DNA of 64,000 nucleotides from Streptomyces roseirectus (GTDB lineage Bacteria; Actinomycetota; Actinomycetes; Streptomycetales; Streptomycetaceae), in NCBI RefSeq assembly GCF_014489635.1, contig NZ_CP060828.1, positions 3,634,001 to 3,698,000 of the forward strand, read 5' to 3'. Positions 1 to 64,000 of this stretch are shown one piece after another; the first letter of the stretch is position 1, and each line of letters begins with the position of its first letter. Under the pieces are notes generated by a model, which saw only the letters and a program-made list of their open reading frames with translations, had not been told where the DNA came from and did not search any database. The translations under genes were made by a program, and so were the position numbers.

Positions 1-2
1 TC

Positions 3-560
3 CGTCGCTCCTGCGCGCACGGCATCTGCGGGTCGGACGCCATGCGGATCAACGGCAAGAACCGGCTGGCCTGCAAGACGCTGATCAAGGACATCAACCC
101 GGCCAAGCCGATCACCATCGAGCCCATCAAGGGGCTCACGGTCCTCAAGGACCTGGTCGTCGACATGGAGCCGTTCTTCCAGGCGTACCGCGACGTCATG
201 CCCTTCCTGATCACGAAGGACACGAACGAACCGACGCGTGAGCGGCTTCAGACGGCCGAGGACCGCGAGCGGTTCGACGACACGACGAAGTGCATCCTGT
301 GCGCGGCCTGCACGTCGTCGTGCCCGGTCTTCTGGAACGACGGCCAGTACTTCGGCCCGGCGGCCATCGTCAACGCGCACCGCTTCATCTTCGACTCGCG
401 TGACGAGGCGGGCGAGCAGCGCCTCGAGATCCTCAACGACCGTGACGGCGTGTGGCGTTGCCGCACGACCTTCAACTGCACGGACGCCTGCCCGCGTGGC
501 ATCGAGGTCACGAAGGCGATCCAGGAGGTGAAGCGGGCGCTGATCACGCGCCGCTTCTAG
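3..560 (+). CDS. sdhB: Succinate dehydrogenase iron-sulfur subunit, 3' part
   Basis: This is the membrane-associated iron-sulfur subunit of complex II, which passes electrons from the SdhA flavin to quinone. The gene is open to the left window edge, so only about 185 C-terminal residues are seen. The first visible residues carry SCAHGICGSDAM, part of the [2Fe-2S] ligand region. CILCAACTSSCPVFW and FNCTDACPRGI supply the cysteines of the [4Fe-4S] and [3Fe-4S] clusters. The ATG at 42 is internal to the family domain and is not the real start. sdhA should lie just outside the window. A strong hairpin follows the stop, so this is the last gene of the sdh operon. Confidence 0.97.
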   Translation, partial: RRSCAHGICGSDAMRINGKNRLACKTLIKDINPAKPITIEPIKGLTVLKDLVVDMEPFFQAYRDVMPFLITKDTNEPTRERLQTAEDRERFDDTTKCILCAACTSSCPVFWNDGQYFGPAAIVNAHRFIFDSRDEAGEQRLEILNDRDGVWRCRTTFNCTDACPRGIEVTKAIQEVKRALITRRF

Positions 561-568
561 CAGTTCCC

Positions 569-620
569 GCGAAGGGCCCCGCCGCTCCGGTTCACTCACC
601 GGGGCGGCGGGGCCCTTCGC
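569..620 (+). terminator. Terminator after sdhB
   Basis: An inverted repeat has 17-bp arms (569-585 and 604-620) plus inner CCGG pairs and an 8-nt loop, starting 8 bp after the sdhB stop. It has no T-tract, as is usual for Streptomyces terminators. Confidence 0.8.
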
Positions 621-680
621 ATTGGCCTGATGCGTCAACTCACCTTGATCTGCTTGAGAGTTCAAGCCAGACTCTGCCGC

Positions 681-1403
681 ATGGCAATCCTGAGAAAAGC
701 GGCGACGGCCGGACTGGCCCTCGCAGCCGCGCTCTTCGCGATACCCCCCACTGCCTCGGCCTCTCCCGCAGGCGCCTCTCCCGCGTGGACGACGGAGACG
801 TCCGCCGGGAGCACGATCACGGTGGTGCCCAGCACAAGTGGCCGCCCCGGCAAGGAACTTCTCTTCCACACCGAGGGCAACGGCAAGGCGTTCGTCGTCC
901 TGCCGCTCAAGCACCTTCCGGCGAACAGCCTCTGGGCCCGGGTACGGGTGAAGCTGGGGGCCCTGCCGGTCAAGCCGGACTGGGCGCACTGGACGCTCGC
1001 GGAGGCGTCCGGCAGCGATTCACCCACGCTGGTGCGGCCGTTGGGCGGTCAGTACGCGCCCACCGACAACGGGAACTTCTACGGCGTCGGCTCGGACCTG
1101 GGCCCGACCGGTGACTGGACGAACTGGCGGACCTCGGCGCCGGCCGCCGCGGGCGTCTGGCAGTGCGTGGAGTTCCATCTGGACGCGTCCGACAACAAGG
1201 TCACGGTGTACTTCGACGGGGTCGAGAACCCCGACCTGACCGTGTCGACCAAGAGCCACGGCGGGACCTCGGACGACTTCGTGTTCCCCACGTTCGACAA
1301 GCTGAAGCTCGGCTGGCAGCTGTACCAGGCGGACCCGAGCCCGTCGTCGTACGACGTGCGGATGTCCGGCATCGCGGTGGGCCCGCGGCGGGCCGGCTGC
1401 TGA
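681..1403 (+). CDS. Secreted beta-sandwich protein, possibly Cip1-like
   Basis: The protein has 240 residues when started at the ATG at 681, which gives a clean signal peptide: K/R-rich start, hydrophobic stretch and ASA-type cleavage site near residue 27. The earlier in-frame ATG at 630 would put an unlikely leader in front. The mature part is rich in Trp, Gly and Asp, with segments such as WARVRVKLG, FHLDASDNKVTVYFDG and KLKLGWQLYQ, as in the beta-sandwich of Cip1-like or laminin-G/concanavalin-like polysaccharide-binding proteins. A role on an extracellular glycan is inferred; no catalytic residue could be assigned. It stands alone between two terminators. Confidence 0.7.
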   Translation: MAILRKAATAGLALAAALFAIPPTASASPAGASPAWTTETSAGSTITVVPSTSGRPGKELLFHTEGNGKAFVVLPLKHLPANSLWARVRVKLGALPVKPDWAHWTLAEASGSDSPTLVRPLGGQYAPTDNGNFYGVGSDLGPTGDWTNWRTSAPAAAGVWQCVEFHLDASDNKVTVYFDGVENPDLTVSTKSHGGTSDDFVFPTFDKLKLGWQLYQADPSPSSYDVRMSGIAVGPRRAGC

Positions 1404-1421
1404 GCCCGTAGACCCGCGGAG

Positions 1422-1456
1422 GGGTCCGCCCCTGGGAGAAGATCAGGGGCGGACCC
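1422..1456 (+). terminator. Terminator hairpin between convergent genes
   Basis: Perfect 13-bp arms (GGGTCCGCCCCTG at 1422-1434, its complement at 1444-1456) with a 9-nt loop lie between the secreted protein gene and the convergent TM2 gene. It probably ends transcription from both sides. Confidence 0.7.
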
Positions 1457-1477
1457 TTGGACCCCGCGGGGGGGGGA

Positions 1478-1747
1478 TCAACCGCGCAGGACCCGGCCCT
1501 GCTTGTCCGTGCGGTCGTTGCTGACGAGGAAGATGATCCCGTCGATGAGCGCCCAGAAGCCGAGGCCGCCGCAGGTCAGGAGCTGGGCGATGCCGACGCC
1601 GACGCTGCCGACGTAGAACCGGCCGATGCCGAAGCACCCGAGGAAGATCTGGAGGATGCCCGCGACGATCTTCGACTTGTCGGAGTACGAGCGGCCCTGC
1701 GGGTCGTAGCCGTAGGGGGCCTCGGGGCCGGGGACGGGGACGGTCAT
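1478..1747 (-). CDS. TM2 domain membrane protein
   Basis: This small membrane protein has 89 residues from the ATG at 1747, which starts MTVPVPGPEAPYGYDPQGR; an upstream ATG at 1801 would add an unlikely Arg-rich leader. The TM2 domain is clear: KSKIVAGILQIFLG, GIGRFYVGSVGVGIAQLL, a CGG turn and LIDGIIFLV. Two helices are joined by a short loop with the family G-x-GRFY motif. It is a paralogue of the gene at 2410-2928; both end in QGRVLRG. The cellular role of bacterial TM2 proteins is not settled. Confidence 0.85.
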   Translation of the reverse strand: MTVPVPGPEAPYGYDPQGRSYSDKSKIVAGILQIFLGCFGIGRFYVGSVGVGIAQLLTCGGLGFWALIDGIIFLVSNDRTDKQGRVLRG

Positions 1748-1982
1748 GTGAACTGCTCTCCTGACGGACTGCTGGATGCGAGAACCGGGGAGCGCGCGCA
1801 CCTGTCAGCGCATGACTCGGCCGTCCCCCCGTGTGAGCGCTGAGCGTAAGTACGGGACGTCACCGAACGACACCTCTGTCGAACTATCGTTCCCGTACCG
1901 TGATAAAGCTTTCGCCAACTTCCGATCGGTTCCGGCCACTTCGAAAGCCCCGGTCAACCCGGAAGCGCCGCGCGCAGTCGCG

Positions 1983-2417
1983 TCAGCGAAGGTTGCGGAC
2001 GACGGCCCAGACGACCGCGAAGCCCAGGATCAGCACCTGTGTCCGCCCGCCCATCCGGGGTCGCCAGTGCCGTCGGCGCACGGCGCCCTCCCACATCCAG
2101 CGGGCCAGCAGCGCGAGTGCGAACGGCGCCGCGAGGAGCAGCGCGCGGTTGTCCAGCCAGGCCGCGCCCCAGCGGCCGTGCATCAGGTCGTACGCCATCC
2201 GGGTGCCCCCGCACGCGGGGCAGAGCAGGCCGGTCACCGCCCGGAAGGGGCAGCGCGGCAGCAGGTGTCCCGGTTCGTGCGGGTCGGTGCCGTAGAGGTA
2301 CGCCGCCCCGGCGGCCCCGGCGACGAGCACCGCGAGGGGGCCGGTCGTCGGGTGCCGCAGGAGGCCCCGCGCGAAGGACGTCATCTTGGAGCCTGCTCCG
2401 GGCAGGCTCTCAGCCAC
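1983..2417 (-). CDS. DUF2752 membrane protein
   Basis: This is a 144-residue integral membrane protein. The family signature CPFRAVTGLLCPACGGTRM (about residues 56-74) has the two cysteine pairs typical of DUF2752, followed by a Trp-rich loop and two further hydrophobic helices. The start overlaps the stop of the upstream TM2 gene by 8 bp, so the two are translationally coupled, a pairing that is common in actinobacteria. No function can be given; the conserved Cys motif could bind a metal or form disulfides. Confidence 0.85.
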   Translation of the reverse strand: MAESLPGAGSKMTSFARGLLRHPTTGPLAVLVAGAAGAAYLYGTDPHEPGHLLPRCPFRAVTGLLCPACGGTRMAYDLMHGRWGAAWLDNRALLLAAPFALALLARWMWEGAVRRRHWRPRMGGRTQVLILGFAVVWAVVRNLR

Positions 2418-2928
2418 GGAGGACCCGGCCCTGCCCGTCCGTCGTGTTGTTGCCGGTCAGCAGGATGATGCCGTCGATCAGGGCCCAGATGCCGAAGCCG
2501 CCGCAGGTGAAGAGCTGGGCGAGGCCGAGGCCGACGTGGCCGATGTAGAAGCGGCCGACGCCGAGGGTGCCGAGGACGAGCTGGAGGATGCCGGCGACGA
2601 TCTTCGACTTGTCGGAGTAGGGGCGCCCGTAGGCGTCGTACCCGTAAGGGGCGTAGGGGTCGCCGGTGTAGGTGCCGGGCGGGACGAAGCCGCCGGGCTG
2701 GCCGGGGCCGGGCGGCATCTGGCCCCCGGGGTACCCGTAGCCCTGCGGGGGCGGCGGGTAGGCGCCCTGCGGCGGAGGCGGGTAGCCCTGGCCCTGCGGG
2801 GGCTGCTGGTACCCGTAGCCCGGCTGGGGCTGCCCGTAGGGGTTGTCCTGGGGAGGCTGCCCGTAGGGGTTGCCGCCCGGGTAGCCGTATCCCGGCGGCT
2901 GGTTGGGCTGCTGCGGCTGTTCCGTCAC
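2410..2928 (-). CDS. TM2 domain protein with Gly/Pro/Tyr-rich cytoplasmic tail
   Basis: The GTG at 2928 is chosen because a GGGGGAG ribosome site lies just upstream and translation from there gives VTEQPQQP. The first ~105 residues are a low-complexity region of repeated PYGQP, GYGYP and PPPPQG units. The C-terminal ~65 residues are a TM2 domain (KSKIVAGILQLVLG, GVGRFYIGHVGLG, LIDGIILL). The disordered tail resembles that of the RDD protein at 56183. It forms an operon with the DUF2752 gene (8-bp overlap). Confidence 0.87.
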   Translation of the reverse strand: MTEQPQQPNQPPGYGYPGGNPYGQPPQDNPYGQPQPGYGYQQPPQGQGYPPPPQGAYPPPPQGYGYPGGQMPPGPGQPGGFVPPGTYTGDPYAPYGYDAYGRPYSDKSKIVAGILQLVLGTLGVGRFYIGHVGLGLAQLFTCGGFGIWALIDGIILLTGNNTTDGQGRVLRG

Positions 2929-3031
2929 GGTGGGGCTCCCCCGGGGTCTGACAATCGGATGCACGTCATCTTGCCCGATATCCCTGTGCCGCAGCCCTCG
3001 ATCCGGTACGGAGTGCACCTATTGTGACGGT

Positions 3032-3439
3032 ATGTCTGATGACGAGTCGTACGACCTTCTCGGGTTCGACAACGTGCTGCTGCCGGTCGGCGACATCGCC
3101 GAGGCGGTGCGCTTCTACGAGCGTGCCGGGTTCGCGGTGGGCTTCCGGTTCGACGAGGCCGGGATCGCCCTGCTGAAGGTGGGGCGCGAGACGCCGGGGA
3201 TCCTGCTGCGCCAGGAGGAGGCGCTGGGCCACCGTCCGCCGCCGTGGGGCTGCACGCGCGTGTGGCTGGAGGTGCCGGACGCGCGCGCGATGGGGCGCAG
3301 GCTGACGGCGGCCGGCCTCGCGCCGCTCGACGAACCGGCGTCCGTGGCGACCGGCTGGACGGTCGAGATCGCCGACCCCTGGGGCAACGTCCTCGGCTTC
3401 ACGGACTACACGAAGCGCCCGGAGCTGGCCCGCCGCTGA
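3032..3439 (+). CDS. VOC (glyoxalase/bleomycin-resistance fold) protein
   Basis: This is a 135-residue protein with a single vicinal-oxygen-chelate module. VLLPVGDIAEAVRFYERAGF gives the first beta-alpha-beta unit, and VEIADPWGNVLGFTDYTK the second half with the usual DPWGN turn. The ATG at 3032 starts MSDDESYDLLGFDNV. Single-module VOC proteins act as dimers and bind a metal; this sequence does not show which substrate is used, so an isomerase, lyase, dioxygenase or resistance role is open. It is transcribed towards the TetR operon but its stop precedes that operon's promoter. Confidence 0.85.
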   Translation: MSDDESYDLLGFDNVLLPVGDIAEAVRFYERAGFAVGFRFDEAGIALLKVGRETPGILLRQEEALGHRPPPWGCTRVWLEVPDARAMGRRLTAAGLAPLDEPASVATGWTVEIADPWGNVLGFTDYTKRPELARR

Positions 3440-3447
3440 CACCCGTG

Positions 3448-3505
3448 TTGAACGTGTTCAAAAATAGGTCTACAGTCACCACATCAGCGTTTTGAACGCG
3501 TTCAA
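3448..3505 (+). promoter_or_regulatory. Promoter with two TetR-type operators
   Basis: Two palindromes of form TTGAAC-NN-GTTCAA lie at 3448-3461 (centre GT) and 3492-3505 (centre GC), with centres 44 bp apart. The first TTGAAC also reads as a -35 box, and TACAGT at 3471-3476 is a -10 box at a 17-bp spacing, so one operator covers the -35 and the other the early transcribed region. The arrangement fits repression by the TetR protein encoded at the end of the operon it precedes. The assignment to that regulator is inferred. Confidence 0.75.
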
Positions 3506-3520
3506 GAAAGTGGTGGGGAC

Positions 3521-3934
3521 ATGGATCGCACCGTCATCGCGTACGTCGTCTACCTGGCCGTCAGCATCGCGCTGACCGTCTGGGTCGCCCGGACCCTCAG
3601 CCGCAACGGGCGGCTGTTCCTCGCGGACGTCCTGAACGGCGACGAGAAGCTCGCCGAGGCGGTGAACCACCTCCTGGTGGTCGGCTTCTACCTCGTCAAC
3701 CTCGGCTTCGTCGCCCTCTACCTGAGCAGCGACGACGCCCCGGCGAACACCCGGGAGATCTTCGAGGCCCTGTCGACCAAGCTCGGCGTCGTCCTGCTGG
3801 TCCTCGGCGCGATGCACCTGGGCAACGTGTACGTCTTCAGCCGCATCCGGCGCCGGGGCCTGCTGGAACGCCGCGAGGTGCCGCCCATCGCGCCGCAGGC
3901 GTGGGTCGCGCCGACGAAGCCGGCCCAGGCGTGA
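3521..3934 (+). CDS. Small integral membrane protein of the TetR operon
   Basis: The protein has 137 residues with three predicted membrane helices (about residues 5-25, 50-68 and 88-105). It has no recognisable enzyme motif. The C-terminal ~30 residues are basic and then Pro/Ala-rich, probably cytoplasmic. It is the first gene after the double operator, and its stop overlaps the GTG of the DCC protein gene (GTGA), so the two products are likely to work together. Function unknown. Confidence 0.85.
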   Translation: MDRTVIAYVVYLAVSIALTVWVARTLSRNGRLFLADVLNGDEKLAEAVNHLLVVGFYLVNLGFVALYLSSDDAPANTREIFEALSTKLGVVLLVLGAMHLGNVYVFSRIRRRGLLERREVPPIAPQAWVAPTKPAQA

Positions 3935-4362
3935 ACGCCACCGCCACCGCCGCCGCCGACCGGGACGCGCACGGCGTCCCGGTCCGCGGGCTCACCGTCC
4001 TGTACGACGCGGACTGCGGCCTGTGCACGGCCCTCAGCGGCTGGCTGGCCCGTCAGCCGCAGCTCGTGCCCCTGGACCTCGTGCCGGCCGGCTCCGACGC
4101 CGCGCGGGCGCGCTGCCCCGACCTCGACCACGGAGCGACGCTCGACGAGATCACCGTCGTCGGCGACGGGGGCCAGGTCTACCGGGGCGCCGCCGCCTGG
4201 GTCGTCGTCCTGTGGGCCCTGCGCGGGCGGCGGACGCTCGCGCACCGGCTCGCCACGCCGTCCGGGACGCGGCTCGCGCGCGGGATGGTGCTCGCGGCGG
4301 CGAAACTCCGTGAGCGCGGGCGGGTGTACGTCTGTGACGGCGGCTCCTGCGCCACTGGTTAG
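3931..4362 (+). CDS. DCC family thiol-disulfide oxidoreductase-like protein (DUF393)
   Basis: This is a 143-residue thioredoxin-fold protein. The family motif is complete: LTVLYDADCGLCTALSGWL, with the conserved D-x-D-CGLC (DxxCxxC-type) pair. The start is the GTG at 3931, which shares GTGA with the stop of the preceding gene; an upstream start at 3901 would lie inside that gene. The family is named after the conserved DCC residues; redox activity is inferred for most members. The gene lies in an operon with a membrane protein and a TetR regulator. Confidence 0.88.
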   Translation: MNATATAAADRDAHGVPVRGLTVLYDADCGLCTALSGWLARQPQLVPLDLVPAGSDAARARCPDLDHGATLDEITVVGDGGQVYRGAAAWVVVLWALRGRRTLAHRLATPSGTRLARGMVLAAAKLRERGRVYVCDGGSCATG

Positions 4363-4372
4363 GCTCGCGACC

Positions 4373-5116
4373 GTGTCCGTGAACAACGACGGCCCCGCGG
4401 TGGCCCCCAGCAAGTCCGAGCAGACCCGTGCGCTGATCCTGGAGACCGCGATGCGGCTCTTCCAGGAGCGCGGGTACGACAAGACGACCATGCGGGCCAT
4501 CGCCCAGGAGGCGGGGGTCTCCGTCGGCAACGCGTACTACTACTTCGCCGGCAAGGAACACCTCATCCAGGGGTTCTACGACCGGCTCGCCGCCGAGCAC
4601 CGGGCGGCCGTGCGGCCGCTGCTCGCCCGCGAGACCGACTTCGAGGCCCGCCTCGCCGGGGTGCTGCGTCTCTGGCTCGACCTCGCGACGCCGTACCACG
4701 AATTCGCCGTCCAGTTCTTCAAGAACGCCGCCGATCCCGACAGTCCGCTGAGTCCCTTCTCACCGGAGTCGGAGCACGCGCGCGAGGAGGCGATCTCCGT
4801 GCACCGCGAGATCCTGCGGGGCGCCGCGAAGACCAAGGTCGCCGACGACCTCAAGGACGTCCTCCCCGAGCTGATGTGGCTCTCCCAGATGGGCCTCGTC
4901 CTCTACTGGATCTTCGACCGTACGGAGGGCCGCGAACGCAGCTACCGCCTCGCCGAACGCGGCGCCCGCCTCACCGCCCGCGGCGTAGCCCTCTCCCGCT
5001 TCCGTGTCCTGCGCCCCCTGGTCCGCGAGGTCCACGAACTCTTCACGGACTTCCTCCCCGGCATGACAAAGCTGCTCCCGAATCCGGGGTCAGAGGTCAA
5101 GGGAAAGGGCAAGTGA
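4373..5116 (+). CDS. TetR family repressor, likely autoregulatory
   Basis: The protein has 247 residues from the GTG at 4373 (VSVNNDGP). The N-terminal HTH is typical: RALILETAMRLFQERGYDKT, then TMRAIAQEAGVSVGNAYYYF, then KEHLIQGFYDR. The remaining ~190 residues form the helical ligand-binding and dimer domain. It starts 10 bp after the DCC gene and so is the third gene of the operon behind the two TTGAAC-NN-GTTCAA operators, which makes autoregulation likely. The ligand is unknown. The Lys/Gly tail (EVKGKGK) is not part of the family core. Confidence 0.9.
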   Translation: MSVNNDGPAVAPSKSEQTRALILETAMRLFQERGYDKTTMRAIAQEAGVSVGNAYYYFAGKEHLIQGFYDRLAAEHRAAVRPLLARETDFEARLAGVLRLWLDLATPYHEFAVQFFKNAADPDSPLSPFSPESEHAREEAISVHREILRGAAKTKVADDLKDVLPELMWLSQMGLVLYWIFDRTEGRERSYRLAERGARLTARGVALSRFRVLRPLVREVHELFTDFLPGMTKLLPNPGSEVKGKGK

Positions 5117-5206
5117 TCGCTTCCGGGTGAACCCGTTCGATCGGGACATCCGGGGGCGGGCCTGCCTACGATGATGCTCTCGACACCAGCCCACAGGAGG
5201 CACGCG

Positions 5207-5800
5207 ATGTCCGCAGCATCTGTCGAGCGGCCCCATGGAGACCGTCCGCTGATCGCGGAGGCGAACCGGCTCATGGATCGCAATCCGGGCTACCGCGTCG
5301 AGATCATCGGAGGCCAGATCCTCGTGACCCCGCCACCGGACGGCCCGCATGGGGAAGCTCTGATGGACCTCGCCCTGGTCCTCTCCGAAGCCGGTCTGCA
5401 CAGGGCCGGGTCCAAGATCATCCCGGGTCTCGGCATCTGGTTGCCCGGCACCGAGGACTACGCGATCCCGGACCTCTCCCTGGTCGACGCCGACTATCGG
5501 GACCACCGCGCCGAGAACGGCTGCTACGCACCGGTCTGCTTCCGTCTGGTCCTGGAAGTCACCTCCAGCAACTGGAAGACGGACCTGCGCTACAAGGTCA
5601 AGGCGTACGCCGCTGCCAAGGTTCCCGTCTATCTCATCGTGGACCGCCATCACCAGCGTCTGCACGTCCTGAGCGACCCCGCCGGGGACGGGTACGAGAA
5701 CCATCGCCCCTACTCCCCCGGCGAAGTCGCCCCACTGCCCCGCTCCATCGGCACCGACGTCACCGTGGACGTCGCCGCGATCCTCGAAGCCGGGCGCTAA
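5207..5800 (+). CDS. Uma2 family (DUF820) putative endonuclease
   Basis: This is a 197-residue protein started at the ATG at 5207, 6 bp after a CAGGAGG ribosome site. It has the Uma2 PD-(D/E)XK-like core: YAIPDLSLVD (PD motif), FRLVLEVTSS (acidic residue after a hydrophobic strand) and YKVKAYAAAKVPVYLIVD (Lys and the following helix and strand). Streptomyces carry many paralogues. Nuclease activity is predicted from the fold only, and no cellular role has been shown that I know of. The gene is convergent with the MMPL gene, with a 4-bp overlap of the stop codons. Confidence 0.88.
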   Translation: MSAASVERPHGDRPLIAEANRLMDRNPGYRVEIIGGQILVTPPPDGPHGEALMDLALVLSEAGLHRAGSKIIPGLGIWLPGTEDYAIPDLSLVDADYRDHRAENGCYAPVCFRLVLEVTSSNWKTDLRYKVKAYAAAKVPVYLIVDRHHQRLHVLSDPAGDGYENHRPYSPGEVAPLPRSIGTDVTVDVAAILEAGR

Positions 5801-8202
5801 CCCACCACCTCCCCCTCCCTCAGCTCCACGTCCTGGACCACCGGTCCCTCGCCCACGTTGACGTGGCGGGCCGACGACCCGTACGCGGGCGCGGTGACCG
5901 CCAGGAGGTAGGTGCCCGGGGTGGGGACGGCGAGGATGTAGGAGCCGTCGGCGAGGGTGGTGACGTGGTCGAGCTGGCGGCCTCCGCCGTGGGAGAGGAG
6001 GGTGACCGCGGCGCCGCCGACGGGGAGGCCGGCCGTGTCGCGGACGAAGCCGTGGACGACGGAGGAGGGGCCGTCGGGGGCGGCCGGCGGGGTCTCCTGG
6101 GGCTCGACCGCGAGGTGGGGCAGGCGCCGGTCCAGCCAGGCCGGCAGCCACCAGTTGGACGTGCCCAGGAGGTGCATCGCCGCCGGCACCAGCGCCGTCC
6201 GCAGGACGAACGCGTCGAGGGCGACGGCGACGGCGAGCCCGACGCCCGCCATGGCGGCCCCGGCGTCCCCGCTGAGGACGAACGCGAGGAACACGCACAC
6301 CATGATGAGCGCGGCGGAGTTGATGACGCGGCTGGTCTCGGCGAGCCCGACGCGCACGGCGCGCGCGTTGTCGCGGGTGTGGACCCACTCCTCGTGCATG
6401 CGGCTGACGAGGAACACCTGGTAGTCCATGGAGAGCCCGAACAGCAGCGACAGCATGATCACCGGGAGGAAGGCGTTGATCGGCCCCTCCTTGCCGAGCC
6501 CGAGCAGTTCGAGCCCCCAGCCCCACTGGAAGATCGCGACGAGGACCCCGAACGAGGCCGCCGCGGCGACGAGGTTCATCACCGCCGCCGTGAGCGGCAC
6601 CACCAGCGACCGGAACGCCACCAGGAGCAGCAGGAACCCGAGCCCGATGATCGTGGCGACGAACAGCGGGAGCCGGTCGCCGGTGACGGTCGCGAAGTCC
6701 TTGGAGACGGCCGTGACACCCCCTACGTGCGCGTGCGCGCCGGCGTCGGGGATGACCCGGTCGCGCAGGGTGTCGATGAGGTCGTCGGTCTCCCGGGACT
6801 GCGGCGACGTCGTGGGGATCACCTGGACGACGGTGACGCCCTGGGCCGGCGGAAGGGCGGCCACGCGCGCGACCCCGTCGGCCGCCTGGATGCCCCGCAC
6901 GAGCGCGCCCGTGTCACCGCCGTCGGCGACGACCTGGAGGGGCCCGTTGAAGCCGGGCCCGAAGCCCTCGGCGAGGAGGTCGTACGCCTGGCGGGTCGTC
7001 GTGGAGGTGTCGTCGTTGCCCTGGTCGGTCGCGCCGAGCCGCAGGGACAGCACGGGCAGCGCGAGGACGACCATGACGGCGAGCGCGAGCGCGGCGATCT
7101 TGCGGGGCCCGGCCTGGACGCGCGCCGCCCAGCGCGCCGAGAGCCCGCTGGCCCGCTCCGGCTCGGGCCCTTCGGCGGCGAGCCGGCGCCGCTGCTTGCG
7201 GCTGAGCACGCGCGCGCCGAGGAAGCCGAGCAGCGCGGGCAGCAGGGTCGTCGCCGCGAGGACGCTGAGGACGACGGTGAGGGAGGTGCCGATGACGACG
7301 CCGTCGAGGAAGCGCAGGTTGGTGACGAGCATCCCGGCGAGCGCGATGCAGACGGTGCCGCCCGCGAAGAGCACCGCGCGCCCGGAGGTGTTGAGGGCGG
7401 TGACGGCCGCCTCCTCGGGGTCGAGTCCGCGCAGGACGCCCTTGCGGTGGCGGGTGACGATGAACAGGGCGTAGTCGATGCCGACGCCGAGGCCGATCAG
7501 GGTGGCCAACAGCGGGGCGAGGTCGGGGATGTCGGTGGTGTGGCTGAGGAGCTGCGTGCCGAACAGGCCGAGGCCCACGCCGAAGACGGCGATGGCGATC
7601 GGCAGGAGCATCGCGAAGAGCGAGCCGAACGCGAGGAACAGGACGATGGCCGCCGCGGCGAGCCCGACCAGCTCGGCAAGGCCCGTGGGCGGCTCCTGGA
7701 CGCGCTGGATGGCCTGGCCCCCCAGCTCGACCCGCAACCCCTCCTGTTCGGCCGCCTGAGCGGCGTCCACGACTTTCTCGATGAGTTCCTTCGGGATCTC
7801 GTTGGCCTGCTGCGTGAACGTCACCTGCGCGTAGGCGATCGTCCCGTCGCGGCTGATCTGCGCGGCCCCCGAGGCGCCCGCGTAGGGGCCGGCGACGTCG
7901 CCGACGCCGTCCAGGGCCGCGATCTCCTTCAGCGCGGGTTCGACGCGCTGCCGTACGGCGTCGTCGCGGACCGTGCCTGTGTCGGTCTTCCAGACGACCG
8001 TGTCGGTGTCGCCCGCGCGTGCGGGGAACGCCTTCTCCATCAGGTCGTACGCCTTCTTGGAGTCCGTGTCCGGGAGCGAGAAGACGTTCGCGTAGTCGGA
8101 GCCGGCCGTCGAAGCCGTGAACCCCATCCCGAACAGTGCCCCCACCCACAGCAACAGGACCACCAGCCGGTGCCGATAGCACCAGCGTGCCAATGCCGCC
8201 AC
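5797..8202 (-). CDS. MMPL family RND-type exporter with C-terminal regulatory-like domain
   Basis: The protein has 801 residues and starts at a GTG at 8202 with AAGGAG about 9 bp upstream. It has two halves, each with a single N-terminal helix, a large external loop and a cluster of five helices. Family features are visible: GVGIDYALFIVTRHR in the first bundle and GLSMDYQVFLVSRMHEE in the second. The last ~90 residues (from about 715) leave the membrane region and form a carboxypeptidase-regulatory/transthyretin-like beta domain (VHGFVRDTAGLPVGGAAVTL). This addition is unusual for MMPL proteins. It exports a lipid or small molecule of unknown kind. It is divergent from the two-component system at 8367. 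Confidence 0.93.
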   Translation of the reverse strand: MAALARWCYRHRLVVLLLWVGALFGMGFTASTAGSDYANVFSLPDTDSKKAYDLMEKAFPARAGDTDTVVWKTDTGTVRDDAVRQRVEPALKEIAALDGVGDVAGPYAGASGAAQISRDGTIAYAQVTFTQQANEIPKELIEKVVDAAQAAEQEGLRVELGGQAIQRVQEPPTGLAELVGLAAAAIVLFLAFGSLFAMLLPIAIAVFGVGLGLFGTQLLSHTTDIPDLAPLLATLIGLGVGIDYALFIVTRHRKGVLRGLDPEEAAVTALNTSGRAVLFAGGTVCIALAGMLVTNLRFLDGVVIGTSLTVVLSVLAATTLLPALLGFLGARVLSRKQRRRLAAEGPEPERASGLSARWAARVQAGPRKIAALALAVMVVLALPVLSLRLGATDQGNDDTSTTTRQAYDLLAEGFGPGFNGPLQVVADGGDTGALVRGIQAADGVARVAALPPAQGVTVVQVIPTTSPQSRETDDLIDTLRDRVIPDAGAHAHVGGVTAVSKDFATVTGDRLPLFVATIIGLGFLLLLVAFRSLVVPLTAAVMNLVAAAASFGVLVAIFQWGWGLELLGLGKEGPINAFLPVIMLSLLFGLSMDYQVFLVSRMHEEWVHTRDNARAVRVGLAETSRVINSAALIMVCVFLAFVLSGDAGAAMAGVGLAVAVALDAFVLRTALVPAAMHLLGTSNWWLPAWLDRRLPHLAVEPQETPPAAPDGPSSVVHGFVRDTAGLPVGGAAVTLLSHGGGRQLDHVTTLADGSYILAVPTPGTYLLAVTAPAYGSSARHVNVGEGPVVQDVELREGEVVG

Positions 8203-8366
8203 GCTTCAACTCCTTTTCTTCTCCGGTCGGTTCGGTCGGTCCCCCAGGTCCTGACGGACAGCATCGACAGGAGCACGCGCGCCTGGACATCCACTGGGCG
8301 CGACTCTCAAGGAACTCCAAAGACAAACCCGGGACGGCTGTCGGTGGGGGCGCCGATACTGGGGGC

Positions 8367-9056
8367 ATGACGACGGCCCCGGGCACTGTGCTGGTCGTGG
8401 AGGACGAACCGAGCATCGCCGACGTCCTCGCGATCGCCCTGCGTTTCCACGGCTTCGAGGTGATGGTCGCGGGCACGGTCCGCGAGGCCCTGACGCTGGC
8501 CGGCCGCACCCGGCCCGACGTCGCGCTGCTCGACGTGATCCTCCCGGACGGCGACGGGCGCGCCCTGGGGCGTGAACTGCGCGCGCGCCGGGCCGACCTG
8601 GCGATCGTGTTCCTCACCGCGCGCGACTCGCCCGCCGAGATCGTCGGGGCGCTGTCGTACGGGGACGACTACATCACCAAGCCGTTCGACATCGACGTCG
8701 TCGTCGCGCGCGTGGGCGCGGTGCTGCGGCGCACGCGCGCGGACGACGTCCTGCCACAGCGCCCGCCCCTGCGGTACGGGGACCTCGAACTCGACGAGAC
8801 GACGTACAGCGTGCACCGCGCGGGGCGCACGGTGGAGCTGACGCCGACGGAGTACGCGCTGCTGCGGTTCCTGGTGCGCAACGGCGGGCAGGTCGTGCCG
8901 AAGGAGCAACTGCTGCGCCACGTCTGGCAGTACGAGCACACGCCGCCCGAGTCGACCGTCGTCGAGACGTACATCAGCTATCTGCGGCGCAAACTGGCCG
9001 CCCTGGGGCCGCCGTTGATCACGACGCGGCGCGGGGTCGGGTACGGGCTGGCGTGA
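8367..9056 (+). CDS. OmpR-family response regulator
   Basis: This 229-residue regulator starts at the ATG at 8367 after a G-rich site. The receiver domain (about 6-118) shows VVEDEPSIADVL, the phospho-acceptor Asp in VALLDVILPDGDG, FLTARDS and DYITKPFDID. The winged-helix DNA-binding domain (about 130-229) has LELDETTYSVHR, VELTPTEYALLRFLVRNGGQ and VVETYISYLRRKL. It lies 24 bp before its cognate kinase gene and divergent from the MMPL exporter gene, which it may control; that control is inferred from position. Confidence 0.95.
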   Translation: MTTAPGTVLVVEDEPSIADVLAIALRFHGFEVMVAGTVREALTLAGRTRPDVALLDVILPDGDGRALGRELRARRADLAIVFLTARDSPAEIVGALSYGDDYITKPFDIDVVVARVGAVLRRTRADDVLPQRPPLRYGDLELDETTYSVHRAGRTVELTPTEYALLRFLVRNGGQVVPKEQLLRHVWQYEHTPPESTVVETYISYLRRKLAALGPPLITTRRGVGYGLA

Positions 9057-9080
9057 CGGGGTTGGTGTGAGGGGACTGGT

Positions 9081-10529
9081 GTGATGGGGCTCCCGCGCGC
9101 GTGGGCGATGCGTTCCCTGCGGGTGAAGCTGACGCTGGCGAATGTGGCGCTGCTGGCGCTGGGGATCACCGCGGCGACCGCCGTCAGCCTGATGGCGATG
9201 CGGCACTACCTGATCGGACAGATCGACTCGGGGCTGACCAAGACGCGGGCCTCCCTGGAGAGTTCGCAGCTCACTCTGCGGGACATCGACTCGTTGACCG
9301 TCCTGGCGTTCATCCGCGACCAGATGCAGCCCGAGCGGGCTCAGGAGCCGTCGACCCCGGACTCCGTGTTCGCCGTCCTCGACGAGCGGGGGAACGCGCT
9401 GCCGCTGTTCGGGGTCGGGCCGACCGAGCCGCAGAAGGGGATCGCCGAGGCCGTCGGGCCGCCCGCGGAACTCGTGCGCGGCAGCACACCCCAGGACGTC
9501 GAGCTGCACGGCGCCCCCTACCGGGCGACGGCCACACGCCTGAAGGACGGCACGGTCATCGTGATGGCGGCCTCCGCCGACGGCCTGCACAAGGGCATGG
9601 CGAAGGCGCTGAAGGCCGATCTCGCCGTCGGGGGGCTGCTGCTGGCGCTGCTCGCGTGTCTGACGCTGTTCAGCGTGCGGCGGCGGATGCAGCCCCTTGA
9701 GGACATGGTCGAGACGTCGTCGGCGATCGCCGAGGGTGATCTGACGCGGCGGGTGCCCTCCAGCCGGGAGGCGACGCAGGAGGTGGAGCAGCTGCGGCTG
9801 GCCCTCAACTCGATGCTGCACCAGGTCGAGACGGCCCACCGTACGCGCGAGCGCAGCGCGGCCCAGTTGCGCAGTTTCGTCGCGGACGCGTCCCACGAGC
9901 TGCGGACGCCGCTGGCGGCGATCCGGGGCTATCTCCAGCTGTACGACCGGGGGATGCTGCGCGAGGAGGGCGAGCGGCGGCGCGCCTGGGACCGGATGAA
10001 CGCCGAGGTGGACCGCATGGGGCGGCTGGTGGACGAACTCCTCACGCTGGCCCGCCTCGACCAGCACCCCGAGCTGCGGCTGCGCCCGGTGGACGTCGCC
10101 CGCCTGGTCCGTGACGCGGCGCAGGACCTGCGCGCCCAGCAGCCGGCGCGGCCCCTGACGGTGGACGCCTCCGGCGCCGTCTTCCTGCACGCCGACGAGT
10201 CGGGCCTGCGCCAGATCCTCGGCAACCTGCTCTCCAACGTGCGCACCCACACCCCGCCGGACGTCCCCGTGCACCTGTCGGTGTGCCGGACGGACACCGG
10301 GGTGACCCTGCGGGTGGCCGACAAGGGCCCGGGGCTGGAGCCCGACAGCGCCGCCCGCGTCTTCGACCGCTTCTTCCGCACCGGCACCGCCGCCGGCAGC
10401 GGCCTGGGCCTCGCGATCGTCCAGGGCGTCGCCGAGGCCCACGACGGGACCGTCACCGTCGAGACGGCCCCGGGAGAGGGCCTGACGGTGACGGTCGAGC
10501 TACCGGAGCGCCCGCGGGAGTGCTCCTAG
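9081..10529 (+). CDS. Sensor histidine kinase of the OmpR-type system
   Basis: The kinase has 482 residues; GTG at 9081 is followed directly by ATG at 9084 and either may be used. The order is a first membrane helix (about 17-38), an extracellular sensor domain of about 140 residues, a second helix (about 185-205), a HAMP region (RRRMQPLEDMVETSSAIAEG), the H-box FVADASHELRTPLAAIRGY with the phosphorylated His, and the ATPase domain with NLLSN (N box), DKGPGL (G1), FDRFFR (F) and GSGLGLAI (G2). It is a complete kinase for the preceding regulator. Its stop overlaps the convergent substrate-binding-protein gene by 4 bp. Confidence 0.95.
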   Translation: MMGLPRAWAMRSLRVKLTLANVALLALGITAATAVSLMAMRHYLIGQIDSGLTKTRASLESSQLTLRDIDSLTVLAFIRDQMQPERAQEPSTPDSVFAVLDERGNALPLFGVGPTEPQKGIAEAVGPPAELVRGSTPQDVELHGAPYRATATRLKDGTVIVMAASADGLHKGMAKALKADLAVGGLLLALLACLTLFSVRRRMQPLEDMVETSSAIAEGDLTRRVPSSREATQEVEQLRLALNSMLHQVETAHRTRERSAAQLRSFVADASHELRTPLAAIRGYLQLYDRGMLREEGERRRAWDRMNAEVDRMGRLVDELLTLARLDQHPELRLRPVDVARLVRDAAQDLRAQQPARPLTVDASGAVFLHADESGLRQILGNLLSNVRTHTPPDVPVHLSVCRTDTGVTLRVADKGPGLEPDSAARVFDRFFRTGTAAGSGLGLAIVQGVAEAHDGTVTVETAPGEGLTVTVELPERPRECS

Positions 10530-12076
10530 ATCCAGTTGAGGCTCCACAGGCGGAACACGCCGTTGCCGTCGGCCAGGTACTGGCTGCCGCCGACGTCCTC
10601 GGTGGCGACGACGTACTCCTTGCGCTGCCACAGCGGGATGACGGGGACGTCCTGGGCGACGTCGTCCTGGAGGCGGCGGAAGTCGGTGGAGACGCGGCTG
10701 CGGTCGGCGTACTGCTGGCTGGAGAGGATGAGCTTGTCGACGGCCTTGCTGCTGTAGCCGGTGTTCATGGTGGAGCCGGTGCCGACGAGGGGGGCGGCGA
10801 AGGTGTCGGCGTCCGGGTAGTCGGCGACCCAGCCGACGGCGTACGCGTCGAGCTTGCCGTCGGCCCACTGCTTCTTGAACTCGGACCACTCGTAGCCCTT
10901 GACGTCCACCTTGAACAGGCCGCCCGCTTCGAGCTGGCGTTTCAGCTCGGCGGCCTCCGGCTCGGCCGCGCCGCGCTTTCCGTAGCCGTAGGTGAACGTG
11001 ACGGGGGTGCTGACACCGGCCGCCTTCAGGAGCTGCTTGGCCTTGTCGACGTCCGGCTGGGGGTAGGCGTCGAAGAACGACGTGGAGTGCCCGGTGATGC
11101 CGGTCGGGATCAGCGAGTACAGGGGCTCGACGGTGCCGTCGTAGACGGACGTGGCGATCTCCTGGCGGTTGACGAGCCAGGCGAGGGCGCGGCGCACGCG
11201 CTCGTCGCGCAGGGGGGAACCCTCGCGGACGTTGAAGTACAGGTTGCGCGTCTCGGAGCTCTCGGCCTCGGTGACCCGCTGGGTGGTGTCGCTGGCGCTG
11301 AGCGACGCGAGCATCTTGGGCGGCAGCTGGCGGGTGGCGACGGAGACCTCCCCCGCCTTCCAGGCCGCCTGGAGCTTCGCGGAGTCCGCGTAGTACCGCA
11401 GCTCGACGGGCTTGCCCGCCTTGAAGGCGCCCTTGTAGCTGCCGTTGGGCTCAAGGGTGATCTTCTCGTCCTTGGTGTACCCGGTGAGCGTGTACGGGCC
11501 GGTGCCGTCGGCGCCGTCGTCCGTACGGACCTTGTTCTCGGGGTACTTGGTGCTGTCGACGATCGCGCCGACGCCGGTCGCCAGCTTGAACGGGAACGTC
11601 GCGTCCCCGGACGACAGCCGGAAGACGACGTTGTCACCGTCCGTGTCGACGGACTTGAGGTTGGACAGCAGGGGCGCCGGACCGACCGGGGAGTTGATCG
11701 CCTTGATCCGGTCGATGGAGTACTTGACGTCCTTGACGGTGACCTTGCGCCCGCTCGGGAACTTCAGGTCGTCGCGCAGTTCGCACTGGTACGTCGTCAG
11801 CCCGCCGCCCTCGAAGCCGCAGCTCTTGGCCGCGTCCGGGACGGGCTCGACGCCGCCCGGCTCGTACGTGAGCAGCGACTGGTAGATGTTGCTGTAGAGC
11901 GCCCAGGAGCCCGAGTCGTAGGCACCCGCCGGGTCGAGCGAGGTGATCGAGTCCGTCGTCCCGACCACGATGGTCTTGTCGTTGTCGCCGCTGGACGGCA
12001 GCAACTGCCACCCGCCCACGCCGACGGCGGCCAGTACGGCGACCGCCGCGATGATCCGCATGCGAACAGATCGCAT
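10526..12076 (-). CDS. ABC peptide-type substrate-binding protein, orphan (SBP_bac_5)
   Basis: This 516-residue protein belongs to the DppA/OppA family: IVVGTTDSITSLDPAGAYDS at the start of the mature part, VKDVKYSIDRI and RVRRALAWLVNR further on, and YPDADTF near the end are family blocks. The N-terminus (RMRIIAAVAVLAAVGVGGWQLL) is a membrane segment without a lipobox cysteine, so it is probably anchored by the uncleaved helix or secreted rather than lipidated. No permease or ATPase gene is near, so its transporter partner is elsewhere or it acts as a receptor. The substrate is unknown; di- or oligopeptides are usual in the family. Confidence 0.9.
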   Translation of the reverse strand: MRSVRMRIIAAVAVLAAVGVGGWQLLPSSGDNDKTIVVGTTDSITSLDPAGAYDSGSWALYSNIYQSLLTYEPGGVEPVPDAAKSCGFEGGGLTTYQCELRDDLKFPSGRKVTVKDVKYSIDRIKAINSPVGPAPLLSNLKSVDTDGDNVVFRLSSGDATFPFKLATGVGAIVDSTKYPENKVRTDDGADGTGPYTLTGYTKDEKITLEPNGSYKGAFKAGKPVELRYYADSAKLQAAWKAGEVSVATRQLPPKMLASLSASDTTQRVTEAESSETRNLYFNVREGSPLRDERVRRALAWLVNRQEIATSVYDGTVEPLYSLIPTGITGHSTSFFDAYPQPDVDKAKQLLKAAGVSTPVTFTYGYGKRGAAEPEAAELKRQLEAGGLFKVDVKGYEWSEFKKQWADGKLDAYAVGWVADYPDADTFAAPLVGTGSTMNTGYSSKAVDKLILSSQQYADRSRVSTDFRRLQDDVAQDVPVIPLWQRKEYVVATEDVGGSQYLADGNGVFRLWSLNWI

Positions 12077-12240
12077 GGTGGTGCCCTGCCTCCCCAGGCC
12101 CGCCGAGGGGCCCAGTGCTTACGAGAAATAGGCCACTCCCTCAAGTGGCCGGGTCACCTAATCACACACGCTTTCACCCAGGGAAGGCTAATCGGATGAG
12201 ATGAGGGAGAACTTACCCGAACAGTTGTTTCGGTCCGGTT

Positions 12241-13572
12241 TCAGGCCTGACGGGACGCCAGCTCGATCACGGTGACGTCGGACTGCGCGCCCACGCGCGT
12301 GGGCATGCCCCAGGCGCCCGCGCCGTTGGAGACGTACAGCTGGGTGTCCTCGTACCGCTCCAGGCCGGAGACCGTGGGGTTGGCCGCCGCCGCGATGTAG
12401 TTGCCGGGCCACAGCTGGCCCCCGTGCGTATGGCCGGAGAGCTGGAGGTCGACGCCGTGGTCGACGGCGTCGTGGATCTGCACGGGCTGGTGGGCAAGGA
12501 GCACGCACGTGCGCGCGGTGTCGCGGTCGCCGAGCGCCTTCGCGAAGTCCGGGCCCTGGCCCTCGCTCTCGCCCGCGAGGTCGTTGACCCCGGCCAGGTC
12601 GAACCACGGGAGTTCGGTGCGCTGGTTCTCCAGCGGGCGCAGGCCCAGGCGGCGCACCTCGTCGACCCACTGCTCGGCGCCGGAGAAGTACTCGTGGTTG
12701 CCGGTGACGAAGTAGCTGCCGTGCCGGGCTCTGAGCTGCGCGAGCGGCGCCGCCGCCGGGCCGAGGTCCTTCACACTGCCGTCGACCAGGTCGCCGACGA
12801 CCGCGATCAGGTCGGGCTGCGTGCCGTTGATCGTGTCGACGACCTTCTGCGCGAAACCCCGGCCCAGGACCGGGCCGAGGTGGACGTCACTGACGACGGC
12901 GATCCGGTAACCGTGCGCGGCACGCGGCAGCTTCGCCAGGGGGACCGTGACGCGTTTCACCTTCGGGCCGCGCAGGACGCCGTAGGTGCCGTAGCCGACG
13001 GTGGTCACGGCGGCGGCCGCCGCGGCGCCGGCGACGACTCGGGAGACGAAGAGGCGGCGGGTGGGGGTGGCGAGGGGGGAGGGAGCAGACGTGGTCGCTG
13101 GTTCAGGGGCCGTCGGGCCGGAGGCCGTCTGGGGCGGTTCAGGGGCCGGGGAGACGTCTGGGGTGGCCGGGACCTCGGAGAGGGTGCGGGCGGGCTCCTG
13201 GGGGGCCTTCAGGGGCTCGGAGGCGGGGCTGGAGGCGGGGTCGGCGGTGCGGCGGGCCGTCCGGCGTTCCAGGAACAGCCGCAACAGCGGACGTACGGCC
13301 TCGCCCGCCACCAGCGCCAGCAGCAGGTACATCGCCACGGCCAGCCACAGGAAGCCCGGCCAGGCCAGGACGCGCTGGAGCCAGAACGGGGCGCCCGCGC
13401 GCTCGGCGACCAGGGCCGAGATCGCGAGGATCCAGCCGGCCGCGATCAGGACGGCGCCCCCTCGGCGCGCCCAGCCCGGACCCCGGGTCGTGTCGCGGAA
13501 GAGCCGGCGCCACAGGTACCAGTTGCCGGCCACCAGGACACCGAGCACGAGCACACCGAAGACGATCACCAT
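12241..13572 (-). CDS. Membrane-anchored calcineurin-like metallophosphoesterase
   Basis: The protein has 443 residues from the ATG at 13572 (MVIVFGVLVLG). The N-terminal third has about four membrane helices, followed by a long Pro/Ala/Thr-rich linker (about 130-200) and another hydrophobic segment. The catalytic domain has all metal motifs: VVSDVHLG (DxH), GDLVDG (GDxxD), GNHEYF (GNHE) and LSGHTHGGQ (GHTHxGQ). Such YkuE/YaeI-like enzymes hydrolyse phosphoesters of lipids such as UDP-sugars or head groups; the substrate is not evident here. In S. coelicolor, as I recall, it is next to the SCO4848-type gene, which here is broken. Confidence 0.93.
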   Translation of the reverse strand: MVIVFGVLVLGVLVAGNWYLWRRLFRDTTRGPGWARRGGAVLIAAGWILAISALVAERAGAPFWLQRVLAWPGFLWLAVAMYLLLALVAGEAVRPLLRLFLERRTARRTADPASSPASEPLKAPQEPARTLSEVPATPDVSPAPEPPQTASGPTAPEPATTSAPSPLATPTRRLFVSRVVAGAAAAAAVTTVGYGTYGVLRGPKVKRVTVPLAKLPRAAHGYRIAVVSDVHLGPVLGRGFAQKVVDTINGTQPDLIAVVGDLVDGSVKDLGPAAAPLAQLRARHGSYFVTGNHEYFSGAEQWVDEVRRLGLRPLENQRTELPWFDLAGVNDLAGESEGQGPDFAKALGDRDTARTCVLLAHQPVQIHDAVDHGVDLQLSGHTHGGQLWPGNYIAAAANPTVSGLERYEDTQLYVSNGAGAWGMPTRVGAQSDVTVIELASRQA

Positions 13573-13636
13573 GACTGACGTAAACCCCTTGTTCCCACGG
13601 TCACTTGAGTGACGGTCACTTGTGTGGCTCGATCCG

Positions 13637-13813
13637 CTACGACGTGGCGCGCAACGCACGCAGGGAACGCAACCCGATGAGCCCGATGGCCGTCCCCAAT
13701 ACGAAGGAAACGACGGCGAGGGTCAGGTGCACCCAGAAGTAGGCCGTGGGATGTCCGTCCTCGAAGGCGAGACCACTGCCGTCCTTGATCAGGTTCTTGA
13801 CGAAAGTGGTCCA
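13637..13813 (-). pseudogene. SCO4848-family gene, 3' part, cut by insertion
   Basis: The minus strand encodes the equivalent of residues 22 to the end of the SCO4848-type membrane protein (WTTFVKNLIKDGSGLAF, then GHPTAYFWVHLTLAVVSF and GTAIGLIGLRSLRA), ending in TAG at 13637. Upstream of 13813 the similarity stops at once and no family N-terminus follows. The missing residues 1-25 lie on the same strand at 22426-22500, about 8.6 kb away. The two pieces together make one gene. The intact copy at 13908-14150 is similar but not identical and runs the other way. The open frame continues upstream into unrelated DNA, so a hybrid product cannot be excluded. Confidence 0.85.
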
Positions 13814-13907
13814 TACGCAAGTAACCAGTACCCCCACCATCCCCTCGTGGAGGCGCTGAGCGGATACTGACCTGGCACGACGCCCCGCCCACAGAGGACG
13901 CACCCCG

Positions 13908-14150
13908 ATGAAGCTCAGCCGCCGCACCTCCTGGTTCCTGCTCGCCTTCGGCGCCTGGTCTTGGGTGATCTGGGTGACCTTCATCAAGAATCTCTTCGAG
14001 GACGCCAGCGGGTTGGCGTTCGACGACGGCAACCCCACGGCGTACTTCTGGGTCCACCTCGCGTTGGCCATCACGTCGTTCATCCTAGGTACTGCCGTGG
14101 GCATGATCGGCCTGCGAGGGGTGCGGGCTGCCCAACGAGCGACCGAGTAA
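13908..14150 (+). CDS. SCO4848 family membrane protein, intact copy
   Basis: This 80-residue protein has two membrane helices (about 8-24 and 48-70) joined by a conserved loop (FIKNLFEDASGLAFDDGNPT). MKLSRRTSWFLLAFG matches the family N-terminus. CAGAGGAC lies 8-10 bp upstream of the ATG. It lies just inside the left border of the insertion that cut the older copy, in inverted orientation, and could replace its function. A very strong hairpin follows. The function of the family is unknown; it is usually next to the D-Ala-D-Ala carboxypeptidase gene, which suggests a cell-envelope role. Confidence 0.9.
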   Translation: MKLSRRTSWFLLAFGAWSWVIWVTFIKNLFEDASGLAFDDGNPTAYFWVHLALAITSFILGTAVGMIGLRGVRAAQRATE

Positions 14151-14167
14151 CCTCGCCCGATTCCAAG

Positions 14168-14219
14168 CAGCAGTCAGCCCCGCCGCGCTTCTCTTCAGAG
14201 GCGGCGGGGCTGACTGCTG
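14168..14219. terminator. Bidirectional terminator with 19-bp arms
   Basis: Perfect 19-bp complementary arms (14168-14186 and 14201-14219) with a 14-nt loop separate the plus-strand SCO4848-type gene from the convergent DUF397 gene. Confidence 0.85.
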
Positions 14220-14226
14220 GCGGGCT

Positions 14227-14445
14227 CTACGCGGCGTCGCGAACGAGGCTGACGAGACTGGTAAAAGCCGCGCGGCTCACTGTGAGGTGCGGCCCGTCAA
14301 CGGCCTTGCTGTCGCGGATCTTGACCTCACCCGTCGTCCGGGCGTGCTCCGGGGCCCACTCAAGGCACTCGCCACCCTGCCCGTTGCTGTAGCTGGACTT
14401 GGCCCAGCTCAGAGTGTGCTCGTTCTGGTTAGCATTCATTTTCAT
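14227..14445 (-). CDS. DUF397 protein, without HTH partner
   Basis: This is a 72-residue protein with the DUF397 pattern: LSWAKSSYSNGQGGECLEWA followed by a VKIRDSKAVDGPHL segment and a hydrophobic AFTSLVSLV end. In Streptomyces these small proteins are normally encoded directly after an XRE-type regulator and act with it. Here the upstream neighbour is a transposon remnant instead, so the partner regulator gene appears to have been lost. The start may be the ATG at 14445 or at 14439. Confidence 0.88.
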   Translation of the reverse strand: MKMNANQNEHTLSWAKSSYSNGQGGECLEWAPEHARTTGEVKIRDSKAVDGPHLTVSRAAFTSLVSLVRDAA

Positions 14446-14475
14446 ACTCTTTCAGGCACTTACGGAACAGAGTGA

Positions 14476-14598
14476 CACTCTCCCCACTTCGAGCGCCTGT
14501 GGAACATCGGCTTCAAGGCCACTGATCTCGTTGCCGCCGCTGACGACACGGCCGAGCACGATGACGAGGGCGACGCCGAGGAGAGGCGGTCGGCATGA
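14476..14598 (+). pseudogene. C-terminal remnant of a Tn554-like site-specific recombinase
   Basis: The frame ending in TGA at 14596-14598 reads FERLWNIGFKATDLVAAADD and then an acidic tail, and is closed upstream by a TGA at 14473. Its stop overlaps the ATG of the DUF6262 gene (ATGA), the coupling expected of the second recombinase gene (TnpB-like) in front of a TnpC-like gene. No catalytic part remains. The identification rests on position and on the tail and is not certain. Confidence 0.5.
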
Positions 14599-15176
14599 GC
14601 GCACCGGCCTCGCCGCCGCGCACGGCCGCCGCACTGGCCGCCCGTGAACGCCGCGTCAAGGACATGCTCCAGCGGATCGAAGCCACCGTCGCCGAGTTGC
14701 GGCATCGACACACCGCAGTCAGCTTCCAGGCCGTCGCCCGCAAGGCTGGCGTCTCCCGCACCTTCCTCTACGAAAACCCCGAGGCCAGGAAGCTGATCGA
14801 GACCGCACGGGAGCGGGGCGAAGGAGCCGGCCGACCAGAGCGGCAGCACAGCAGCGAGGCCGAGGTGGCCTGGCGTGAACGCGCGCTCAACGCCGAAGAC
14901 GGGCTCAAGACCGCACACGCGGAGATCAGAAGACAGCGCTCCCGCATGGGCCAGTTGCTCGGTCAGATCCGCGACCTGGAGGCCCGCTGGTCGGACGAGT
15001 CTGTGACACACCTGGTCGAGCAAAACGCGCAACTCAAGCAGCGAGTTCAGCAACTGTCCCAGGACCAGCGGCAGATGGAGGAGCGACTGCAGGCTACTCG
15101 GACGAACAACAGGTTCCAGGACCGCCGCATCGCCCAGTTGGAAGCACAACTGCTGGAACACACCGGCGGCAGTTGA
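14595..15176 (+). CDS. DUF6262 (TnpC-like) transposon accessory protein
   Basis: The protein has 193 residues and starts at 14595 in an ATGA overlap with the recombinase remnant. The N-terminal half has an HTH-like segment, AVSFQAVARKAGVSRTFLYE, and the C-terminal half is a long coiled coil (about residues 75-185, rich in Q, R, E and L heptads). Such proteins accompany pairs of tyrosine recombinases in Tn554-like elements of actinobacteria and help set the direction or site of insertion. Here the recombinases are gone, so it is probably a stranded relic or is used in trans. Confidence 0.75.
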   Translation: MSAPASPPRTAAALAARERRVKDMLQRIEATVAELRHRHTAVSFQAVARKAGVSRTFLYENPEARKLIETARERGEGAGRPERQHSSEAEVAWRERALNAEDGLKTAHAEIRRQRSRMGQLLGQIRDLEARWSDESVTHLVEQNAQLKQRVQQLSQDQRQMEERLQATRTNNRFQDRRIAQLEAQLLEHTGGS

Positions 15177-15212
15177 GCGCCGTGCTCGCCTTGCGACTCG
15201 GCACCCGCTTCT

Positions 15213-15252
15213 GGCGCCTGGACGGGGGCCGTCATTCTCCCCGTCCGGCGCC
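15213..15252. terminator. Bidirectional terminator
   Basis: A GGCGCC-T-GGACGGGG arm (15213-15227) pairs with CCCCGTCCGGCGCC (15239-15252) with a single bulge, between the DUF6262 gene and the convergent methyltransferase gene. Confidence 0.65.
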
Positions 15253-15270
15253 TGGAGCGTACGGCCCGCG

Positions 15271-16470
15271 TCAGGGCCTCGGCAGCGGCAGGTCGGGCAT
15301 CTGCGGGTGCCGCAGGTGCTGCCCGCCGCCGTAGACGTGCAGCGTGAACGTCTCCGGTCCCGGCCTGCCGGCCGTGTCGTAGGCGTCCAGGACGCGCTCG
15401 ATCCGTTCCCACAGCTTCACCGGGCCGCCCTCGCGCACGGCCCATCCGTGGCTTGCGGGGGTGAGGGTGGCGGCGGAGCCGGTGACGACGTCGACCAGGT
15501 GCACCACTTCGCCGACGGTCGTCATCTGCGCGTCGGGCACAGCGCTTTGGGCGAGGAAGCGCAGGTGGAACGCTTCCTCGGTGGCGGCCGCGATCCGCTC
15601 CGGGCTGTGCGGGGTGGCGCGGGGCTTGTCGGGCAGGCCCGCGGCCCAGTGGGCGGGGTTGCCGAACACCGGCGCCGCGTGCGTACGCGCTGACATGAAC
15701 GACACGGTGCCGCCGAGCAGTCGGCCCTCGGCGGTGCCGTCCTCGGCCACCGTCAGCAGGACGCGGGCGTATCCGTAGAGCCAGCCCGACAGGGTGAGCA
15801 GGATCTTCCCGCCCGGCCGTACTTGCGCGAGCAGAGCGGGCGGGATCGCGCGGAAGGAGCAGGCGGCCACGATCCGGTCGAACGATGCTTCGGGCCAGTA
15901 CCCGTACAGTCCGTCCGCCACCGCCAGGGTCGGGGTGTAGCCCAGGCCGTACAGCGCGCTCGCCGCCTGCTCCAGTCGGCGGCCGTCGACCTCGATCGAC
16001 GTGACGTCGGCGGAGCCGAGGCGTTCGCAGGCGAGCGCGGTCGAGTAGCCGGTCCCGGTGCCGATCTCCAGCACCGTGTGCCCGTCGGTGACCTCGGCGT
16101 CCGCCCACATGCGCACGACGAGCGAGGGCAGCGTGGATGAGGAGGTGGGGGCTCCGCCGTGGCGTACGACGGGGGCCTTCCAGTCGGGTTCCTCACCGTC
16201 GAACTGCGTGATCAGCGTGGTGTCGGAGTACGCGGCGGCCAGCCAGCGGCCGTAATCGAGTTCGGCGGTGACCGGCTCCCACACCGTCAGGCCCTGCTCG
16301 TCACGCTCATCGGCGGGCAGGTAGAAGCCGGGCACGAACCGGTGCCTGGGCACCGCCTCGACGGCCTGGCGCCAGGCCGGATCGGCGAGGACGCCGTCGG
16401 CAGCGAGGCCCTTGGCCATCGCCTCGCGCAGGCGGACGGAGTCGGTCTCAAGGTCGGCGGGCATACTCAT
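15271..16470 (-). CDS. tgmC: PIMT-like methyltransferase of ATP-grasp peptide system (TgmC type)
   Basis: The enzyme has 399 residues. The ATG at 16470 overlaps the stop of the ligase gene (ATGA) and GGAAGGAGG lies upstream. It resembles protein-L-isoaspartate O-methyltransferase with an extended C-terminal part: PRHRFVPGFYLP near residue 35, the TSSSTLPSLVVRMW block, and the SAM motif HTVLEIGTGTGYS. In known graspetide systems such PIMT homologues methylate an Asp of the cyclised peptide, which then closes to an aspartimide (succinimide). The precursor here ends in an Asp-rich tail, which fits. The action on that peptide is inferred. Confidence 0.87.
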   Translation of the reverse strand: MSMPADLETDSVRLREAMAKGLAADGVLADPAWRQAVEAVPRHRFVPGFYLPADERDEQGLTVWEPVTAELDYGRWLAAAYSDTTLITQFDGEEPDWKAPVVRHGGAPTSSSTLPSLVVRMWADAEVTDGHTVLEIGTGTGYSTALACERLGSADVTSIEVDGRRLEQAASALYGLGYTPTLAVADGLYGYWPEASFDRIVAACSFRAIPPALLAQVRPGGKILLTLSGWLYGYARVLLTVAEDGTAEGRLLGGTVSFMSARTHAAPVFGNPAHWAAGLPDKPRATPHSPERIAAATEEAFHLRFLAQSAVPDAQMTTVGEVVHLVDVVTGSAATLTPASHGWAVREGGPVKLWERIERVLDAYDTAGRPGPETFTLHVYGGGQHLRHPQMPDLPLPRP

Positions 16471-17447
16471 CTCGGCCCCGCCTCCTTCCTGCTCAGGATG
16501 TCGGCGAATGCCTCGGTGATGGTCGGCGCGTCGGGTAGCCAGCCCCACTGCCCGTTGCTGTTGCACTCGATCGCCGTCCAGTGTTCCGGGGCATCTCCGT
16601 CGCCGGTCAGGGCGAAGTCGAAGCAGCCGAAGACCAGGCCGAACGAGGCCAGGTAGCTGTGCAGCGCGGCCTCGATGGAGGCAGGCACGGTGATGGGGGC
16701 GTGGATCAGGTCGTCCCAGTTGCCGCGGCGCCAGTCCAAGGCGCCGTCCGGGGCGGCGATCTGTTGGGCGAAGACACGGCGGCCGACCACGGTGACCCGC
16801 ACGTCCCCGGTCTTGGGGATCTCGGCCTGGAACAGGTGGGCGGTCACCGCGAGGGAGTCATCGAAGGTCTCGGGATCAATGCGCTGGGCCCAGATCGCGC
16901 CGGTGTGCCCGTCTTCGTCCCGGGGCAGGCCACGGAATGTCTTGTAGATGACGGGGCCGTGTTCGGCGGCGAACTTGCGGGCCGCCTCGACGTCGTTGGT
17001 GACCAGGGTCGGCGGGATCGACAGCCCGAGCTCGGTGAACCTCTGCAACTGGGCGGGCTTGAAGTCCGCGCGGGTCACCGCTGCCGGGTGGTTGACGTAG
17101 ACGGCGCCGTGCAGGGTGTTCAGGATGCCGCCGAGCCCGTGCCTCGCCTCAGCGGCGGCGAACTCCCGCTGTTGCGGGGGCAGATGCTGATACCGGGCGG
17201 CGTAGGGGGTGGGGCGGCGGTAGTAGACCGCCGCCACCTCCCCCAGCTCCACCTCCCGGCTCGCCGTACGCAGTCGCCCGCCCCACGAGGGCGCCCCCGC
17301 CTCGATGCGGGCCCCGAAGGTCAGCCCGGTGCCGATATCGGCGGGGTCGACGCGTACGACGGGCACCTCACGCTCGTTCAGCGCGGCGATGACCCAGTCC
17401 GCGGTGACGTCTTCCAGCGCGGTGACGACCAGGACGGTGGAGGCCAT
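16467..17447 (-). CDS. tgmB: ATP-grasp peptide ligase (graspetide synthetase, TgmB type)
   Basis: This 326-residue ATP-grasp enzyme would form side-chain ester or amide links (Ser/Thr/Lys to Asp/Glu) in the precursor encoded just upstream. Visible blocks include TLVTNDVEAARKFAAEHGPVI with the ATP-binding GPVIYKTF strand, AVTAHLFQAEIPKTGDVRVTVVG, and FGCFDFALTGDG ... AIECNSNGQWGW with the metal-binding E and N residues. It begins 3 bp after the precursor gene and overlaps the methyltransferase gene by 4 bp, giving a tight tgmA-tgmB-tgmC operon. Confidence 0.92.
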   Translation of the reverse strand: MASTVLVVTALEDVTADWVIAALNEREVPVVRVDPADIGTGLTFGARIEAGAPSWGGRLRTASREVELGEVAAVYYRRPTPYAARYQHLPPQQREFAAAEARHGLGGILNTLHGAVYVNHPAAVTRADFKPAQLQRFTELGLSIPPTLVTNDVEAARKFAAEHGPVIYKTFRGLPRDEDGHTGAIWAQRIDPETFDDSLAVTAHLFQAEIPKTGDVRVTVVGRRVFAQQIAAPDGALDWRRGNWDDLIHAPITVPASIEAALHSYLASFGLVFGCFDFALTGDGDAPEHWTAIECNSNGQWGWLPDAPTITEAFADILSRKEAGPR

Positions 17448-17450
17448 CGG

Positions 17451-17717
17451 TCAGTCCGACTCGTAGTCGGTGGTGTTGTCGTCCTGGGTCTGCGGCTGCG
17501 GGTTCTGCCCGTCCCCGCCCCCGGACATCGACGCCGTGCCGGTCGTCTTCGACGTGCCGTGCTTGCCCATCTCCACGACCTGGCCGGCGGCGTCGGTGTA
17601 GCGGGCGGTCTGCGTGGCCCCGTCCAGCACCACCGTGGCGTACGACGGCGGGCCGATGGGCAGCCGGTCGGTGACCAGCCCCATCGCCCACGGTGCCTGA
17701 GCGGTCGGTGTAGCCAT
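17451..17717 (-). CDS. tgmA: Graspetide precursor peptide (ATP-grasp-modified RiPP)
   Basis: This is an 88-residue precursor. The ATG at 17717 has AAAGGGTGAG upstream. The leader has the family motif APWAMGLVTDRLP and then SYATVVLDGATQTARY and VVEMGKHGTSKTTGT. The C-terminal part is Gly/Gln/Pro-rich and ends in QTQDDNTTDYESD, which offers Thr/Ser donors and Asp/Glu acceptors for ester cross-links. The small size and conserved arrangement with the ligase and methyltransferase leave little doubt. The exact core boundary and ring pattern cannot be read from sequence. Confidence 0.92.
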   Translation of the reverse strand: MATPTAQAPWAMGLVTDRLPIGPPSYATVVLDGATQTARYTDAAGQVVEMGKHGTSKTTGTASMSGGGDGQNPQPQTQDDNTTDYESD

Positions 17718-17874
17718 GTGCTCACCCTTTCCCCACTGGATGAAGCGGAAGCCGATCAGCCCCCGCTTGAGCAGAATCGATGCCCACCTATGCTCCTGAC
17801 CAGTACCGTAAGGGTCGCGAACCGTGGCGAAAATGCCACGCTCCGTATACGCAGGCGGGGAGGGCGAGACAGTG

Positions 17875-19242
17875 ATGGCCAGCAGATCCGGCAACCCGCA
17901 CCTGGCGCTGTGGACCGCGGCGAGCGGCCTGTCCCACGGGGAGATCGCCCGCCGGATCGCCGTGGCGGGCAAAGCCCGAGGCCACCGGCAGATCGCCCCC
18001 GACGCCACCCGTATCCGACGCTGGATCGACGGCGAGAAGCCCCGCCCGCCGGTCCCCGCCCTGCTCGCCGACGTCCTCTCGGAAGCGGTCGGCCAGCCGC
18101 TCACTGCCGGTGATCTCGGCCTGACGGGTACCGGTGTGGTGCTGGATAGCATCCAGCTCCCGCTGCTGACCGAAGCAGCGGCCCAGGCCCTGGCCGGATG
18201 GACGCAGATGGACTTCATGAACCGCCGCGATACCCTCAAGCTCGCCGTCGGCGCCCCGCTGATCCTCGCCGCCGAACGGATGCTCGGCGGCACTGCCCGC
18301 GCACTGAACCATGACCACAAGGGCTTCGACGCCGACACCGTCACCGCCCTCGAAGAGGTGACCGCCTTCTTCACCAAGGCCGACGCCTCCAAGGGCGGCG
18401 GCCTGTACCGCTCGGCGATCGTCGCCCAGCTCGACGAGGTCGCCCGCCGTATCCAGGACGGCGTCCCACCGAAGCTGAAGGCCCGAGTGTTCGCGGCGAC
18501 CGCCGACCTCGCGGCGCTCGCGGGCTGGGTGAGCCATGACGCCGGCCGCTACGGCATCGCCCAGCGCCTGTGGAGTTACGGCACGTACGCCGCTGGCGAG
18601 GCCGGGCAGCGCGACCGCGGGGTGGAGATCGTCACCCGCATGTCACACCAGATGATCTACCTCGGGCACCCCCAGGACGCCCTCGGCCTGCTCGGCGCCG
18701 CCGCCAAGAAGGCCACACTGCCCGCGACGAAGGCGCTGGTCTCCTCGCAGACCGGCCGGGTGCACGCGGCCCTCGGCGACGAGCGAGCGGCCCAGAGGCA
18801 CCTCGGCACCGCCGACGAGCTCCTGGCGGACGGTCTCGGCGACGACGTCCCCGAATGGGTCGCGTACTTCGACGCGGCCGAGCACGCCGGCGCCCGAGCG
18901 GTCTCCGCCCGCGACCTCGCCGGACTCGGCCGTGGCCGCAGGGCCGCGAGCGTCCACTTCGAGGACGCCCTCAAGCTCAGGAAGCCCGGCTTCGACCGGG
19001 TCCGCGTCATGGACCGCGTCGGCCTGGCCGCCGCGCTCTTCGACGAGGGCGAGGTCGAGCAGGGCGCCGCTGCGGCCCACCAGGCGCTCGACGACGCGGC
19101 CCGCATCGACTCCACCCTCGTCGTGTCCCGGCTCAACACGCTGCTGGACGCGGCCCGCCCGTACAAGACCGCCGCGATCGACGACGTACGGACTCGGGCA
19201 AAAGAACTGGCCGCCGCCCGGCCGACCACGATCGCGGCCTGA
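17875..19242 (+). CDS. TPR-containing transcriptional regulator of the graspetide locus
   Basis: The protein has 455 residues from the ATG at 17875 (GTG at 17872 is also possible; GGGGAGGG lies upstream). The first ~80 residues contain an HTH-like region (GLSHGEIARRIAVAGKARGH ... RIRRWIDGEKPRPPVPALLA). The rest is an all-helical repeat domain typical of TPR regulators. It is related to the regulator at 52985 beside the lasso cluster: both share R-x-W-x-x-G-x-x-P-R-x-PVP-x-LLADVLS. It is divergent from tgmA across a 157-bp gap and first in a plus-strand gene row, so it probably controls both directions. Confidence 0.88.
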   Translation: MASRSGNPHLALWTAASGLSHGEIARRIAVAGKARGHRQIAPDATRIRRWIDGEKPRPPVPALLADVLSEAVGQPLTAGDLGLTGTGVVLDSIQLPLLTEAAAQALAGWTQMDFMNRRDTLKLAVGAPLILAAERMLGGTARALNHDHKGFDADTVTALEEVTAFFTKADASKGGGLYRSAIVAQLDEVARRIQDGVPPKLKARVFAATADLAALAGWVSHDAGRYGIAQRLWSYGTYAAGEAGQRDRGVEIVTRMSHQMIYLGHPQDALGLLGAAAKKATLPATKALVSSQTGRVHAALGDERAAQRHLGTADELLADGLGDDVPEWVAYFDAAEHAGARAVSARDLAGLGRGRRAASVHFEDALKLRKPGFDRVRVMDRVGLAAALFDEGEVEQGAAAAHQALDDAARIDSTLVVSRLNTLLDAARPYKTAAIDDVRTRAKELAAARPTTIAA

Positions 19243-19255
19243 GAGTATCGAGCGC

Positions 19256-19546
19256 ATGGGCAAGCACCGCCGACCCGGACCGTCGAACCAGCCGTCGCGC
19301 GCCGTGCCGCGCGTGGACGCCGACGACCCACTCGCCGCCTACAACAAACGGCGCCGCCCCCCGATGGACCTTTCCCGCCGTCACTGGCCCGTGCACGGCG
19401 GCGCCAGCCACCTCCGGCCCGACGAGCCGCGCGTCCTGGAGGAGTGGACCGGGTTCGCGTATGAGGTGGTCGGCACCGCTCCCAGCCTCGCGGCCGCCCA
19501 GGAATGGGTGAACGAACTCCAGATCGGCGACGACACCGCAGCCTGA
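19256..19546 (+). CDS. Small DUF6087-like protein
   Basis: This 96-residue protein starts at 19256, 13 bp after the regulator gene. It is basic at the N-terminus, then has DPLAAYNKRRRPPMDLSRRH, WPVHGGASHLRPDEPR and a C-terminal AAAQEWVNEL helix, resembling what I recall of DUF6087. Its stop overlaps the radical SAM start (TGATG), which implies coupled translation. Function unknown; it could be a partner or substrate-binding accessory of the radical SAM enzyme. Confidence 0.75.
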   Translation: MGKHRRPGPSNQPSRAVPRVDADDPLAAYNKRRRPPMDLSRRHWPVHGGASHLRPDEPRVLEEWTGFAYEVVGTAPSLAAAQEWVNELQIGDDTAA

Positions 19547-20496
19547 TGCCCCGTGACGAAAGGCATCCCGGTCCACGGCCAGTGCGATGGCCTAGCGAAC
19601 GCCAGCCACCGCAGCCTCGACCGGACACGTGCCGAACATGTCCGGCACGCAAAGCGCCTGGTCAAGCCAGCTTCTCGCGAGAGACGGTCGGAAAACTGGA
19701 GATCACCGGGAAGTGCCAACTGACGTGCACGCACTGCCTGTCGGAGTCCAGCCCGCAGGCCACGCACGGCACGATGGCCCCCGAGGACTGGCGTGCGGTC
19801 ATCGTCGACGCCGCCGCGCTCGGCATCCGTTCCGTCCAGCTCATCGGGGGCGAACCGACCGTTCACCCCAACTGGCGGGAGTTCACCGACCTCGGGCTGT
19901 CGCTCGGGCTGCACGTCGAGATCTACAGCAACTTGTTTCACGTCGCGCCCGGCTGGTGGGAGGTGTTCGAGCGGGACGGCGTGACGCTGGCGACGAGTTA
20001 CTACAGCGACGACCCGGCCGAACACGACAAGATCACTGGCCGCGACGGGAGTTACGCCCGTACTCGGTGCAACATCTGGGAAGCCATCACGCGGGGGATC
20101 ACGCTCCGGGCGGGGATCGTGGACATTCTTCCGGGGCAGCGCGTCACAGAAGCCGTCGCGGAGTTGGAATCCATGGGCGTGACGGCCATCAAAACGGACC
20201 GGGTTCGCGCCGTGGGCCGTGCCGCGCTCCCCGGCACCGCACCGTCGCTCGACGAACTGTGCGGCAGGTGCACCCGAGGACGCGCGGCCGTTCTCCCGAA
20301 CGGGGACCTCACCGGATGCGTGCTGTCGCGCGGCTTCCCGGCGGGCAACGTCCGGGAAACCCGGCTCGCCAACCTGCTGGGCGGGAAGGCGTGGCATGAC
20401 CTGGCGGCACGCATCCCGGCGCCCCGGGCCGCATGCCCGCCGGACGACTCCAACGACTGCACCCCTGCCAGCACGGATTCGTGCGACCCGCAGTGA
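19546..20496 (+). CDS. Radical SAM protein with SPASM-like C-terminus
   Basis: The enzyme has 316 residues and starts at 19546 in a TGATG overlap. The radical SAM motif is C57-x3-C61-x2-C64 in ITGKCQLTCTHCLSES, followed by IRSVQLIGGEPTVHPNW with the GGEP block. Near the C-terminus, CGRCTRGRAAVLPNGDLTGC looks like a SPASM/twitch-type auxiliary cluster site, and three more cysteines follow. A further CRTC lies before the core (C29, C32). SPASM enzymes often modify peptides, which suits the RiPP context, but its substrate is not known and no dedicated precursor is obvious beside it. Confidence 0.9.
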   Translation: MPRDERHPGPRPVRWPSERQPPQPRPDTCRTCPARKAPGQASFSRETVGKLEITGKCQLTCTHCLSESSPQATHGTMAPEDWRAVIVDAAALGIRSVQLIGGEPTVHPNWREFTDLGLSLGLHVEIYSNLFHVAPGWWEVFERDGVTLATSYYSDDPAEHDKITGRDGSYARTRCNIWEAITRGITLRAGIVDILPGQRVTEAVAELESMGVTAIKTDRVRAVGRAALPGTAPSLDELCGRCTRGRAAVLPNGDLTGCVLSRGFPAGNVRETRLANLLGGKAWHDLAARIPAPRAACPPDDSNDCTPASTDSCDPQ

Positions 20497-20522
20497 CCGG
20501 CAGGACCGCTGAAAGGACCTCG

Positions 20523-21668
20523 ATGGACTGGGAAGAGCACGCGTCACGGCTCGCGTCGCACGTCACTGATCCCGATTCCCGCTGGGTGGGCGCGGTCGCG
20601 CACACCCCCCGTCACGAACTCGTCCCCCGCTGGTGGGAGCGCGCGGGCGAGAAATGGCAGCTCCGTGACGGGCCGTCCGACCATGCGGCATGGATGCGCG
20701 CCGCGTACGCGGACCGTTCGCTGATCATCCGAGTCGGCTCGCTCCACGCGGACCGCGCGCACCCCGGTGACCAGCCGCAGGGGCGTACCACTTCGTCCGC
20801 CACGCTGCCGACCCTGGTGGTGCGGATGCTGCGGCACGGCCGTCTCGGGGACGGGCTGTCGCTGCTGGACCTCGGGACCGGGGCCGGTGGGCTCGCCGCG
20901 TACGCCTGTCACCGGCTCGGGGACCACTGCGTGACCAGCCTGGACATTGACCCCTACCTGGTCAGCGTGGCCGGTAAGCGGCTCGCCCGCATGGGCCACC
21001 ACCCCAAGATGGTCACAGCGGACGCCACCGAGTGGGTACCGGGCACGTACGACCGGATCGTGGCCACCGTCGCGCTCTCCCCCGGTCCCGGACTCCGGGC
21101 CGTGGTCGGGGCACTGGAACCCGGCGGGCGCCTCGTGACGACGCTCGCCCGTACCTGCCTGCTCGTCACCGGCTGGAAAGACCGGTCGGGGGACGTCGTG
21201 GGTCGGGTGGAACGGGACATGGCCGGTTTCATGTCGACCCGCTCCGGCAGCGACTTCCCGCCCGCCCAAACCGAGTTGTTCGCCCTCGCCCGCGACGCGG
21301 AAGGGGAACACCGCAGCAGCGGACGCTATCCCGTGGTGGACATCGAGAACGCGTGGGAACTGCGCTCCATGCTCGAAGTCACCACGCCCGGTGTGGAGAT
21401 CGACTACCGGTCCGACGGGGACAGTCGCACCGCCTACCTGATCCACCCGGACGGTTCATGGGCCCGCGCATCCGCCGAACGGCTCGACGACCCGCCGGAA
21501 GTGCACCAAAGCGGCCCTCAGCGCCTGTGGGACGCCCTGGAACGCATCCGGTTCCAACTCAACACCGAGGGCTCGTTGCCACTGCTCGGCGCGAACCTCC
21601 GGATCACCCCCGACGGGGTGTGTCACCTGTCGCGCGGACGCTGGCAGACGTCCTTGGGCGCGCAGTAG
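20523..21668 (+). CDS. Second PIMT-like methyltransferase
   Basis: This 381-residue protein starts at the ATG at 20523 after GAAAGGACC. It shares its plan with the TgmC-type enzyme at 15271: HTPRHELVPRWW near the start, the TTSSATLPTLVVRML block, the SAM motif LSLLDLGTGAGGLA and a long C-terminal extension. The two are clearly related but far from identical. It follows the radical SAM gene by 26 bp. It may act on the same peptide at another residue, or on a product of the radical SAM enzyme; both are guesses. Confidence 0.88.
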   Translation: MDWEEHASRLASHVTDPDSRWVGAVAHTPRHELVPRWWERAGEKWQLRDGPSDHAAWMRAAYADRSLIIRVGSLHADRAHPGDQPQGRTTSSATLPTLVVRMLRHGRLGDGLSLLDLGTGAGGLAAYACHRLGDHCVTSLDIDPYLVSVAGKRLARMGHHPKMVTADATEWVPGTYDRIVATVALSPGPGLRAVVGALEPGGRLVTTLARTCLLVTGWKDRSGDVVGRVERDMAGFMSTRSGSDFPPAQTELFALARDAEGEHRSSGRYPVVDIENAWELRSMLEVTTPGVEIDYRSDGDSRTAYLIHPDGSWARASAERLDDPPEVHQSGPQRLWDALERIRFQLNTEGSLPLLGANLRITPDGVCHLSRGRWQTSLGAQ

Positions 21669-21809
21669 CCCCGGTGCGGCGGCCGAACAGCGCCGAGTAC
21701 AGGACGCGTAAGGAGAAGGCACGCCCTGACTCCCCGCCGGTATGCCCCGTGGCGTACCGGCGGGGCTTCCTTTCCTTCCGACACAGACGAACGAGGATCA
21801 CGGCCGATC

Positions 21810-22114
21810 ATGCCGCTGCAATGCACCGCCTTCATCGAGGTGCCGAGAAGGGTCGGCGTGAGCCCCCTCTCGGCGCTGCCCGTGGCAGCAGAAGAATGGG
21901 AGGACATAGTTCCCACTGAGGTTCTGTGCGTGCTGGGTGAACACGACGAGAAAACCGAGCATGCGCAGTGCTCTGGCCCGGTTCCCGCTTGGGCAAGCCG
22001 TGCCTGTGGACAGTGCGTTGGGCAGACGGCGACCGATTCGTCCGCGCGAGCGGGCCCGGCGTAACGCTCTACGCCTGCCCGGACTGCGTGGTCGCCGTCG
22101 GCGTGGGGCGGTAG
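21810..22114 (+). pseudogene. Small Cys-containing protein gene with a frameshift
   Basis: From the ATG at 21810 the frame reads MPLQCTAFIEVPRRVGVSPL and continues to about 21990; then the coding pattern passes to another frame, which reads GKPCLWTVRWADGD and VTLYACPDCVVAVGVGR and ends in TAG at 22112-22114. One added G in the GGG run at 21991-21993 would join both parts as PAWGKPCLW. This is either a true inactivating deletion or a sequencing error. Alternatively the second part starts at the GTG at 21968 as a separate ~48-residue protein. It is the last gene of the regulator/radical SAM row. Function unknown. Confidence 0.65.
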
Positions 22115-22175
22115 CGGACGACGTACTCAAAGGACAACGACTCACCTTCCGGCAGCCGTAACCGACTTTCCGCCA

Positions 22176-22210
22176 CGCCCTGCCACTCCCGTGTGCGACG
22201 AGTGGCAGGG
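22176..22210 (+). terminator. Terminator at the right end of the accessory block
   Basis: Perfect 12-bp arms (GCCCTGCCACTC at 22176-22187, complement at 22199-22210) with an 11-nt loop. The stretch 22115-22425 otherwise holds no gene that I can support. Confidence 0.7.
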
Positions 22211-22335
22211 CTCACCTCGCCGCACGCGTTTCCCGGCTCATCGGCCTGGCCACAGTCCGATGAACTGGCCAGAGTCACGCTGTCGGGAACCCCGTAGGCG
22301 GTTCCGCCGTCGCTAGGAAGGGGGGAGGGGTCTCG

Positions 22336-22500
22336 CTACCCGGTCGGGCCGAGCCCCAGGAGGTGGACATGAGGTCTCACCTGCTCCTTTAGCGTGATCT
22401 TGCGGCAAGTGGCCGGCGTGTTATGGAAGGTGACCCGAATGACCCAGCTCCACACCCCGAAGGCGAGCAGGAACCAGGAGAGGGGGCGGGTGAGCTTCAT
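22336..22500 (-). pseudogene. SCO4848-family gene, 5' part, cut by insertion
   Basis: The minus-strand ATG at 22500 starts MKLTRPLSWFLLAFG and follows the family for 25 residues (to VTF at 22426), then runs into unrelated sequence and stops at 22336 after 54 residues. The remaining family residues are found at 13637-13813 on the same strand. The native start region, between this gene and the divergent carboxypeptidase gene, is retained, so a truncated hydrophobic peptide may still be made. Confidence 0.85.
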
Positions 22501-22603
22501 GGGCCCAGTATCGCCGTCGGGTGTCCGGTTCCAGGAGGCGGGGGACGGGCGCGCTGGGAGTCCGGCGGGGGTGGCGGGTACGTTCTGGGGCGTGCCCGCA
22601 CCC

Positions 22604-23851
22604 ATGAAACGGACGGTCAGGCGATCCCTGACGGTCACCGCAGCCACGCTCGCGACCGCCGCGCTCACCGCGCCCTTCGCCGTCGCCGCGCCCTCGCCGT
22701 CCCCGTCGCCGACGCCCTCGGTGACGCCGCCCGCGAAGATGTCCACGGTCGGCGGGGCGCGGCTGGGGCTGCCGGGGACGCAGGCGGATCTGGCGAACGG
22801 GGCGCCCGTGCTGCCGAAGGACGTCACCGCGCGGTCCTGGATCGTCGCGGACGCGGAGTCCGGGGAGGTGCTGGCCGCGCACAACGCGCACTGGCGGCTG
22901 CCGCCGGCGTCCACCATGAAGATGCTGTTCGCGGACACCGTCCTGCCGCGCTTCCCGAAGACGACCCAGCACAAGGTGACGCCGGCCGAGCTGGCGGGCA
23001 TGGGGGCCGGGTCCAGTCTCGTCGGGATAAAGGAGGGCGAGACGTACTCGGTGCACGACCTGTGGCTCGGGGTGTTCCTGCGGTCCGGGAACGACGCCGT
23101 GCGGGTGCTGTCCGCGATGAACGGGGGCGTGCGCGCGACGGTGGACGAGATGAACTCCCACGCGGAGGAGCTTCAGGCGCTCGACACGCACGTGGTGTCT
23201 CCCGACGGGTACGACGCGCCGGGGCAGGTGTCGTCCGCGTACGACCTCACGCTGATCGCGCGGTCCGGGTTGCAGAAGAAGGACTTCCGCGAGTACGCGT
23301 CGACCGTGCGCGCGAAGTTCCCGGGGCAGACCAAGAAGGACGCGAAGACCGGGAAGACGTCCCGGACGCCCTTCGAGATCCAGAACACGAACCGGCTGCT
23401 CAGCGGCGACTACGACATCGCCCAGTACCCGGGGATCGCGGGCGTCAAGAACGGCAACACCACCAACGCGGGCGCGACGTTCACGGGCGTCGCCGAACGG
23501 GCCGGGCGCGTTCTGCTGGTCACCGTCATGAACCCCGCCAAGGAAGCCCACAACGAGGTCTACAAGGAGACCGCCGCCCTCTTCGACTGGGGCTTCCAGG
23601 CCGCCGGCAAGGTCCGTCCCATCGGCGAACTCGTCCCCCCGAAGAACGCCACCCTCTCCACCCCCCGGCCCGGCTCCACCCCCACCCCCGAGGGCCAGGC
23701 CGGCGGCGGCACGTCCCCCATCGCCGCGAAGTCCACCCCCTCCAGCACCAGCGGCATCGGCACAGCCCTCGCCATCACCGCCGCCGCCCTCCTCACCCTC
23801 GCCGGGGGCGCATTTCTGGTCAACCGCAAGTGGCCCCTGCGGAGGCGGTGA
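22604..23851 (+). CDS. D-alanyl-D-alanine carboxypeptidase (class S11, PBP5-like), membrane-anchored
   Basis: The enzyme has 415 residues from the ATG at 22604 (MKRTVRRSLTV). A signal peptide (about 1-30) is followed by a Ser/Pro linker and the S11 domain: PASTMKM (SxxK with the catalytic Ser), LRSGNDAV (SxN) and GVKNGNTTNAGATF (KNG in place of the common KTG). The C-terminus has a Thr/Pro linker and a membrane helix with a basic tail (FLVNRKWPLRRR), which anchors it outside the membrane. It trims peptidoglycan pentapeptides. It is divergent from the broken SCO4848-type gene. Confidence 0.95.
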   Translation: MKRTVRRSLTVTAATLATAALTAPFAVAAPSPSPSPTPSVTPPAKMSTVGGARLGLPGTQADLANGAPVLPKDVTARSWIVADAESGEVLAAHNAHWRLPPASTMKMLFADTVLPRFPKTTQHKVTPAELAGMGAGSSLVGIKEGETYSVHDLWLGVFLRSGNDAVRVLSAMNGGVRATVDEMNSHAEELQALDTHVVSPDGYDAPGQVSSAYDLTLIARSGLQKKDFREYASTVRAKFPGQTKKDAKTGKTSRTPFEIQNTNRLLSGDYDIAQYPGIAGVKNGNTTNAGATFTGVAERAGRVLLVTVMNPAKEAHNEVYKETAALFDWGFQAAGKVRPIGELVPPKNATLSTPRPGSTPTPEGQAGGGTSPIAAKSTPSSTSGIGTALAITAAALLTLAGGAFLVNRKWPLRRR

Positions 23852-24428
23852 GCACACCGGGGGGCGGGGCGGAACGGCGTCGCGGCGAAGGAGACAGGGA
23901 GCACAGGGCCGCACGGCGTTTCGGAAGCCGTGCCCGCGCGGGCACGCGGGACATCGCGGACGCCGCTCCGCACGGGCGCGCGGCGCGCGGGCGACTGAGG
24001 AGCAGCTTGCGGAGAGCCGAAAGCGAGGGCCGGGGCAGCGGGACAAGGCGGCCTCGCGGAAGGGGAACGCGGGCCGGAGAGCGGAAGCCGATGGTGTTCG
24101 CGAGCCGCACCGTGCGGGCTCGCACCTCACAGGCACGGTCCGGCAGGAGGGACGCGGGCGTCCGCCCCGCCGGAGGCATCGCCGGTCGCTCCTCGCGGCG
24201 CCTCACCGACTCTCCCGCCCCGTCCGCGAAGGGCCGCACGGGCGCCCGGCGAGCTGCGGGGTCCGTGGCACAAGTGCCCGCGCGGACGTCCTCGCGGCGC
24301 GACGGGGGCAGCACCCGCGCGCGGGCCGGAGCGGCAGACCTTCGGCTCCGCCGGGCGGGGTCTCCCCCCGGACGACCACCAGGCGGGCCACCCACTCACC
24401 CGGCCCCGCCGAGCACACGGACTCCCGT
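23852..24428. other. Gene-less GC-rich stretch
   Basis: No reading frame here has a family pattern, good start or ribosome site. Several frames stay open on both strands only because of the base composition. Short inverted repeats are frequent, for example around the CCCGCGCGGGCA segment near 23933. It may contain the terminator of the carboxypeptidase gene. Confidence 0.6.
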
Positions 24429-24652
24429 CAGCCGGGGTTCCCATCGGCCAACGTTCCTAGCGGCCAGGGCACCCGCCAGCCAGGACCCCCATCGGCCGGT
24501 GCTCCCGCCGACCAGAGCACCCGCCAACCAGTGCTGCCGCCGCCCAGAATTCCCAGCAGCCAGAACTCCGACCGCCCAAACCTCCCGGCGCCCAACGCTT
24601 CCGCCAGCCAGCGTTCCCGCCGGCCAGCGCTTCCGCCGGCCAAGATTCCCGC
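24429..24652. repeat. 14-copy 16-bp tandem array
   Basis: Fourteen head-to-tail units of exactly 16 bp follow the consensus CRGCCAGNNNTCCCGC. The outer bases of the unit are kept while the three inner positions vary freely. The period is not a multiple of three, so it does not encode a repeated peptide in one frame. There are no spacers, so it is not a CRISPR array. It lies between two unrelated genes that point towards each other. Confidence 0.85.
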
Positions 24653-24695
24653 CCCGTCGCCCCCAAGGCTCGCCCCGGCGCCTGCGCCGTACCCC

Positions 24696-24817
24696 GCGGC
24701 TACCAGCCCCGTCGTCCCTGGCGAACCCCCTGCCGGCGCCCCCTCACTTCCCCCCCTCGGCTACCGGCCCCGCTGTGCCTGGCGAGCCCCCTACCAGCGC
24801 CCCCTCACTTCCCCTCC
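24696..24817. repeat. 61-bp tandem duplication covering the end of the YihY gene
   Basis: Two adjacent copies (24696-24756 and 24757-24817) share CGGCTACC at the start and GCGCCCCCTCACTTCCCC near the end, with several substitutions. The second copy includes the stop codon of the YihY gene (24805-24807); the first is an old duplicate of that end. Confidence 0.7.
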
Positions 24818-25683
24818 CCCTCGACCTCCCCCGCCGACGCCCCCCGCGTAGCCGTCCAAGCCGCGCAATACAGCACCAGCTTCGCTGTGAGGTTGATCCA
24901 GAGGAGGAGGGCGACGGGGACGCCGAAGGCGCCGTACATGGATTTGGTGGCGACGGATTGGAGGTAGCCGCTGAGGACGAGTTTGAGGAGTTCGAAGCCG
25001 AGGGCGCCGATGAGGGCGGCGGTGAGGAGGCGGTGGCGGGGTGGGTCGACGCCGGGGAGGAGGGTGAGGACGTAGAGGAGGAGCAGGAAGTCGGCGAGGA
25101 CGGCGACCGCGAAGGCGACGACGCGCAGCAGGAGGGCACCCCAGCTGTGCTGGTCGAGACCGAGGGCGTCGGCGATGAGACCAACCGCCCAGGAGGCGAC
25201 CGTGGAGGCCGCGAAGGTGACGAGGACGGCGCCGCCGAAGCCGAGGAGGACGCCCGCGTCCTTGGCCTTGACGAGGACGGGGTTGGCGTCGTCGTCGGGA
25301 AGTTCCCAGACCGCGCGCAGGCAGTCACGGATCTGGCCGACCCAGCCGAGCCCGGTGAACAGCAGGACCGCACCGGCGATGAGCCCGACGGTCCCGGCGT
25401 TCTGGACGAGGGAGGCGACGTCGAGCTGTCCGGAGATGCCGGGGACCTGGTCGGCGATGCGGTCTTCGAGCCGCTTCTGCTGATCGCCGCTGAGCGTGGC
25501 CGCCGTGACCGCCGCGGCCAGCGTCAGCAGCGGGAACAGCGAGACGAAGCTGATGAACGTCATCGCCGCCGCGAGCCGCGTCCACTTCACCTTGTCCAGC
25601 CGCTCGTACGACCGCCACGCGTGCGTGGCCGACAGCCGGACCACCCACGGCCCCACAACCGGAAGCGTTTTCAGCCAGTCCAT
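24805..25683 (-). CDS. YihY/virulence factor BrkB family membrane protein
   Basis: This 292-residue protein has six predicted membrane helices. Family blocks are visible: LAAAMTFISFVSLFPLLTLAAA in the first helix, GLGWVGQIRDCLRAVWELP in the middle loop, and YGAFGVPVALLLWINLTAKLVLYCAA in the last. It is one of a conserved group of bacterial integral membrane proteins once misassigned as RNase BN; its role is not established. Only 79 bp separate it from the UbiA-like gene upstream on the same strand. Confidence 0.92.
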   Translation of the reverse strand: MDWLKTLPVVGPWVVRLSATHAWRSYERLDKVKWTRLAAAMTFISFVSLFPLLTLAAAVTAATLSGDQQKRLEDRIADQVPGISGQLDVASLVQNAGTVGLIAGAVLLFTGLGWVGQIRDCLRAVWELPDDDANPVLVKAKDAGVLLGFGGAVLVTFAASTVASWAVGLIADALGLDQHSWGALLLRVVAFAVAVLADFLLLLYVLTLLPGVDPPRHRLLTAALIGALGFELLKLVLSGYLQSVATKSMYGAFGVPVALLLWINLTAKLVLYCAAWTATRGASAGEVEGEGK

Positions 25684-25762
25684 GATCCGAACTCTGCCTC
25701 ACCTAGTGACGGAAGACCCAGGTCCGGGTTCCCCAAAACCGCGGAACTGTACGCCGTCCCGT

Positions 25763-26758
25763 TCACCAGCGCGCCACCGCCAGCCCGTACATCACCGCCC
25801 ACACCACCCCGATGACCGCCAGCGCCCGATCCCCCAGCACGACCTTCTCCGGCTCCCCGGCGGCCCCCCGGTCCGCGAAGACGGCGTACCGCAGCACCGC
25901 CAGCACGAACGCGACCACGGACAACTGCCGCCAGGGCAGCACGCCCGCGTACGCGTGGCCGTCCCCTTCCAGCGCCCACAGGCAGTACCCGAGGACGGCG
26001 GCCCCGGCGGCGAGTTGCCAGACGAACCGCAGGTACCCGGCGGTGTACGCGGTGAGCAGCGCACGCGTAGCGCCCGCGTCGCCGCCCATCTGCACGGCCT
26101 CGGAGTACCGCTTGGCGGCGACCATGAACAGCGCCCCGAACCCGGTGGTGATGAGGAACCAGCGCGACAGCGGGATGCCGAGCGCGAGCCCGCCGGCGCC
26201 CGCGCGCATGAGGAACCCGGTGGAGACGACGGCCAGGTCGACGACGAGGACGTGCTTGAGCCGCACGCAGTACGCGAGTTGCAACGCCACGTACGCCGCC
26301 AGGAGCGCCGCGACGGCGGGCGTGGACAGCCGGAGCGCCAGCGCGGGCCCCGAGGCCGCCAGAACGCCGCCCAGGCCGTACGCGAGGGGCACGGGGACCT
26401 GCCCGGCGGCGACCGGCCGGTGCCGTTTGACGGGGTGGGCGCGGTCGGCGTCGGCGTCCCGGGCGTCGTTGACGAGGTAGACGGCGGCGGCGCAGACGGT
26501 GAACAGGCCGAAGACGAGGGCGAGTTGACCGGCCGCGTGCCAGGACAGCAGGCGTCCGGCGGCGGCGGGCGCGGCGACGACGAGGACGTTCTTGACCCAC
26601 TGCCGGGGCCGTGCGGTCCTGAGGAGACCGGCGAGGAGGCCGCCCCGCCCGCCCTCACCCAGCGCTCGCTCGCCCTCACCCAGCGCCCGCCCGCGCGCGT
26701 GGGGCGCGGTCAGCAGGCGCCGGTCACAGCCCTCGTCCATAGCGGTCATAGCGGTCAT
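25763..26758 (-). CDS. Decaprenyl-phosphate phosphoribosyltransferase-like UbiA protein
   Basis: The protein has 331 residues with about nine membrane helices. The prenyl-diphosphate-binding motif is NDARDADADRAHPVKRHRP (NDxxDxxxD), with a second acidic region further on. Similarity is to the UbiA-type enzyme (Rv3806c in mycobacteria) that joins PRPP to decaprenyl phosphate, the first step to decaprenyl-phospho-arabinose. Genes for DprE1- and DprE2-like epimerase subunits are divergent next to it, which supports this. The start is uncertain: ATGs at 26758, 26749 and 26740 are in frame because of a 9-bp repeat (MTAMTAMDEG). About 40 residues before the first helix are Gly/Arg-rich. Confidence 0.9.
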   Translation of the reverse strand: MTAMTAMDEGCDRRLLTAPHARGRALGEGERALGEGGRGGLLAGLLRTARPRQWVKNVLVVAAPAAAGRLLSWHAAGQLALVFGLFTVCAAAVYLVNDARDADADRAHPVKRHRPVAAGQVPVPLAYGLGGVLAASGPALALRLSTPAVAALLAAYVALQLAYCVRLKHVLVVDLAVVSTGFLMRAGAGGLALGIPLSRWFLITTGFGALFMVAAKRYSEAVQMGGDAGATRALLTAYTAGYLRFVWQLAAGAAVLGYCLWALEGDGHAYAGVLPWRQLSVVAFVLAVLRYAVFADRGAAGEPEKVVLGDRALAVIGVVWAVMYGLAVARW

Positions 26759-26901
26759 AGCGGCTCACTGTTCACGCCCGACCGGCCGCCCGACCGGCAA
26801 TATTGAGCGAAATCCCATTTATCACCCATTTCGGGGAGGGGATTTGATGTTGACGAGGTTTCAGGACAAAACGCCTACAGAGGGGCGCTACGGTCGCCGA
26901 C

Positions 26902-28251
26902 ATGCCTGCCGAGACCGTTTCCGTCACCGGATGGGGCCGCACCGCTCCCACCACGGCCCGTCTGATCCGCCCAGGGACGTACGAGGAGGCCGTGGCGGCC
27001 GTCCGTGACTGCGGGGCCCGGGGAGGGATCCCGAGGGGCCTGGGGCGGGCGTACGGGGACGCGGCGCAGAACGCGGGCGGCGCCGTCCTGGACATGACCG
27101 GCCTGGACCGGGTCCACGCGATCGACGCCGCCGAGGGGGTCGTCCTGTGCGACGCGGGCGTCTCCCTGCACCGCCTGATGGAGGTCCTGCTGCCGCTGGG
27201 CTGGTTCGTGCCGGTCACGCCGGGCACCCGGTACGTCACCGTCGGGGGCGCGATCGGCGCCGACATCCACGGCAAGAACCACCACGCGTCCGGCGCCTTC
27301 GCCCGCCACGTCCCCTCGTTCGAACTCCTCACCGCCGACGGCACGGTCCGCACCGTCCGCCAGGGCACCCCCCTGTTCGACGCGACCGCCGGCGGCATGG
27401 GCCTGACCGGGGTGATCCTCACCGCGCGCGTGCGCCTGCTGCCCGTCGAGTCGTCCCTGATGGCCGTCGACACCGAGCGCGCGGCCGACCTGGACGACCT
27501 GCTGGCCCGGCTGACCGGGGGCGACCACCGCCACCGGTACTCGGTCGCCTGGATCGACCTCCTCGCGCGCGGGGCGGCGACGGGCCGCGCGGTCCTCACG
27601 CGCGGGGACCACGCCCCGCTGGACGCCCTCCCCGCACGCGCGCGCAAGGCCCCGCTGGCGTTCCGGCCCGCCCGGCTGCCCACCGCCCCCTCCTTCGTCC
27701 CCGGCGGCCTGCTCACCCGCACGACCGTCGGCCTCTTCAACGAACTCTGGTACCGGCGGGCCCCTCGCACGCGGGCGGGCGAGTTGCAGCGGATCCCGGC
27801 GTTCTTCCATCCGCTGGACGGCGTCCCGCACTGGAACCGGGTCTACGGGCGGGGCGGGTTCGTGCAGTACCAGTTCGTCGTCCCGCACGGGCAGGAGGAG
27901 GCGCTGCGGCGGATCGTGCGGCGGGTGTCCGAGCGGCGCTGCCCGTCGTTCCTCGCGGTCCTCAAGCGGTTCGGCGAGGCCGACCCCGGCTGGCTCTCCT
28001 TCCCGCGCCCCGGCTGGACCCTCGCCCTGGACGTCCCGGCCGCCCTGCCCGGCCTCGCGGCCTTCCTGGACGAGCTGGACGAGGAGGTCGCCGGCGCGGG
28101 CGGGCGCGTGTACCTCGCCAAGGACTCCCGGCTGCGGCCCGACCTCCTCACCGCGATGTACGCGCGCGTGGACGACTTCCGCGAGCTGCGCGCCCAGCTC
28201 GACCCACGCGGGGTGTTCGTCTCGGACCTCGCGCGCCGACTCAGCCTCTGA
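26902..28251 (+). CDS. DprE1-like FAD-dependent decaprenylphosphoryl-ribose oxidase
   Basis: This 449-residue oxidoreductase has an N-terminal FAD-binding (VAO-type) domain: IPRGLGRAYGDAAQNAGGAV and VTVGGAIGADIHGKNHHASG, and a C-terminal D-arabinono-lactone-oxidase-like domain. The HGKNHH stretch matches the DprE1 flavin region. DprE1 oxidises the ribose C2' of decaprenyl-phospho-ribose; the DprE2-like SDR encoded 46 bp downstream would reduce it to the arabinose epimer. Streptomyces lack arabinogalactan, so the final use of the product is not clear from this window. Confidence 0.92.
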   Translation: MPAETVSVTGWGRTAPTTARLIRPGTYEEAVAAVRDCGARGGIPRGLGRAYGDAAQNAGGAVLDMTGLDRVHAIDAAEGVVLCDAGVSLHRLMEVLLPLGWFVPVTPGTRYVTVGGAIGADIHGKNHHASGAFARHVPSFELLTADGTVRTVRQGTPLFDATAGGMGLTGVILTARVRLLPVESSLMAVDTERAADLDDLLARLTGGDHRHRYSVAWIDLLARGAATGRAVLTRGDHAPLDALPARARKAPLAFRPARLPTAPSFVPGGLLTRTTVGLFNELWYRRAPRTRAGELQRIPAFFHPLDGVPHWNRVYGRGGFVQYQFVVPHGQEEALRRIVRRVSERRCPSFLAVLKRFGEADPGWLSFPRPGWTLALDVPAALPGLAAFLDELDEEVAGAGGRVYLAKDSRLRPDLLTAMYARVDDFRELRAQLDPRGVFVSDLARRLSL

Positions 28252-28297
28252 AGCCTCCAAAGGCCCCCGCCCGCCACCCCAGCCCTCAAGGAGCCCC

Positions 28298-29053
28298 GTG
28301 AAAGACGCCTTCGGCCTCCCCCAGTCCCTCCTCGTCCTCGGCGGCACCTCCGAGATCGCCCTCGCGACCGCCCGCCGCCTGATCGCCCGCCGCACGCGCA
28401 CGGTGTGGCTCGCCGGCCGCCCCTCCCCCGCCCTGGAGCGGGCCGCCCGCGACCTCGGGGCGCTCGGCGCGGACGTCCGCACGGTCGCCTTCGACGCCCT
28501 GGACGCCGAGTCCCACGAGACCGCGCTCGGCAAGGTCTTCGCGGAGGGCGACATCGACGTCGTCCTGCTCGCGTTCGGCGTGCTCGGGGACCAGGCGCAC
28601 GACGAGCGCGAACCGCTGGCCGCCGCGCGCGTGGCGCAGACGAACTACACGGGGGCCGTCTCCTCGGGGCTGGTGGCCGCCCGCGCGCTCCAGGCGCAGG
28701 GGCACGGCTCGCTGGTGGTGCTCTCCTCCGTCGCCGGGGAGCGGGCACGGCGCGCGAACTTCATCTACGGCTCCAGCAAGGCGGGCCTCGACGCGTTCGC
28801 CCAGGGCCTCGGCGACGCGCTGCACGGCACCGGGGTGCACGTCATGGTCGTCCGCCCCGGCTTCGTCCGTACCCGGATGACGGCCGGCCTGCCCGAGGCT
28901 CCGCTGGCCACCACGCCCGAGGCGGTCGCGACGGCGATCGAGGCGGGGCTGCGCAGGCGGGCGGAGACGGTGTGGGTGCCGGGGGTGCTGCGGGTGGTGA
29001 TGTCGGCGCTGCGACACGTCCCGCGCGGGGTGTTCCGCCGACTGCCGGTCTGA
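28298..29053 (+). CDS. DprE2-like short-chain dehydrogenase
   Basis: The enzyme has 251 residues and starts at the GTG at 28298, 4 bp after an AAGGAG site. It has the SDR plan: LLVLGGTSEIALATARRL (Rossmann, with GGTSEI as in DprE2), SLVVLSSVAGERARRANF (catalytic Ser) and YGSSKAGLD (YxxxK). It would act with the DprE1-like protein as the NADH-dependent reductase half of the ribose-to-arabinose epimerase on the lipid carrier. The pair shares an operon. Confidence 0.92.
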   Translation: MKDAFGLPQSLLVLGGTSEIALATARRLIARRTRTVWLAGRPSPALERAARDLGALGADVRTVAFDALDAESHETALGKVFAEGDIDVVLLAFGVLGDQAHDEREPLAAARVAQTNYTGAVSSGLVAARALQAQGHGSLVVLSSVAGERARRANFIYGSSKAGLDAFAQGLGDALHGTGVHVMVVRPGFVRTRMTAGLPEAPLATTPEAVATAIEAGLRRRAETVWVPGVLRVVMSALRHVPRGVFRRLPV

Positions 29054-29063
29054 AAACCCGGGA

Positions 29064-29645
29064 TCAGAGGCTCGGGATCGAGTCCTCGGCCACCGGCGCG
29101 GACGCCTGCGGCGGGACCAGCGGGCTGCCGAACGGGTACTCGCGCAGCTTGCGCCACACACCGTCCGCGCCCTGCTCGTAGAGGGCGAAGCCGGTGCAGG
29201 ACCACTCGGCCTCGTAGCCGGACAGCTCCTCGTAGGCGCGGTCCATGGCCGCCTCGTCGATGCCGTGGGCGATGGTGACGTGCGGGTGGTAGGGGAACTG
29301 GAGGTCGCGGGCGATGGGCCCCGACGCGTCGCGGACCTGCTGCTGGAGGCGGGTGCACCCCTCGGCGCCCTCGACGATCCGGACGAAGACGACCGGGGAC
29401 AGCGGCCGGAAGGTACCGGTGCCGTCGAGGCGCATCGGGAACGGGCGGCCCGCGCGGGCGACGTCCGTCAGGTGCGCGTCGACGGCCGTGAGCGCGTCGT
29501 CCGCGATCTCGGTCGGCGGGAGCAGGGTGACGTGCGTGGGGATGCCGTGCGCGGCGGCGTCGCCGAAGCCCGCGCGCAGCTCCTGGAGCAGGCTGCCGTG
29601 AGGCTCCGGGACCGCGATCGACACGCCGATCGTTACGGTCCCCAC
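29064..29645 (-). CDS. 2'-5' RNA ligase family (2H phosphoesterase) protein
   Basis: The protein has 193 residues from the GTG at 29645 with AGGAGA upstream. It has the two H-x-T motifs of the 2H superfamily: HVTLLPPT near residue 38 and HVTIAHG near residue 125. Family members ligate or hydrolyse 2'-5' RNA bonds or cyclic phosphates; the true substrate in Streptomyces is unknown. The gene is convergent with the DprE2-like gene, 10 bp apart. Confidence 0.88.
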   Translation of the reverse strand: MGTVTIGVSIAVPEPHGSLLQELRAGFGDAAAHGIPTHVTLLPPTEIADDALTAVDAHLTDVARAGRPFPMRLDGTGTFRPLSPVVFVRIVEGAEGCTRLQQQVRDASGPIARDLQFPYHPHVTIAHGIDEAAMDRAYEELSGYEAEWSCTGFALYEQGADGVWRKLREYPFGSPLVPPQASAPVAEDSIPSL

Positions 29646-29751
29646 GTCGTCTCCTGTCGTCTGGTGTCGTGCCGTTCCGGCTATCGACTGTAAGGCCACG
29701 GCCCGCGTAGGGGCAGGCGCAGCCGGAGTGATGTTCAGCGCTCCGGGAGCG

Positions 29752-30777
<1,026 letters not shown>

Positions 30778-30882
30778 TCAGGTTCCGCGAGCGGAGTTGG
30801 CGCGCGGCCGGGGTGGGGAGTGGTCCGGGGTGTGGGGGCGGCGGCCCGCACACCCCGGAAGGACCCGAAAGGCTCAAGCCCT

Positions 30883-32328
30883 TCAGCCCAGGTCGATCTC
30901 CGGGTACAGCGGGAAGCCCTTCACCAGGTCCGTCGCCCGCTGGGCGATCTCCTGGGAGACCTTCTCGTCCAGGACGTGGGCCGCCTTCGAGGGGGCGCCC
31001 GACTTGGTCGTCCCGGCCTCCGTCGTCGTCAGGACGCGGTCGATCAGGCCGGCCACCTCGTCCATCTCGGCGGTGCCGAGGCCCCGGGTCGTCAGGGCGG
31101 GGGTGCCGACGCGGATGCCGGAGGTGTACCAGGCGCCGTTGGGGTCGGCGGGGATGGCGTTGCGGTTGGTGACGATGCCGGAGTCGAGGAGGGCGGCCTC
31201 CGCCTGGCGGCCGGTGAGGCCGTAGGAGGTCTCGACGTCGATGAGGTTGAGGTGGTTGTCCGTGCCGCCGGTGACGAGGGTCGCGCCCCTGCGCATCAGG
31301 CCCTCGGCGAGGGCGCGGGAGTTGTCGACGATGCGCTGGGCGTAGTCCTGGAAGTCGGGCCGGCGGGCCTCGGCCAGGGCGACCGCCTTGGCGGCCATCA
31401 CGTGCGGGAGCGGGCCGCCGAGGACCATCGGGCAGCCCCGGTCGACCTGGTCCTTGAGGGAGTCGTCGCACAGGACCATGCCGCCGCGCGGGCCGCGCAG
31501 GGACTTGTGGGTGGTCGTGGTGACGATCTGGGCGTGCGGGACGGGGTCGAAGTCGCCGGTGAGGACCTTGCCCGCGACGAGGCCCGCGAAGTGGGCCATG
31601 TCGACCATGAGGGTCGCGCCGACCTCGTCCGCGATCTCCCGCATGAGGCGGAAGTTCACCAGCCGGGGGTAGGCGGAGTAGCCGGCGACGATGACGAGCG
31701 GCTTGAACTCGCGGGCCTGGACGCGCAGGGCGTCGTAGTCGATGAGCCCGGTGACGGGGTCGGTGCCGTAGGAGCGCTGGTCGAACATCTTGCCGGAGAT
31801 GTTGGGCCGGAACCCGTGGGTGAGGTGGCCGCCCGCGTCGAGGGACATGCCGAGCATGCGCTGGTTGCCGAAGGCGTGGCGCAGCTCGGCCCAGTCGGCC
31901 TCGGAGAGGTCGTTCATCTGGCGGACGCCGGCCTTCGCGAGGAAGGGCACCTCGACGCGGTCGGCGAGGACGGCCCAGAAGGCGACGAGGTTGGCGTCGA
32001 TCCCGGAGTGCGGCTGGACGTACGCGTGGCGGGCGCCGAACAGTTCGCGGGCGTGCTCGGCGGCCAGCGACTCGACCGTGTCGACGTTGCGGCACCCGGC
32101 GTAGAAGCGGCGGCCGACCGTGCCCTCGGCGTACTTGTCGCTGAACCAGTTCCCCATCGCCAGCAGCGTCGCCGGGGAGGCGTAGTTCTCGGACGCGATC
32201 AGCTTCAGCATCTCGCGCTGGTCGTGGACCTCCTGGCCGATCGCGTCGGCGACGCGGGGCTCGACCTCGCGGATCACGTCGAGCGCGGCGCGGAAGGCGG
32301 TGGACTGGCGGGACAGGGGCTCGGACAT
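30883..32328 (-). CDS. glyA: Serine hydroxymethyltransferase
   Basis: The enzyme has 481 residues. This PLP enzyme converts serine and tetrahydrofolate to glycine and 5,10-methylene-THF. The PLP lysine is in [14 protein letters not shown], the substrate region in [12 protein letters not shown], and [14 protein letters not shown] supplies the cofactor-binding Asp. It is about 60 residues longer than many bacterial SHMTs because of an insert around residues 125-175 ([16 protein letters not shown]). GGAGG precedes the ATG at 32328. A ZTP riboswitch occupies the leader, so expression should rise when ZTP accumulates because 10-formyl-THF is short. Confidence 0.97.
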
Positions 32329-32369
32329 GAGACCTCCGGACGTAGGACTTACGGCGTTCGGCGTTCAGT

Positions 32370-32452
32370 TCGGCCCAGGCGCACGGCACTAGCTCACTCC
32401 GGGCCGCTCCCCGATGGTCCGTCCCATCCCAGCGCGCCAGTCACGACCCGCC
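32370..32452 (-). promoter_or_regulatory. ZTP (pfl) riboswitch upstream of glyA
   Basis: Read on the minus strand, the leader has GTCGTGACTGGCG near its 5' end, then CCATCGGGGAGCGGCCCG and, after a linker, GTGCCGTGCGCCTGGGCCG. These match the conserved pfl RNA elements: GxACUGGCG on one side, the CGGGGAGCG segment and the CGCCUGGGC 3' block that forms the pseudoknot. It ends about 40 nt before the glyA ATG. The class binds ZTP/ZMP and often controls folate and purine genes. Assigned by eye from the consensus. Confidence 0.85.
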
Positions 32453-32458
32453 CCCAGC

Positions 32459-32647
32459 CTACCCGCCGGCCTCGACCCGCCACCGGCCCACTTCCCGATA
32501 CGCCGAGTCGTACACGGCGCTCCCGTCGCCGGGTTCCAGCGCGTAGTGGTGCAGGTTGCCGCCCCAGTACCGCAGGATGCGGCCCAGTTCCTCGACGGGA
32601 CGTTCGGGGTCGACAGTGACTTCGAGCACGAATTTCGCGGTCGTCAT
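32459..32647 (-). CDS. Small conserved protein of unknown function
   Basis: This is a 62-residue protein starting MTTAKFVLEVTVD and containing ELGRILRYWGGNLHHY and a YREVGRWRV end. I recognise it as a small protein found at this place in Streptomyces, but no function is known to me. It has no membrane segment or signal. The gene lies between the glyA leader and the glutathionylspermidine synthase-like gene on the same strand. Confidence 0.8.
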   Translation of the reverse strand: MTTAKFVLEVTVDPERPVEELGRILRYWGGNLHHYALEPGDGSAVYDSAYREVGRWRVEAGG

Positions 32648-32677
32648 GCCTTCTATCGTTTCATTGACCCACCCTGT

Positions 32678-32721
32678 GAGACTTTTCGACGACGGCCCAG
32701 GGGCGATCGCCGAAAAGTCTC
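32678..32721 (-). terminator. Terminator after the glutathionylspermidine synthase-like gene
   Basis: GAGACTTTTCG at 32678-32688 pairs with CGAAAAGTCTC at 32711-32721. The upstream arm overlaps the stop codon of the gene. It is AT-richer than its surroundings. Confidence 0.65.
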
Positions 32722-33895
32722 AACCCTGGATCAGGTGCGGCACGAATCTCGCGTACCCGTCGGTGACGAGCCCCGACGACTCCCGGATGCCGAGCCCCGC
32801 GGACTCCCCCTCGACCGTCCACGCGCCGAGCACGACGTGGTTGCCGTCGAAGTCGGGCAGCGGGGCCAGTTGCTGATAGCAGCAGGGCTCTTCGCGGACG
32901 ACGGCGGCGCCCGCCGGGTGGACGGTGACCCCGGCGCCCTCGCGGCCCAGCAAGGGTTTCGAGACGTACTCGGTCAGCTCCCGGGGGCCGTCCAGGTACG
33001 CCGGAAGGAGGTTCGGGTGGTCGGGGTACAGCTCCCAGAGGACGGCGAGGAGGGCCTTGTTGCTGAGGAGCATCTTCCAGGCCGGTTCGATCCAGAGGGT
33101 GCTGCCGGTGCCGCCGCCGTTGTCGAGGGTGTCGAGGACGTGGCCGGCGAAGCGGTCCGTCGTCAGCCATTCCCAGGGGTAGAGCTTGAAGCAACTGCGG
33201 ATGAAACGGAGCTTGTTGTCGACGAAGCGGCCGGAGAGGCGGTCGAAGCCGATGTCCTCGACGGGGATCCACTCCGTTTCCAGGCCCGCCTGTTCGGCCG
33301 TCTCCTTGAGGTAGGCGACGGTCATCAGGTCCTCGCCGAGTTCATCGGCGGTGGAGTGCGCGAAGTGGAGGGGGGCGCCCGGGGGAAGGAGGGCGGCCTG
33401 CTTCTTCCAAGCCGCTACCAGGCGTTCGTGGAGGGAGTTCCACTGGTCGGCGCCGGGGAAGCGGTCCTCCATCCAGAACCACTGGGGGGAGGCCGCCTCC
33501 ACGAGCGAGGTCGGGGTGTCGGCGTTGTACTCCAGCAGCTTCGCCGGGCCCGTGCCGTCGTAGCGGAGGTCGAAACGGCCGTAGACGGACGGGAGTTCGG
33601 CCCGGCGGTGCCAGGACTCGGCGACGGCGGCGGCGACGCGGGGGTCGGTGATGCCGAGGTCCGCGAAGCGGTCCGTGTCGACCATGTGGGCCGCCGCCGC
33701 GAGGCACATGCGGTGCAGTTCCTCGACGGTCTCCTCCAGCGCCTCGACCTCGTCGAGGGTGAAGGAGTAGTAGGCGCTCTCGTCCCAGTACGGGCGCAGG
33801 GTGCCGTCCGGGTGGCGGGTGAGGGGGTAGATCAGGCCCTGCTCCTCGACCGTGCGCTGCCAGTCGGGGCGGGGGGTGATGGTGTGGCGGATCAT
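32720..33895 (-). CDS. Glutathionylspermidine synthase family protein (YgiC-like)
   Basis: This is a 391-residue ATP-grasp-fold protein. Family blocks include YYSFTLDEVEALEETVEELH near the N-terminus, GRFDLRYDGTGPAKLLEYNAD, a middle DKLRF-like segment and EGAGVTV near the C-terminus. It is the synthetase-only type, like YgiC/YjfC, without the amidase half; such proteins are thought to make C-N bonds, but the substrate is not known. A lipoprotein gene lies 32 bp upstream, as ygiB stands beside ygiC in E. coli. Confidence 0.9.
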   Translation of the reverse strand: MIRHTITPRPDWQRTVEEQGLIYPLTRHPDGTLRPYWDESAYYSFTLDEVEALEETVEELHRMCLAAAAHMVDTDRFADLGITDPRVAAAVAESWHRRAELPSVYGRFDLRYDGTGPAKLLEYNADTPTSLVEAASPQWFWMEDRFPGADQWNSLHERLVAAWKKQAALLPPGAPLHFAHSTADELGEDLMTVAYLKETAEQAGLETEWIPVEDIGFDRLSGRFVDNKLRFIRSCFKLYPWEWLTTDRFAGHVLDTLDNGGGTGSTLWIEPAWKMLLSNKALLAVLWELYPDHPNLLPAYLDGPRELTEYVSKPLLGREGAGVTVHPAGAAVVREEPCCYQQLAPLPDFDGNHVVLGAWTVEGESAGLGIRESSGLVTDGYARFVPHLIQG

Positions 33896-33927
33896 GTTCG
33901 GGGTTCTGCTTCCGCTGCCGTCGCCGC

Positions 33928-34317
33928 TCAGCCGCCTGAGCTGTGGCCGTCGCCGCCGCCGAAGCCGCCTCGGTCTACACCGCTGCTGCCGCTTCCGCCG
34001 CTGCTGCTGGACGAGCCTCCGCTCGAACTCCCCGAGGACTTGCGGGACTTGCTCAGGGAGCCGCCCTCCACGTACGAGCCCTTCTTCTTTCCGCCGTAGT
34101 ACCAGACCGTGTGCGAGGACGACGAACCGCCGCTGGAGCCGCCCGACTTGCAGTTCTTGTCCGCGACGACCTTGTAGCCCTTCGCCGCGTCGTAGCTGTC
34201 CCGGTCCACGCAGCGTTTGTCCGGGTCGGAGGAACAGGCGGTGAGGGCCACCGCGAGGATTCCGACGCCGCCGAGGACGACCGTGCTCGAACGCAGCCTT
34301 CTGGGCGTGTCCGCCAT
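33928..34317 (-). CDS. Ser/Gly-rich lipoprotein (YgiB-like position)
   Basis: The protein has 129 residues from the ATG at 34317 (MADTPRRLRSSTVVLGG), with GGGGAGAA upstream. The signal peptide ends in a lipobox, LTAC, at about residue 27. A short conserved part follows (DKRCVDRDSYDAAKGYKVV, then HTVWYYGG), and the last ~60 residues are almost only Ser and Gly with a few charged residues. The gene precedes the YgiC-like gene, matching the ygiB (DUF1190)-ygiC pair of other bacteria, although similarity to DUF1190 is weak by eye. Confidence 0.8.
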   Translation of the reverse strand: MADTPRRLRSSTVVLGGVGILAVALTACSSDPDKRCVDRDSYDAAKGYKVVADKNCKSGGSSGGSSSSHTVWYYGGKKKGSYVEGGSLSKSRKSSGSSSGGSSSSSGGSGSSGVDRGGFGGGDGHSSGG

Positions 34318-34428
34318 GTTCTGTTCTCCCCGTGTTTGTTCGATCTCTCGTTCGGGGGTCAGCCTAGAGATCGGTGAGAGTCCGTGTGCGGGCGCCCCCA
34401 GGGGGTGCCGCTCCCCTACAGTCCGTTT

Positions 34429-35274
34429 GTGATGTTTGGGATGGTGTGTGCGCTGGCTGCCTCGGTGTGTTTCGGGACGGCCACGGTCTGGCAGGCGGTG
34501 GCCACTCGGGCCGTGGTGGACGGTGGGGGCGGGGATACGGCCCTGCTGCTGCGGGCCCTTCGGCAGTGGCGGTATCTCGCCGGGCTGCTTCTCGACGGGC
34601 TCGGGTTCGTGTTTCAGGTGCTCGCGCTTCGGGCTGTGCCGATCTATGCGGTGGGTGCCGCCCTCGCCGCGAGTCTCGCGGTGACCGCTGTTGTGGCGGC
34701 TCGGATGCTTCGGGTGCGGCTCAGTCGGGTCGAGTGGGGGGCCGTCGGGGTCGTCTGTGCGGGGCTCGGCATGCTGGCGCTCGCCTCCGGCGCGGAAGGG
34801 TCTCGGGGCGGCTCCGAAATCCTCCGTTGGGGCATCCTCTGCGCCGCCCTCTGTGTCCTCCTCCTCGGCTCCCTCGCCGGGCGGCTGCCCGAGCGGGGGC
34901 GGGCGCCCCTGCTCGGCCTCGGCGCCGGGTTCGGCTTCGGGGTCGTCGAGGTCGGTGTCCGCCTGATCGACTCCCTCCGCGTCCCCGCCCTCCTCACCAA
35001 CCCCTCTGTTTACGCGCTCCTCCTCGGCGGCGCTGCCGCCTTCCTCCTCCTCACCTCCGCCATCCAACGCGGGTCCGTCACCTCCGCCACCGCCGGCATG
35101 ATCCTCGGCGAAACCCTCGCGCCCGCCGCCGTAGGCATCCTCTGGTTGGGCGACCACACCCGACCTGGCCTCACCTGGCTAGCCCTCCTGGGCTTCGCAG
35201 TCGCCGTGGCAGGCGCACTGACCTTGGCCCGATTCGGCGAGGCGCCGGAGGAAGTGGCCGAGGCGGTGCCGTAA
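34429..35274 (+). CDS. DMT superfamily (EamA-like) membrane protein
   Basis: This membrane protein has about 281 residues with nine or ten hydrophobic helices. Starts GTG 34429 and ATG 34432 are adjacent. LDGLGFVFQVLALRAVPIYA and SVTSATAGMILGETLAPAAV are typical of EamA/DMT modules in each half. It is likely to export or import a small metabolite; the substrate is unknown. It is divergent from the lipoprotein gene. A field of repeats follows downstream. Confidence 0.82.
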   Translation: MMFGMVCALAASVCFGTATVWQAVATRAVVDGGGGDTALLLRALRQWRYLAGLLLDGLGFVFQVLALRAVPIYAVGAALAASLAVTAVVAARMLRVRLSRVEWGAVGVVCAGLGMLALASGAEGSRGGSEILRWGILCAALCVLLLGSLAGRLPERGRAPLLGLGAGFGFGVVEVGVRLIDSLRVPALLTNPSVYALLLGGAAAFLLLTSAIQRGSVTSATAGMILGETLAPAAVGILWLGDHTRPGLTWLALLGFAVAVAGALTLARFGEAPEEVAEAVP

Positions 35275-35294
35275 CCGCAGGTGCGTCGTGGCTG

Positions 35295-35810
35295 ATCGCG
35301 CAGTTCCCCGCGCCCCTGGAGAGGGGGTGGCTGAGGTGGCTGTGTCGCCTGCGGGCGCGTCGTGGCCATTCGCGCAGTTCCCCGCGCCCCTGAGGAAGTG
35401 GCAGCTCAGGCGGTCATGTTGCCTGCGGGCCCGTCGTGGTATTCGCGCAGTTCCCCGCGCCCCTGAGGAAGTGGCAGCTGAGGCGGTCGTGTCGGCTGCG
35501 GGCCCGTCGTGGTTTTGCGCAGTTCCCCGCGCCCCTGAGGAAGTGGCGGCTCAGGCGGTCATGTTGCCTGCGGGCCCGTCGTGGTATTCGCGCAGTTCCC
35601 CGCGCCCCTGGGGCGGTGGTGGCTGAGGTGGTGGGGTGTGTGCTTGCGGTGGTAGTTGCAGAGCAGTCACAGGCCCGCGCCCCCTGACCATGGCGCGACA
35701 GCGCCTGTCAGGGGCGCGGGGAACTGCGCGACCAGCCACGGCGGACCCGCACTGCACCACCCCACATCAGCCCACCACTTCCTCAGGGGCGCGGGGAACT
35801 GCGCGAATGG
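35295..35810. repeat. Field of ~73-bp repeats with GCGCAGTTCCCCGCGCCCCT core
   Basis: Five direct copies of the core CAGTTCCCCGCGCCCCT start at 35301, 35375, 35448, 35520 and 35593 (spacing 72-74 bp); the linkers are also similar (GAAGTGGC, CTCAGGCGGTCATGTTGCC, GCGGGCCCGTCGTG). Two inverted copies follow near 35711 and 35785. The core is a dispersed element I recall as common in Streptomyces intergenic DNA. No gene was found in 35275-35856. Confidence 0.85.
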
Positions 35811-35856
35811 CCACGACGGGCCCGCGCATGATCCACCACCCCCGTCGGCCCCCTCC

Positions 35857-37374
35857 TCATGGCAGGACTCTGCACAGGGCGTCCAGGGCCGGAGGCCAGG
35901 TGTGGTCGGAGGGGGTGCCGTAGCCGACTACGAGGGCGTCGGGGGATGTGGGGATCGTGGTGTGGCGGAAGCGGGAGAGGCCGTAGAGGGCGAGGCTCTG
36001 CCAGGCGGCGGCGTGGATGACGGAGTCTTCGGTACCGGGCGGAAGGAGGAGCACGGCGTGGAGCCCGGCGGCGATGCCGGTGACGTGGACGTCGGGAGCG
36101 TGGGCGGCGACGGCGGCGACCAGGTCGTCCCGGCGCCGCCGGTAACGGAGCCGGGACGCGCGGACGTGACGGTCGTAGGCACCGGAGTCGATGAATTCAG
36201 CGAGGGTCAGTTGCTCCAGGACGCTCGTCGACTGCGCCCCGCTCAAGCGCGCCGCCTCCGCCGTGAGCGCCGGCGGCAGAACCAGCCACGCGAGCCGCAA
36301 CCCCGGCGCGAGGGACTTGCTGGCGGTCCCGAGGTAGACGACGTGATCGGGGTCCAGGTCCTGGAGCGCGCCCACAGGTTGACGGTCGTAGCGAAACTCC
36401 CCGTCGTAGTCGTCCTCAAGGATCAGTCCCCCCGTCCGCCGGGCCCAGTCCACGATCGCGGCCCGCCGCTCGGAGTGGAGGGCGACGCCCATGGGGAACT
36501 GGTGCGAGGGCGTGAGGAGGAGGGCCCCGGCGTCGGAGGGAAGGTCGGAGACACGCGTGCCGTGGGTGTCGAAGGGCAGCGGCGTCGTCGTGAGCCCGGC
36601 GTTCTCGAGGATCGCCCAGTGGGGCGGGAGCCCGTACGTCTCGACGGCGAGTGCGCGCACGCCGCGCGCGTGGAGGAGTTCACCGAGAACCCGGAGACTG
36701 TGGGAGAACCCGGTGGAGACGAGGATGTGCTCGGGATCGGCCCGCACACCCCGCACCCGCGCGAGGTACCCCGCGAGCGCGGCCCGCAGTTCGATCCGCC
36801 CCCGGGGATCCCCGTACCCGAGGGCGTCACTCGGCGCCGCGGTGAACGCCCGCCGCGCCGCCTTCAACCACTCCGCACGCGGAAACGCGGCGAGGTCGGG
36901 ACTCCCCGGCAACAGGCTGTACCGGGGCCGCCCCGGCTCCCGCCGATGCCCCGCCCCCCGGACGACCGGCTTCGGCACGGCCCGCTCGGCGACCCGCGTC
37001 CCCGCCCCTTGCCGCGCGGTGAGCCACCCCTCGGCCACAAGATCCGCATACGCGTCGGCGACGGTGTTCCGAGCCACCCCCAGATCCACCGCCAACACCC
37101 GCGACGACGGCAACCGCGTCCCCGGCGCCAACCGCCCACTCCGCACAGCCTCCCGAATCGCGTCCGTGAGCCCCCGCCTCCGACGCGACCCGCTCAGATC
37201 AAGATGCAGATCAACCCCAAGCGCCCCAAGCCCACTCCCACCACCACCAACCTCACCGTCCCCGGCATCCCCGTAAACGGCCACAGCGGCATCCCCCACC
37301 CCGGCCGCCGGAATCCCCGCAAGCCCGGGGGTAACAACGGCGTCGTCCCCCGACACCCCCTCCTCCTGCGCCAT
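35857..37374 (-). CDS. MocR-type regulator (GntR HTH fused to PLP aminotransferase)
   Basis: The protein has 505 residues from the ATG at 37374, which has a GGGAGGCGGG site; upstream in-frame ATGs would leave no room for the divergent promoter. The GntR HTH is at about 55-120 (LTDAIREAVRSGRLAPGTRL, GVARNTVADAYADLVAEGWL). The aminotransferase-like domain carries the PLP lysine in YLGTASKSLAPGLRLAW and ILEDDYDGEFRYDRQPVGAL. Such proteins sense PLP or an amino acid and activate a divergent gene. Here the divergent genes encode AhpD-like and PEP mutase-like proteins. Confidence 0.93.
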   Translation of the reverse strand: MAQEEGVSGDDAVVTPGLAGIPAAGVGDAAVAVYGDAGDGEVGGGGSGLGALGVDLHLDLSGSRRRRGLTDAIREAVRSGRLAPGTRLPSSRVLAVDLGVARNTVADAYADLVAEGWLTARQGAGTRVAERAVPKPVVRGAGHRREPGRPRYSLLPGSPDLAAFPRAEWLKAARRAFTAAPSDALGYGDPRGRIELRAALAGYLARVRGVRADPEHILVSTGFSHSLRVLGELLHARGVRALAVETYGLPPHWAILENAGLTTTPLPFDTHGTRVSDLPSDAGALLLTPSHQFPMGVALHSERRAAIVDWARRTGGLILEDDYDGEFRYDRQPVGALQDLDPDHVVYLGTASKSLAPGLRLAWLVLPPALTAEAARLSGAQSTSVLEQLTLAEFIDSGAYDRHVRASRLRYRRRRDDLVAAVAAHAPDVHVTGIAAGLHAVLLLPPGTEDSVIHAAAWQSLALYGLSRFRHTTIPTSPDALVVGYGTPSDHTWPPALDALCRVLP

Positions 37375-37453
37375 CCCGCCTCCCAAATGGCCCACGTTTT
37401 CCGTGCCGGAGTGGACCATATCGCTGGGCTGCCCGGCTCCTAGGCTCGATGAC

Positions 37454-37972
37454 ATGAGTGCGACGGAGACGAAGCGGGAGAAGACGGACGACGAGGGGTA
37501 CGTGGGGGAGCACTGTCCGAGGATGGTGCTGGCGGAGCGGGCGCCGGAGGTGTACCGGGCGCTGGTGAGGCTGGACGCGGCGGCCCGGCAGGGGGTCGAG
37601 CCGGCGATGAGGGAACTCGTGAAGGTACGGGTCTCGCAGCTCAACGGGTGCGCGTTCTGCGTGGACATGCACAGCAAGGACGCGCTGGCGGCCGGCGAGA
37701 GCGTGGAGCGGCTGATGCAGCTGACGGTGTGGGAGGAGTCGCGCCACTTCTACACGGAACGGGAGACGGCGGCACTGGAACTCGCGGAGGCGATGACGCT
37801 GCTGCCGAGCGGCCCGGTGTCGGACGAGGTGTACGGCAGGGCGGCGAAACTGTTCGGCGAGGAGGAGCTGGCGCAGCTGATCTCGGTCGTGACGGTGATC
37901 AACGCGTGGAACAGGATCGGCGTCACGACGAGGATGGTCGCGGGCCACTACCAGCCCGGGAACGCCGGGTGA
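37454..37972 (+). CDS. Carboxymuconolactone decarboxylase/AhpD-like protein
   Basis: This 172-residue protein starts at the ATG at 37454. The AhpD-type redox motif is in VSQLNGCAFCVDMHSKDA (CxxC with the following His), and the rest is helical. Members act as alkylhydroperoxidases or as thiol-peroxidase partners. It is the first gene of an operon whose second gene overlaps its stop (GTGA), and it is divergent from the MocR regulator. Confidence 0.9.
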   Translation: MSATETKREKTDDEGYVGEHCPRMVLAERAPEVYRALVRLDAAARQGVEPAMRELVKVRVSQLNGCAFCVDMHSKDALAAGESVERLMQLTVWEESRHFYTERETAALELAEAMTLLPSGPVSDEVYGRAAKLFGEEELAQLISVVTVINAWNRIGVTTRMVAGHYQPGNAG

Positions 37973-38688
37973 GCAGGACGGAGTTCTTCCGCGCGCTGCA
38001 CCGCAGACGCCGTCCGGACGACCCGCTGGTGCTGGCGGGCGCGTGGGACGCGGTGAGCGCGCGGGTGTTCGCGGACGCGGGCTTCCCGGCGCTGGCGACG
38101 CCCAGCGCGGGCGTGGCGGCCTCGCTGGGCTACGCGGACGGCCGGACCCCGGCACGGGAGATGTTCGCGGCGGTGACACGGATCGCGCGCGCCGTGGACG
38201 TCCCGGTGTCGGCGGACGTCGAGGACGGGTACGGGCTGGCGCCGAAGGAGCTGGTGGAACGGCTCCTGGAGGCGGGCGTGGTCGGGTGCAACCTTGAGGA
38301 CTCACGTGGGGAAGTCCTCAAGGATCCGCACGAGCACGCGGACTGGCTCGCGGAGGTGAGGGCGGCGGCGGGCGCGAGCCTGTTCGTCAACGCCCGGATC
38401 GACACCTTCGTACGCGGTGTCGCCTCTCCGGAGGCGGCGATCGAGCGGGCCGCGCTGTACGTGGCGGCCGGCGCGGACTGCGTGTACCCGATCCTCGCGC
38501 CCCCGGTGACCCTGCCCCTGCTGCGGGCGGGCATCGCGGGCCCGATCAACGTCTTCGGCGACCCGACGGACGGCCCCACCCCGGCCGACCTCGGCACGCT
38601 CGGCGCGACCCGCGTGACCTTCGGCCCCGGCCTGCTGCGCTGCGCGACGGAGGCCCTGCGGGAGATCGCGACGGACCTCGCGCCATAA
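37969..38688 (+). CDS. Isocitrate lyase/PEP mutase superfamily protein
   Basis: This 239-residue protein starts with the GTG at 37969, which overlaps the AhpD stop. It has the family barrel: LVLAGAWDAVSARVFADAGF, VSADVEDGYG (Mg2+-binding acidic residues), GCNLEDSRG and LFVNARIDTF. The K-K-C-G loop of isocitrate lyase is absent, so a C-C lyase or hydrolase on a 2-oxo or hydroxy acid (oxaloacetate- or methylisocitrate-like) is more likely. It is co-regulated with the AhpD-like gene, probably by the MocR protein. Confidence 0.88.
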   Translation: MSRTEFFRALHRRRRPDDPLVLAGAWDAVSARVFADAGFPALATPSAGVAASLGYADGRTPAREMFAAVTRIARAVDVPVSADVEDGYGLAPKELVERLLEAGVVGCNLEDSRGEVLKDPHEHADWLAEVRAAAGASLFVNARIDTFVRGVASPEAAIERAALYVAAGADCVYPILAPPVTLPLLRAGIAGPINVFGDPTDGPTPADLGTLGATRVTFGPGLLRCATEALREIATDLAP

Positions 38689-38760
38689 CACCACCGCCGG
38701 CAGCGCGGTTCGGGCAGGGCCGCTCTCGCATATCGGCCCGAGCCGCGGCCGGCGTTCCGC

Positions 38761-38806
38761 GAGGGCGCTCTTCGGACGGACCTGGAAACGTCCGGAGAGC
38801 GCCCTC
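38761..38806. terminator. Bidirectional terminator
   Basis: Arms of 18 bp (38761-38778 and 38789-38806, with one G-T pair) enclose a 10-nt loop between the PEP mutase-like gene and the convergent LysR gene. Confidence 0.8.
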
Positions 38807-38846
38807 AACCCCCTTCGTGGCAGGGGAACTTCACGGCGAGGGCACC

Positions 38847-39752
38847 TCACGGCACCAGTACTTCCCGCACCACCTTCCGCAGCCACGCGTGCGCCGGATC
38901 CGCCTCATACCTCGGATGCCAGGCCATCCCGAGCCGCAACGGCGGCAGCGCGAGCGGCACGTCGAAGTGGACGAGCCCCAACGACCGTGCCAGCGGCGCC
39001 CCCCACCCCGTGTCGAGCCCGACGAGATCGGTGTCCCGCAGCACGAACAGGGACGACGGCAGCGACCCGACGGTGCCCACGACCCGGCGTTCCAGGCCGA
39101 GTTCGGCGAGCGCGGTGTCAACTGGCCCGTGCAGCCTGCCCCGCCGGGACACGATGAGGTGATCGGCGTCCCGGGCGAACCGCTCGGGCGTCAACTCGCC
39201 GTCCAGCAGGGGGTGTCCGGGGCGGCAGACGCCCACCATCCGGTCGTCCAGGAGGAGTTCGGTCCGTACCTCGGGCGAGGTCGTGTCGATGACGCCGACT
39301 TCGAGGTCGGCGGTGCCCTCGCGCAGGAACGGCCCGTCGAGGTGGCTCTCGGAGAGGAAGCGCAGGCGGACGCCGGGCGCCTCGGCGGCGGCGCGGGCGA
39401 GGAGGGCGGGGCCGTGGGCGGCGGCTATGGCGTCGTGGCCGAGGATCGAGAACGTCCGGACGACGGTCGTCAGGTCGGTGTCGGCCGGGGTGAACACCGC
39501 GCGGGCCCGTTCGACGACGGCGCCGACCTCCGCGCGGACGGCGAGGGCGCGGGGCGTGGGGACCATGCGGCGGCCCGCCCGGACGAGGACCGGGTCGCCG
39601 AGGGCCTTGCGGATGCGGCCGAGGGTGCGGCTCATCGCGGGTTCGGAGAGGTGCAGGCGGCGGGCGGCGCCCTGGACGCTCTGCTCTTCGAGGAGGACGT
39701 CGAGGGCGAGCAGGAGGTTGAGGTCGACATCAGCGGATTGCGTCACGCGCAT
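38847..39752 (-). CDS. LysR family transcriptional regulator
   Basis: The regulator has 301 residues. The N-terminal winged HTH is clear: DLNLLLALDVLLEEQSVQGA, ARRLHLSEPAMSRTLGRIRKALGDPVLVRAG. The remainder is the two-lobed effector domain. It is divergent from an MFS exporter gene across about 100 bp, the usual arrangement for control of that transporter. The effector is not known. Confidence 0.93.
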   Translation of the reverse strand: MRVTQSADVDLNLLLALDVLLEEQSVQGAARRLHLSEPAMSRTLGRIRKALGDPVLVRAGRRMVPTPRALAVRAEVGAVVERARAVFTPADTDLTTVVRTFSILGHDAIAAAHGPALLARAAAEAPGVRLRFLSESHLDGPFLREGTADLEVGVIDTTSPEVRTELLLDDRMVGVCRPGHPLLDGELTPERFARDADHLIVSRRGRLHGPVDTALAELGLERRVVGTVGSLPSSLFVLRDTDLVGLDTGWGAPLARSLGLVHFDVPLALPPLRLGMAWHPRYEADPAHAWLRKVVREVLVP

Positions 39753-39856
39753 TCATCCCTTGTGAAGGTTGCACTGGAGCGCAGGTCGGTCCGAGCCTAC
39801 GGTGAGAGGGCCCGCCGGCCGGGAATCCCACACCGTCATCCGCTCCTGGAGGAGCC

Positions 39857-41347
39857 GTGCCCTCGCCTGCCCTGAAACGCTCCACCCTGCTCGCGCTGTG
39901 CGCCTGCGTGCTCGTCGCGCAGAGCATGGTCGCCGCGATCAACCTGCTCATCCCGCAGCTCGCGGGGTCGGGGCTGCGGCCGTCGCACGCGGAGATCCTG
40001 TGGACCGTCGACGCGTACGTCATCGTCTTCGCCGGGCTGCTGATCCCCGCGGGGGCCTTCGGCGATCGGTACGGCCGCAAAGGGGCCCTTCTCGCCGGGC
40101 TCGGGTTGTTCGGGGTCGGGGCCGGGGTCAGTGCGCTGGCGGGCGCGCCCGCGCTGCTGATCGCCGGGCGGGGGATCTCCGGGGCCGGGGCCGCGCTCAT
40201 CACGCCGGCGACGATGTCCCTCGTCGTGCACCTCGCGGGGCCCGCGCGGCGGGCGCAGGCGATGGCGTCCTGGACGCTGGCGATCGGGCTCGGCGGGATG
40301 GTCGGCAACCTCGGGGGCGGGCTCGTGGGGCAGTTCCTCACGTGGCGGGCGCTGTTCGGGGTGATGGTCCCGCTGGCGGGCGTCCTCGCGCTGGCCGTCG
40401 CGACGACCGTCCCCCGTACCCCCCGTACCCCCCGTTCCCCCCACAACTCCCTCGACCCCCTGGGGACGTTGCTCCTCACGTCCGGTCTGGTCGCGGTGCT
40501 GTTCGGCATCATCGAGAGCCCCGAGCACGGCTGGACGTCCCCGTCGATCCTGACGGCGTTCGGGGCGGGGGCGGGGCTGGTCGGGGGGTTCGTGTGGAGG
40601 TCGTTGAGGGCGGCGGGGACGGTGTCGGCGGTGGGGTCGGTTTCGGGGCAGCCGCGCGGAGGCGAACCGCGTAGAGGCGGACCCCGTACCCCCCTCTTCG
40701 ACCCCCGTGTCTTCCGCTCCCCCGCCCTCCGTGCCACCGTCCTCGGTCTGGCCACCGGCTTCTTCGGTCTCTTCGCGCTGTTCTTCGTCAACTCGCAGTA
40801 CCTGCAAGAGGTGAAGGGGTACGGGCCCGGCGTCACCGGCGTCGCGATCCTCCCGGTGATCGTCGGCATGGCGCTGGTCCCGAAGTTCGCCGCGCGCTGG
40901 TCGGCGCACCCGCGTCCGGTGGTCGGCGCGGGCCTCGCCCTGATCGGCGTCGGCCTGCTCGCCGCGTCCACGGCGGACGCCGGTACCCCGTACCCCCTGT
41001 ACGCCTGCTGGCTCCTGACGATCTCGGCGGGCACGGGGCTGGCCATGCCCGCCCTGACCCTGGGCGTCGCGACGTCCCTCCCCACTCCCCAGGCGGGCCT
41101 GGCCTCCGGCCTCGGCACCTCCGCCCGCGAGATCGGCGCGGCCCTCGGCGTCGCCGTCTCGGGCACGCTGCTCGCGGGGCACACGGACCTGGCGGCGGGG
41201 ATGGGCGCGGCGCTCCGGGCGGTCGGCATCGGGGTGTTGGCGGCGACGGTGGTCGTGGTGACGGGGTTGCGGGGCACGGCCCAGCCGGGGACGGCACCGA
41301 GGAAGCCGACCCCGGCCGAGGAACCCGCAACGCCGGACCGCGTGTGA
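39857..41347 (+). CDS. MFS drug-type exporter (DHA2-like)
   Basis: The transporter has 496 residues from the GTG at 39857 after TGGAGGAG. It has 13-14 membrane helices. GDRYGRKGALLAGLGLFGVG is the conserved A-loop motif, and ISGAGAALITPATMSLV with WRALFG continues the DHA2 pattern. A short low-complexity segment around residue 190 (VPRTPRTPRSPH) comes from a CCCCCGTA repeat in the DNA. It probably exports a toxic or signalling compound under the divergent LysR regulator. Confidence 0.92.
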   Translation: MPSPALKRSTLLALCACVLVAQSMVAAINLLIPQLAGSGLRPSHAEILWTVDAYVIVFAGLLIPAGAFGDRYGRKGALLAGLGLFGVGAGVSALAGAPALLIAGRGISGAGAALITPATMSLVVHLAGPARRAQAMASWTLAIGLGGMVGNLGGGLVGQFLTWRALFGVMVPLAGVLALAVATTVPRTPRTPRSPHNSLDPLGTLLLTSGLVAVLFGIIESPEHGWTSPSILTAFGAGAGLVGGFVWRSLRAAGTVSAVGSVSGQPRGGEPRRGGPRTPLFDPRVFRSPALRATVLGLATGFFGLFALFFVNSQYLQEVKGYGPGVTGVAILPVIVGMALVPKFAARWSAHPRPVVGAGLALIGVGLLAASTADAGTPYPLYACWLLTISAGTGLAMPALTLGVATSLPTPQAGLASGLGTSAREIGAALGVAVSGTLLAGHTDLAAGMGAALRAVGIGVLAATVVVVTGLRGTAQPGTAPRKPTPAEEPATPDRV

Positions 41348-41377
41348 GGGGACGTCGGCGTGATCGCGGGTGGGCCC

Positions 41378-41410
41378 GACGCCGGACCACCCTGGAGGAG
41401 GTCCGGCGTC
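41378..41410. terminator. Bidirectional terminator
   Basis: GACGCCGGACC at 41378-41388 pairs perfectly with 41400-41410 over an 11-nt loop, between the MFS gene and the convergent DUF5954 gene. Confidence 0.75.
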
Positions 41411-41414
41411 GTCG

Positions 41415-42545
41415 TCAGTCCAGGTCGCGCATGCCCCTTGCCTTGCGCCAGGCGCGTTTGCGTTCGCGTTCCGCGTCCCAGAGTTTGCGGTAGGCGTCGA
41501 TGTCGGCGGAGACCTGGGGGTCGAGGGGGGTGGGGTCGTCCTCGTCCTCGTTCAGCAGGCCCTCGGCCTTGAGGCGTTCGGCTTGGACGTCGGCGGGGTC
41601 GTCGGGGTCGTAGTCGGAGGGGCGCGGGGGTTCGGGGCCGTCGGGGCCCATGCGGACGAGGCGTTCGACGCGGGTGACGCGGTAGCGGACGCCGTCGACG
41701 AGGAGGGCGTTGGCGCGGGTCTCGTCGAGTTTGTCGGCCAGCGCCGCCCACTCGGCCTTCTTCGCGTCGTCGAGGCCGAGTTCCCAGGGCCCGTGCAGGC
41801 GCAGCCACATCGCGAGGGCGTCGCGGGCGCCCTGTGCGGTGGGGTAGGAGCTGGCGATGTTGAACGCGCCCCAGACTCCGTCGCGGCGCTCGGAGACCGT
41901 GAACACGGGCGGCATCAGGACGCCGCCGGGGTACGCCCGCTTGGCCACGTGCGAGTCGATGTACCCCTCCTCGCTGTCGGAGTCGCGCGCGTTGACGAAG
42001 TCGAGGAGTTCCATCTTGAGGATGCCCTCGGAGAGGCCCGTCCAGTTGTAGACGTCGACCACGTGGCCCTTGTCCTTCGGCGTCAGGACCTCCTGATCGC
42101 CGACGTCCGGGCTGTCACGGTCGGAGGGGCGTGGCGGCTCCGGCCCGCCCTGCCCCATCCGCAGGAACCGGCAGACCCGGACGATGCGGTGACGTCGGCC
42201 CAGCACCGTGATCTCGTCGATGGCCTCGCGGTCCATCCGCTTCGCGGCTGCCTGCCACTTGCGGCGGATCTTCTCGTCCTCCTCGGACCTCGCCTTGATG
42301 TGGAAGTACGCGCCGAGGGAGTCCCGCGCGCCCTGAGGGAGCACGTGCCCGAACCCCAACGTCTCCCAACCCCCCGACTCGCACTCCCCCATATACAGAA
42401 ACTCCGGCAACCCCAGCCCCATCACCTTCGGATACCGGTCCCTCGCCTGCCACGCCTCCTGCTCCGCGAACGCCGCGAGCGGGCCGTCCATCACGGTCAT
42501 CCGAAACGTGAGGTAAGCCGGATGGTTGTCCTGGTAATCGGTCAT
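41415..42545 (-). CDS. DUF5954 family protein, first copy
   Basis: This 376-residue soluble protein starts at the ATG at 42545 (MTDYQDNHPAYLTFR). It is built from two related halves: each contains a P/AQGARD-S/A-L-x-x-x block, a helical stretch, a VLGRR/VDGVR-x-R-V strand, an R-F/L-x-RMG segment and EPPRPSD. The basic end KRAWRKARGMRDLD is shared with the paralogue at 46638. Function unknown. The two paralogues flank the HTH/DUF397/mdh segment in opposite orientation, both pointing away from it. Confidence 0.85.
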   Translation of the reverse strand: MTDYQDNHPAYLTFRMTVMDGPLAAFAEQEAWQARDRYPKVMGLGLPEFLYMGECESGGWETLGFGHVLPQGARDSLGAYFHIKARSEEDEKIRRKWQAAAKRMDREAIDEITVLGRRHRIVRVCRFLRMGQGGPEPPRPSDRDSPDVGDQEVLTPKDKGHVVDVYNWTGLSEGILKMELLDFVNARDSDSEEGYIDSHVAKRAYPGGVLMPPVFTVSERRDGVWGAFNIASSYPTAQGARDALAMWLRLHGPWELGLDDAKKAEWAALADKLDETRANALLVDGVRYRVTRVERLVRMGPDGPEPPRPSDYDPDDPADVQAERLKAEGLLNEDEDDPTPLDPQVSADIDAYRKLWDAERERKRAWRKARGMRDLD

Positions 42546-42655
42546 GCACGTACCGTGCCCGGTGAAGGTGCCGGGCAGACCTCCCAATTACCCACTCTTG
42601 GCAAACCAGTTGCACTACTGTGCGTGCCAACGCCGCTACAGGGAGGGGTGCTCGC

Positions 42656-43498
42656 ATGTCACGGAGGCGGCCGATCTCAGGCCGGAGCCAGAACCCACGC
42701 GCACGGTACGCGGAGGAGGTGAAGAAGCTGCGCCTCGCCCACAAGTTGACGCTCGTGTAGTTGGGCCAGCGACTGGGCTACGACTCGACGATGCTGAACA
42801 AGATCGAGAACGGCCATGTGCTGGGCGGGCCGGAAGTGGCCGAGGCACTGGACGCGCTGTATAAGACGCCGGGTCTGTTGCTGGCGTTGTGGGAGCTGGC
42901 GAACGCGGACGTGAGTCAGTTCCGGCAACAGTACCGGCGGTACATGAAGCTGGAGGGCGAGGCGCTGTGCCTATGGCACTTCGGCGTCAGCATCCTGCCG
43001 GGCCTGCTCCAGACCCCGGAGTACGCACGCGAGATCCTTGCCGTGGGCGGCCTCAAGGGCGATGAACTGGACCAGCAGGTCGAGGCGCGTACCAGCCGAC
43101 GGAAGGTGCTGGAGGGCGATGACGCACCACCGTTCCGGGCGGTCCTCTCCGAAGCGTCGCTCCGCACGCCGCTGAGCGACCCGGCAGCGTGGCGACGGCA
43201 GTTGGAGTCGCTGCTGGAAGCCTGCGACCAGCCGGGCGTCACCATTCAAGTGCTGCCGCACAGCGCGGGGTTGCACGGGCTGGTGAACACCAACGTGATG
43301 TTCATGCGGCTGGCGAACGGGACCACGGTCGCATGGACCGAGAACGCCACACGAGGTGAACTGATCGAGGACAACGCCCGGGTCGAGGAATTGCAACGCA
43401 AGTACGATGCGATGCGTGACCTGGCGCTTTCCCCGGCCGAGTCGCGCAAATTCATCATGCGTCTGTTGGAGGAACTCCCGTGCGAGCCATCGACCTGA
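42656..43498 (+). pseudogene. XRE-family regulator gene with an in-frame TAG
   Basis: From the ATG at 42656 (GGGAGGGG upstream) the frame reads RARYAEEVKKLRLAHKLTLV, meets TAG at 42758-42760 (codon 35), then continues LGQRLGYDSTMLNKIENG and through the full DUF5753-type C-terminal domain to 43498. In the family a Gln is common at this point, so a single CAG-to-TAG change explains it. Translation could resume at the TTG at 42761, but the product would lack the first HTH helix. The downstream DUF397 gene overlaps its end and is intact. Confidence 0.85.
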
Positions 43499-43677
43499 GC
43501 CACGTCACCTGGCGCAAGTCCAGCTACAGCAACCCCGATGGCGGCGAATGCCTCGAAGTCGCCGACCACATCCCGGCGTTGGTCCCCGTCCGCGACAGCA
43601 AGGCCCCCGCGCGAGGCACCCTCGTCTTCGGCGACGCCGCGTGGTCGACTTTCCTCGGAGCCGTCAAAGCCAACTGA
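43480..43677 (+). CDS. DUF397 protein
   Basis: This 65-residue protein starts at the GTG at 43480, inside the last codons of the regulator gene, with GGAGGAAC upstream. The family pattern is complete: VTWRKSSYSNPDGGECLEVA and VPVRDSKAPARGTLVF, then AAWSTFLGAVK. These proteins normally work with the HTH regulator encoded before them, in WhiJ-like modules that influence development. Here that regulator gene has a nonsense codon. Confidence 0.92.
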   Translation: MRAIDLSHVTWRKSSYSNPDGGECLEVADHIPALVPVRDSKAPARGTLVFGDAAWSTFLGAVKAN

Positions 43678-43955
43678 GGGAGCGCCCATGCGGAACGCTG
43701 ATCTGAGCAAGGCGAATTGGCGCAAGTCGAGCTACAGCAACCCCGATGGCGGAGCGTGCCTGGAAACCGCCATCACCTGGCGGAAGTCCACGCACAGCAA
43801 CACCACCGGCGGTGAATGCCTCGAAGTCGCCGACCACATCCCCGCGTTGATCCCCGTCCGCGACAGCAAGGCCCCCGCGCGAGGCACCCTCGTCTTCGGC
43901 GACGCCGCGTGGTCGACTTTCCTCGGAGCCGTCAAAGCCAACTGAGGGAGCGCCC
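43541..43955 (+). repeat. 147-bp near-identical direct repeat within the DUF397 genes
   Basis: Positions 43541-43687 and 43809-43955 differ at only about three bases and are offset by 268 bp. The repeat covers most of the DUF397 coding sequence and the following GAGGGAGCGCCC, which serves as ribosome site for the next gene. Confidence 0.9.
43688..43945 (+). CDS. DUF397 protein with duplicated N-terminal motif
   Basis: This 85-residue protein starts at the ATG at 43688. It has two copies of the family start motif in a row: NWRKSSYSNPDGGACLETA and TWRKSTHSNTTGGECLEVA, followed by one C-terminal part that is almost identical to that of the gene before it. It arose by recent tandem duplication and is about 20 residues longer than usual. 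It may be a second partner for the (now interrupted) regulator. Confidence 0.9.
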   Translation: MRNADLSKANWRKSSYSNPDGGACLETAITWRKSTHSNTTGGECLEVADHIPALIPVRDSKAPARGTLVFGDAAWSTFLGAVKAN

Positions 43956-43997
43956 GTACGAAATACTGAACGGGACGGACTGCCACTGGGGGACGCG

Positions 43998-46503
<2,506 letters not shown>

Positions 46504-46541
46504 GGCTCAGCCTGTTCTGATCAGTTCTGATCGAACCTCGG

Positions 46542-46571
46542 CCCCTGGGTGACCGTAACGGCACCCGGGGG
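46542..46571 (+). terminator. Terminator after mdh
   Basis: CCCCTGGGTG at 46542-46551 pairs with CACCCGGGGG at 46562-46571 with one G-T pair. Confidence 0.7.
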
Positions 46572-46637
46572 CTGTCGTTTTCGGGCCGCCTCGATCATGC
46601 AGGTCTGCGGCGCGGCCCGCTCGGGCACCGTAGACGC

Positions 46638-47777
46638 ATGCGCGATTTTCGGGACAGTGCGCCCTCCTACCTCACCTTCCGGATCACCCCGCAGGACGGC
46701 CCCCTCGCGGCGTTCGCGGAGCAGGAGGCGACGGCGGCGATGAAGCGGTATCCGGAGGTCATGGGGCTGGGGCTGCCGCAGTTCTTCCCCACCCGTGAGT
46801 GCGAGACCGGCGGCTGGGAGATCCTGACCTGCGGCGCCGGCACGCCCCAGGGCGCCCGCGACTCCCTCGGCAGCCACTTCCGGGGCCTCGCGAAAGAGGC
46901 GGAAGAGGCCGGGGACGAGAAACTGCGCCGCAAGTGGATGGCGGCGGCGAAACGGATGGACCGGGAGGCCGTCGACGAGGTCCGCGTGCTCGGGCAGCGG
47001 TTCCGGATCGCTCGCACAGGGCGGTTCATCCGCATGGGGCAGGCCGGGCCCGAGCCGCCCCGCCCGTCCGACAAGGACATCCCGGACGTCGGCATCGCGG
47101 ACAAACTCGCGGGGGACGACGTCGGCCACGTCATCGACTCCTACACGTCCACCGGGCTCTCCGACGGGCTCCTCAAGGTCGAGCTGCTGAGCCTCATCGG
47201 CGTCCCCTCCGCCGACGCGCCCCCCGAGATGCGGGCGGAATCGGAAGCGGCCCAGATCAACTACCCCGGCGGAGTTCTCCTCCCCCCGGTCTTCATCATC
47301 TCCCAACGCCAGCACGGCCGTTGGACGACCTTCCACCCCGAGTCGTCCTACTCCACCCCCCAGGGCGCCCGCGACTCCCTCGCGATGTACCTCCGGGTGA
47401 CGGGCCCCTGGAGCCTCGGCCTGGACGACGAAACGAAGGCGGCCTGGGCAGCCCGAGCGGACCACCTGGACGAAACCCGAGCGGACGTCCTGCTGGTGGA
47501 CGACATCCGCTACCGCGTCACCCGCGTCGAACGCATCGTCCGCATGGGCCCCGACGGCCCGGAAGGCTCCCGCCCCTCCGACTACGACCCCGAACCCCCC
47601 ATCGACGTCCAGGTCCGCCAGCTGAAGGAAGAGGGCCTGTGGGAGGAGAACGACGACGCCCCCGTTGAACTCCCCGAGGGCGTACCGGACATCTTCCGCA
47701 TGCAGGCCATGCTGGAAGCGGAACGCGACCGCCAGCGGGAGTGGAGGAAGGCGCGGGGGATGCGGGAGTTGGACTGA
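46638..47777 (+). CDS. DUF5954 family protein, second copy
   Basis: This is a 379-residue paralogue of the gene at 41415, with the same two-half structure. The N-half carries TPQGARDSLGSHF ... VLGQRFRIARTGRFIRMG ... PEPPRPSDKD and the C-half TPQGARDSLAMYL ... VDDIRYRVTRVERIVRMG ... SRPSDYDP. It ends REWRKARGMRELD. No enzyme motif or membrane segment is seen. Function unknown. The internal repeat suggests an old domain duplication before the gene itself was duplicated. Confidence 0.85.
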   Translation: MRDFRDSAPSYLTFRITPQDGPLAAFAEQEATAAMKRYPEVMGLGLPQFFPTRECETGGWEILTCGAGTPQGARDSLGSHFRGLAKEAEEAGDEKLRRKWMAAAKRMDREAVDEVRVLGQRFRIARTGRFIRMGQAGPEPPRPSDKDIPDVGIADKLAGDDVGHVIDSYTSTGLSDGLLKVELLSLIGVPSADAPPEMRAESEAAQINYPGGVLLPPVFIISQRQHGRWTTFHPESSYSTPQGARDSLAMYLRVTGPWSLGLDDETKAAWAARADHLDETRADVLLVDDIRYRVTRVERIVRMGPDGPEGSRPSDYDPEPPIDVQVRQLKEEGLWEENDDAPVELPEGVPDIFRMQAMLEAERDRQREWRKARGMRELD

Positions 47778-47847
47778 GGGACCACACACCCGCCGCCGAG
47801 GGTGATGTTCGCGTGGGCGGTGGTCCCGGCGGAGATCTGGCGCCAGA

Positions 47848-49734
47848 TCAGGTTCCAGGGCCTTCCTGGAGACGGTGGAGCTCGGCGAACAAGGAGTCCT
47901 GGTTGAGGAGTTCCTGGTAGGTGCCGGTTTCGGTGATCTTTCCGTCCCGCATGACGATGATGCGGTCGGCTGTGCGGGTGTTGGCGAGGCGGTGGGTGAT
48001 GACGAGGGCGGTGCGTCCGGTGGCCAGGAGGCGGAAGGCGTTGAAGACCTGGTGTTCGGCGCGGGCGTCGAGGGCGGCGGTGGGTTCGTCGAGGATGTGG
48101 ACGGCGGCGTCGGCATGGAAGGAGCGGGCGAGGGCGATGCGCTGCCACTGGCCTCCGGAGAGGTCGTGTCCGCCCCACCAGGAGCGGGCGAGGGAGGTGT
48201 CGAGTCCGTGAGGGAGGCGGTCGAGGACGTGGTCGGCGCCTGCGGCTGCGGCGGCGTCGTGGATGGCGGTGTCGCCCAGGGGGTGGGGGGTGCCGAGGGT
48301 GATGTTCTCGCGGGCGGTCAGGGGCCAGCGGGTGTAGTCCTGGGGAGTCATGGCGACGTGCCGCCACACGTCGGCGGGGGCGGCGTCGGCCAGGGGGGTG
48401 CCGTCCCAGGTGACGGTGCCGGTGTCGGGGAGGTAGAGGCCGGTGAGGAGGTGGACGAGGGTGGTCTTGCCGGAGCCGTTCTCTCCGACGACGGCGACGA
48501 TCTCGCCGCGTTTGAGGTCGAGGTCGACCTGGTCGACGGCGGGGCGGTCGCTGCCGGGGTAGGTGAAGGTGAGGTTGCGGGCGCTGATGACGGTGGGGCC
48601 TTCGGGAGGCAGGGGGCGGGTGCCTCGGTGGGTGCGGTGCTGGGCGGCTTCGTCGAGGAAGGCAGACCAGTCGTCGAGGTGCAGGCCGGTGCGGAAGATA
48701 CGGGCGGCGGCGCGGGTGAGGGTGGTGAGGGCGGCGGTCGCGGTGCGCAGCGCGAACAGCGCGGTGCCGGCGGCTGCGGGTTCGAGACGGCCGGTGGTGA
48801 CGAGGAGGGTGAGGGCGGCGAACGCGGCGAGGAGGGTGAGGGCGGAGAGGGTGTCGCCGGCGAGCTGGACGCGCAGGCCGCGCAGCGCGGCCGTGACCGC
48901 TTCGGTTTCGAGGCGGTCGGAGACCTGGCGGTAGCGGGCGGACAGGAAGGGGCCCATGCGGGCTGAGCGGATCTCGGCGGCGGTGTTGCGGTCGGTGCTG
49001 TAGCCGCGCAGGGTCGCGCGCAGGCGGCTGTCGGAGCGGGCGGCGGTGACCGCCGCGTGTTCCAGGCGCGCGGCCCGCAGCGAGGCGTACGCGCGGGGGA
49101 CGGCGGTCAGCAGCAGGAGGGCGACGAGGAGCGGGTCGAGGACGGCGACGACGGCGGTGACGGCGGTGAGCTGCGCGAGGACGGAGATGCCGCTCTGGAC
49201 GTCGAGGACGAGGTCGCGGGCTGACTCGGCGCCCTTGCCCGCCGCTTCCAGGCGGTCCTCGAAGCCGGGGTGTTCGTAGGCGATCAGCTCGACGCGGGCG
49301 GCGGCGTCCAGGACGCGCAGATCGGCCTCCCGGAACACGCGGGGGCTGAGGCGGGCGGCGGCGGCGCGGGCCGCGGTGTCGGCGAGGGCTGCGGCGGCGA
49401 GCGCGCCCGCGACCCAGGCCGCCGGGGCTGCCGCGTCGCGCAGGAGGGGGCCGAGGGGTTCGTGGCGGTCGTAGGCGCCGGCCGCGTCCAGGGCCGCGCC
49501 GATCAGGGCCGTGGTGGCGGTGAGGGCAAGTGCGGCCAGGGCGGCGGCGGCCGTCTGGGCGGCGAGCATGGTGGTCAGGGCGCGGCGGTCCGCGTGCCAG
49601 GCCAGGCGCAGGGTGCGGGCCAGGACGGCGGGCAGGCGGCGCGCGGTGGCGGCCAGGCCCAGGGAGGCGGGTTGGTCGTCGGCAAGCCGCATGACTGGCG
49701 CGGGGCCGACGGCGGCGGGCAGGGGCTCTGTCAC
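47848..49734 (-). CDS. ABC exporter of the lasso peptide cluster (LasD/McjD type)
   Basis: This 628-residue half-transporter has an N-terminal membrane domain of six helices (about 50-340) and a C-terminal ATPase: VGENGSGKTTL (Walker A), TPQDYTRWPLTARENI (Q-loop), HDLSGGQWQRIALARS (signature) and VHILDEPTAALDA (Walker B). It works as a homodimer. Its place after the processing genes, 96 bp downstream of the protease gene, makes export of the lasso peptide, and self-immunity, its likely role. No peptidase domain is fused, in line with a separate leader protease. Confidence 0.9.
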   Translation of the reverse strand: MTEPLPAAVGPAPVMRLADDQPASLGLAATARRLPAVLARTLRLAWHADRRALTTMLAAQTAAAALAALALTATTALIGAALDAAGAYDRHEPLGPLLRDAAAPAAWVAGALAAAALADTAARAAAARLSPRVFREADLRVLDAAARVELIAYEHPGFEDRLEAAGKGAESARDLVLDVQSGISVLAQLTAVTAVVAVLDPLLVALLLLTAVPRAYASLRAARLEHAAVTAARSDSRLRATLRGYSTDRNTAAEIRSARMGPFLSARYRQVSDRLETEAVTAALRGLRVQLAGDTLSALTLLAAFAALTLLVTTGRLEPAAAGTALFALRTATAALTTLTRAAARIFRTGLHLDDWSAFLDEAAQHRTHRGTRPLPPEGPTVISARNLTFTYPGSDRPAVDQVDLDLKRGEIVAVVGENGSGKTTLVHLLTGLYLPDTGTVTWDGTPLADAAPADVWRHVAMTPQDYTRWPLTARENITLGTPHPLGDTAIHDAAAAAGADHVLDRLPHGLDTSLARSWWGGHDLSGGQWQRIALARSFHADAAVHILDEPTAALDARAEHQVFNAFRLLATGRTALVITHRLANTRTADRIIVMRDGKITETGTYQELLNQDSLFAELHRLQEGPGT

Positions 49735-49830
49735 CCGTCCGGTTTAGAGGCCCTGCCCGCCGCCGCGCACGCCGTTTCCTGATCCGCTGTCACAGGCGGG
49801 CAGGCAGACGGCACTGGCGGTCAACTCCGG

Positions 49831-50562
49831 TCAGTTCCGTTCATCCTGCGGGGGGATGGGGGGTGCGGCGGCGACGGCGGTCCACGGGCGGCGGGGGTCG
49901 TCGGCATCGCGTCCGGACAGGCCGAGCGCGCCGGCCGGGGTCCACACCCAGGCGTGCGCCTCGTTCGGCAGACGCCGCGCCCCGATCACCCAGTGCGCCC
50001 GACGCCCGCGCAAGGCCATGGTGAGGACGGCGGCCAGCGACACCTCCATGCACGCGATCCGGCCCGGCCACCAGGGCGGGCGCACGGCCGAGACGGCGGC
50101 CACCGCCTCGGCGGCCACGGCGGGCGGGGCCGGCGGGAGGCGGTGCAGGAGGCCGAGCAGCCGCATCCGCGCCCGCAGCGGCAACCGCATCAGCGCGAGC
50201 GCGAGCACGAGGGCGGGAGCGGCCAGCACCCGCACCAGGCGGCCGGGCCGCGTGCACGGTTCGGCCGGTGAGGTTGCCGGGGGCATCGGCGGCGGCAGCA
50301 CCGGCGATCCGCTCTCCGCGTCCGTGAGCAGCCCCGCCTGCGTCAGGCGCTCGACGGTCTGGGCGACGACCGCCTCGACGTCGCCTCCCATCCCCTCCGC
50401 CCGCAGTTCCTGCGCCACCTGGGGCAGAGTCCCGGCGAGCGCGGCCGACCAGATCCGTTCGGTGGCGGTGTTCATCCACTGCCACCGGCCGCTCGGCGCG
50501 TGCAGGACGGCCACGCAGCCCTCGCCGAGGTCGGCCCGGTGGACACCGGGTGGTACCCGCAT
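49831..50562 (-). CDS. Lasso peptide RRE-leader peptidase fusion (B1-B2)
   Basis: The protein has 243 residues and starts at the ATG at 50562, coupled to the cyclase gene stop (TGATG). Residues 1-85 form a PqqD-like recognition domain (VAVLHAPSGRWQWMNTATER, then VERLTQAGLLTD), which binds the leader. After a Pro-rich linker, residues ~110-243 form the transglutaminase-like peptidase: Cys171 in GRIACMEVSLAA and His203 in NEAHAWVW, with Asp in GRDADD as the probable third residue. In actinobacteria these two functions are mostly on separate proteins; here they are joined as in proteobacterial McjB. Confidence 0.88.
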   Translation of the reverse strand: MRVPPGVHRADLGEGCVAVLHAPSGRWQWMNTATERIWSAALAGTLPQVAQELRAEGMGGDVEAVVAQTVERLTQAGLLTDAESGSPVLPPPMPPATSPAEPCTRPGRLVRVLAAPALVLALALMRLPLRARMRLLGLLHRLPPAPPAVAAEAVAAVSAVRPPWWPGRIACMEVSLAAVLTMALRGRRAHWVIGARRLPNEAHAWVWTPAGALGLSGRDADDPRRPWTAVAAAPPIPPQDERN

Positions 50563-52310
50563 CACCGCGCACTCCCTGCCGGGACGGTGATCCGCGACAG
50601 CCACCAGGAGGTGATCAGGAAACTCTCCAGGGCACCGAGCGGCGGCCGTCCGACGCCCTCGACCGCCGCGTCCAGCGCCGCGTGGACCGCGTCGGCGTCC
50701 ATGAGGCCCGCCGCGGTCAGCGCGCTCGCGTCCACCACGGCGTGCAGCTCCCGGCGGTGCGCGCGCAGCCCCTCGTACAGCAGCGGCGTGAAGTTGCCCT
50801 TCGACTGCCGTCCGGCCAGCCATCCCGGCAGGTCGGGGCGGGCCAGCGCGAGCAGCGGCTTGTAGCGGCCGGGGCGGCGGCGTTCGCCGGCCCCGATGCG
50901 CAGGCACGCGGCGACGACCTCGTTGTCCAGGAACGGGGTCACCGGGACGATCCCGTGCTCGGCGTACAGCGGTGCGCTGTCGTGCAGGGCGCCGCCGTTG
51001 TAGCGCAGTGCGGCCCAGTCCTCCCATTCCCCGGCGTCGACGTCACCCACCGTCCGCCCGGAGGCGTCGAGCATCGCGGCAACTGTCCGCCGCCCGTGGC
51101 CGGTGAGCCAGCGGGCGGGCGCCCCGATGGGGCACCACGTCCACACCCCGGGCCCGTCCCCGTACGCCTGCCCGGCCGCGACAGCCTCCGCCGCCCGCTC
51201 CAGGGCGTAGGGCCGCCCGCGCCGGGCTGCCTCCTTCACCGCCCGCCACAGCGGGCCGGGCGCGGTGTTCACCCGGCGGGCCCGCTCGGCGACCGCCGCC
51301 TTCGCCTGCCGGGTTCGTCCGTTCTGCGCGAGGGAGATCCACGCGGCCGTCGACGACTCCAGCACCACGTCCCCGCCGTGTCCCGTCAGGTGCACGGGCG
51401 AGACACCGCGTGCGGGCGGGAGGTAGTCGGCGTCCAGCGCGCTGGAGGCGACCGTCAGGACCGGCGCGTGGGGCACCGCGCGCGGCCATCCCGTGTAGTG
51501 CGCGCTCGCCGCCCCGCCCGCGCTGACGTGGTGTTCGGCCCCCGTGTAGGCGGCGACCTGCCGGGCCAGGCGGGTGTCCTCGCCGTCGGCGAGGGGGCCG
51601 CCGTAGGTGACGGCCACGACCGGGGTGACGGCCGAGGCGGCGATGACGACCGTCGAGGAGTCCAGGCCGCCCGACAGGTCCGCGCTCACCCTGGGACCGG
51701 CTGTGCCGGCGTAGTCCTGTACGGCCGTCCACAGCGCGGCCCCCGCCTCCGGGGCACCACTCTCCATGCTCCGCCCGTCCGGGCGGGGCCGTACGTCGAC
51801 TGTGCGCGCGACGCCGTCCTCCAGGACCAGGGCGTACCCGCCGGGCACCCGGTCGACGCCGGTCCACACCGAGCGGTGCGGCCAGTGCGACGCCGAACCC
51901 GCCGCGACCGTGGCCGCGAGCAGGTCCAGGTCCGGGCCCCGGCCGAGTTGCGCGGCCAGCAGCTCGGCGTCCGTCGCCCACACCATGCCCCGCCCGTTCT
52001 GCGCCGTGAACAGGGGCCGCATGCCCGCGAGGTCCCCCGAGACGACCGTCCGTCCCCGGACGGCGTCGTGGACGGCCATCCAGTACGAACCGCCCAGCGC
52101 ACAGACCTCGCCGTACCGGCCCCCGGCGACCGCCTCAGCCGTGCGGGCGATCGCGTCGTCGCCGCCCCGGCACATCCCGGCCACCACCGCGGTCACCGCC
52201 CCGCGCTCCACCACCCGCAGTACGGCACCGGGCGGATGCCACACCCCCGACGTCCGCACCGCTCCCGCCGGAGCCTCCACCGTGCCCCCGGCCAGCCACA
52301 CCGTCGTCAT
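50562..52310 (-). CDS. Lasso peptide cyclase (asparagine synthetase-like, C protein)
   Basis: The enzyme has 582 residues. The N-terminal ~170 residues resemble the class II glutaminase domain but lack the N-terminal Cys, as expected in lasso cyclases. The synthetase domain has the ATP PP-loop SGGLDSST (213-220) and further blocks (LTGHGGDVVLES, TPFLDNEVV). It adenylates the side chain of the acidic residue at core position 7-9, so that the N-terminal amine can close the ring. It lies between the precursor genes and the protease gene in the same operon. Confidence 0.92.
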   Translation of the reverse strand: MTTVWLAGGTVEAPAGAVRTSGVWHPPGAVLRVVERGAVTAVVAGMCRGGDDAIARTAEAVAGGRYGEVCALGGSYWMAVHDAVRGRTVVSGDLAGMRPLFTAQNGRGMVWATDAELLAAQLGRGPDLDLLAATVAAGSASHWPHRSVWTGVDRVPGGYALVLEDGVARTVDVRPRPDGRSMESGAPEAGAALWTAVQDYAGTAGPRVSADLSGGLDSSTVVIAASAVTPVVAVTYGGPLADGEDTRLARQVAAYTGAEHHVSAGGAASAHYTGWPRAVPHAPVLTVASSALDADYLPPARGVSPVHLTGHGGDVVLESSTAAWISLAQNGRTRQAKAAVAERARRVNTAPGPLWRAVKEAARRGRPYALERAAEAVAAGQAYGDGPGVWTWCPIGAPARWLTGHGRRTVAAMLDASGRTVGDVDAGEWEDWAALRYNGGALHDSAPLYAEHGIVPVTPFLDNEVVAACLRIGAGERRRPGRYKPLLALARPDLPGWLAGRQSKGNFTPLLYEGLRAHRRELHAVVDASALTAAGLMDADAVHAALDAAVEGVGRPPLGALESFLITSWWLSRITVPAGSAR

Positions 52311-52395
52311 TCCGTCCCCTCATTCTTTTCGTCGGTCGCGGACATGCCTGGGGCGGCACGGTGTGACACCGCGCCGCCCCAGGGTGTTCAGCCGG

Positions 52396-52545
52396 TCAGC
52401 CCTCGAAGTAGTTCGACTTGTCGGAGTCGTTGAAGGTCTGCCGGCCGAGGGTGACCTCGTCGACGTCGGCCGACGACAGCACCGGCACCGGCACGGCCTC
52501 GATCGAGACCACCGCGCTCGTGCCCGGGTTCGTGTTCGCGTTCAT
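52396..52545 (-). CDS. Lasso peptide precursor 1
   Basis: This 49-residue peptide starts at the ATG at 52545, with AGGAAGGA about 9 bp upstream. The leader contains VPVPVL and ends DEVTL, with Thr at position -2 of the core, the residue needed by the leader protease. The predicted core is GRQTFNDSDKSNYFEG (16 residues) with Gly1 and Asp9 (or Asp7) as ring partners and the bulky Tyr13-Phe14 as possible plugs. It has no Cys, so it is a class II type. Core limits are inferred from the Thr rule and from comparison with the second precursor. Confidence 0.88.
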   Translation of the reverse strand: MNANTNPGTSAVVSIEAVPVPVLSSADVDEVTLGRQTFNDSDKSNYFEG

Positions 52546-52645
52546 GACGGGGTGTCCTTCCTGTTACGGGGACGGCTGGCACCGGGGCGGCGCCGGCCGG
52601 TGGTGCGGGAGTGGTCCACGGGGACCCGCCCCGGAGAAGGAGCGG

Positions 52646-52759
52646 TCAGTTGTAGTAGGCGACGTCCGCCTCGCGGGCACCGTTCTCACGCTCGCCGAGC
52701 GTCACCACGTCGGCGTCCTCCGCGTACAGCACGGGGAAGACGATGAGGATGTGCTCCAT
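52646..52759 (-). CDS. Lasso peptide precursor 2
   Basis: This 37-residue peptide starts at the ATG at 52759, with GGAAGGAG upstream. The leader has FPVLY and ends DVVTL. The distance from Pro to Thr (11 residues) equals that in precursor 1. The predicted core is GERENGAREADVAYYN (16 residues) with Gly1 and Glu9 as ring partners and Tyr14-Tyr15 as plugs. It is the first gene of the cluster. The two cores are quite different, so one enzyme set would make two products with a ring of nine residues. Confidence 0.88.
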   Translation of the reverse strand: MEHILIVFPVLYAEDADVVTLGERENGAREADVAYYN

Positions 52760-52984
52760 GGCGTGTTCTCCTTCCGCGGCCGGTGTCTCCGGCGCCCTCA
52801 CAGCACACCGCCCCGAACGCCTGCGCGGTAGCCCGGTGGGGTGCGGTGAACAGCGGTGCTCGACGCGACACCGCACCCTGCGCCCGGCCCGGCGCTTTAC
52901 GGCGAACTACCATCAGGCACGGGCGAGTTGACGAACCGGCCGATAGCCTGGAAGGCCCGCCGCCAGGCACAGAAGGGCACAGCC

Positions 52985-54412
52985 ATGGGCAGGCCCCCGC
53001 TCGACCGGCAGCCGAACACCCGCCTGGCCTACTGGATGAGCCGGGCACACATGGGCAACAACCGGCTGGCCCGCCTGATCACCGAACGCGCCGCCGCCCA
53101 GGGCATCACCGGGATCGCCACCGACGAGAGCCGCGTCCGGGCCTGGCTGAAGGGCACCGTGCCCCGTGACCCCGTGCCCCGCCTGCTGGCCGACGTCCTC
53201 AGCGGCGCGACCGGCACCGACCTCACCCTCGCCGACGTCGGTCTGCCCGGAGAGACAGGCCCCACCGGTATCCGGAGCCCGTGGACCCGTACGGGCGCCC
53301 TCACCTCCCTCAGCCAGATCATCCGGAGCGAACTGATGCTGCCCGACACCCGCACCGGCCCCGATGCCGCCGACGTCCTCACCAGCAACGACCTCCTGGC
53401 CCCCTTGCAGGAATGGCTCCTGTCACAGCCCGACGACGCCGACACCGCCCGGCCCGGCCACCGCATCGGCATGTCCGAGGTCGACGGCATCCGCCAGATC
53501 ACCACCGCGTTCCGCGACCTCGACAACCGGCACGGCGGCGTCCTGTCCCGCTCCGCCGTCCTCGCCCAGACCGACACCGTCCTCACCCTGCTGAAGACCA
53601 GCACCTACACCGAGGCGGTGGGACGCGAACTGTTCTCCGCCGCCGCCGACCTCGCGAGCGTCGCCGGCTGGATGACTTTCGACGCCGGCCGCCACACCGC
53701 CGCCCAGCGCACCTTCGTCTCCGCCCTGCGCGCCGCCGCCGAGGCCGGCGACAAACGCATCGGCGCCCACATCCTCCAGTGCATGGCCCGCCAGATGTCC
53801 CACCTCGGACACGTCGACGACGCCCTCGACCTCGTCGCACTCGCCCAGTACGGCGCACGCCGCGACCTCACCCCCGCCGCAGCCTCCATGCTCGCCGCCC
53901 TCGAAGCCCGCTTCCACGCGATCACCGGGAACACCGCCGACAGCGAAGCCGCCGCCGCCCGCGCCCTGGACGCCTACGAGCGCGTCCAGCCCACCGCCGA
54001 GGCCCCCTACATGGCCTTCTTCGACCTCCCCGAACTCCAGGCGACCCTGGGCATGGCCCACCAGATCGCCGCCCGCCACCTCGACGGCACCGCCCGCACC
54101 CGCCACGTCCGCCGCTCCGCCGACCTCGTCCAGCAGGCCCTCGACGCCCGCCCCGAACACCGCCGCCGCAGCAAAGCCTTCGACCACCTCGGCCTCGCCC
54201 GCACCCATCTCGCCGGCAGCAACCCCGACGCAGCCGCCGAGGAAACCGCCCGCTGTCTCCAGCTCCTGGGCGCCGTCCACTCCCGGCGCGTCACCGACCG
54301 CCTCGGCGAGCTCTACCGCGAAGCCGAACCCTTCACCACCACCGCACCCGGCCGCGACCTCCGCGAACAGATCCACGACCGGCTCACCACCCCGACCGGC
54401 CCCGGCATCTGA
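52985..54412 (+). CDS. TPR-type transcriptional regulator of the lasso cluster
   Basis: The protein has 475 residues from the ATG at 52985, with AGAAGGG upstream; a GTG/ATG further up at 52856 would add an unlikely leader. The N-terminal 90 residues hold the DNA-binding part (NNRLARLITERAAAQGITGI ... RVRAWLKGTVPRDPVPRLLA). The rest is an all-helical TPR-like domain. It is related to the regulator at 17875. It is divergent from the precursor genes and probably activates them from the 225-bp gap between. Confidence 0.88.
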   Translation: MGRPPLDRQPNTRLAYWMSRAHMGNNRLARLITERAAAQGITGIATDESRVRAWLKGTVPRDPVPRLLADVLSGATGTDLTLADVGLPGETGPTGIRSPWTRTGALTSLSQIIRSELMLPDTRTGPDAADVLTSNDLLAPLQEWLLSQPDDADTARPGHRIGMSEVDGIRQITTAFRDLDNRHGGVLSRSAVLAQTDTVLTLLKTSTYTEAVGRELFSAAADLASVAGWMTFDAGRHTAAQRTFVSALRAAAEAGDKRIGAHILQCMARQMSHLGHVDDALDLVALAQYGARRDLTPAAASMLAALEARFHAITGNTADSEAAAARALDAYERVQPTAEAPYMAFFDLPELQATLGMAHQIAARHLDGTARTRHVRRSADLVQQALDARPEHRRRSKAFDHLGLARTHLAGSNPDAAAEETARCLQLLGAVHSRRVTDRLGELYREAEPFTTTAPGRDLREQIHDRLTTPTGPGI

Positions 54413-54487
54413 GCGCCGCTCTCAGTCACTTATTCACGCAGGGACTCCGTGGACAGCGGTACGCCGGGGACACCCCGGGATGTACCT

Positions 54488-54520
54488 CAATGGCTCCCGT
54501 ACCTTGTGCGGGAGCCATTG
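54488..54520. terminator. Bidirectional terminator
   Basis: CAATGGCTCCCG at 54488-54499 pairs perfectly with 54509-54520 over a 9-nt loop, between the regulator gene and the convergent DUF3017 gene. Confidence 0.8.
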
Positions 54521-54562
54521 ACGTCCCCTGGGGGAAGAGGTGGTGCCAGTCCGGTTTCCGCC

Positions 54563-55108
54563 TCACGTCTGCACGGTGAAGTGGAGGGTGTCCTTGAGGA
54601 AGGGGATCTGAAGCAGCGGATCGGGCTGCGCCATCAACGCGAGCAACACGATGACGACCCCCAACACCCCGTACGTGACGATGTCGGTGAACCGGGACCG
54701 CACGGCGAGCATCCCCACATCAGGCATGACCCACCGCATAGCGGCCCCCCCGATCAACGCCACCCCCACAAGAATGCTCCCCACCCGAAACTGATCGAAC
54801 GCCGTAACCAACAACCCCACCCCCACAGTGCCCAACACAGCCAACATCGGCCACTGCCTCGCCTGCACCGACCGCGCCCCCGCGACCGCCCTCCCACTCC
54901 CCTCCGGCCGAGCCGTGTCCCGCGTGATCCGCGGAAACCTCCGACTACGCCGCACTACCTCTTCGCCCACAGTCCCCTCACCTCGCTCGATGTCGCCCTG
55001 CCGCACTGTCGGCCGCTCCCCAGTCTCCTGCCCGAGGACGCCGTCCCGCCCCACCGGGGTTCCCCCCGAAGCCGCCGCCCGCCGTTCACCCCCGCTCACC
55101 TCACCCAA
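54563..55108 (-). CDS. DUF3017 membrane protein
   Basis: This is a protein of about 181 residues; the first ~85 are charged and of low complexity, and the true start may be further in. Three membrane helices follow ([49 protein letters not shown]). It overlaps the folD end by 8 bp. DUF3017 genes after folD are common in Streptomyces. Function unknown. Confidence 0.85.
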
Positions 55109-55955
55109 CCCCCCGCTCAGCCGCCTCCACCACGTTCACCAGCAACTGGGCGCGGGTCATGGGGCCGACGCCGCCGGGGTTGGGGGAGAGCCAGGCGGCG
55201 ACTTCGCGGACGTCCGGGTGGACGTCGCCGAGGATTTTGCCGTCGGGGCCTCGGGAGACGCCTACGTCCAGGACTGCGGCGCCTGGTTTGACGTCTTCCG
55301 CTCGGATCAAGTGAGGGGAGCCCGCTGCCGCGATGATGATGTCGGCGCGGCGGAGGTGGGAGGGGAGATCGTGGGTGCCGGTGTGGCACTGGGTGACCGT
55401 CGCGTTCTCGGTGCGGCGGGTGAGGAGGAGGGGCATGGGGCGGCCGATGGTGACGCCTCGGCCGACGACCACGACGTGGGCGCCGGCGATCTCCACGCCG
55501 TGGCGGCGCAGGAGGGTGAGGATGCCGTTGGGGGTGCAGGGCAGGGGCGCGGGTTCGCCGAGGACGAGGCGGCCGAGGTTCACGGGGTGGAGGCCGTCCG
55601 CGTCCTTCGCGGGGTCCATCAGCCCGAGGACGCGGTTCTCGTCGAGGCCCGCGGGCAGCGGGAGTTGGACGATGTAGCCCGTGCAGGCGGGGTCCTCGTT
55701 GAGTTCGCGGACGACCTTCTCGACGTCGTCCTGCGTGGCCGTCGCGGACAACTCGCGTTCGATGGAGGCGATCCCGACCTCCGCGCAGTCCCGGTGCTTG
55801 CCGGCGACGTACTTGCGGCTGCCGGGGTCGTCCCCGACGAGGACGGTTCCGAGGCCGGGCGTGACGCCCCGCTCTCTCAGCGCCGCCACACGTGCGGTGA
55901 GGTCCGACTTGATCTCGGCCGCGGTGGCCTTGCCATCGAGGATCTGGGCGGTCAT
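55101..55955 (-). CDS. folD: Bifunctional methylene-THF dehydrogenase/cyclohydrolase
   Basis: This 284-residue enzyme oxidises 5,10-methylene-THF to 5,10-methenyl-THF with NADP and hydrolyses it to 10-formyl-THF, the donor for purine synthesis. [13 protein letters not shown] carries the catalytic Tyr and Lys, [11 protein letters not shown] and [11 protein letters not shown] are family blocks, and [20 protein letters not shown] is the NADP region. GRGVTIGRP replaces the more common GRSxxVGxP. Functionally it links glyA to purH/purN, also in this window. Confidence 0.96.
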
Positions 55956-56182
55956 GCGGCCATCCTCGCGGATGACGGGGCCCGGGTTCCAATCCGGTCA
56001 CACCCCGGGTGGATGTTGCACTTGCACAACACCCGGCGAATCGGGCTGGACAAGAACTGACCGATCGATCAACGATGAAAACCGCAGATTTGCGGTCCGG
56101 TCGGGGGGCAAACCGCTCAAGAATTGACATTCCTCCGCTCTGTCCGCTTCGTCCCCGCGCACACCAACGGAGGAATCCAGCC

Positions 56183-56917
56183 ATGAGTTTCGGCGCGCCG
56201 CCGCCCGGCAACCCCTACGGCCAGCAGCCCCCGCAGCCGCAGCCCGGCGGCTACGGACAGCCGCAGCCCGGGTACGGCCAGCCGCAGCAACCGGGGTACC
56301 CGCAGCAGGGCTACGGCTACCCGCAGGACCCGTACGCGCAGCAGCAGCCCCCGCAGCCCGGCGCCTACCCGAGCTACCCGCAGGCCCCCGGCGGCGGCTA
56401 CCCGCAGGGCTACGGCACCGGCCCCCAGGTCGCGTCCATGGGCCGCCGCTTCGCCGCGCGCCTGATCGACGGCGTCATCATCGGCGTCCTCTACACCGCC
56501 TTCGCGATAGCCGGCGTCGCGGGCAGCATCAGCTCGATGCAGGACTGCGACCCGAACGCCTCCACAGCCGTCTACAACGCCTGCATGGACGGCGCCGCGA
56601 ACGACTTCGCCTCCAAGTTCGGCGCGGTCCTCGCCGTCCTCGGCATCGTCAGCCTCCTCTACGAGTGGCTGATGGTCGGCCTCAAGGGCGCGACCCTCGG
56701 CAAGCTCGCCCTCGGCCTGCGCGTCGTCAACGTCGAAACGGGTCAGAAGCCCGGTCTCGGCTCGTCGTTCATCCGCTGGATCATCCCGATCGTCGGCAGC
56801 TTCGCCTGCGGCATCGGCCAGCTCCTCGTCTACCTGTCCCCGTTCTGGGACAAGTCGGGCCGCCAGCAGGGCTGGCACGACAAGGCGGCCAAGACGATGG
56901 TCATCCACAACCAGTAG
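56183..56917 (+). CDS. RDD family membrane protein with Gln/Pro/Tyr-rich tail
   Basis: This 244-residue protein starts at the ATG at 56183 after CGGAGGAATCC. The first ~85 residues repeat GYGQPQP- and YPQ-type units. The RDD domain follows: MGRRFAARLIDGVIIGVLY, then KGATLGKLALGLRVVN and an end helix pair. RDD proteins may be transporters or sodium/proton antiporters in some species. The disordered tail resembles that of the TM2 protein at 2410. Confidence 0.88.
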   Translation: MSFGAPPPGNPYGQQPPQPQPGGYGQPQPGYGQPQQPGYPQQGYGYPQDPYAQQQPPQPGAYPSYPQAPGGGYPQGYGTGPQVASMGRRFAARLIDGVIIGVLYTAFAIAGVAGSISSMQDCDPNASTAVYNACMDGAANDFASKFGAVLAVLGIVSLLYEWLMVGLKGATLGKLALGLRVVNVETGQKPGLGSSFIRWIIPIVGSFACGIGQLLVYLSPFWDKSGRQQGWHDKAAKTMVIHNQ

Positions 56918-57101
56918 CCCGCCGCGACTCAGGCGTGCACCCCCGGTACCGTTCCGGGCGTGCACGCCTGAGTGCTGTCCGCGCGCCTGACCCTCCGGTA
57001 TCGGGCATAGCGTGGCGGAAAGCGCCAAGGCACCTTTACTCTCACTCCCATCGGATCGGGGGCCGAGCCCCCCGACCTGTCTGGAGAAGGGGGACGTCTC
57101 C

Positions 57102-57830
57102 ATGCACAGCCTCATCGTCGTACCGCCGACGTGTGCGGACGCGAACGGGCAGATCAAGCTCCGCGCGGGCGAACGGCTGACGTTCGGCAGAGCGGACGCC
57201 GGACTGGTCATCGCGCACGAGGGGGTGCCCCGCGTCGCCGGGGAACTCACTCCCGACCGCACCTTCTGGCTGCTGAGCAACCACAGCGAGGACCAGACCT
57301 ACGTCGTCGAGAACCCGGAGGGCGCCGGCGAGCACGTGAAGGTCGCGCCGGGCCGGCTGGACGCGCCGGTGCCCTTCGAGTTCTCCCGCGTCGTCCTGCC
57401 CGCCGCCGGCGACCTCCTCACCTTCGACGTGTGGGCCCCGCGCCACGCCTTCCGCAGCGTGTCCCGGCACGGCCTCGCGGGCGCGCTCACCGCTCCCGCG
57501 TTCTCCCTGGACCGCACGAAGCGCTACTTCGCCGTCCTGACGGCCCTGTGCGAGCCCCGCCTGCGCGGCGAACCGCACGCCCCGCTGCCGGCCGTCGAAG
57601 ACCTCGTCGTGCGCCTGCGCGAGGTGTGGCCCGGCGTGACCCGTTCCGCCGTCTACTGGAACATCGACTACCTCGCCGTCAAGCTCCGGCTGCGCGAGGA
57701 CACCGCCGAGCCCGGCGGCCGCCGTCTCAACGGCAAGAAGGAGACCCTGGTGGCCCTGGCCCTGCGCTTCGACCTGGTCCAGGAGGACGACCTGAGGCTG
57801 CTGTCCGCGCCGGCCCTCAGGGAGGCGTGA
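57102..57830 (+). CDS. FHA-like protein coupled to a membrane kinase
   Basis: This 242-residue protein starts at the ATG at 57102 (GGAGAAGGGGG upstream). Its N-terminal ~100 residues look like a degenerate FHA domain: KLRAGERLTFGRADAGLVIA and the following FWLLSNHSEDQTYVVEN. The C-terminal part has RTKRYFAVLTALCEPRLRG and TRSAVYWNIDYLAVKLRLRE, which resembles a winged-helix or SARP-like helical unit. Its stop overlaps the kinase start (TGATG). An adaptor that binds phosphorylated targets of the kinase is the simplest guess. Confidence 0.75.
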   Translation: MHSLIVVPPTCADANGQIKLRAGERLTFGRADAGLVIAHEGVPRVAGELTPDRTFWLLSNHSEDQTYVVENPEGAGEHVKVAPGRLDAPVPFEFSRVVLPAAGDLLTFDVWAPRHAFRSVSRHGLAGALTAPAFSLDRTKRYFAVLTALCEPRLRGEPHAPLPAVEDLVVRLREVWPGVTRSAVYWNIDYLAVKLRLREDTAEPGGRRLNGKKETLVALALRFDLVQEDDLRLLSAPALREA

Positions 57831-59128
57831 TGAGCGTCGACGTCCCCCAGGGGTACCGGGTCGGCGGCTGGGAGGTCCGCGAGCCGCTGGCGTGCGGCGC
57901 GTTCGCCACGGTGTACGCGGGCCGGCGCGCCGGGGACACCCCCGGGCTGCCCCGCCAGGTCGCCCTGAAGTTCCTGCCGACCGGCACCCGCACCCCGCGT
58001 CAACTCCACCACCTGCGTGAACTAGCCGAACGTGAGGTCGAGTTGCTGTCCCGGCTGCGGACGCCCCGGCTGATCCGCCTCTACGAGACGCTGACCGTCG
58101 AGGACCCCGGCCGGCCCGAACTCGACGGCGCCACCGTCCTCGTCCTCGAACGCGCCGAGGGCTCCCTGGACAACCTGCCGCTGGGGAACGTCCGGGTGCT
58201 GGCGCAGATCTGCGAGGGCCTGCACCAGCTGCATCACGCCGGCTGGGTGCACGGCGACCTCAAACCGGCCAACGTCCTGCTGATGAAGGACGGTTCGGTA
58301 CGGCTGGCCGACTTCAGCACGGCCGCCGAACTGGAGGGCACCTACGCCTACGCCCCCGCGTTCACCACCCCCGACTACACCCCGCCGGAACTCCTGTGGC
58401 CCGAGGTCAGCGAACGCGGCACCCGGACCCGTCCGTCCGCCGACATCTGGGCCTTCGGCGTCCTCGCCCACGTCCTGCTCACCGGCACCTACCCGCTCCC
58501 CGGCGCCACCCCGCAGGCCCGCACGGACGCCGCCCTGCGCCACGCCCAGGGCACCGAGGAACTGCGCCTGTCCCCCGAACTCCCCGCCGGCTGGCCGGAG
58601 ATCGTGCGGGACTGCCTGGCCCCGGCGCACACCGAACGCGTCTCCACCGAGGCGCTGCTGCGCCGCGTGGAACACCTGGCCGGCACCACCCGCTCCCCCC
58701 GCCTCCCCCGCCTGCGCCCCCGCCGCCTGCGCCGCACCGCCCTGGTCACCGCCCTCGCCCTCGCCCTGCTGGGCGCGGGGACGGCCACGTACGCGGCCCT
58801 GCGCGAGCAAGAGCCGACGACCAGCACCGCCCCGCCGACCTGCGAGAAGCCCGCGCCGCACACGGACACGAAGAACCGCACCGGCTACACGGCCGGCTGG
58901 AACACCACCTGGGACTTCACCGTCCGACGCGGCGACGGCGGCAGCCAGGTCCGCGAACTCCAGTGCCTGCTCCGCCACTTGCACGACATCCCCGAAGTCG
59001 GCACGGTCGACGGCGACTTCGGCCCGATGACCGACGACGCGGTCGTCACCTTCCAGAAACGCGCGGGCCTCGACGCGAACGGCGTGGTGGACGCGCGCAC
59101 TTGGACGGCGCTGCGCAAGGCGGACTAG
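57830..59128 (+). CDS. Membrane Ser/Thr kinase with extracellular peptidoglycan-binding domain
   Basis: The protein has 432 residues. The cytoplasmic kinase domain (about 10-280) has a loop PLACGAFATVYAG, Lys47 in VALKF, Glu69, the catalytic HGDLKPANVLL (Asp143, Asn148) and DFS at 161-163 in place of DFG. A basic stretch and one membrane helix follow (about 300-320), then a linker and an external PG_binding_1-type domain (about 360-432: QVRELQCLLRHLHDI, VDGDFGPMTDDAVVTFQKRA). The plan is like PASTA kinases but with a different wall-binding module. The metal Asp is kept, so it is probably active. Confidence 0.9.
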   Translation: MSVDVPQGYRVGGWEVREPLACGAFATVYAGRRAGDTPGLPRQVALKFLPTGTRTPRQLHHLRELAEREVELLSRLRTPRLIRLYETLTVEDPGRPELDGATVLVLERAEGSLDNLPLGNVRVLAQICEGLHQLHHAGWVHGDLKPANVLLMKDGSVRLADFSTAAELEGTYAYAPAFTTPDYTPPELLWPEVSERGTRTRPSADIWAFGVLAHVLLTGTYPLPGATPQARTDAALRHAQGTEELRLSPELPAGWPEIVRDCLAPAHTERVSTEALLRRVEHLAGTTRSPRLPRLRPRRLRRTALVTALALALLGAGTATYAALREQEPTTSTAPPTCEKPAPHTDTKNRTGYTAGWNTTWDFTVRRGDGGSQVRELQCLLRHLHDIPEVGTVDGDFGPMTDDAVVTFQKRAGLDANGVVDARTWTALRKAD

Positions 59129-59404
59129 CCGGGGCTGGGCGTGGGCGTCGGCGAAGCGGGCGAACGCGGTGCGGGTCAGCGGGCCGGCCTTGCCGTTGAT
59201 CGCGCCGGTGTAGTCCGACGTCTCCGTCAACTGCCGCTGGAGCGCCTTGACGGTCTCGGTGCCGAGCAGACCGTCGATCGCCCCGTCGTACTCCCAGTAC
59301 TCGGCCGGCCGGCGCTGGACGTTCTTGGCCTGCTCGATGCTCAGGCCGAGGTTGACCACCGCGGCGGCGCTGACCAGCGCCTTCGGCAGGGGATGGCGTC
59401 GCAT
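59129..59404 (-). CDS. Small secreted protein with peptidoglycan-binding-like repeats; end unclear
   Basis: From the ATG at 59404 (GGAAGGAA upstream) the frame gives a signal-like segment ([15 protein letters not shown]) and two related units: [20 protein letters not shown] and [20 protein letters not shown]. They resemble the end of wall-binding modules. There is no stop at the natural end near 59135; the frame stays open across the antisense of the kinase gene to 58022. The gene therefore looks truncated at the 3' end, or the long read-through is real. The given left limit is where similarity ends, not a stop codon. Confidence 0.5.
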
Positions 59405-59457
59405 CCCGTGTTCCTTCCCTCGGGCCCGGCGTGTCGCCCGCCAGTCTGCTCGCACGA

Positions 59458-59501
59458 ACGGGCGCCCGGAACCTGGAATGTTCCAGGTTCCGGGCGCCCG
59501 T
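59458..59501 (-). terminator. Terminator after purH
   Basis: A perfect inverted repeat with 21-bp arms (59458-59478 and 59481-59501) and only 2 nt between lies 15 bp after the purH stop. Confidence 0.85.
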
Positions 59502-59516
59502 CGAGTACGGCTCGGC

Positions 59517-61094
59517 TCAGTGGAAGAAGTGCCGCGTCCCCGTGAAGTACATCGTCACGCCCGCCTTCTTCGCGGCCTCGACGACGAGTTCGTCGCGGAC
59601 CGAGCCGCCCGGCTGGACGACGGCCTTCACGCCGGCGGCGACGAGGATTTCGAGGCCGTCGGGGAAGGGGAAGAACGCGTCGGAGGCGGCGTAGGAGCCC
59701 TGCGCGCGCTCGGCGCCGGCCCGCTCGACCGCGAGCTTCGCGGAGTCGACGCGGTTGACCTGGCCCATGCCGACGCCGACGGAGGCGCCGTCCTTGGCGA
59801 GGAGGATCGCGTTGGACTTGACCGCGCGGCACGCCTTCCAGGCGAACGCCAGCTCGGCCAGCTCGTCGGCGGACAGGGCCTCGCCGGTCGCAAGCTGCCA
59901 GTTCGCCGGATCGTCGCCGTCGGCCTGGAGGCGGTCGGTGACCTGGAGGAGCGCGCCGCCGTCGATCGGCTTGACCTCGGCGGGGTGCGCGGGCGCGGCC
60001 GGGGCCTTCAGGACGCGGATGTTCTTCTTCTTGGCGAGCGCTTCGAGGGCGCCGTCCTCGTAGTCGGGCGCGACGATGACCTCGGTGAAGATCTCCGCGA
60101 CCTGCTCGGCCATCTCCTTGGACACCGGCCGGTTGACCGCGATCACCCCGCCGAACGCGGACAGCGGGTCACACGCGTGGGCCTTGCGGTGCGCCTCCGC
60201 GACGTCCGAACCGACCGCGATCCCACAGGGGTTGGCGTGCTTGATGATCGCGACGGCCGGCTCGTCGTGGTCGTACGCGGCACGGCGCGCGGCGTCCGTG
60301 TCCGTGTAGTTGTTGTACGACATCTCCTTGCCGTGCAGCTGCTCGGCCTCGGCGAGACCGACACCCGTACCGTCGACGTAGAGCGCGGCCGGCTGGTGCG
60401 GGTTCTCGCCGTAGCGCAGGGTGCTCTTGCGCTCCAGGGACGAGGCGATGAACTCGGGGAACTGAGAGTCGTCCGCGGGGGCGTAGGTGCTCGCGAACCA
60501 GCTCGACACCGCGATGTCGTACTCGGCGGTGTGCCGGAACGCCTCGGCGGCGAGCCGCTTGCGGGCGACGAGGTCGAAGCCGCCGTCCGCCACGGCCTTC
60601 AGGACGTCCGCGTACCGGGCCGGGTCCGTGACGACCGCCACCGACGGGTGGTTCTTCGCGGCGGCGCGCACCATGGACGGGCCGCCGATGTCGATCTGCT
60701 CGACGCACTCGTCGGGGCTCGCGCCCGAGGCGACCGTCGCGCGGAACGGGTAGAGGTTGACGACGACGAGGTCGAACGGCTCGACCCCCAGCTCGGCCAG
60801 CTGCTCACGGTGGCTGTCGAGCCGCAGGTCCGCGAGGATCCCGGCGTGCACCTTGGGGTGCAGGGTCTTGACGCGGCCGTCCAGGCACTCGGGGAACCCG
60901 GTCAGCTCCTCGACCTTGGTGACGGGGACGCCCGCGCCGGCGATCCGGGCGGCGGTGGAGCCGGTGGAGACGAGCTGGACCCCGGCCGCGTGCAGGCCCT
61001 GGGCCAGCTCCTCCAGGCCGGTCTTGTCGTACACGCTGACGAGCGCGCGGCGGATGGGCCGCACGTTCTCGGAGATTGCAGCCTCGGCGGTCAC
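59517..61094 (-). CDS. purH: Bifunctional AICAR transformylase/IMP cyclohydrolase
   Basis: This 525-residue enzyme carries out the last two steps of IMP synthesis. The N-terminal cyclohydrolase part has [17 protein letters not shown] and [11 protein letters not shown]; the C-terminal transformylase has the active-site [11 protein letters not shown] and [13 protein letters not shown]. It uses 10-formyl-THF. The GTG start at 61094 overlaps the purN stop (GTGA), so purN-purH form an operon on the minus strand. Confidence 0.97.
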
Positions 61095-61711
61095 GGGATA
61101 ACTACCTTTCGTCCCTCAATGCGGTGGCCGCGGCGGGCGAGCCGTCCCACGACCTCGACGAGCAGCCTTCGCTCGACTTCCTTGATGCGCTCGTGCAGCG
61201 CGCTCTCGTCGTCCTCGTCCCGGATCTCGACCACGCCCTGGGCGATGATCGGGCCGGTGTCGACGCCGTCGTCGACGAAGTGGACGGTGCAGCCGGTGAC
61301 CTTGGCGCCGTACGCGAGCGCGTCGCGGACGCCGTGGGCACCGGGGAAACTCGGCAGCAGCGCCGGGTGCGTGTTCACGAACCGGCCGCCGAACAGGGCC
61401 AGGAACTCCTTGCCGACGATCTTCATGAAACCGGCGGAGACGACGAGGTCGGGTTCGTGCGCGGCGACGGCGGCGGCGAGAGCGGCGTCCCAGTCGTGCC
61501 GGGTGCCGTGGTCCTTGACGCGGACGACGAACGTCGGGATCCCGGCGCGTTCGGCTCTGGCCAGGCCCTCGATGCCGTCGCGGTCGGCGCCGACGGCCAC
61601 GACACGGGCCCCGTACTCCTGCTCGCCGGTCTTCTCGATGTGGTCGAGGAGGGCCTGGAGGTTCGTACCGGAGCCGGAGACCAGGACGACCAGGCGGTGC
61701 GGCTCGGCCAC
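61091..61711 (-). CDS. purN: Phosphoribosylglycinamide formyltransferase
   Basis: This 206-residue GAR transformylase starts at the GTG at 61711 (AAAGGG upstream); the frame is open further upstream, but the family begins with [16 protein letters not shown] at residue 6. The catalytic residues are in [17 protein letters not shown] (Asn and His) and [14 protein letters not shown] (Asp). It transfers formyl from 10-formyl-THF to GAR. It is coupled to purH by a 4-bp overlap. Confidence 0.97.
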
Positions 61712-62079
61712 GTTCAGGCCCTTTCGTGCGGTGGTTTCGTGCGGGGGTTTCGTGCGGGGGTGCGCGGTGGTGCTGCGCGGTCTTTGTGCGGTCTTTGTGC
61801 GGTCGTACAAATGCTTCGTCGCCCGGGATACGGGGAAGTCTACGAAGCGGCCGACCGGCAGCAACGATACCGGCACACCCGGCGGCCCCCACGGGACGGG
61901 GGCGGGGGCGGAGGGTAGCGTCTGCGGGGAGCGGGGCCTGTGACGCGGTGGAGCGGGCTCGGGAACGCGGCGGGGTTGTGGCACGTTTCCGCTGTGACAG
62001 CTCGTTTAGCAGGACATCCACCCGACCGCCCCGACTTGTCCGACTGACCTCCGACTCACCTAGGGAAGACGCTCACTTG
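61712..62079. other. Divergent control region between purN and a membrane protein gene, with short repeats
   Basis: No gene is seen. Near purN the plus strand has TTTCGTGCGG-type repeats (61723-61760) and two TCTTTGTGCGG repeats (61780-61802). The promoters of purNH and of the gene at 62080 must lie here. No riboswitch was recognised. Confidence 0.6.
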
Positions 62080-63195
62080 ATGCCGGACCGCAGTCTGCGA
62101 CCCACCCCGACGACCTCGCAGCCCCCCACGCCCTTCGCCCACCGGAACAGCCTTGCGGGGGTGCTGTTGAGGGAGGGCCGCGTCTCCTCCCCGGGCGCGG
62201 AGGGGTCCACACCGGGGTCGGAGGAAACGGTTCCCGAGGCGGGGGGTCAGGGGGCTGCGCCGGGCGCTGGAGGTTCGGCGGGCGGGGGCGGGGCTCAGGG
62301 GGCGGAGTCAACTCCGGTGCCCGGGGCGGGTGTTGGCGGGGGCGCTGGGGCGCCGGGTGCTGGGCCGGGGGGCGTGGCGGGTGCCGCGTCCGGCGGGCCG
62401 GGTTCTGGTGCGGGCGCTGCTTCCGGAGGGTCGGGGGCTGCTGCCGGGCCTGGTGCGGGTGGCGCTCCTTCCGGGCCGGGGGCCGAGGGTCAGGGGGGTT
62501 CGGCGCGGGAAGGGTCGCAGGGGGGTCGTGGGTCTCAGGGAGGTCAGGGGAGCCAAGGGGGTCAGGAGCACGGGGGGAATCCGTTTGCCGCGCCGCCCGA
62601 GGGGGCGCCGGATCAGCCCTGGCGGCCTCGTCAGCCCTCGCAGGGGGAGGGCGGGGGCGGTGAGGGGGGTTCGCCGTGGGGGCGGTGGAGTGATCGGCAG
62701 CCCGGTCGGTCGCAGGGTGGCTTCGGGGAGCGGCCCGGCGCGGGGCCCGAGGGACAGGGGGGCGGTCAGACGCCGGGGCCCCGGTGGGATCCGACGGATC
62801 CGTCCCAGCGGCGTGCGCGGTACTCGTTGCTCGGCGGCATGTGGTCCATCTTCTTCGTCCTCTTCGGGTGGACGTACGTCGCGCTGCTCCTCGGCGCGCT
62901 CTCCGTCTACTGGGCGCTCAGCGCGCTGAAGGCACGGCCGCGTCCGGGGTCCCCCGAGAACGCCGCCGCCGACAACGCCGCCCCCAACGGCTCCCGTCCC
63001 CAGACCACCGCCGCGATCAGCGGTCTCGTCACCGCGTCCATCGCCCTCGCCTTCGTCGGCACGATCTTCACGACGCAGATCGTGTACCGGGACTACTACA
63101 CGTGCCGCTCCGACGCCCTCACCAACGAGGCCCAGCAGTCGTGCGAGGACCTGCTGCCGAAGCAGTTGAGGGATCTGCTGGGGACGACGGAGTAG
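62080..63195 (+). CDS. Gly-rich low-complexity membrane protein
   Basis: This 371-residue protein starts at the ATG at 62080 with AGGGAAG upstream. Residues ~50-235 are a very biased stretch of Gly, Ala, Ser, Pro and Gln (GSQGGQGSQGGQ and like units). The C-terminal ~130 residues have two membrane helices (MWSIFFVLFGWTYVALLLGA; TAAISGLVTASIALAFVGTI) and a short external tail with two Cys (YYTCRSDALTNEAQQSCEDL). Conserved next to purN in Streptomyces as I recall; function unknown. Confidence 0.82.
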   Translation: MPDRSLRPTPTTSQPPTPFAHRNSLAGVLLREGRVSSPGAEGSTPGSEETVPEAGGQGAAPGAGGSAGGGGAQGAESTPVPGAGVGGGAGAPGAGPGGVAGAASGGPGSGAGAASGGSGAAAGPGAGGAPSGPGAEGQGGSAREGSQGGRGSQGGQGSQGGQEHGGNPFAAPPEGAPDQPWRPRQPSQGEGGGGEGGSPWGRWSDRQPGRSQGGFGERPGAGPEGQGGGQTPGPRWDPTDPSQRRARYSLLGGMWSIFFVLFGWTYVALLLGALSVYWALSALKARPRPGSPENAAADNAAPNGSRPQTTAAISGLVTASIALAFVGTIFTTQIVYRDYYTCRSDALTNEAQQSCEDLLPKQLRDLLGTTE

Positions 63196-63536
63196 CCGGG
63201 GGATCGAGGTCGGCCGGGGGTGTGGTCTGCGGGCGGGATCGGTGAGGTGGGGTGGGGTGGGGTTCGGGGGCCGCGCCCATGAGTCCTGACCGGCGTGCGT
63301 CCAGGTCTGATCACGCCCTCGCCACAGGTACGGGCCCGTCGCACGGTGTGCCGTCGGCCCTGTCGTCGCCGGGCTCCCGCATCACCCCGGCGCAGTTGAA
63401 CTCTCGGGCTCGGCGCGGCTGATCCGGCAACCCGCTGCCGCCGGCTCCTGCGCCCCGGCTCAGTTGCGTCACGTGCCGGAACACCACCTCGCAGCCCTGC
63501 CGTCGCCCCGCCCTCACCTCGCCGGGAGCGTCCCCA
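63196..63536. other. Intergenic stretch between convergent genes
   Basis: I see no gene with support and no strong hairpin; open frames here are due to base composition. Confidence 0.55.
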
Positions 63537-64000
63537 TCAGCGTCCCGGGTTCTCACCCCGTTCCTCCTCCGGCGTCTCTCCCTCCGCTTCCTCCCACGGT
63601 CTCGCCGCCTCCCTGAGTGCGGCCCAGCGGGTCTCGCGGGCGGAGTCGTCGTGCCAGGCGGGGTCGGGTGGGGTGGTGAAGTCGTAGGGCTCGAAGAGGG
63701 CGTCGGGGGTGCCGGTGTCGTACGGGGCGTCTTTGAGGAGGGACGCGTAGACGGGGTCGTCGGCGAGGGAACTGGCCGGCTGGGGCACCCCGTTCGCCTC
63801 GGACTTCGTCCCGTTCGCTTCGGACTTCGTCCGGAATGCCCGCCTCGGCGACAGGAACCGCGTCCAACGACGTCCACGTCCACGTGGCCCCGGTACGGCG
63901 TCGTACGCGTCCCAACTTCCGTCCGCCTCACCGGCGTCCACACCCCGCGCACCTCGACTCGCCGGCACCTGAGCCTCGTCCGCGTTCCACGCGTCCCAAC
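63537..64000 (-). CDS. Unknown protein, C-terminal part, cut by window end
   Basis: The minus-strand frame is open to the right window edge and ends at 63537. About 154 residues are visible. They are charged, Pro- and Trp-containing and probably disordered: a WDAW ... SWDAYDAV repeat-like start, the duplicated TKSEANG (two copies in a row), then [20 protein letters not shown] and a Glu-rich end. It may be the cytoplasmic tail of a larger membrane protein lying outside the window. Function not recognised. Confidence 0.65.

Follow-up and report, generated by a model that had tools for sequence, protein, structure and literature searches.

The locus examined here, within a window of 64,000 nucleotides from Streptomyces roseirectus (the whole stretch analysed), raises the question of whether a graspetide gene set and the adjoining genes for a radical SAM (rSAM) protein and a second methyltransferase form one new pathway or two pathways placed side by side. 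Its features are as follows.

15271 to 16470, minus strand: tgmC, PAMT/PIMT-like graspetide methyltransferase, 399 aa (TIGR04188 433 bits, cut-off 380)
16467 to 17447, minus strand: tgmB, ATP-grasp ribosomal peptide maturase, 326 aa (TIGR04187 398 bits, cut-off 350)
17451 to 17717, minus strand: tgmA, precursor peptide, 88 aa (TIGR04186 68 bits, PF14408 80 bits, both cut-offs 25)
17824 to 19242, plus strand: NsdA-family TPR-like regulator (NF053720 291 bits, cut-off 75)
19256 to 19546, plus strand: DUF6087 protein, 96 aa, right-hand limit of the conserved graspetide unit (PF19565 38 bits, cut-off 27)
19546 to 19695: junction, the 5' part of the 316-aa rSAM frame, with neither rSAM homology nor coding constraint
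19696 to 20496, plus strand: radical SAM/SPASM-twitch-like protein without the usual N-terminus
20434 to 20493, plus strand: C-terminal tail of the rSAM, CPPDDSNDCTPASTDSCDPQ, with Asp-Ser between two cysteines, a candidate PAMT target
20523 to 21668, plus strand: MT2, second PAMT-type methyltransferase, 381 aa, in an rSAM-paired tree branch (TIGR04188 211 bits, below the cut-off of 380)

The first-pass annotation had described a full tgmA-tgmB-tgmC set on the minus strand, and all three families indeed exceed their curated cut-offs; a precursor (TIGR04186 and PF14408) together with a maturase (TIGR04187) identifies a graspetide locus. TgmB scores 27.7 bits against TIGR04192, the grasp-with-spasm ATP-grasp family, under the cut-off of 230, and is therefore not of that system. 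The C-terminal portion of TgmA reads ...GTSKTTGTASMSGGGDGQNPQPQTQDDNTTDYESD. By comparison with characterised relatives, TgmB would make side-chain esters on TgmA and TgmC would methylate a core Asp to give aspartimide or isoAsp, the target Asp being, at a guess, that of the Asp-Gly within GGGDGQN. The families are those of an ordinary actinobacterial graspetide unit, a first cassette that would be controlled by the divergent NsdA-family regulator.

The divergent regulator, DUF6087, rSAM and second methyltransferase genes named in that annotation are likewise all recognised by profile matches, MT2 below the TIGR04188 cut-off. The regulator may start at 17875, as predicted by a gene caller, and the gene order through DUF6087 is identical in two other loci (L156 and L157). 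The plus-strand genes are tightly spaced, the DUF6087 stop overlapping an ATG and 26 nt separating rSAM from MT2, and a single transcript for the four genes is plausible from this arrangement.

The rSAM frame matches PF04055 (41 bits, cut-off 29.5) and part of the SPASM domain PF13186 (22.9 bits, cut-off 21.5), and has CxxxCxxC at residues 57-64 of its 316 residues. The full SPASM motif is CX9-15GX4C ... CX2CX5CX3C ... C; the window rSAM has only its first half (C239, C242 and C258) and, in place of the second, C297-x7-C305-x7-C313, with PF13186 still passing its cut-off. Matches to defence systems reported by PADLOC (viperin, mads_2) cover just part of the rSAM or the methyltransferase, and a defence reading has been set aside. 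Sequence comparison reveals that similarity to other DUF6087 loci stops by 19,604 and similarity to other rSAM genes begins at 19694-19696. Between the window and the sister locus of its closest relative (G101), codons 1-50 of the frame differ about equally by codon position (6, 5 and 5 of 50), and the remaining frame differs at 41, 20 and 96 of about 265, a coding bias. Judged from these comparisons, the first 50 codons of the 316-aa frame do not belong to the rSAM proper, and since the bridging codons are without coding constraint, the rSAM has lost its usual N-terminus. In a common ancestor of the window and G101, a recombination somewhere from about 19,604 to 19,694 would have fused two cassettes, the usual first ~20 rSAM residues being lost at the junction.

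The second cassette would be an rSAM-PAMT pair, with its own substrate, of the kind described by Lee et al. 2023, who list 249 two-gene clusters of rSAM and PAMT whose substrate was not found (PMC10787088); the pair as such is therefore already in print. In the window the rSAM is followed directly by the PAMT gene, 26 nt apart, as in those clusters. Among 57 rSAM stretches, MT2 lies at most 2.5 kb downstream in 32, and the rSAM and MT2 distances correlate in 31 pairs (r 0.70; none of 5000 permutations as high). The neighbourhood survey that the first-pass annotation had proposed, asking how often the rSAM occurs with tgmB, goes against its hybrid pathway: a tgmB match accompanies the pair in 3 of the 32 stretches, a lower bound as some stretches end early at contig ends, and two of these three represent one lineage. 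That annotation had looked to a pair regularly found alone with another small substrate gene as one sign against it; the pair does stand without tgmB in 29 stretches, and no such small gene was found. No small precursor family recurs near the 32 pairs above a regulator-like gene (10 of 32, XRE-type by eye), an ATPase-like gene (5 of 32, by eye) and a small protein (4 of 32), in a search of six-frame open stretches of at least 25 aa that extended 1.6 kb ahead of each pair and 1.5 kb beyond it, less at contig ends (E 1e-4, 35 bits), a search that may miss very short or divergent peptides and some low-complexity queries.

The locus is very probably composed of two independent modification cassettes side by side. 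The graspetide unit occurs without the pair on Streptomyces plasmid NBC_00470 (85% identity, the match ending at window position 19594) and without an adjacent pair on Streptomyces plasmid NBC_00015 (81%, ending at 19517), and neither rSAM nor MT2 is matched in 14.3 kb around the unit on either plasmid; NBC_00015 holds both unit and pair, more than 500 kb apart. A genus search with 1.5-kb flanks finds rSAM adjoining DUF6087 in 2 of 25 loci, the window and G101. The pair is broken in both other loci seen with this junction: in G101 the rSAM is frameshifted ahead of the tail and MT2 is split across two frames, and in F63 (L011), with no tgm match in the 20 kb examined, the rSAM has a large internal deletion and MT2 is interrupted (by eye). 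The alternative is a single integrated pathway in which TgmA receives ester bonds, aspartimide and further modifications by the rSAM and the second PAMT. It is favoured by the tight plus-strand spacing, by a block at window 15263-21667 that G000 and G101 share at 83% identity with neighbouring sequence unmatched, so that on at least one occasion this block was passed on or transferred whole, and by a third pair, on plasmid NBC_00080 (L042), which has tgmABC at a distance of about 4 kb and a comparable divergent arrangement. In the window, moreover, the rSAM frame from residue 51 and MT2 are open, which also counts against two cassettes. We nevertheless consider one integrated pathway highly improbable, as 29 of the 32 pair stretches have no tgmB match, the unit occurs without the pair, tgmA, tgmB and tgmC of G101 are open over almost their entire length beside a broken pair, and the window and G101 share an identical TgmA C-terminal part with NBC_00015, whose unit lacks the pair. 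The single peptide with ester, aspartimide and radical-type modifications suggested earlier is thus not upheld; of the other suggestion, two pathways under one regulator, the two pathways survive, a regulator working for both remaining conjectural. The apparent new hybrid pathway is thereby removed, the locus being most readily explained as the joining, in a single lineage, of two cassettes of known kinds.

MT2 aligns to TIGR04188 over nearly its full length, yet scores 211 bits compared with 433 for TgmC, to which it is 29% identical over 373 aligned columns. As noted in the first-pass annotation, the TSSxTLPxLVVRM block is common to both (TSSSTLPSLVVRM in TgmC and TSSATLPTLVVRM in MT2). Beyond the PF01135 match, which stops at residue 208 of the 381, MT2 has a C-terminal extension of more than 100 aa. 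Elsewhere MT2-type enzymes partner tgmB directly, relatives in its tree branch adjoining tgmB, so action of MT2 on a graspetide is chemically plausible by analogy, a further point against two cassettes.

Pairs in general would consist of a peptide-maturase-fold rSAM and a PAMT that modifies an Asp before Ser or Gly in a cysteine-closed loop, and the best visible candidate for this loop may be the C-terminus of the rSAM itself. All 30 paired rSAMs with intact tails have a Cys-Pro-rich end with Asp-Ser/Gly/Thr between two cysteines. The pattern C-x-[PS]-x(0-3)-D-[SGT]-x(0-7)-C is present in 30 of 32 paired (L045 is frameshifted, L060 truncated) and 2 of 22 unpaired rSAMs (L077, L130), three of the 57 rows being left out as short or odd matches; with an earlier, looser pattern the counts were 29 of 32 and 3 of 25. 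In six frames of the window the tail pattern occurs once, in the rSAM tail. A slightly wider pattern, permitting Gln after Asp or Gly for the second Cys (as in P0051), is carried by 115 of 120 database homologues, which overlap the loci and were counted irrespective of pairing; the other five are truncated, frameshifted or failed a length check, and two of them show the loop. The Asp is followed by Ser in 102 of 115, by Gly in 8, by Thr in 3 and by Gln in 2. Some tails are double, L043 holding two loop modules (CTPDEDSCMPSPG...CTPADSNDC). Co-variation of tail and partner reduces to 1 (starred branches) to 3 independent comparisons on the tree, and significance cannot be claimed. Residues 296-316 of the window rSAM have pLDDT below 50 in the predicted structure; an unpaired relative (L070) is equally low over most of its tail, and disorder was dropped as support for the substrate idea. 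A stand-alone tail peptide has also been discarded: MT2 persists in S. cattleyicolor pSCAT and in G022, where all that is left of the rSAM is a remnant of its end; G022 has a transposase gene (PF05598, PF01609) alongside, and both loci are regarded as relics.

That the rSAM is its own substrate, the tail being a built-in core peptide whose loop Asp the PAMT would turn to aspartimide or isoAsp, is a tentative proposal that we hold to be rather unlikely; in view of common descent, orphan methyltransferases and a possible role in iron-sulfur binding, the loop stays a candidate target only. Open MT2 genes that retain coding bias exist without an rSAM in L103, L104 and L162, which speaks against the tail as sole substrate. 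There is about an even chance that the substrate of the pair is a peptide or protein from a gene elsewhere in the genome and that the tail Asp is structural, for instance an auxiliary iron-sulfur ligand like Asp319 of PqqE. The failure to find a precursor family near the 32 pairs fits a substrate elsewhere, as do intact MT2 genes in G068 and G079, neither of which gave an rSAM match (G079 being only 78% complete). Neither loop cysteine varies in a 78-row alignment including unpaired relatives, and paired tails mostly contain exactly three cysteines, in keeping with the three-Cys-plus-Asp auxiliary cluster of PqqE (PMC5715301, PMC8326336). Against a structural Asp, the paired L115 keeps the Cys-Pro-Asp-Ser-Cys loop with only two tail cysteines, a ligand role does not require Ser, Gly, Thr or Gln after the Asp, and the predicted structure shows no ordered cluster-binding domain in the tail, which holds equally for the unpaired relative. 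In L057, L061 and L126 the third tail cysteine is absent and an extra one lies ahead of the loop.

Asp-Ser and Asp-Gly sites isomerise readily, and MT2 could be a dedicated repair enzyme returning isoAsp to Asp in the labile loop of the rSAM. Its PIMT-type domain (PF01135) and the PIMT with a C-terminal extension in Thermotoga maritima (PMC13001092) agree with repair, which is very doubtful because same-branch relatives adjoin tgmB, a context whose characterised PAMTs make aspartimide, and MT2 genes persist without the rSAM. The self-substrate proposal, improbable as it is, offers in the tail loop, which tracks the presence of the methyltransferase, a new lead on the published question of the rSAM-PAMT substrate.

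Among known systems, the first cassette resembles the group 13 graspetides (graspimiditides: fuscimiditide, amycolimiditide, SsfA; TgmABC) in its precursor, ATP-grasp ligase and PAMT above curated cut-offs and in the Asp-Gly in the C-terminal part of TgmA; no sequence differences were seen, and the NsdA regulator and DUF6087 neighbours occur in relatives too. MT2 shares its branch with the PAMT of tgmA-tgmB-MT2 graspetide clusters such as that of plasmid NBC_00891 (50% identity), which differ in that the partner is an ATP-grasp ligase and the precursor ends PTIPDGSTTNPPPLDEGPKD; no rSAM is annotated in the 7 kb shown. Compared with the SkfB sactisynthase and other SPASM/twitch peptide maturases, the rSAM relatives here would have no room for a leader-binding domain because only ~20 residues precede the core, and the rSAM has a Cys-Pro-rich C-terminal tail and no precursor gene found. 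SPASM rSAMs near graspetide ATP-grasp genes have been reported in other lineages (PMC8939145, PMC13097080). As in the clusters of Lee et al. 2023 (PMC10787088), the rSAM adjoins a PAMT with a C-terminal extension and no precursor gene was found nearby; unlike them, the window pair is linked to a graspetide unit, its rSAM having lost the N-terminus, and section 2.3 of that paper does not discuss the rSAM tail. The zinc ribbon CxxCxGxGDCxxCxGxG of type II pamtides (PMC10787088) is not found in the rSAM tails, which follow C-x-P-x(0-3)-D-[SGT]-...-C-x-P. These pamtides (cysimiditides) resemble the pair in the conserved Asp within a cysteine-held loop and in the PAMT partner. In borosins the enzyme carries its own core, and an rSAM that is its own substrate would be reminiscent of this self-contained arrangement.

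The graspetide genes of the window and the genes that diverge from them are arranged as follows, and each gene of the first-pass annotation is present:

15271-16470, minus strand: tgmC, above the curated family cut-off
16467-17447, minus strand: tgmB, above the curated family cut-off
17451-17717, minus strand: tgmA, above the curated family cut-off
17824-19242, divergent from tgmCBA: NsdA-family TPR-like regulator
19256-19546, divergent from tgmCBA: DUF6087 protein
19546-20496, divergent from tgmCBA: rSAM, a radical SAM/SPASM-like protein, frame of 316 residues
20523-21668, divergent from tgmCBA: MT2, a second PAMT-type methyltransferase

MT2 shares a sequence identity of 29% with TgmC and its profile score does not reach the TIGR04188 cut-off. 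Five near-full-length TIGR04188 matches, two of them above cut-off, are encoded in this genome, so multiple PAMT-like genes are not unusual for the strain. Two partial PAMT-like matches, in open frames of 951 and 437 residues, have also been identified near 9.26 Mb (G000:C1:9254022-9265769; loci L006, L007 and L083).

The locus is very likely a graspetide unit of known kind lying beside an rSAM-PAMT pair of known kind, the two having been joined by recombination in one lineage. A plasmid DNA search has revealed the order tgmC-tgmB-tgmA / regulator-DUF6087 on plasmids NBC_00470 (85% identity, match ending at window position 19594) and NBC_00015 (81%, ending at 19517), with no rSAM or MT2 match within the 14.3-kb stretches around these units. 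NBC_00015 does encode an rSAM-MT2 pair, more than 500 kb from its graspetide unit. DUF6087 relatives occur in 23 of 150 genus genomes and adjoin an rSAM gene (1.5-kb flanks) in 2 of 25 loci, those of the window and the sister genome G101; tgmB is present in 120 of the 150 (TIGR04187, E up to 1e-20).

The rSAM family is represented in 34 of 150 genus genomes (E up to 1e-20), in 17 of 147 genomes of an order-level draw that partly overlaps the genus set (E up to 1e-25), and in none of 149 genomes of a phylum draw besides the window's own. Among 69 stretches examined, 57 have an rSAM match above 100 bits, and 32 of these are followed by a same-strand MT2 gene no more than 2.5 kb away. The pairwise distances of rSAM and MT2 are correlated (r 0.70, 31 pairs; 0 of 5000 permutations as high). 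tgmB shares the stretch with at least 3 of the 32 pairs (the window, L045 of G101 and L042 of plasmid NBC_00080), a lower bound because contig ends cut some stretches. It had been considered that the pair might regularly occur alone with a small substrate gene; it is usually without a tgmB match in its stretch, and the search around the 32 pairs, within its limits, turned up neither a precursor nor a substrate gene. This agrees with the available part of Lee et al. 2023 (PMC10787088), where 249 rSAM-PAMT two-gene clusters are catalogued with no nearby precursor or substrate gene found. Further literature, judged mostly by titles, offered nothing on the pair. The available parts of two reviews, PMC11285071 and PMC13001092, the latter lacking the words 'radical' and 'SPASM' in that text, add nothing further to the matter.

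Nucleotide similarity of the window to 25 other DUF6087 loci extends no further than 19604, and the match to L046 and L047, the nearest separate rSAM genes, begins at 19694-19696. The first 50 codons of the 316-residue frame are therefore foreign to rSAM. These codons differ from G101 almost equally by codon position (6, 5 and 5 of 50), while the remainder has a normal coding bias (41, 20 and 96 of about 265). The usual rSAM relatives are about 287 residues long and start with MTT...SLELEITGKCQ, which the window protein lacks. In G101 the rSAM gene is frameshifted ahead of its tail and MT2 is divided between frames, with tgmABC open. Streptomyces sp. F63 has the same junction, with a large internal deletion in rSAM and an interrupted MT2 (read by eye), and no tgm matches in the 20-kb stretch covered. 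The pair is probably decaying in the window's lineage. As evidence on the other side, the window's genome and G101 have the entire 6.4-kb block in common although its surroundings differ between them, which means that on at least one occasion the joined form was kept or transferred as a whole.

The peptide with ester, aspartimide and radical modifications proposed in the first-pass annotation is therefore dropped, together with the single hybrid system behind it: tgmB was detected beside few pairs, unit and pair each stand alone elsewhere, and the pair is broken in G101 beside open tgmABC.

Left of the block (13637-14150) are two inverted copies of a small membrane protein gene, which we take to be SCO4848-like, and a partial inverted copy lies to the right (about 22426-22503; 81% over 78 bp). 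An apparent D-Ala-D-Ala carboxypeptidase gene adjoins the copies. These inverted copies may be island borders.

The Cys-Pro-rich C-terminal tail of rSAM, with Asp-Ser/Gly/Thr between two cysteines, is a candidate target of MT2. That the tail itself is modified by the partner PAMT is considered unlikely. MT2 genes lacking a detected rSAM remain intact, which counts against the tail as sole substrate, and only 1 to 3 independent partner changes on the rSAM tree limit this lead. The loop cysteines are conserved in relatives without MT2 too, and predicted tail disorder is common to the window rSAM and one such relative. The available parts of PMC5715301 and PMC8326336 describe an Asp of PqqE able to ligate an auxiliary cluster. 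MT2 is open and under coding constraint in L103, L104 and L162 (S. cattleyicolor pSCAT) with no intact rSAM adjoining; pSCAT retains a remnant of the rSAM tail. Another Cys-Pro-x-Glu-Asp-Ser-Cys module lies farther upstream in the rSAM tails of L043, L044, L114, L126 and L128, as in CTPDEDSCMPSPG.

MT2-type PAMTs immediately downstream of tgmB have been identified in L107, L110-L112, L158, L159 and L161, with distinct precursor ends of PDGSTTNPPPLDEGPKD or NGDGSSPGSDSGTDLY type. G101 also encodes, some 50 kb away from its version of the block, an additional tgmB with an MT2-type PAMT (L111). DUF6087 (PF19565) follows tgmA-tgmB-MT2 in L107 (7250-7567, 109 bits) and L161 (4206-4532, 106 bits), so graspetide loci of more than one type have this uncharacterised family beside them. 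Downstream of L117, whose rSAM belongs to the unpaired branch, a TgmC-like PAMT lies at about 0.8-1 kb and falls outside the MT2 branch.

In an MT2 tree of 53 rows, which has long branches, chiefly L082, a single 43-row branch with strong support unites 31 of the 32 rSAM-linked enzymes. Some tgmB-adjoining enzymes are also included, L110-L112 as sister and L107 inside, as are 8 members with neither rSAM nor tgmB; the window TgmC lies outside. The order tgmA-tgmB-MT2 is found on plasmids including NBC_00891, NBC_01136 and that of S. zaomyceticus, where the precursors have PT(V/I)PDGS; those of L110-L112 end in NGDG(S/K)(S/K)PGSDSGTDLY. MT2-type enzymes have thus exchanged an ATP-grasp partner for an rSAM or the reverse, which is consistent with the spread of PAMTs across unrelated pathways described in the available part of Lee et al. 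2023.
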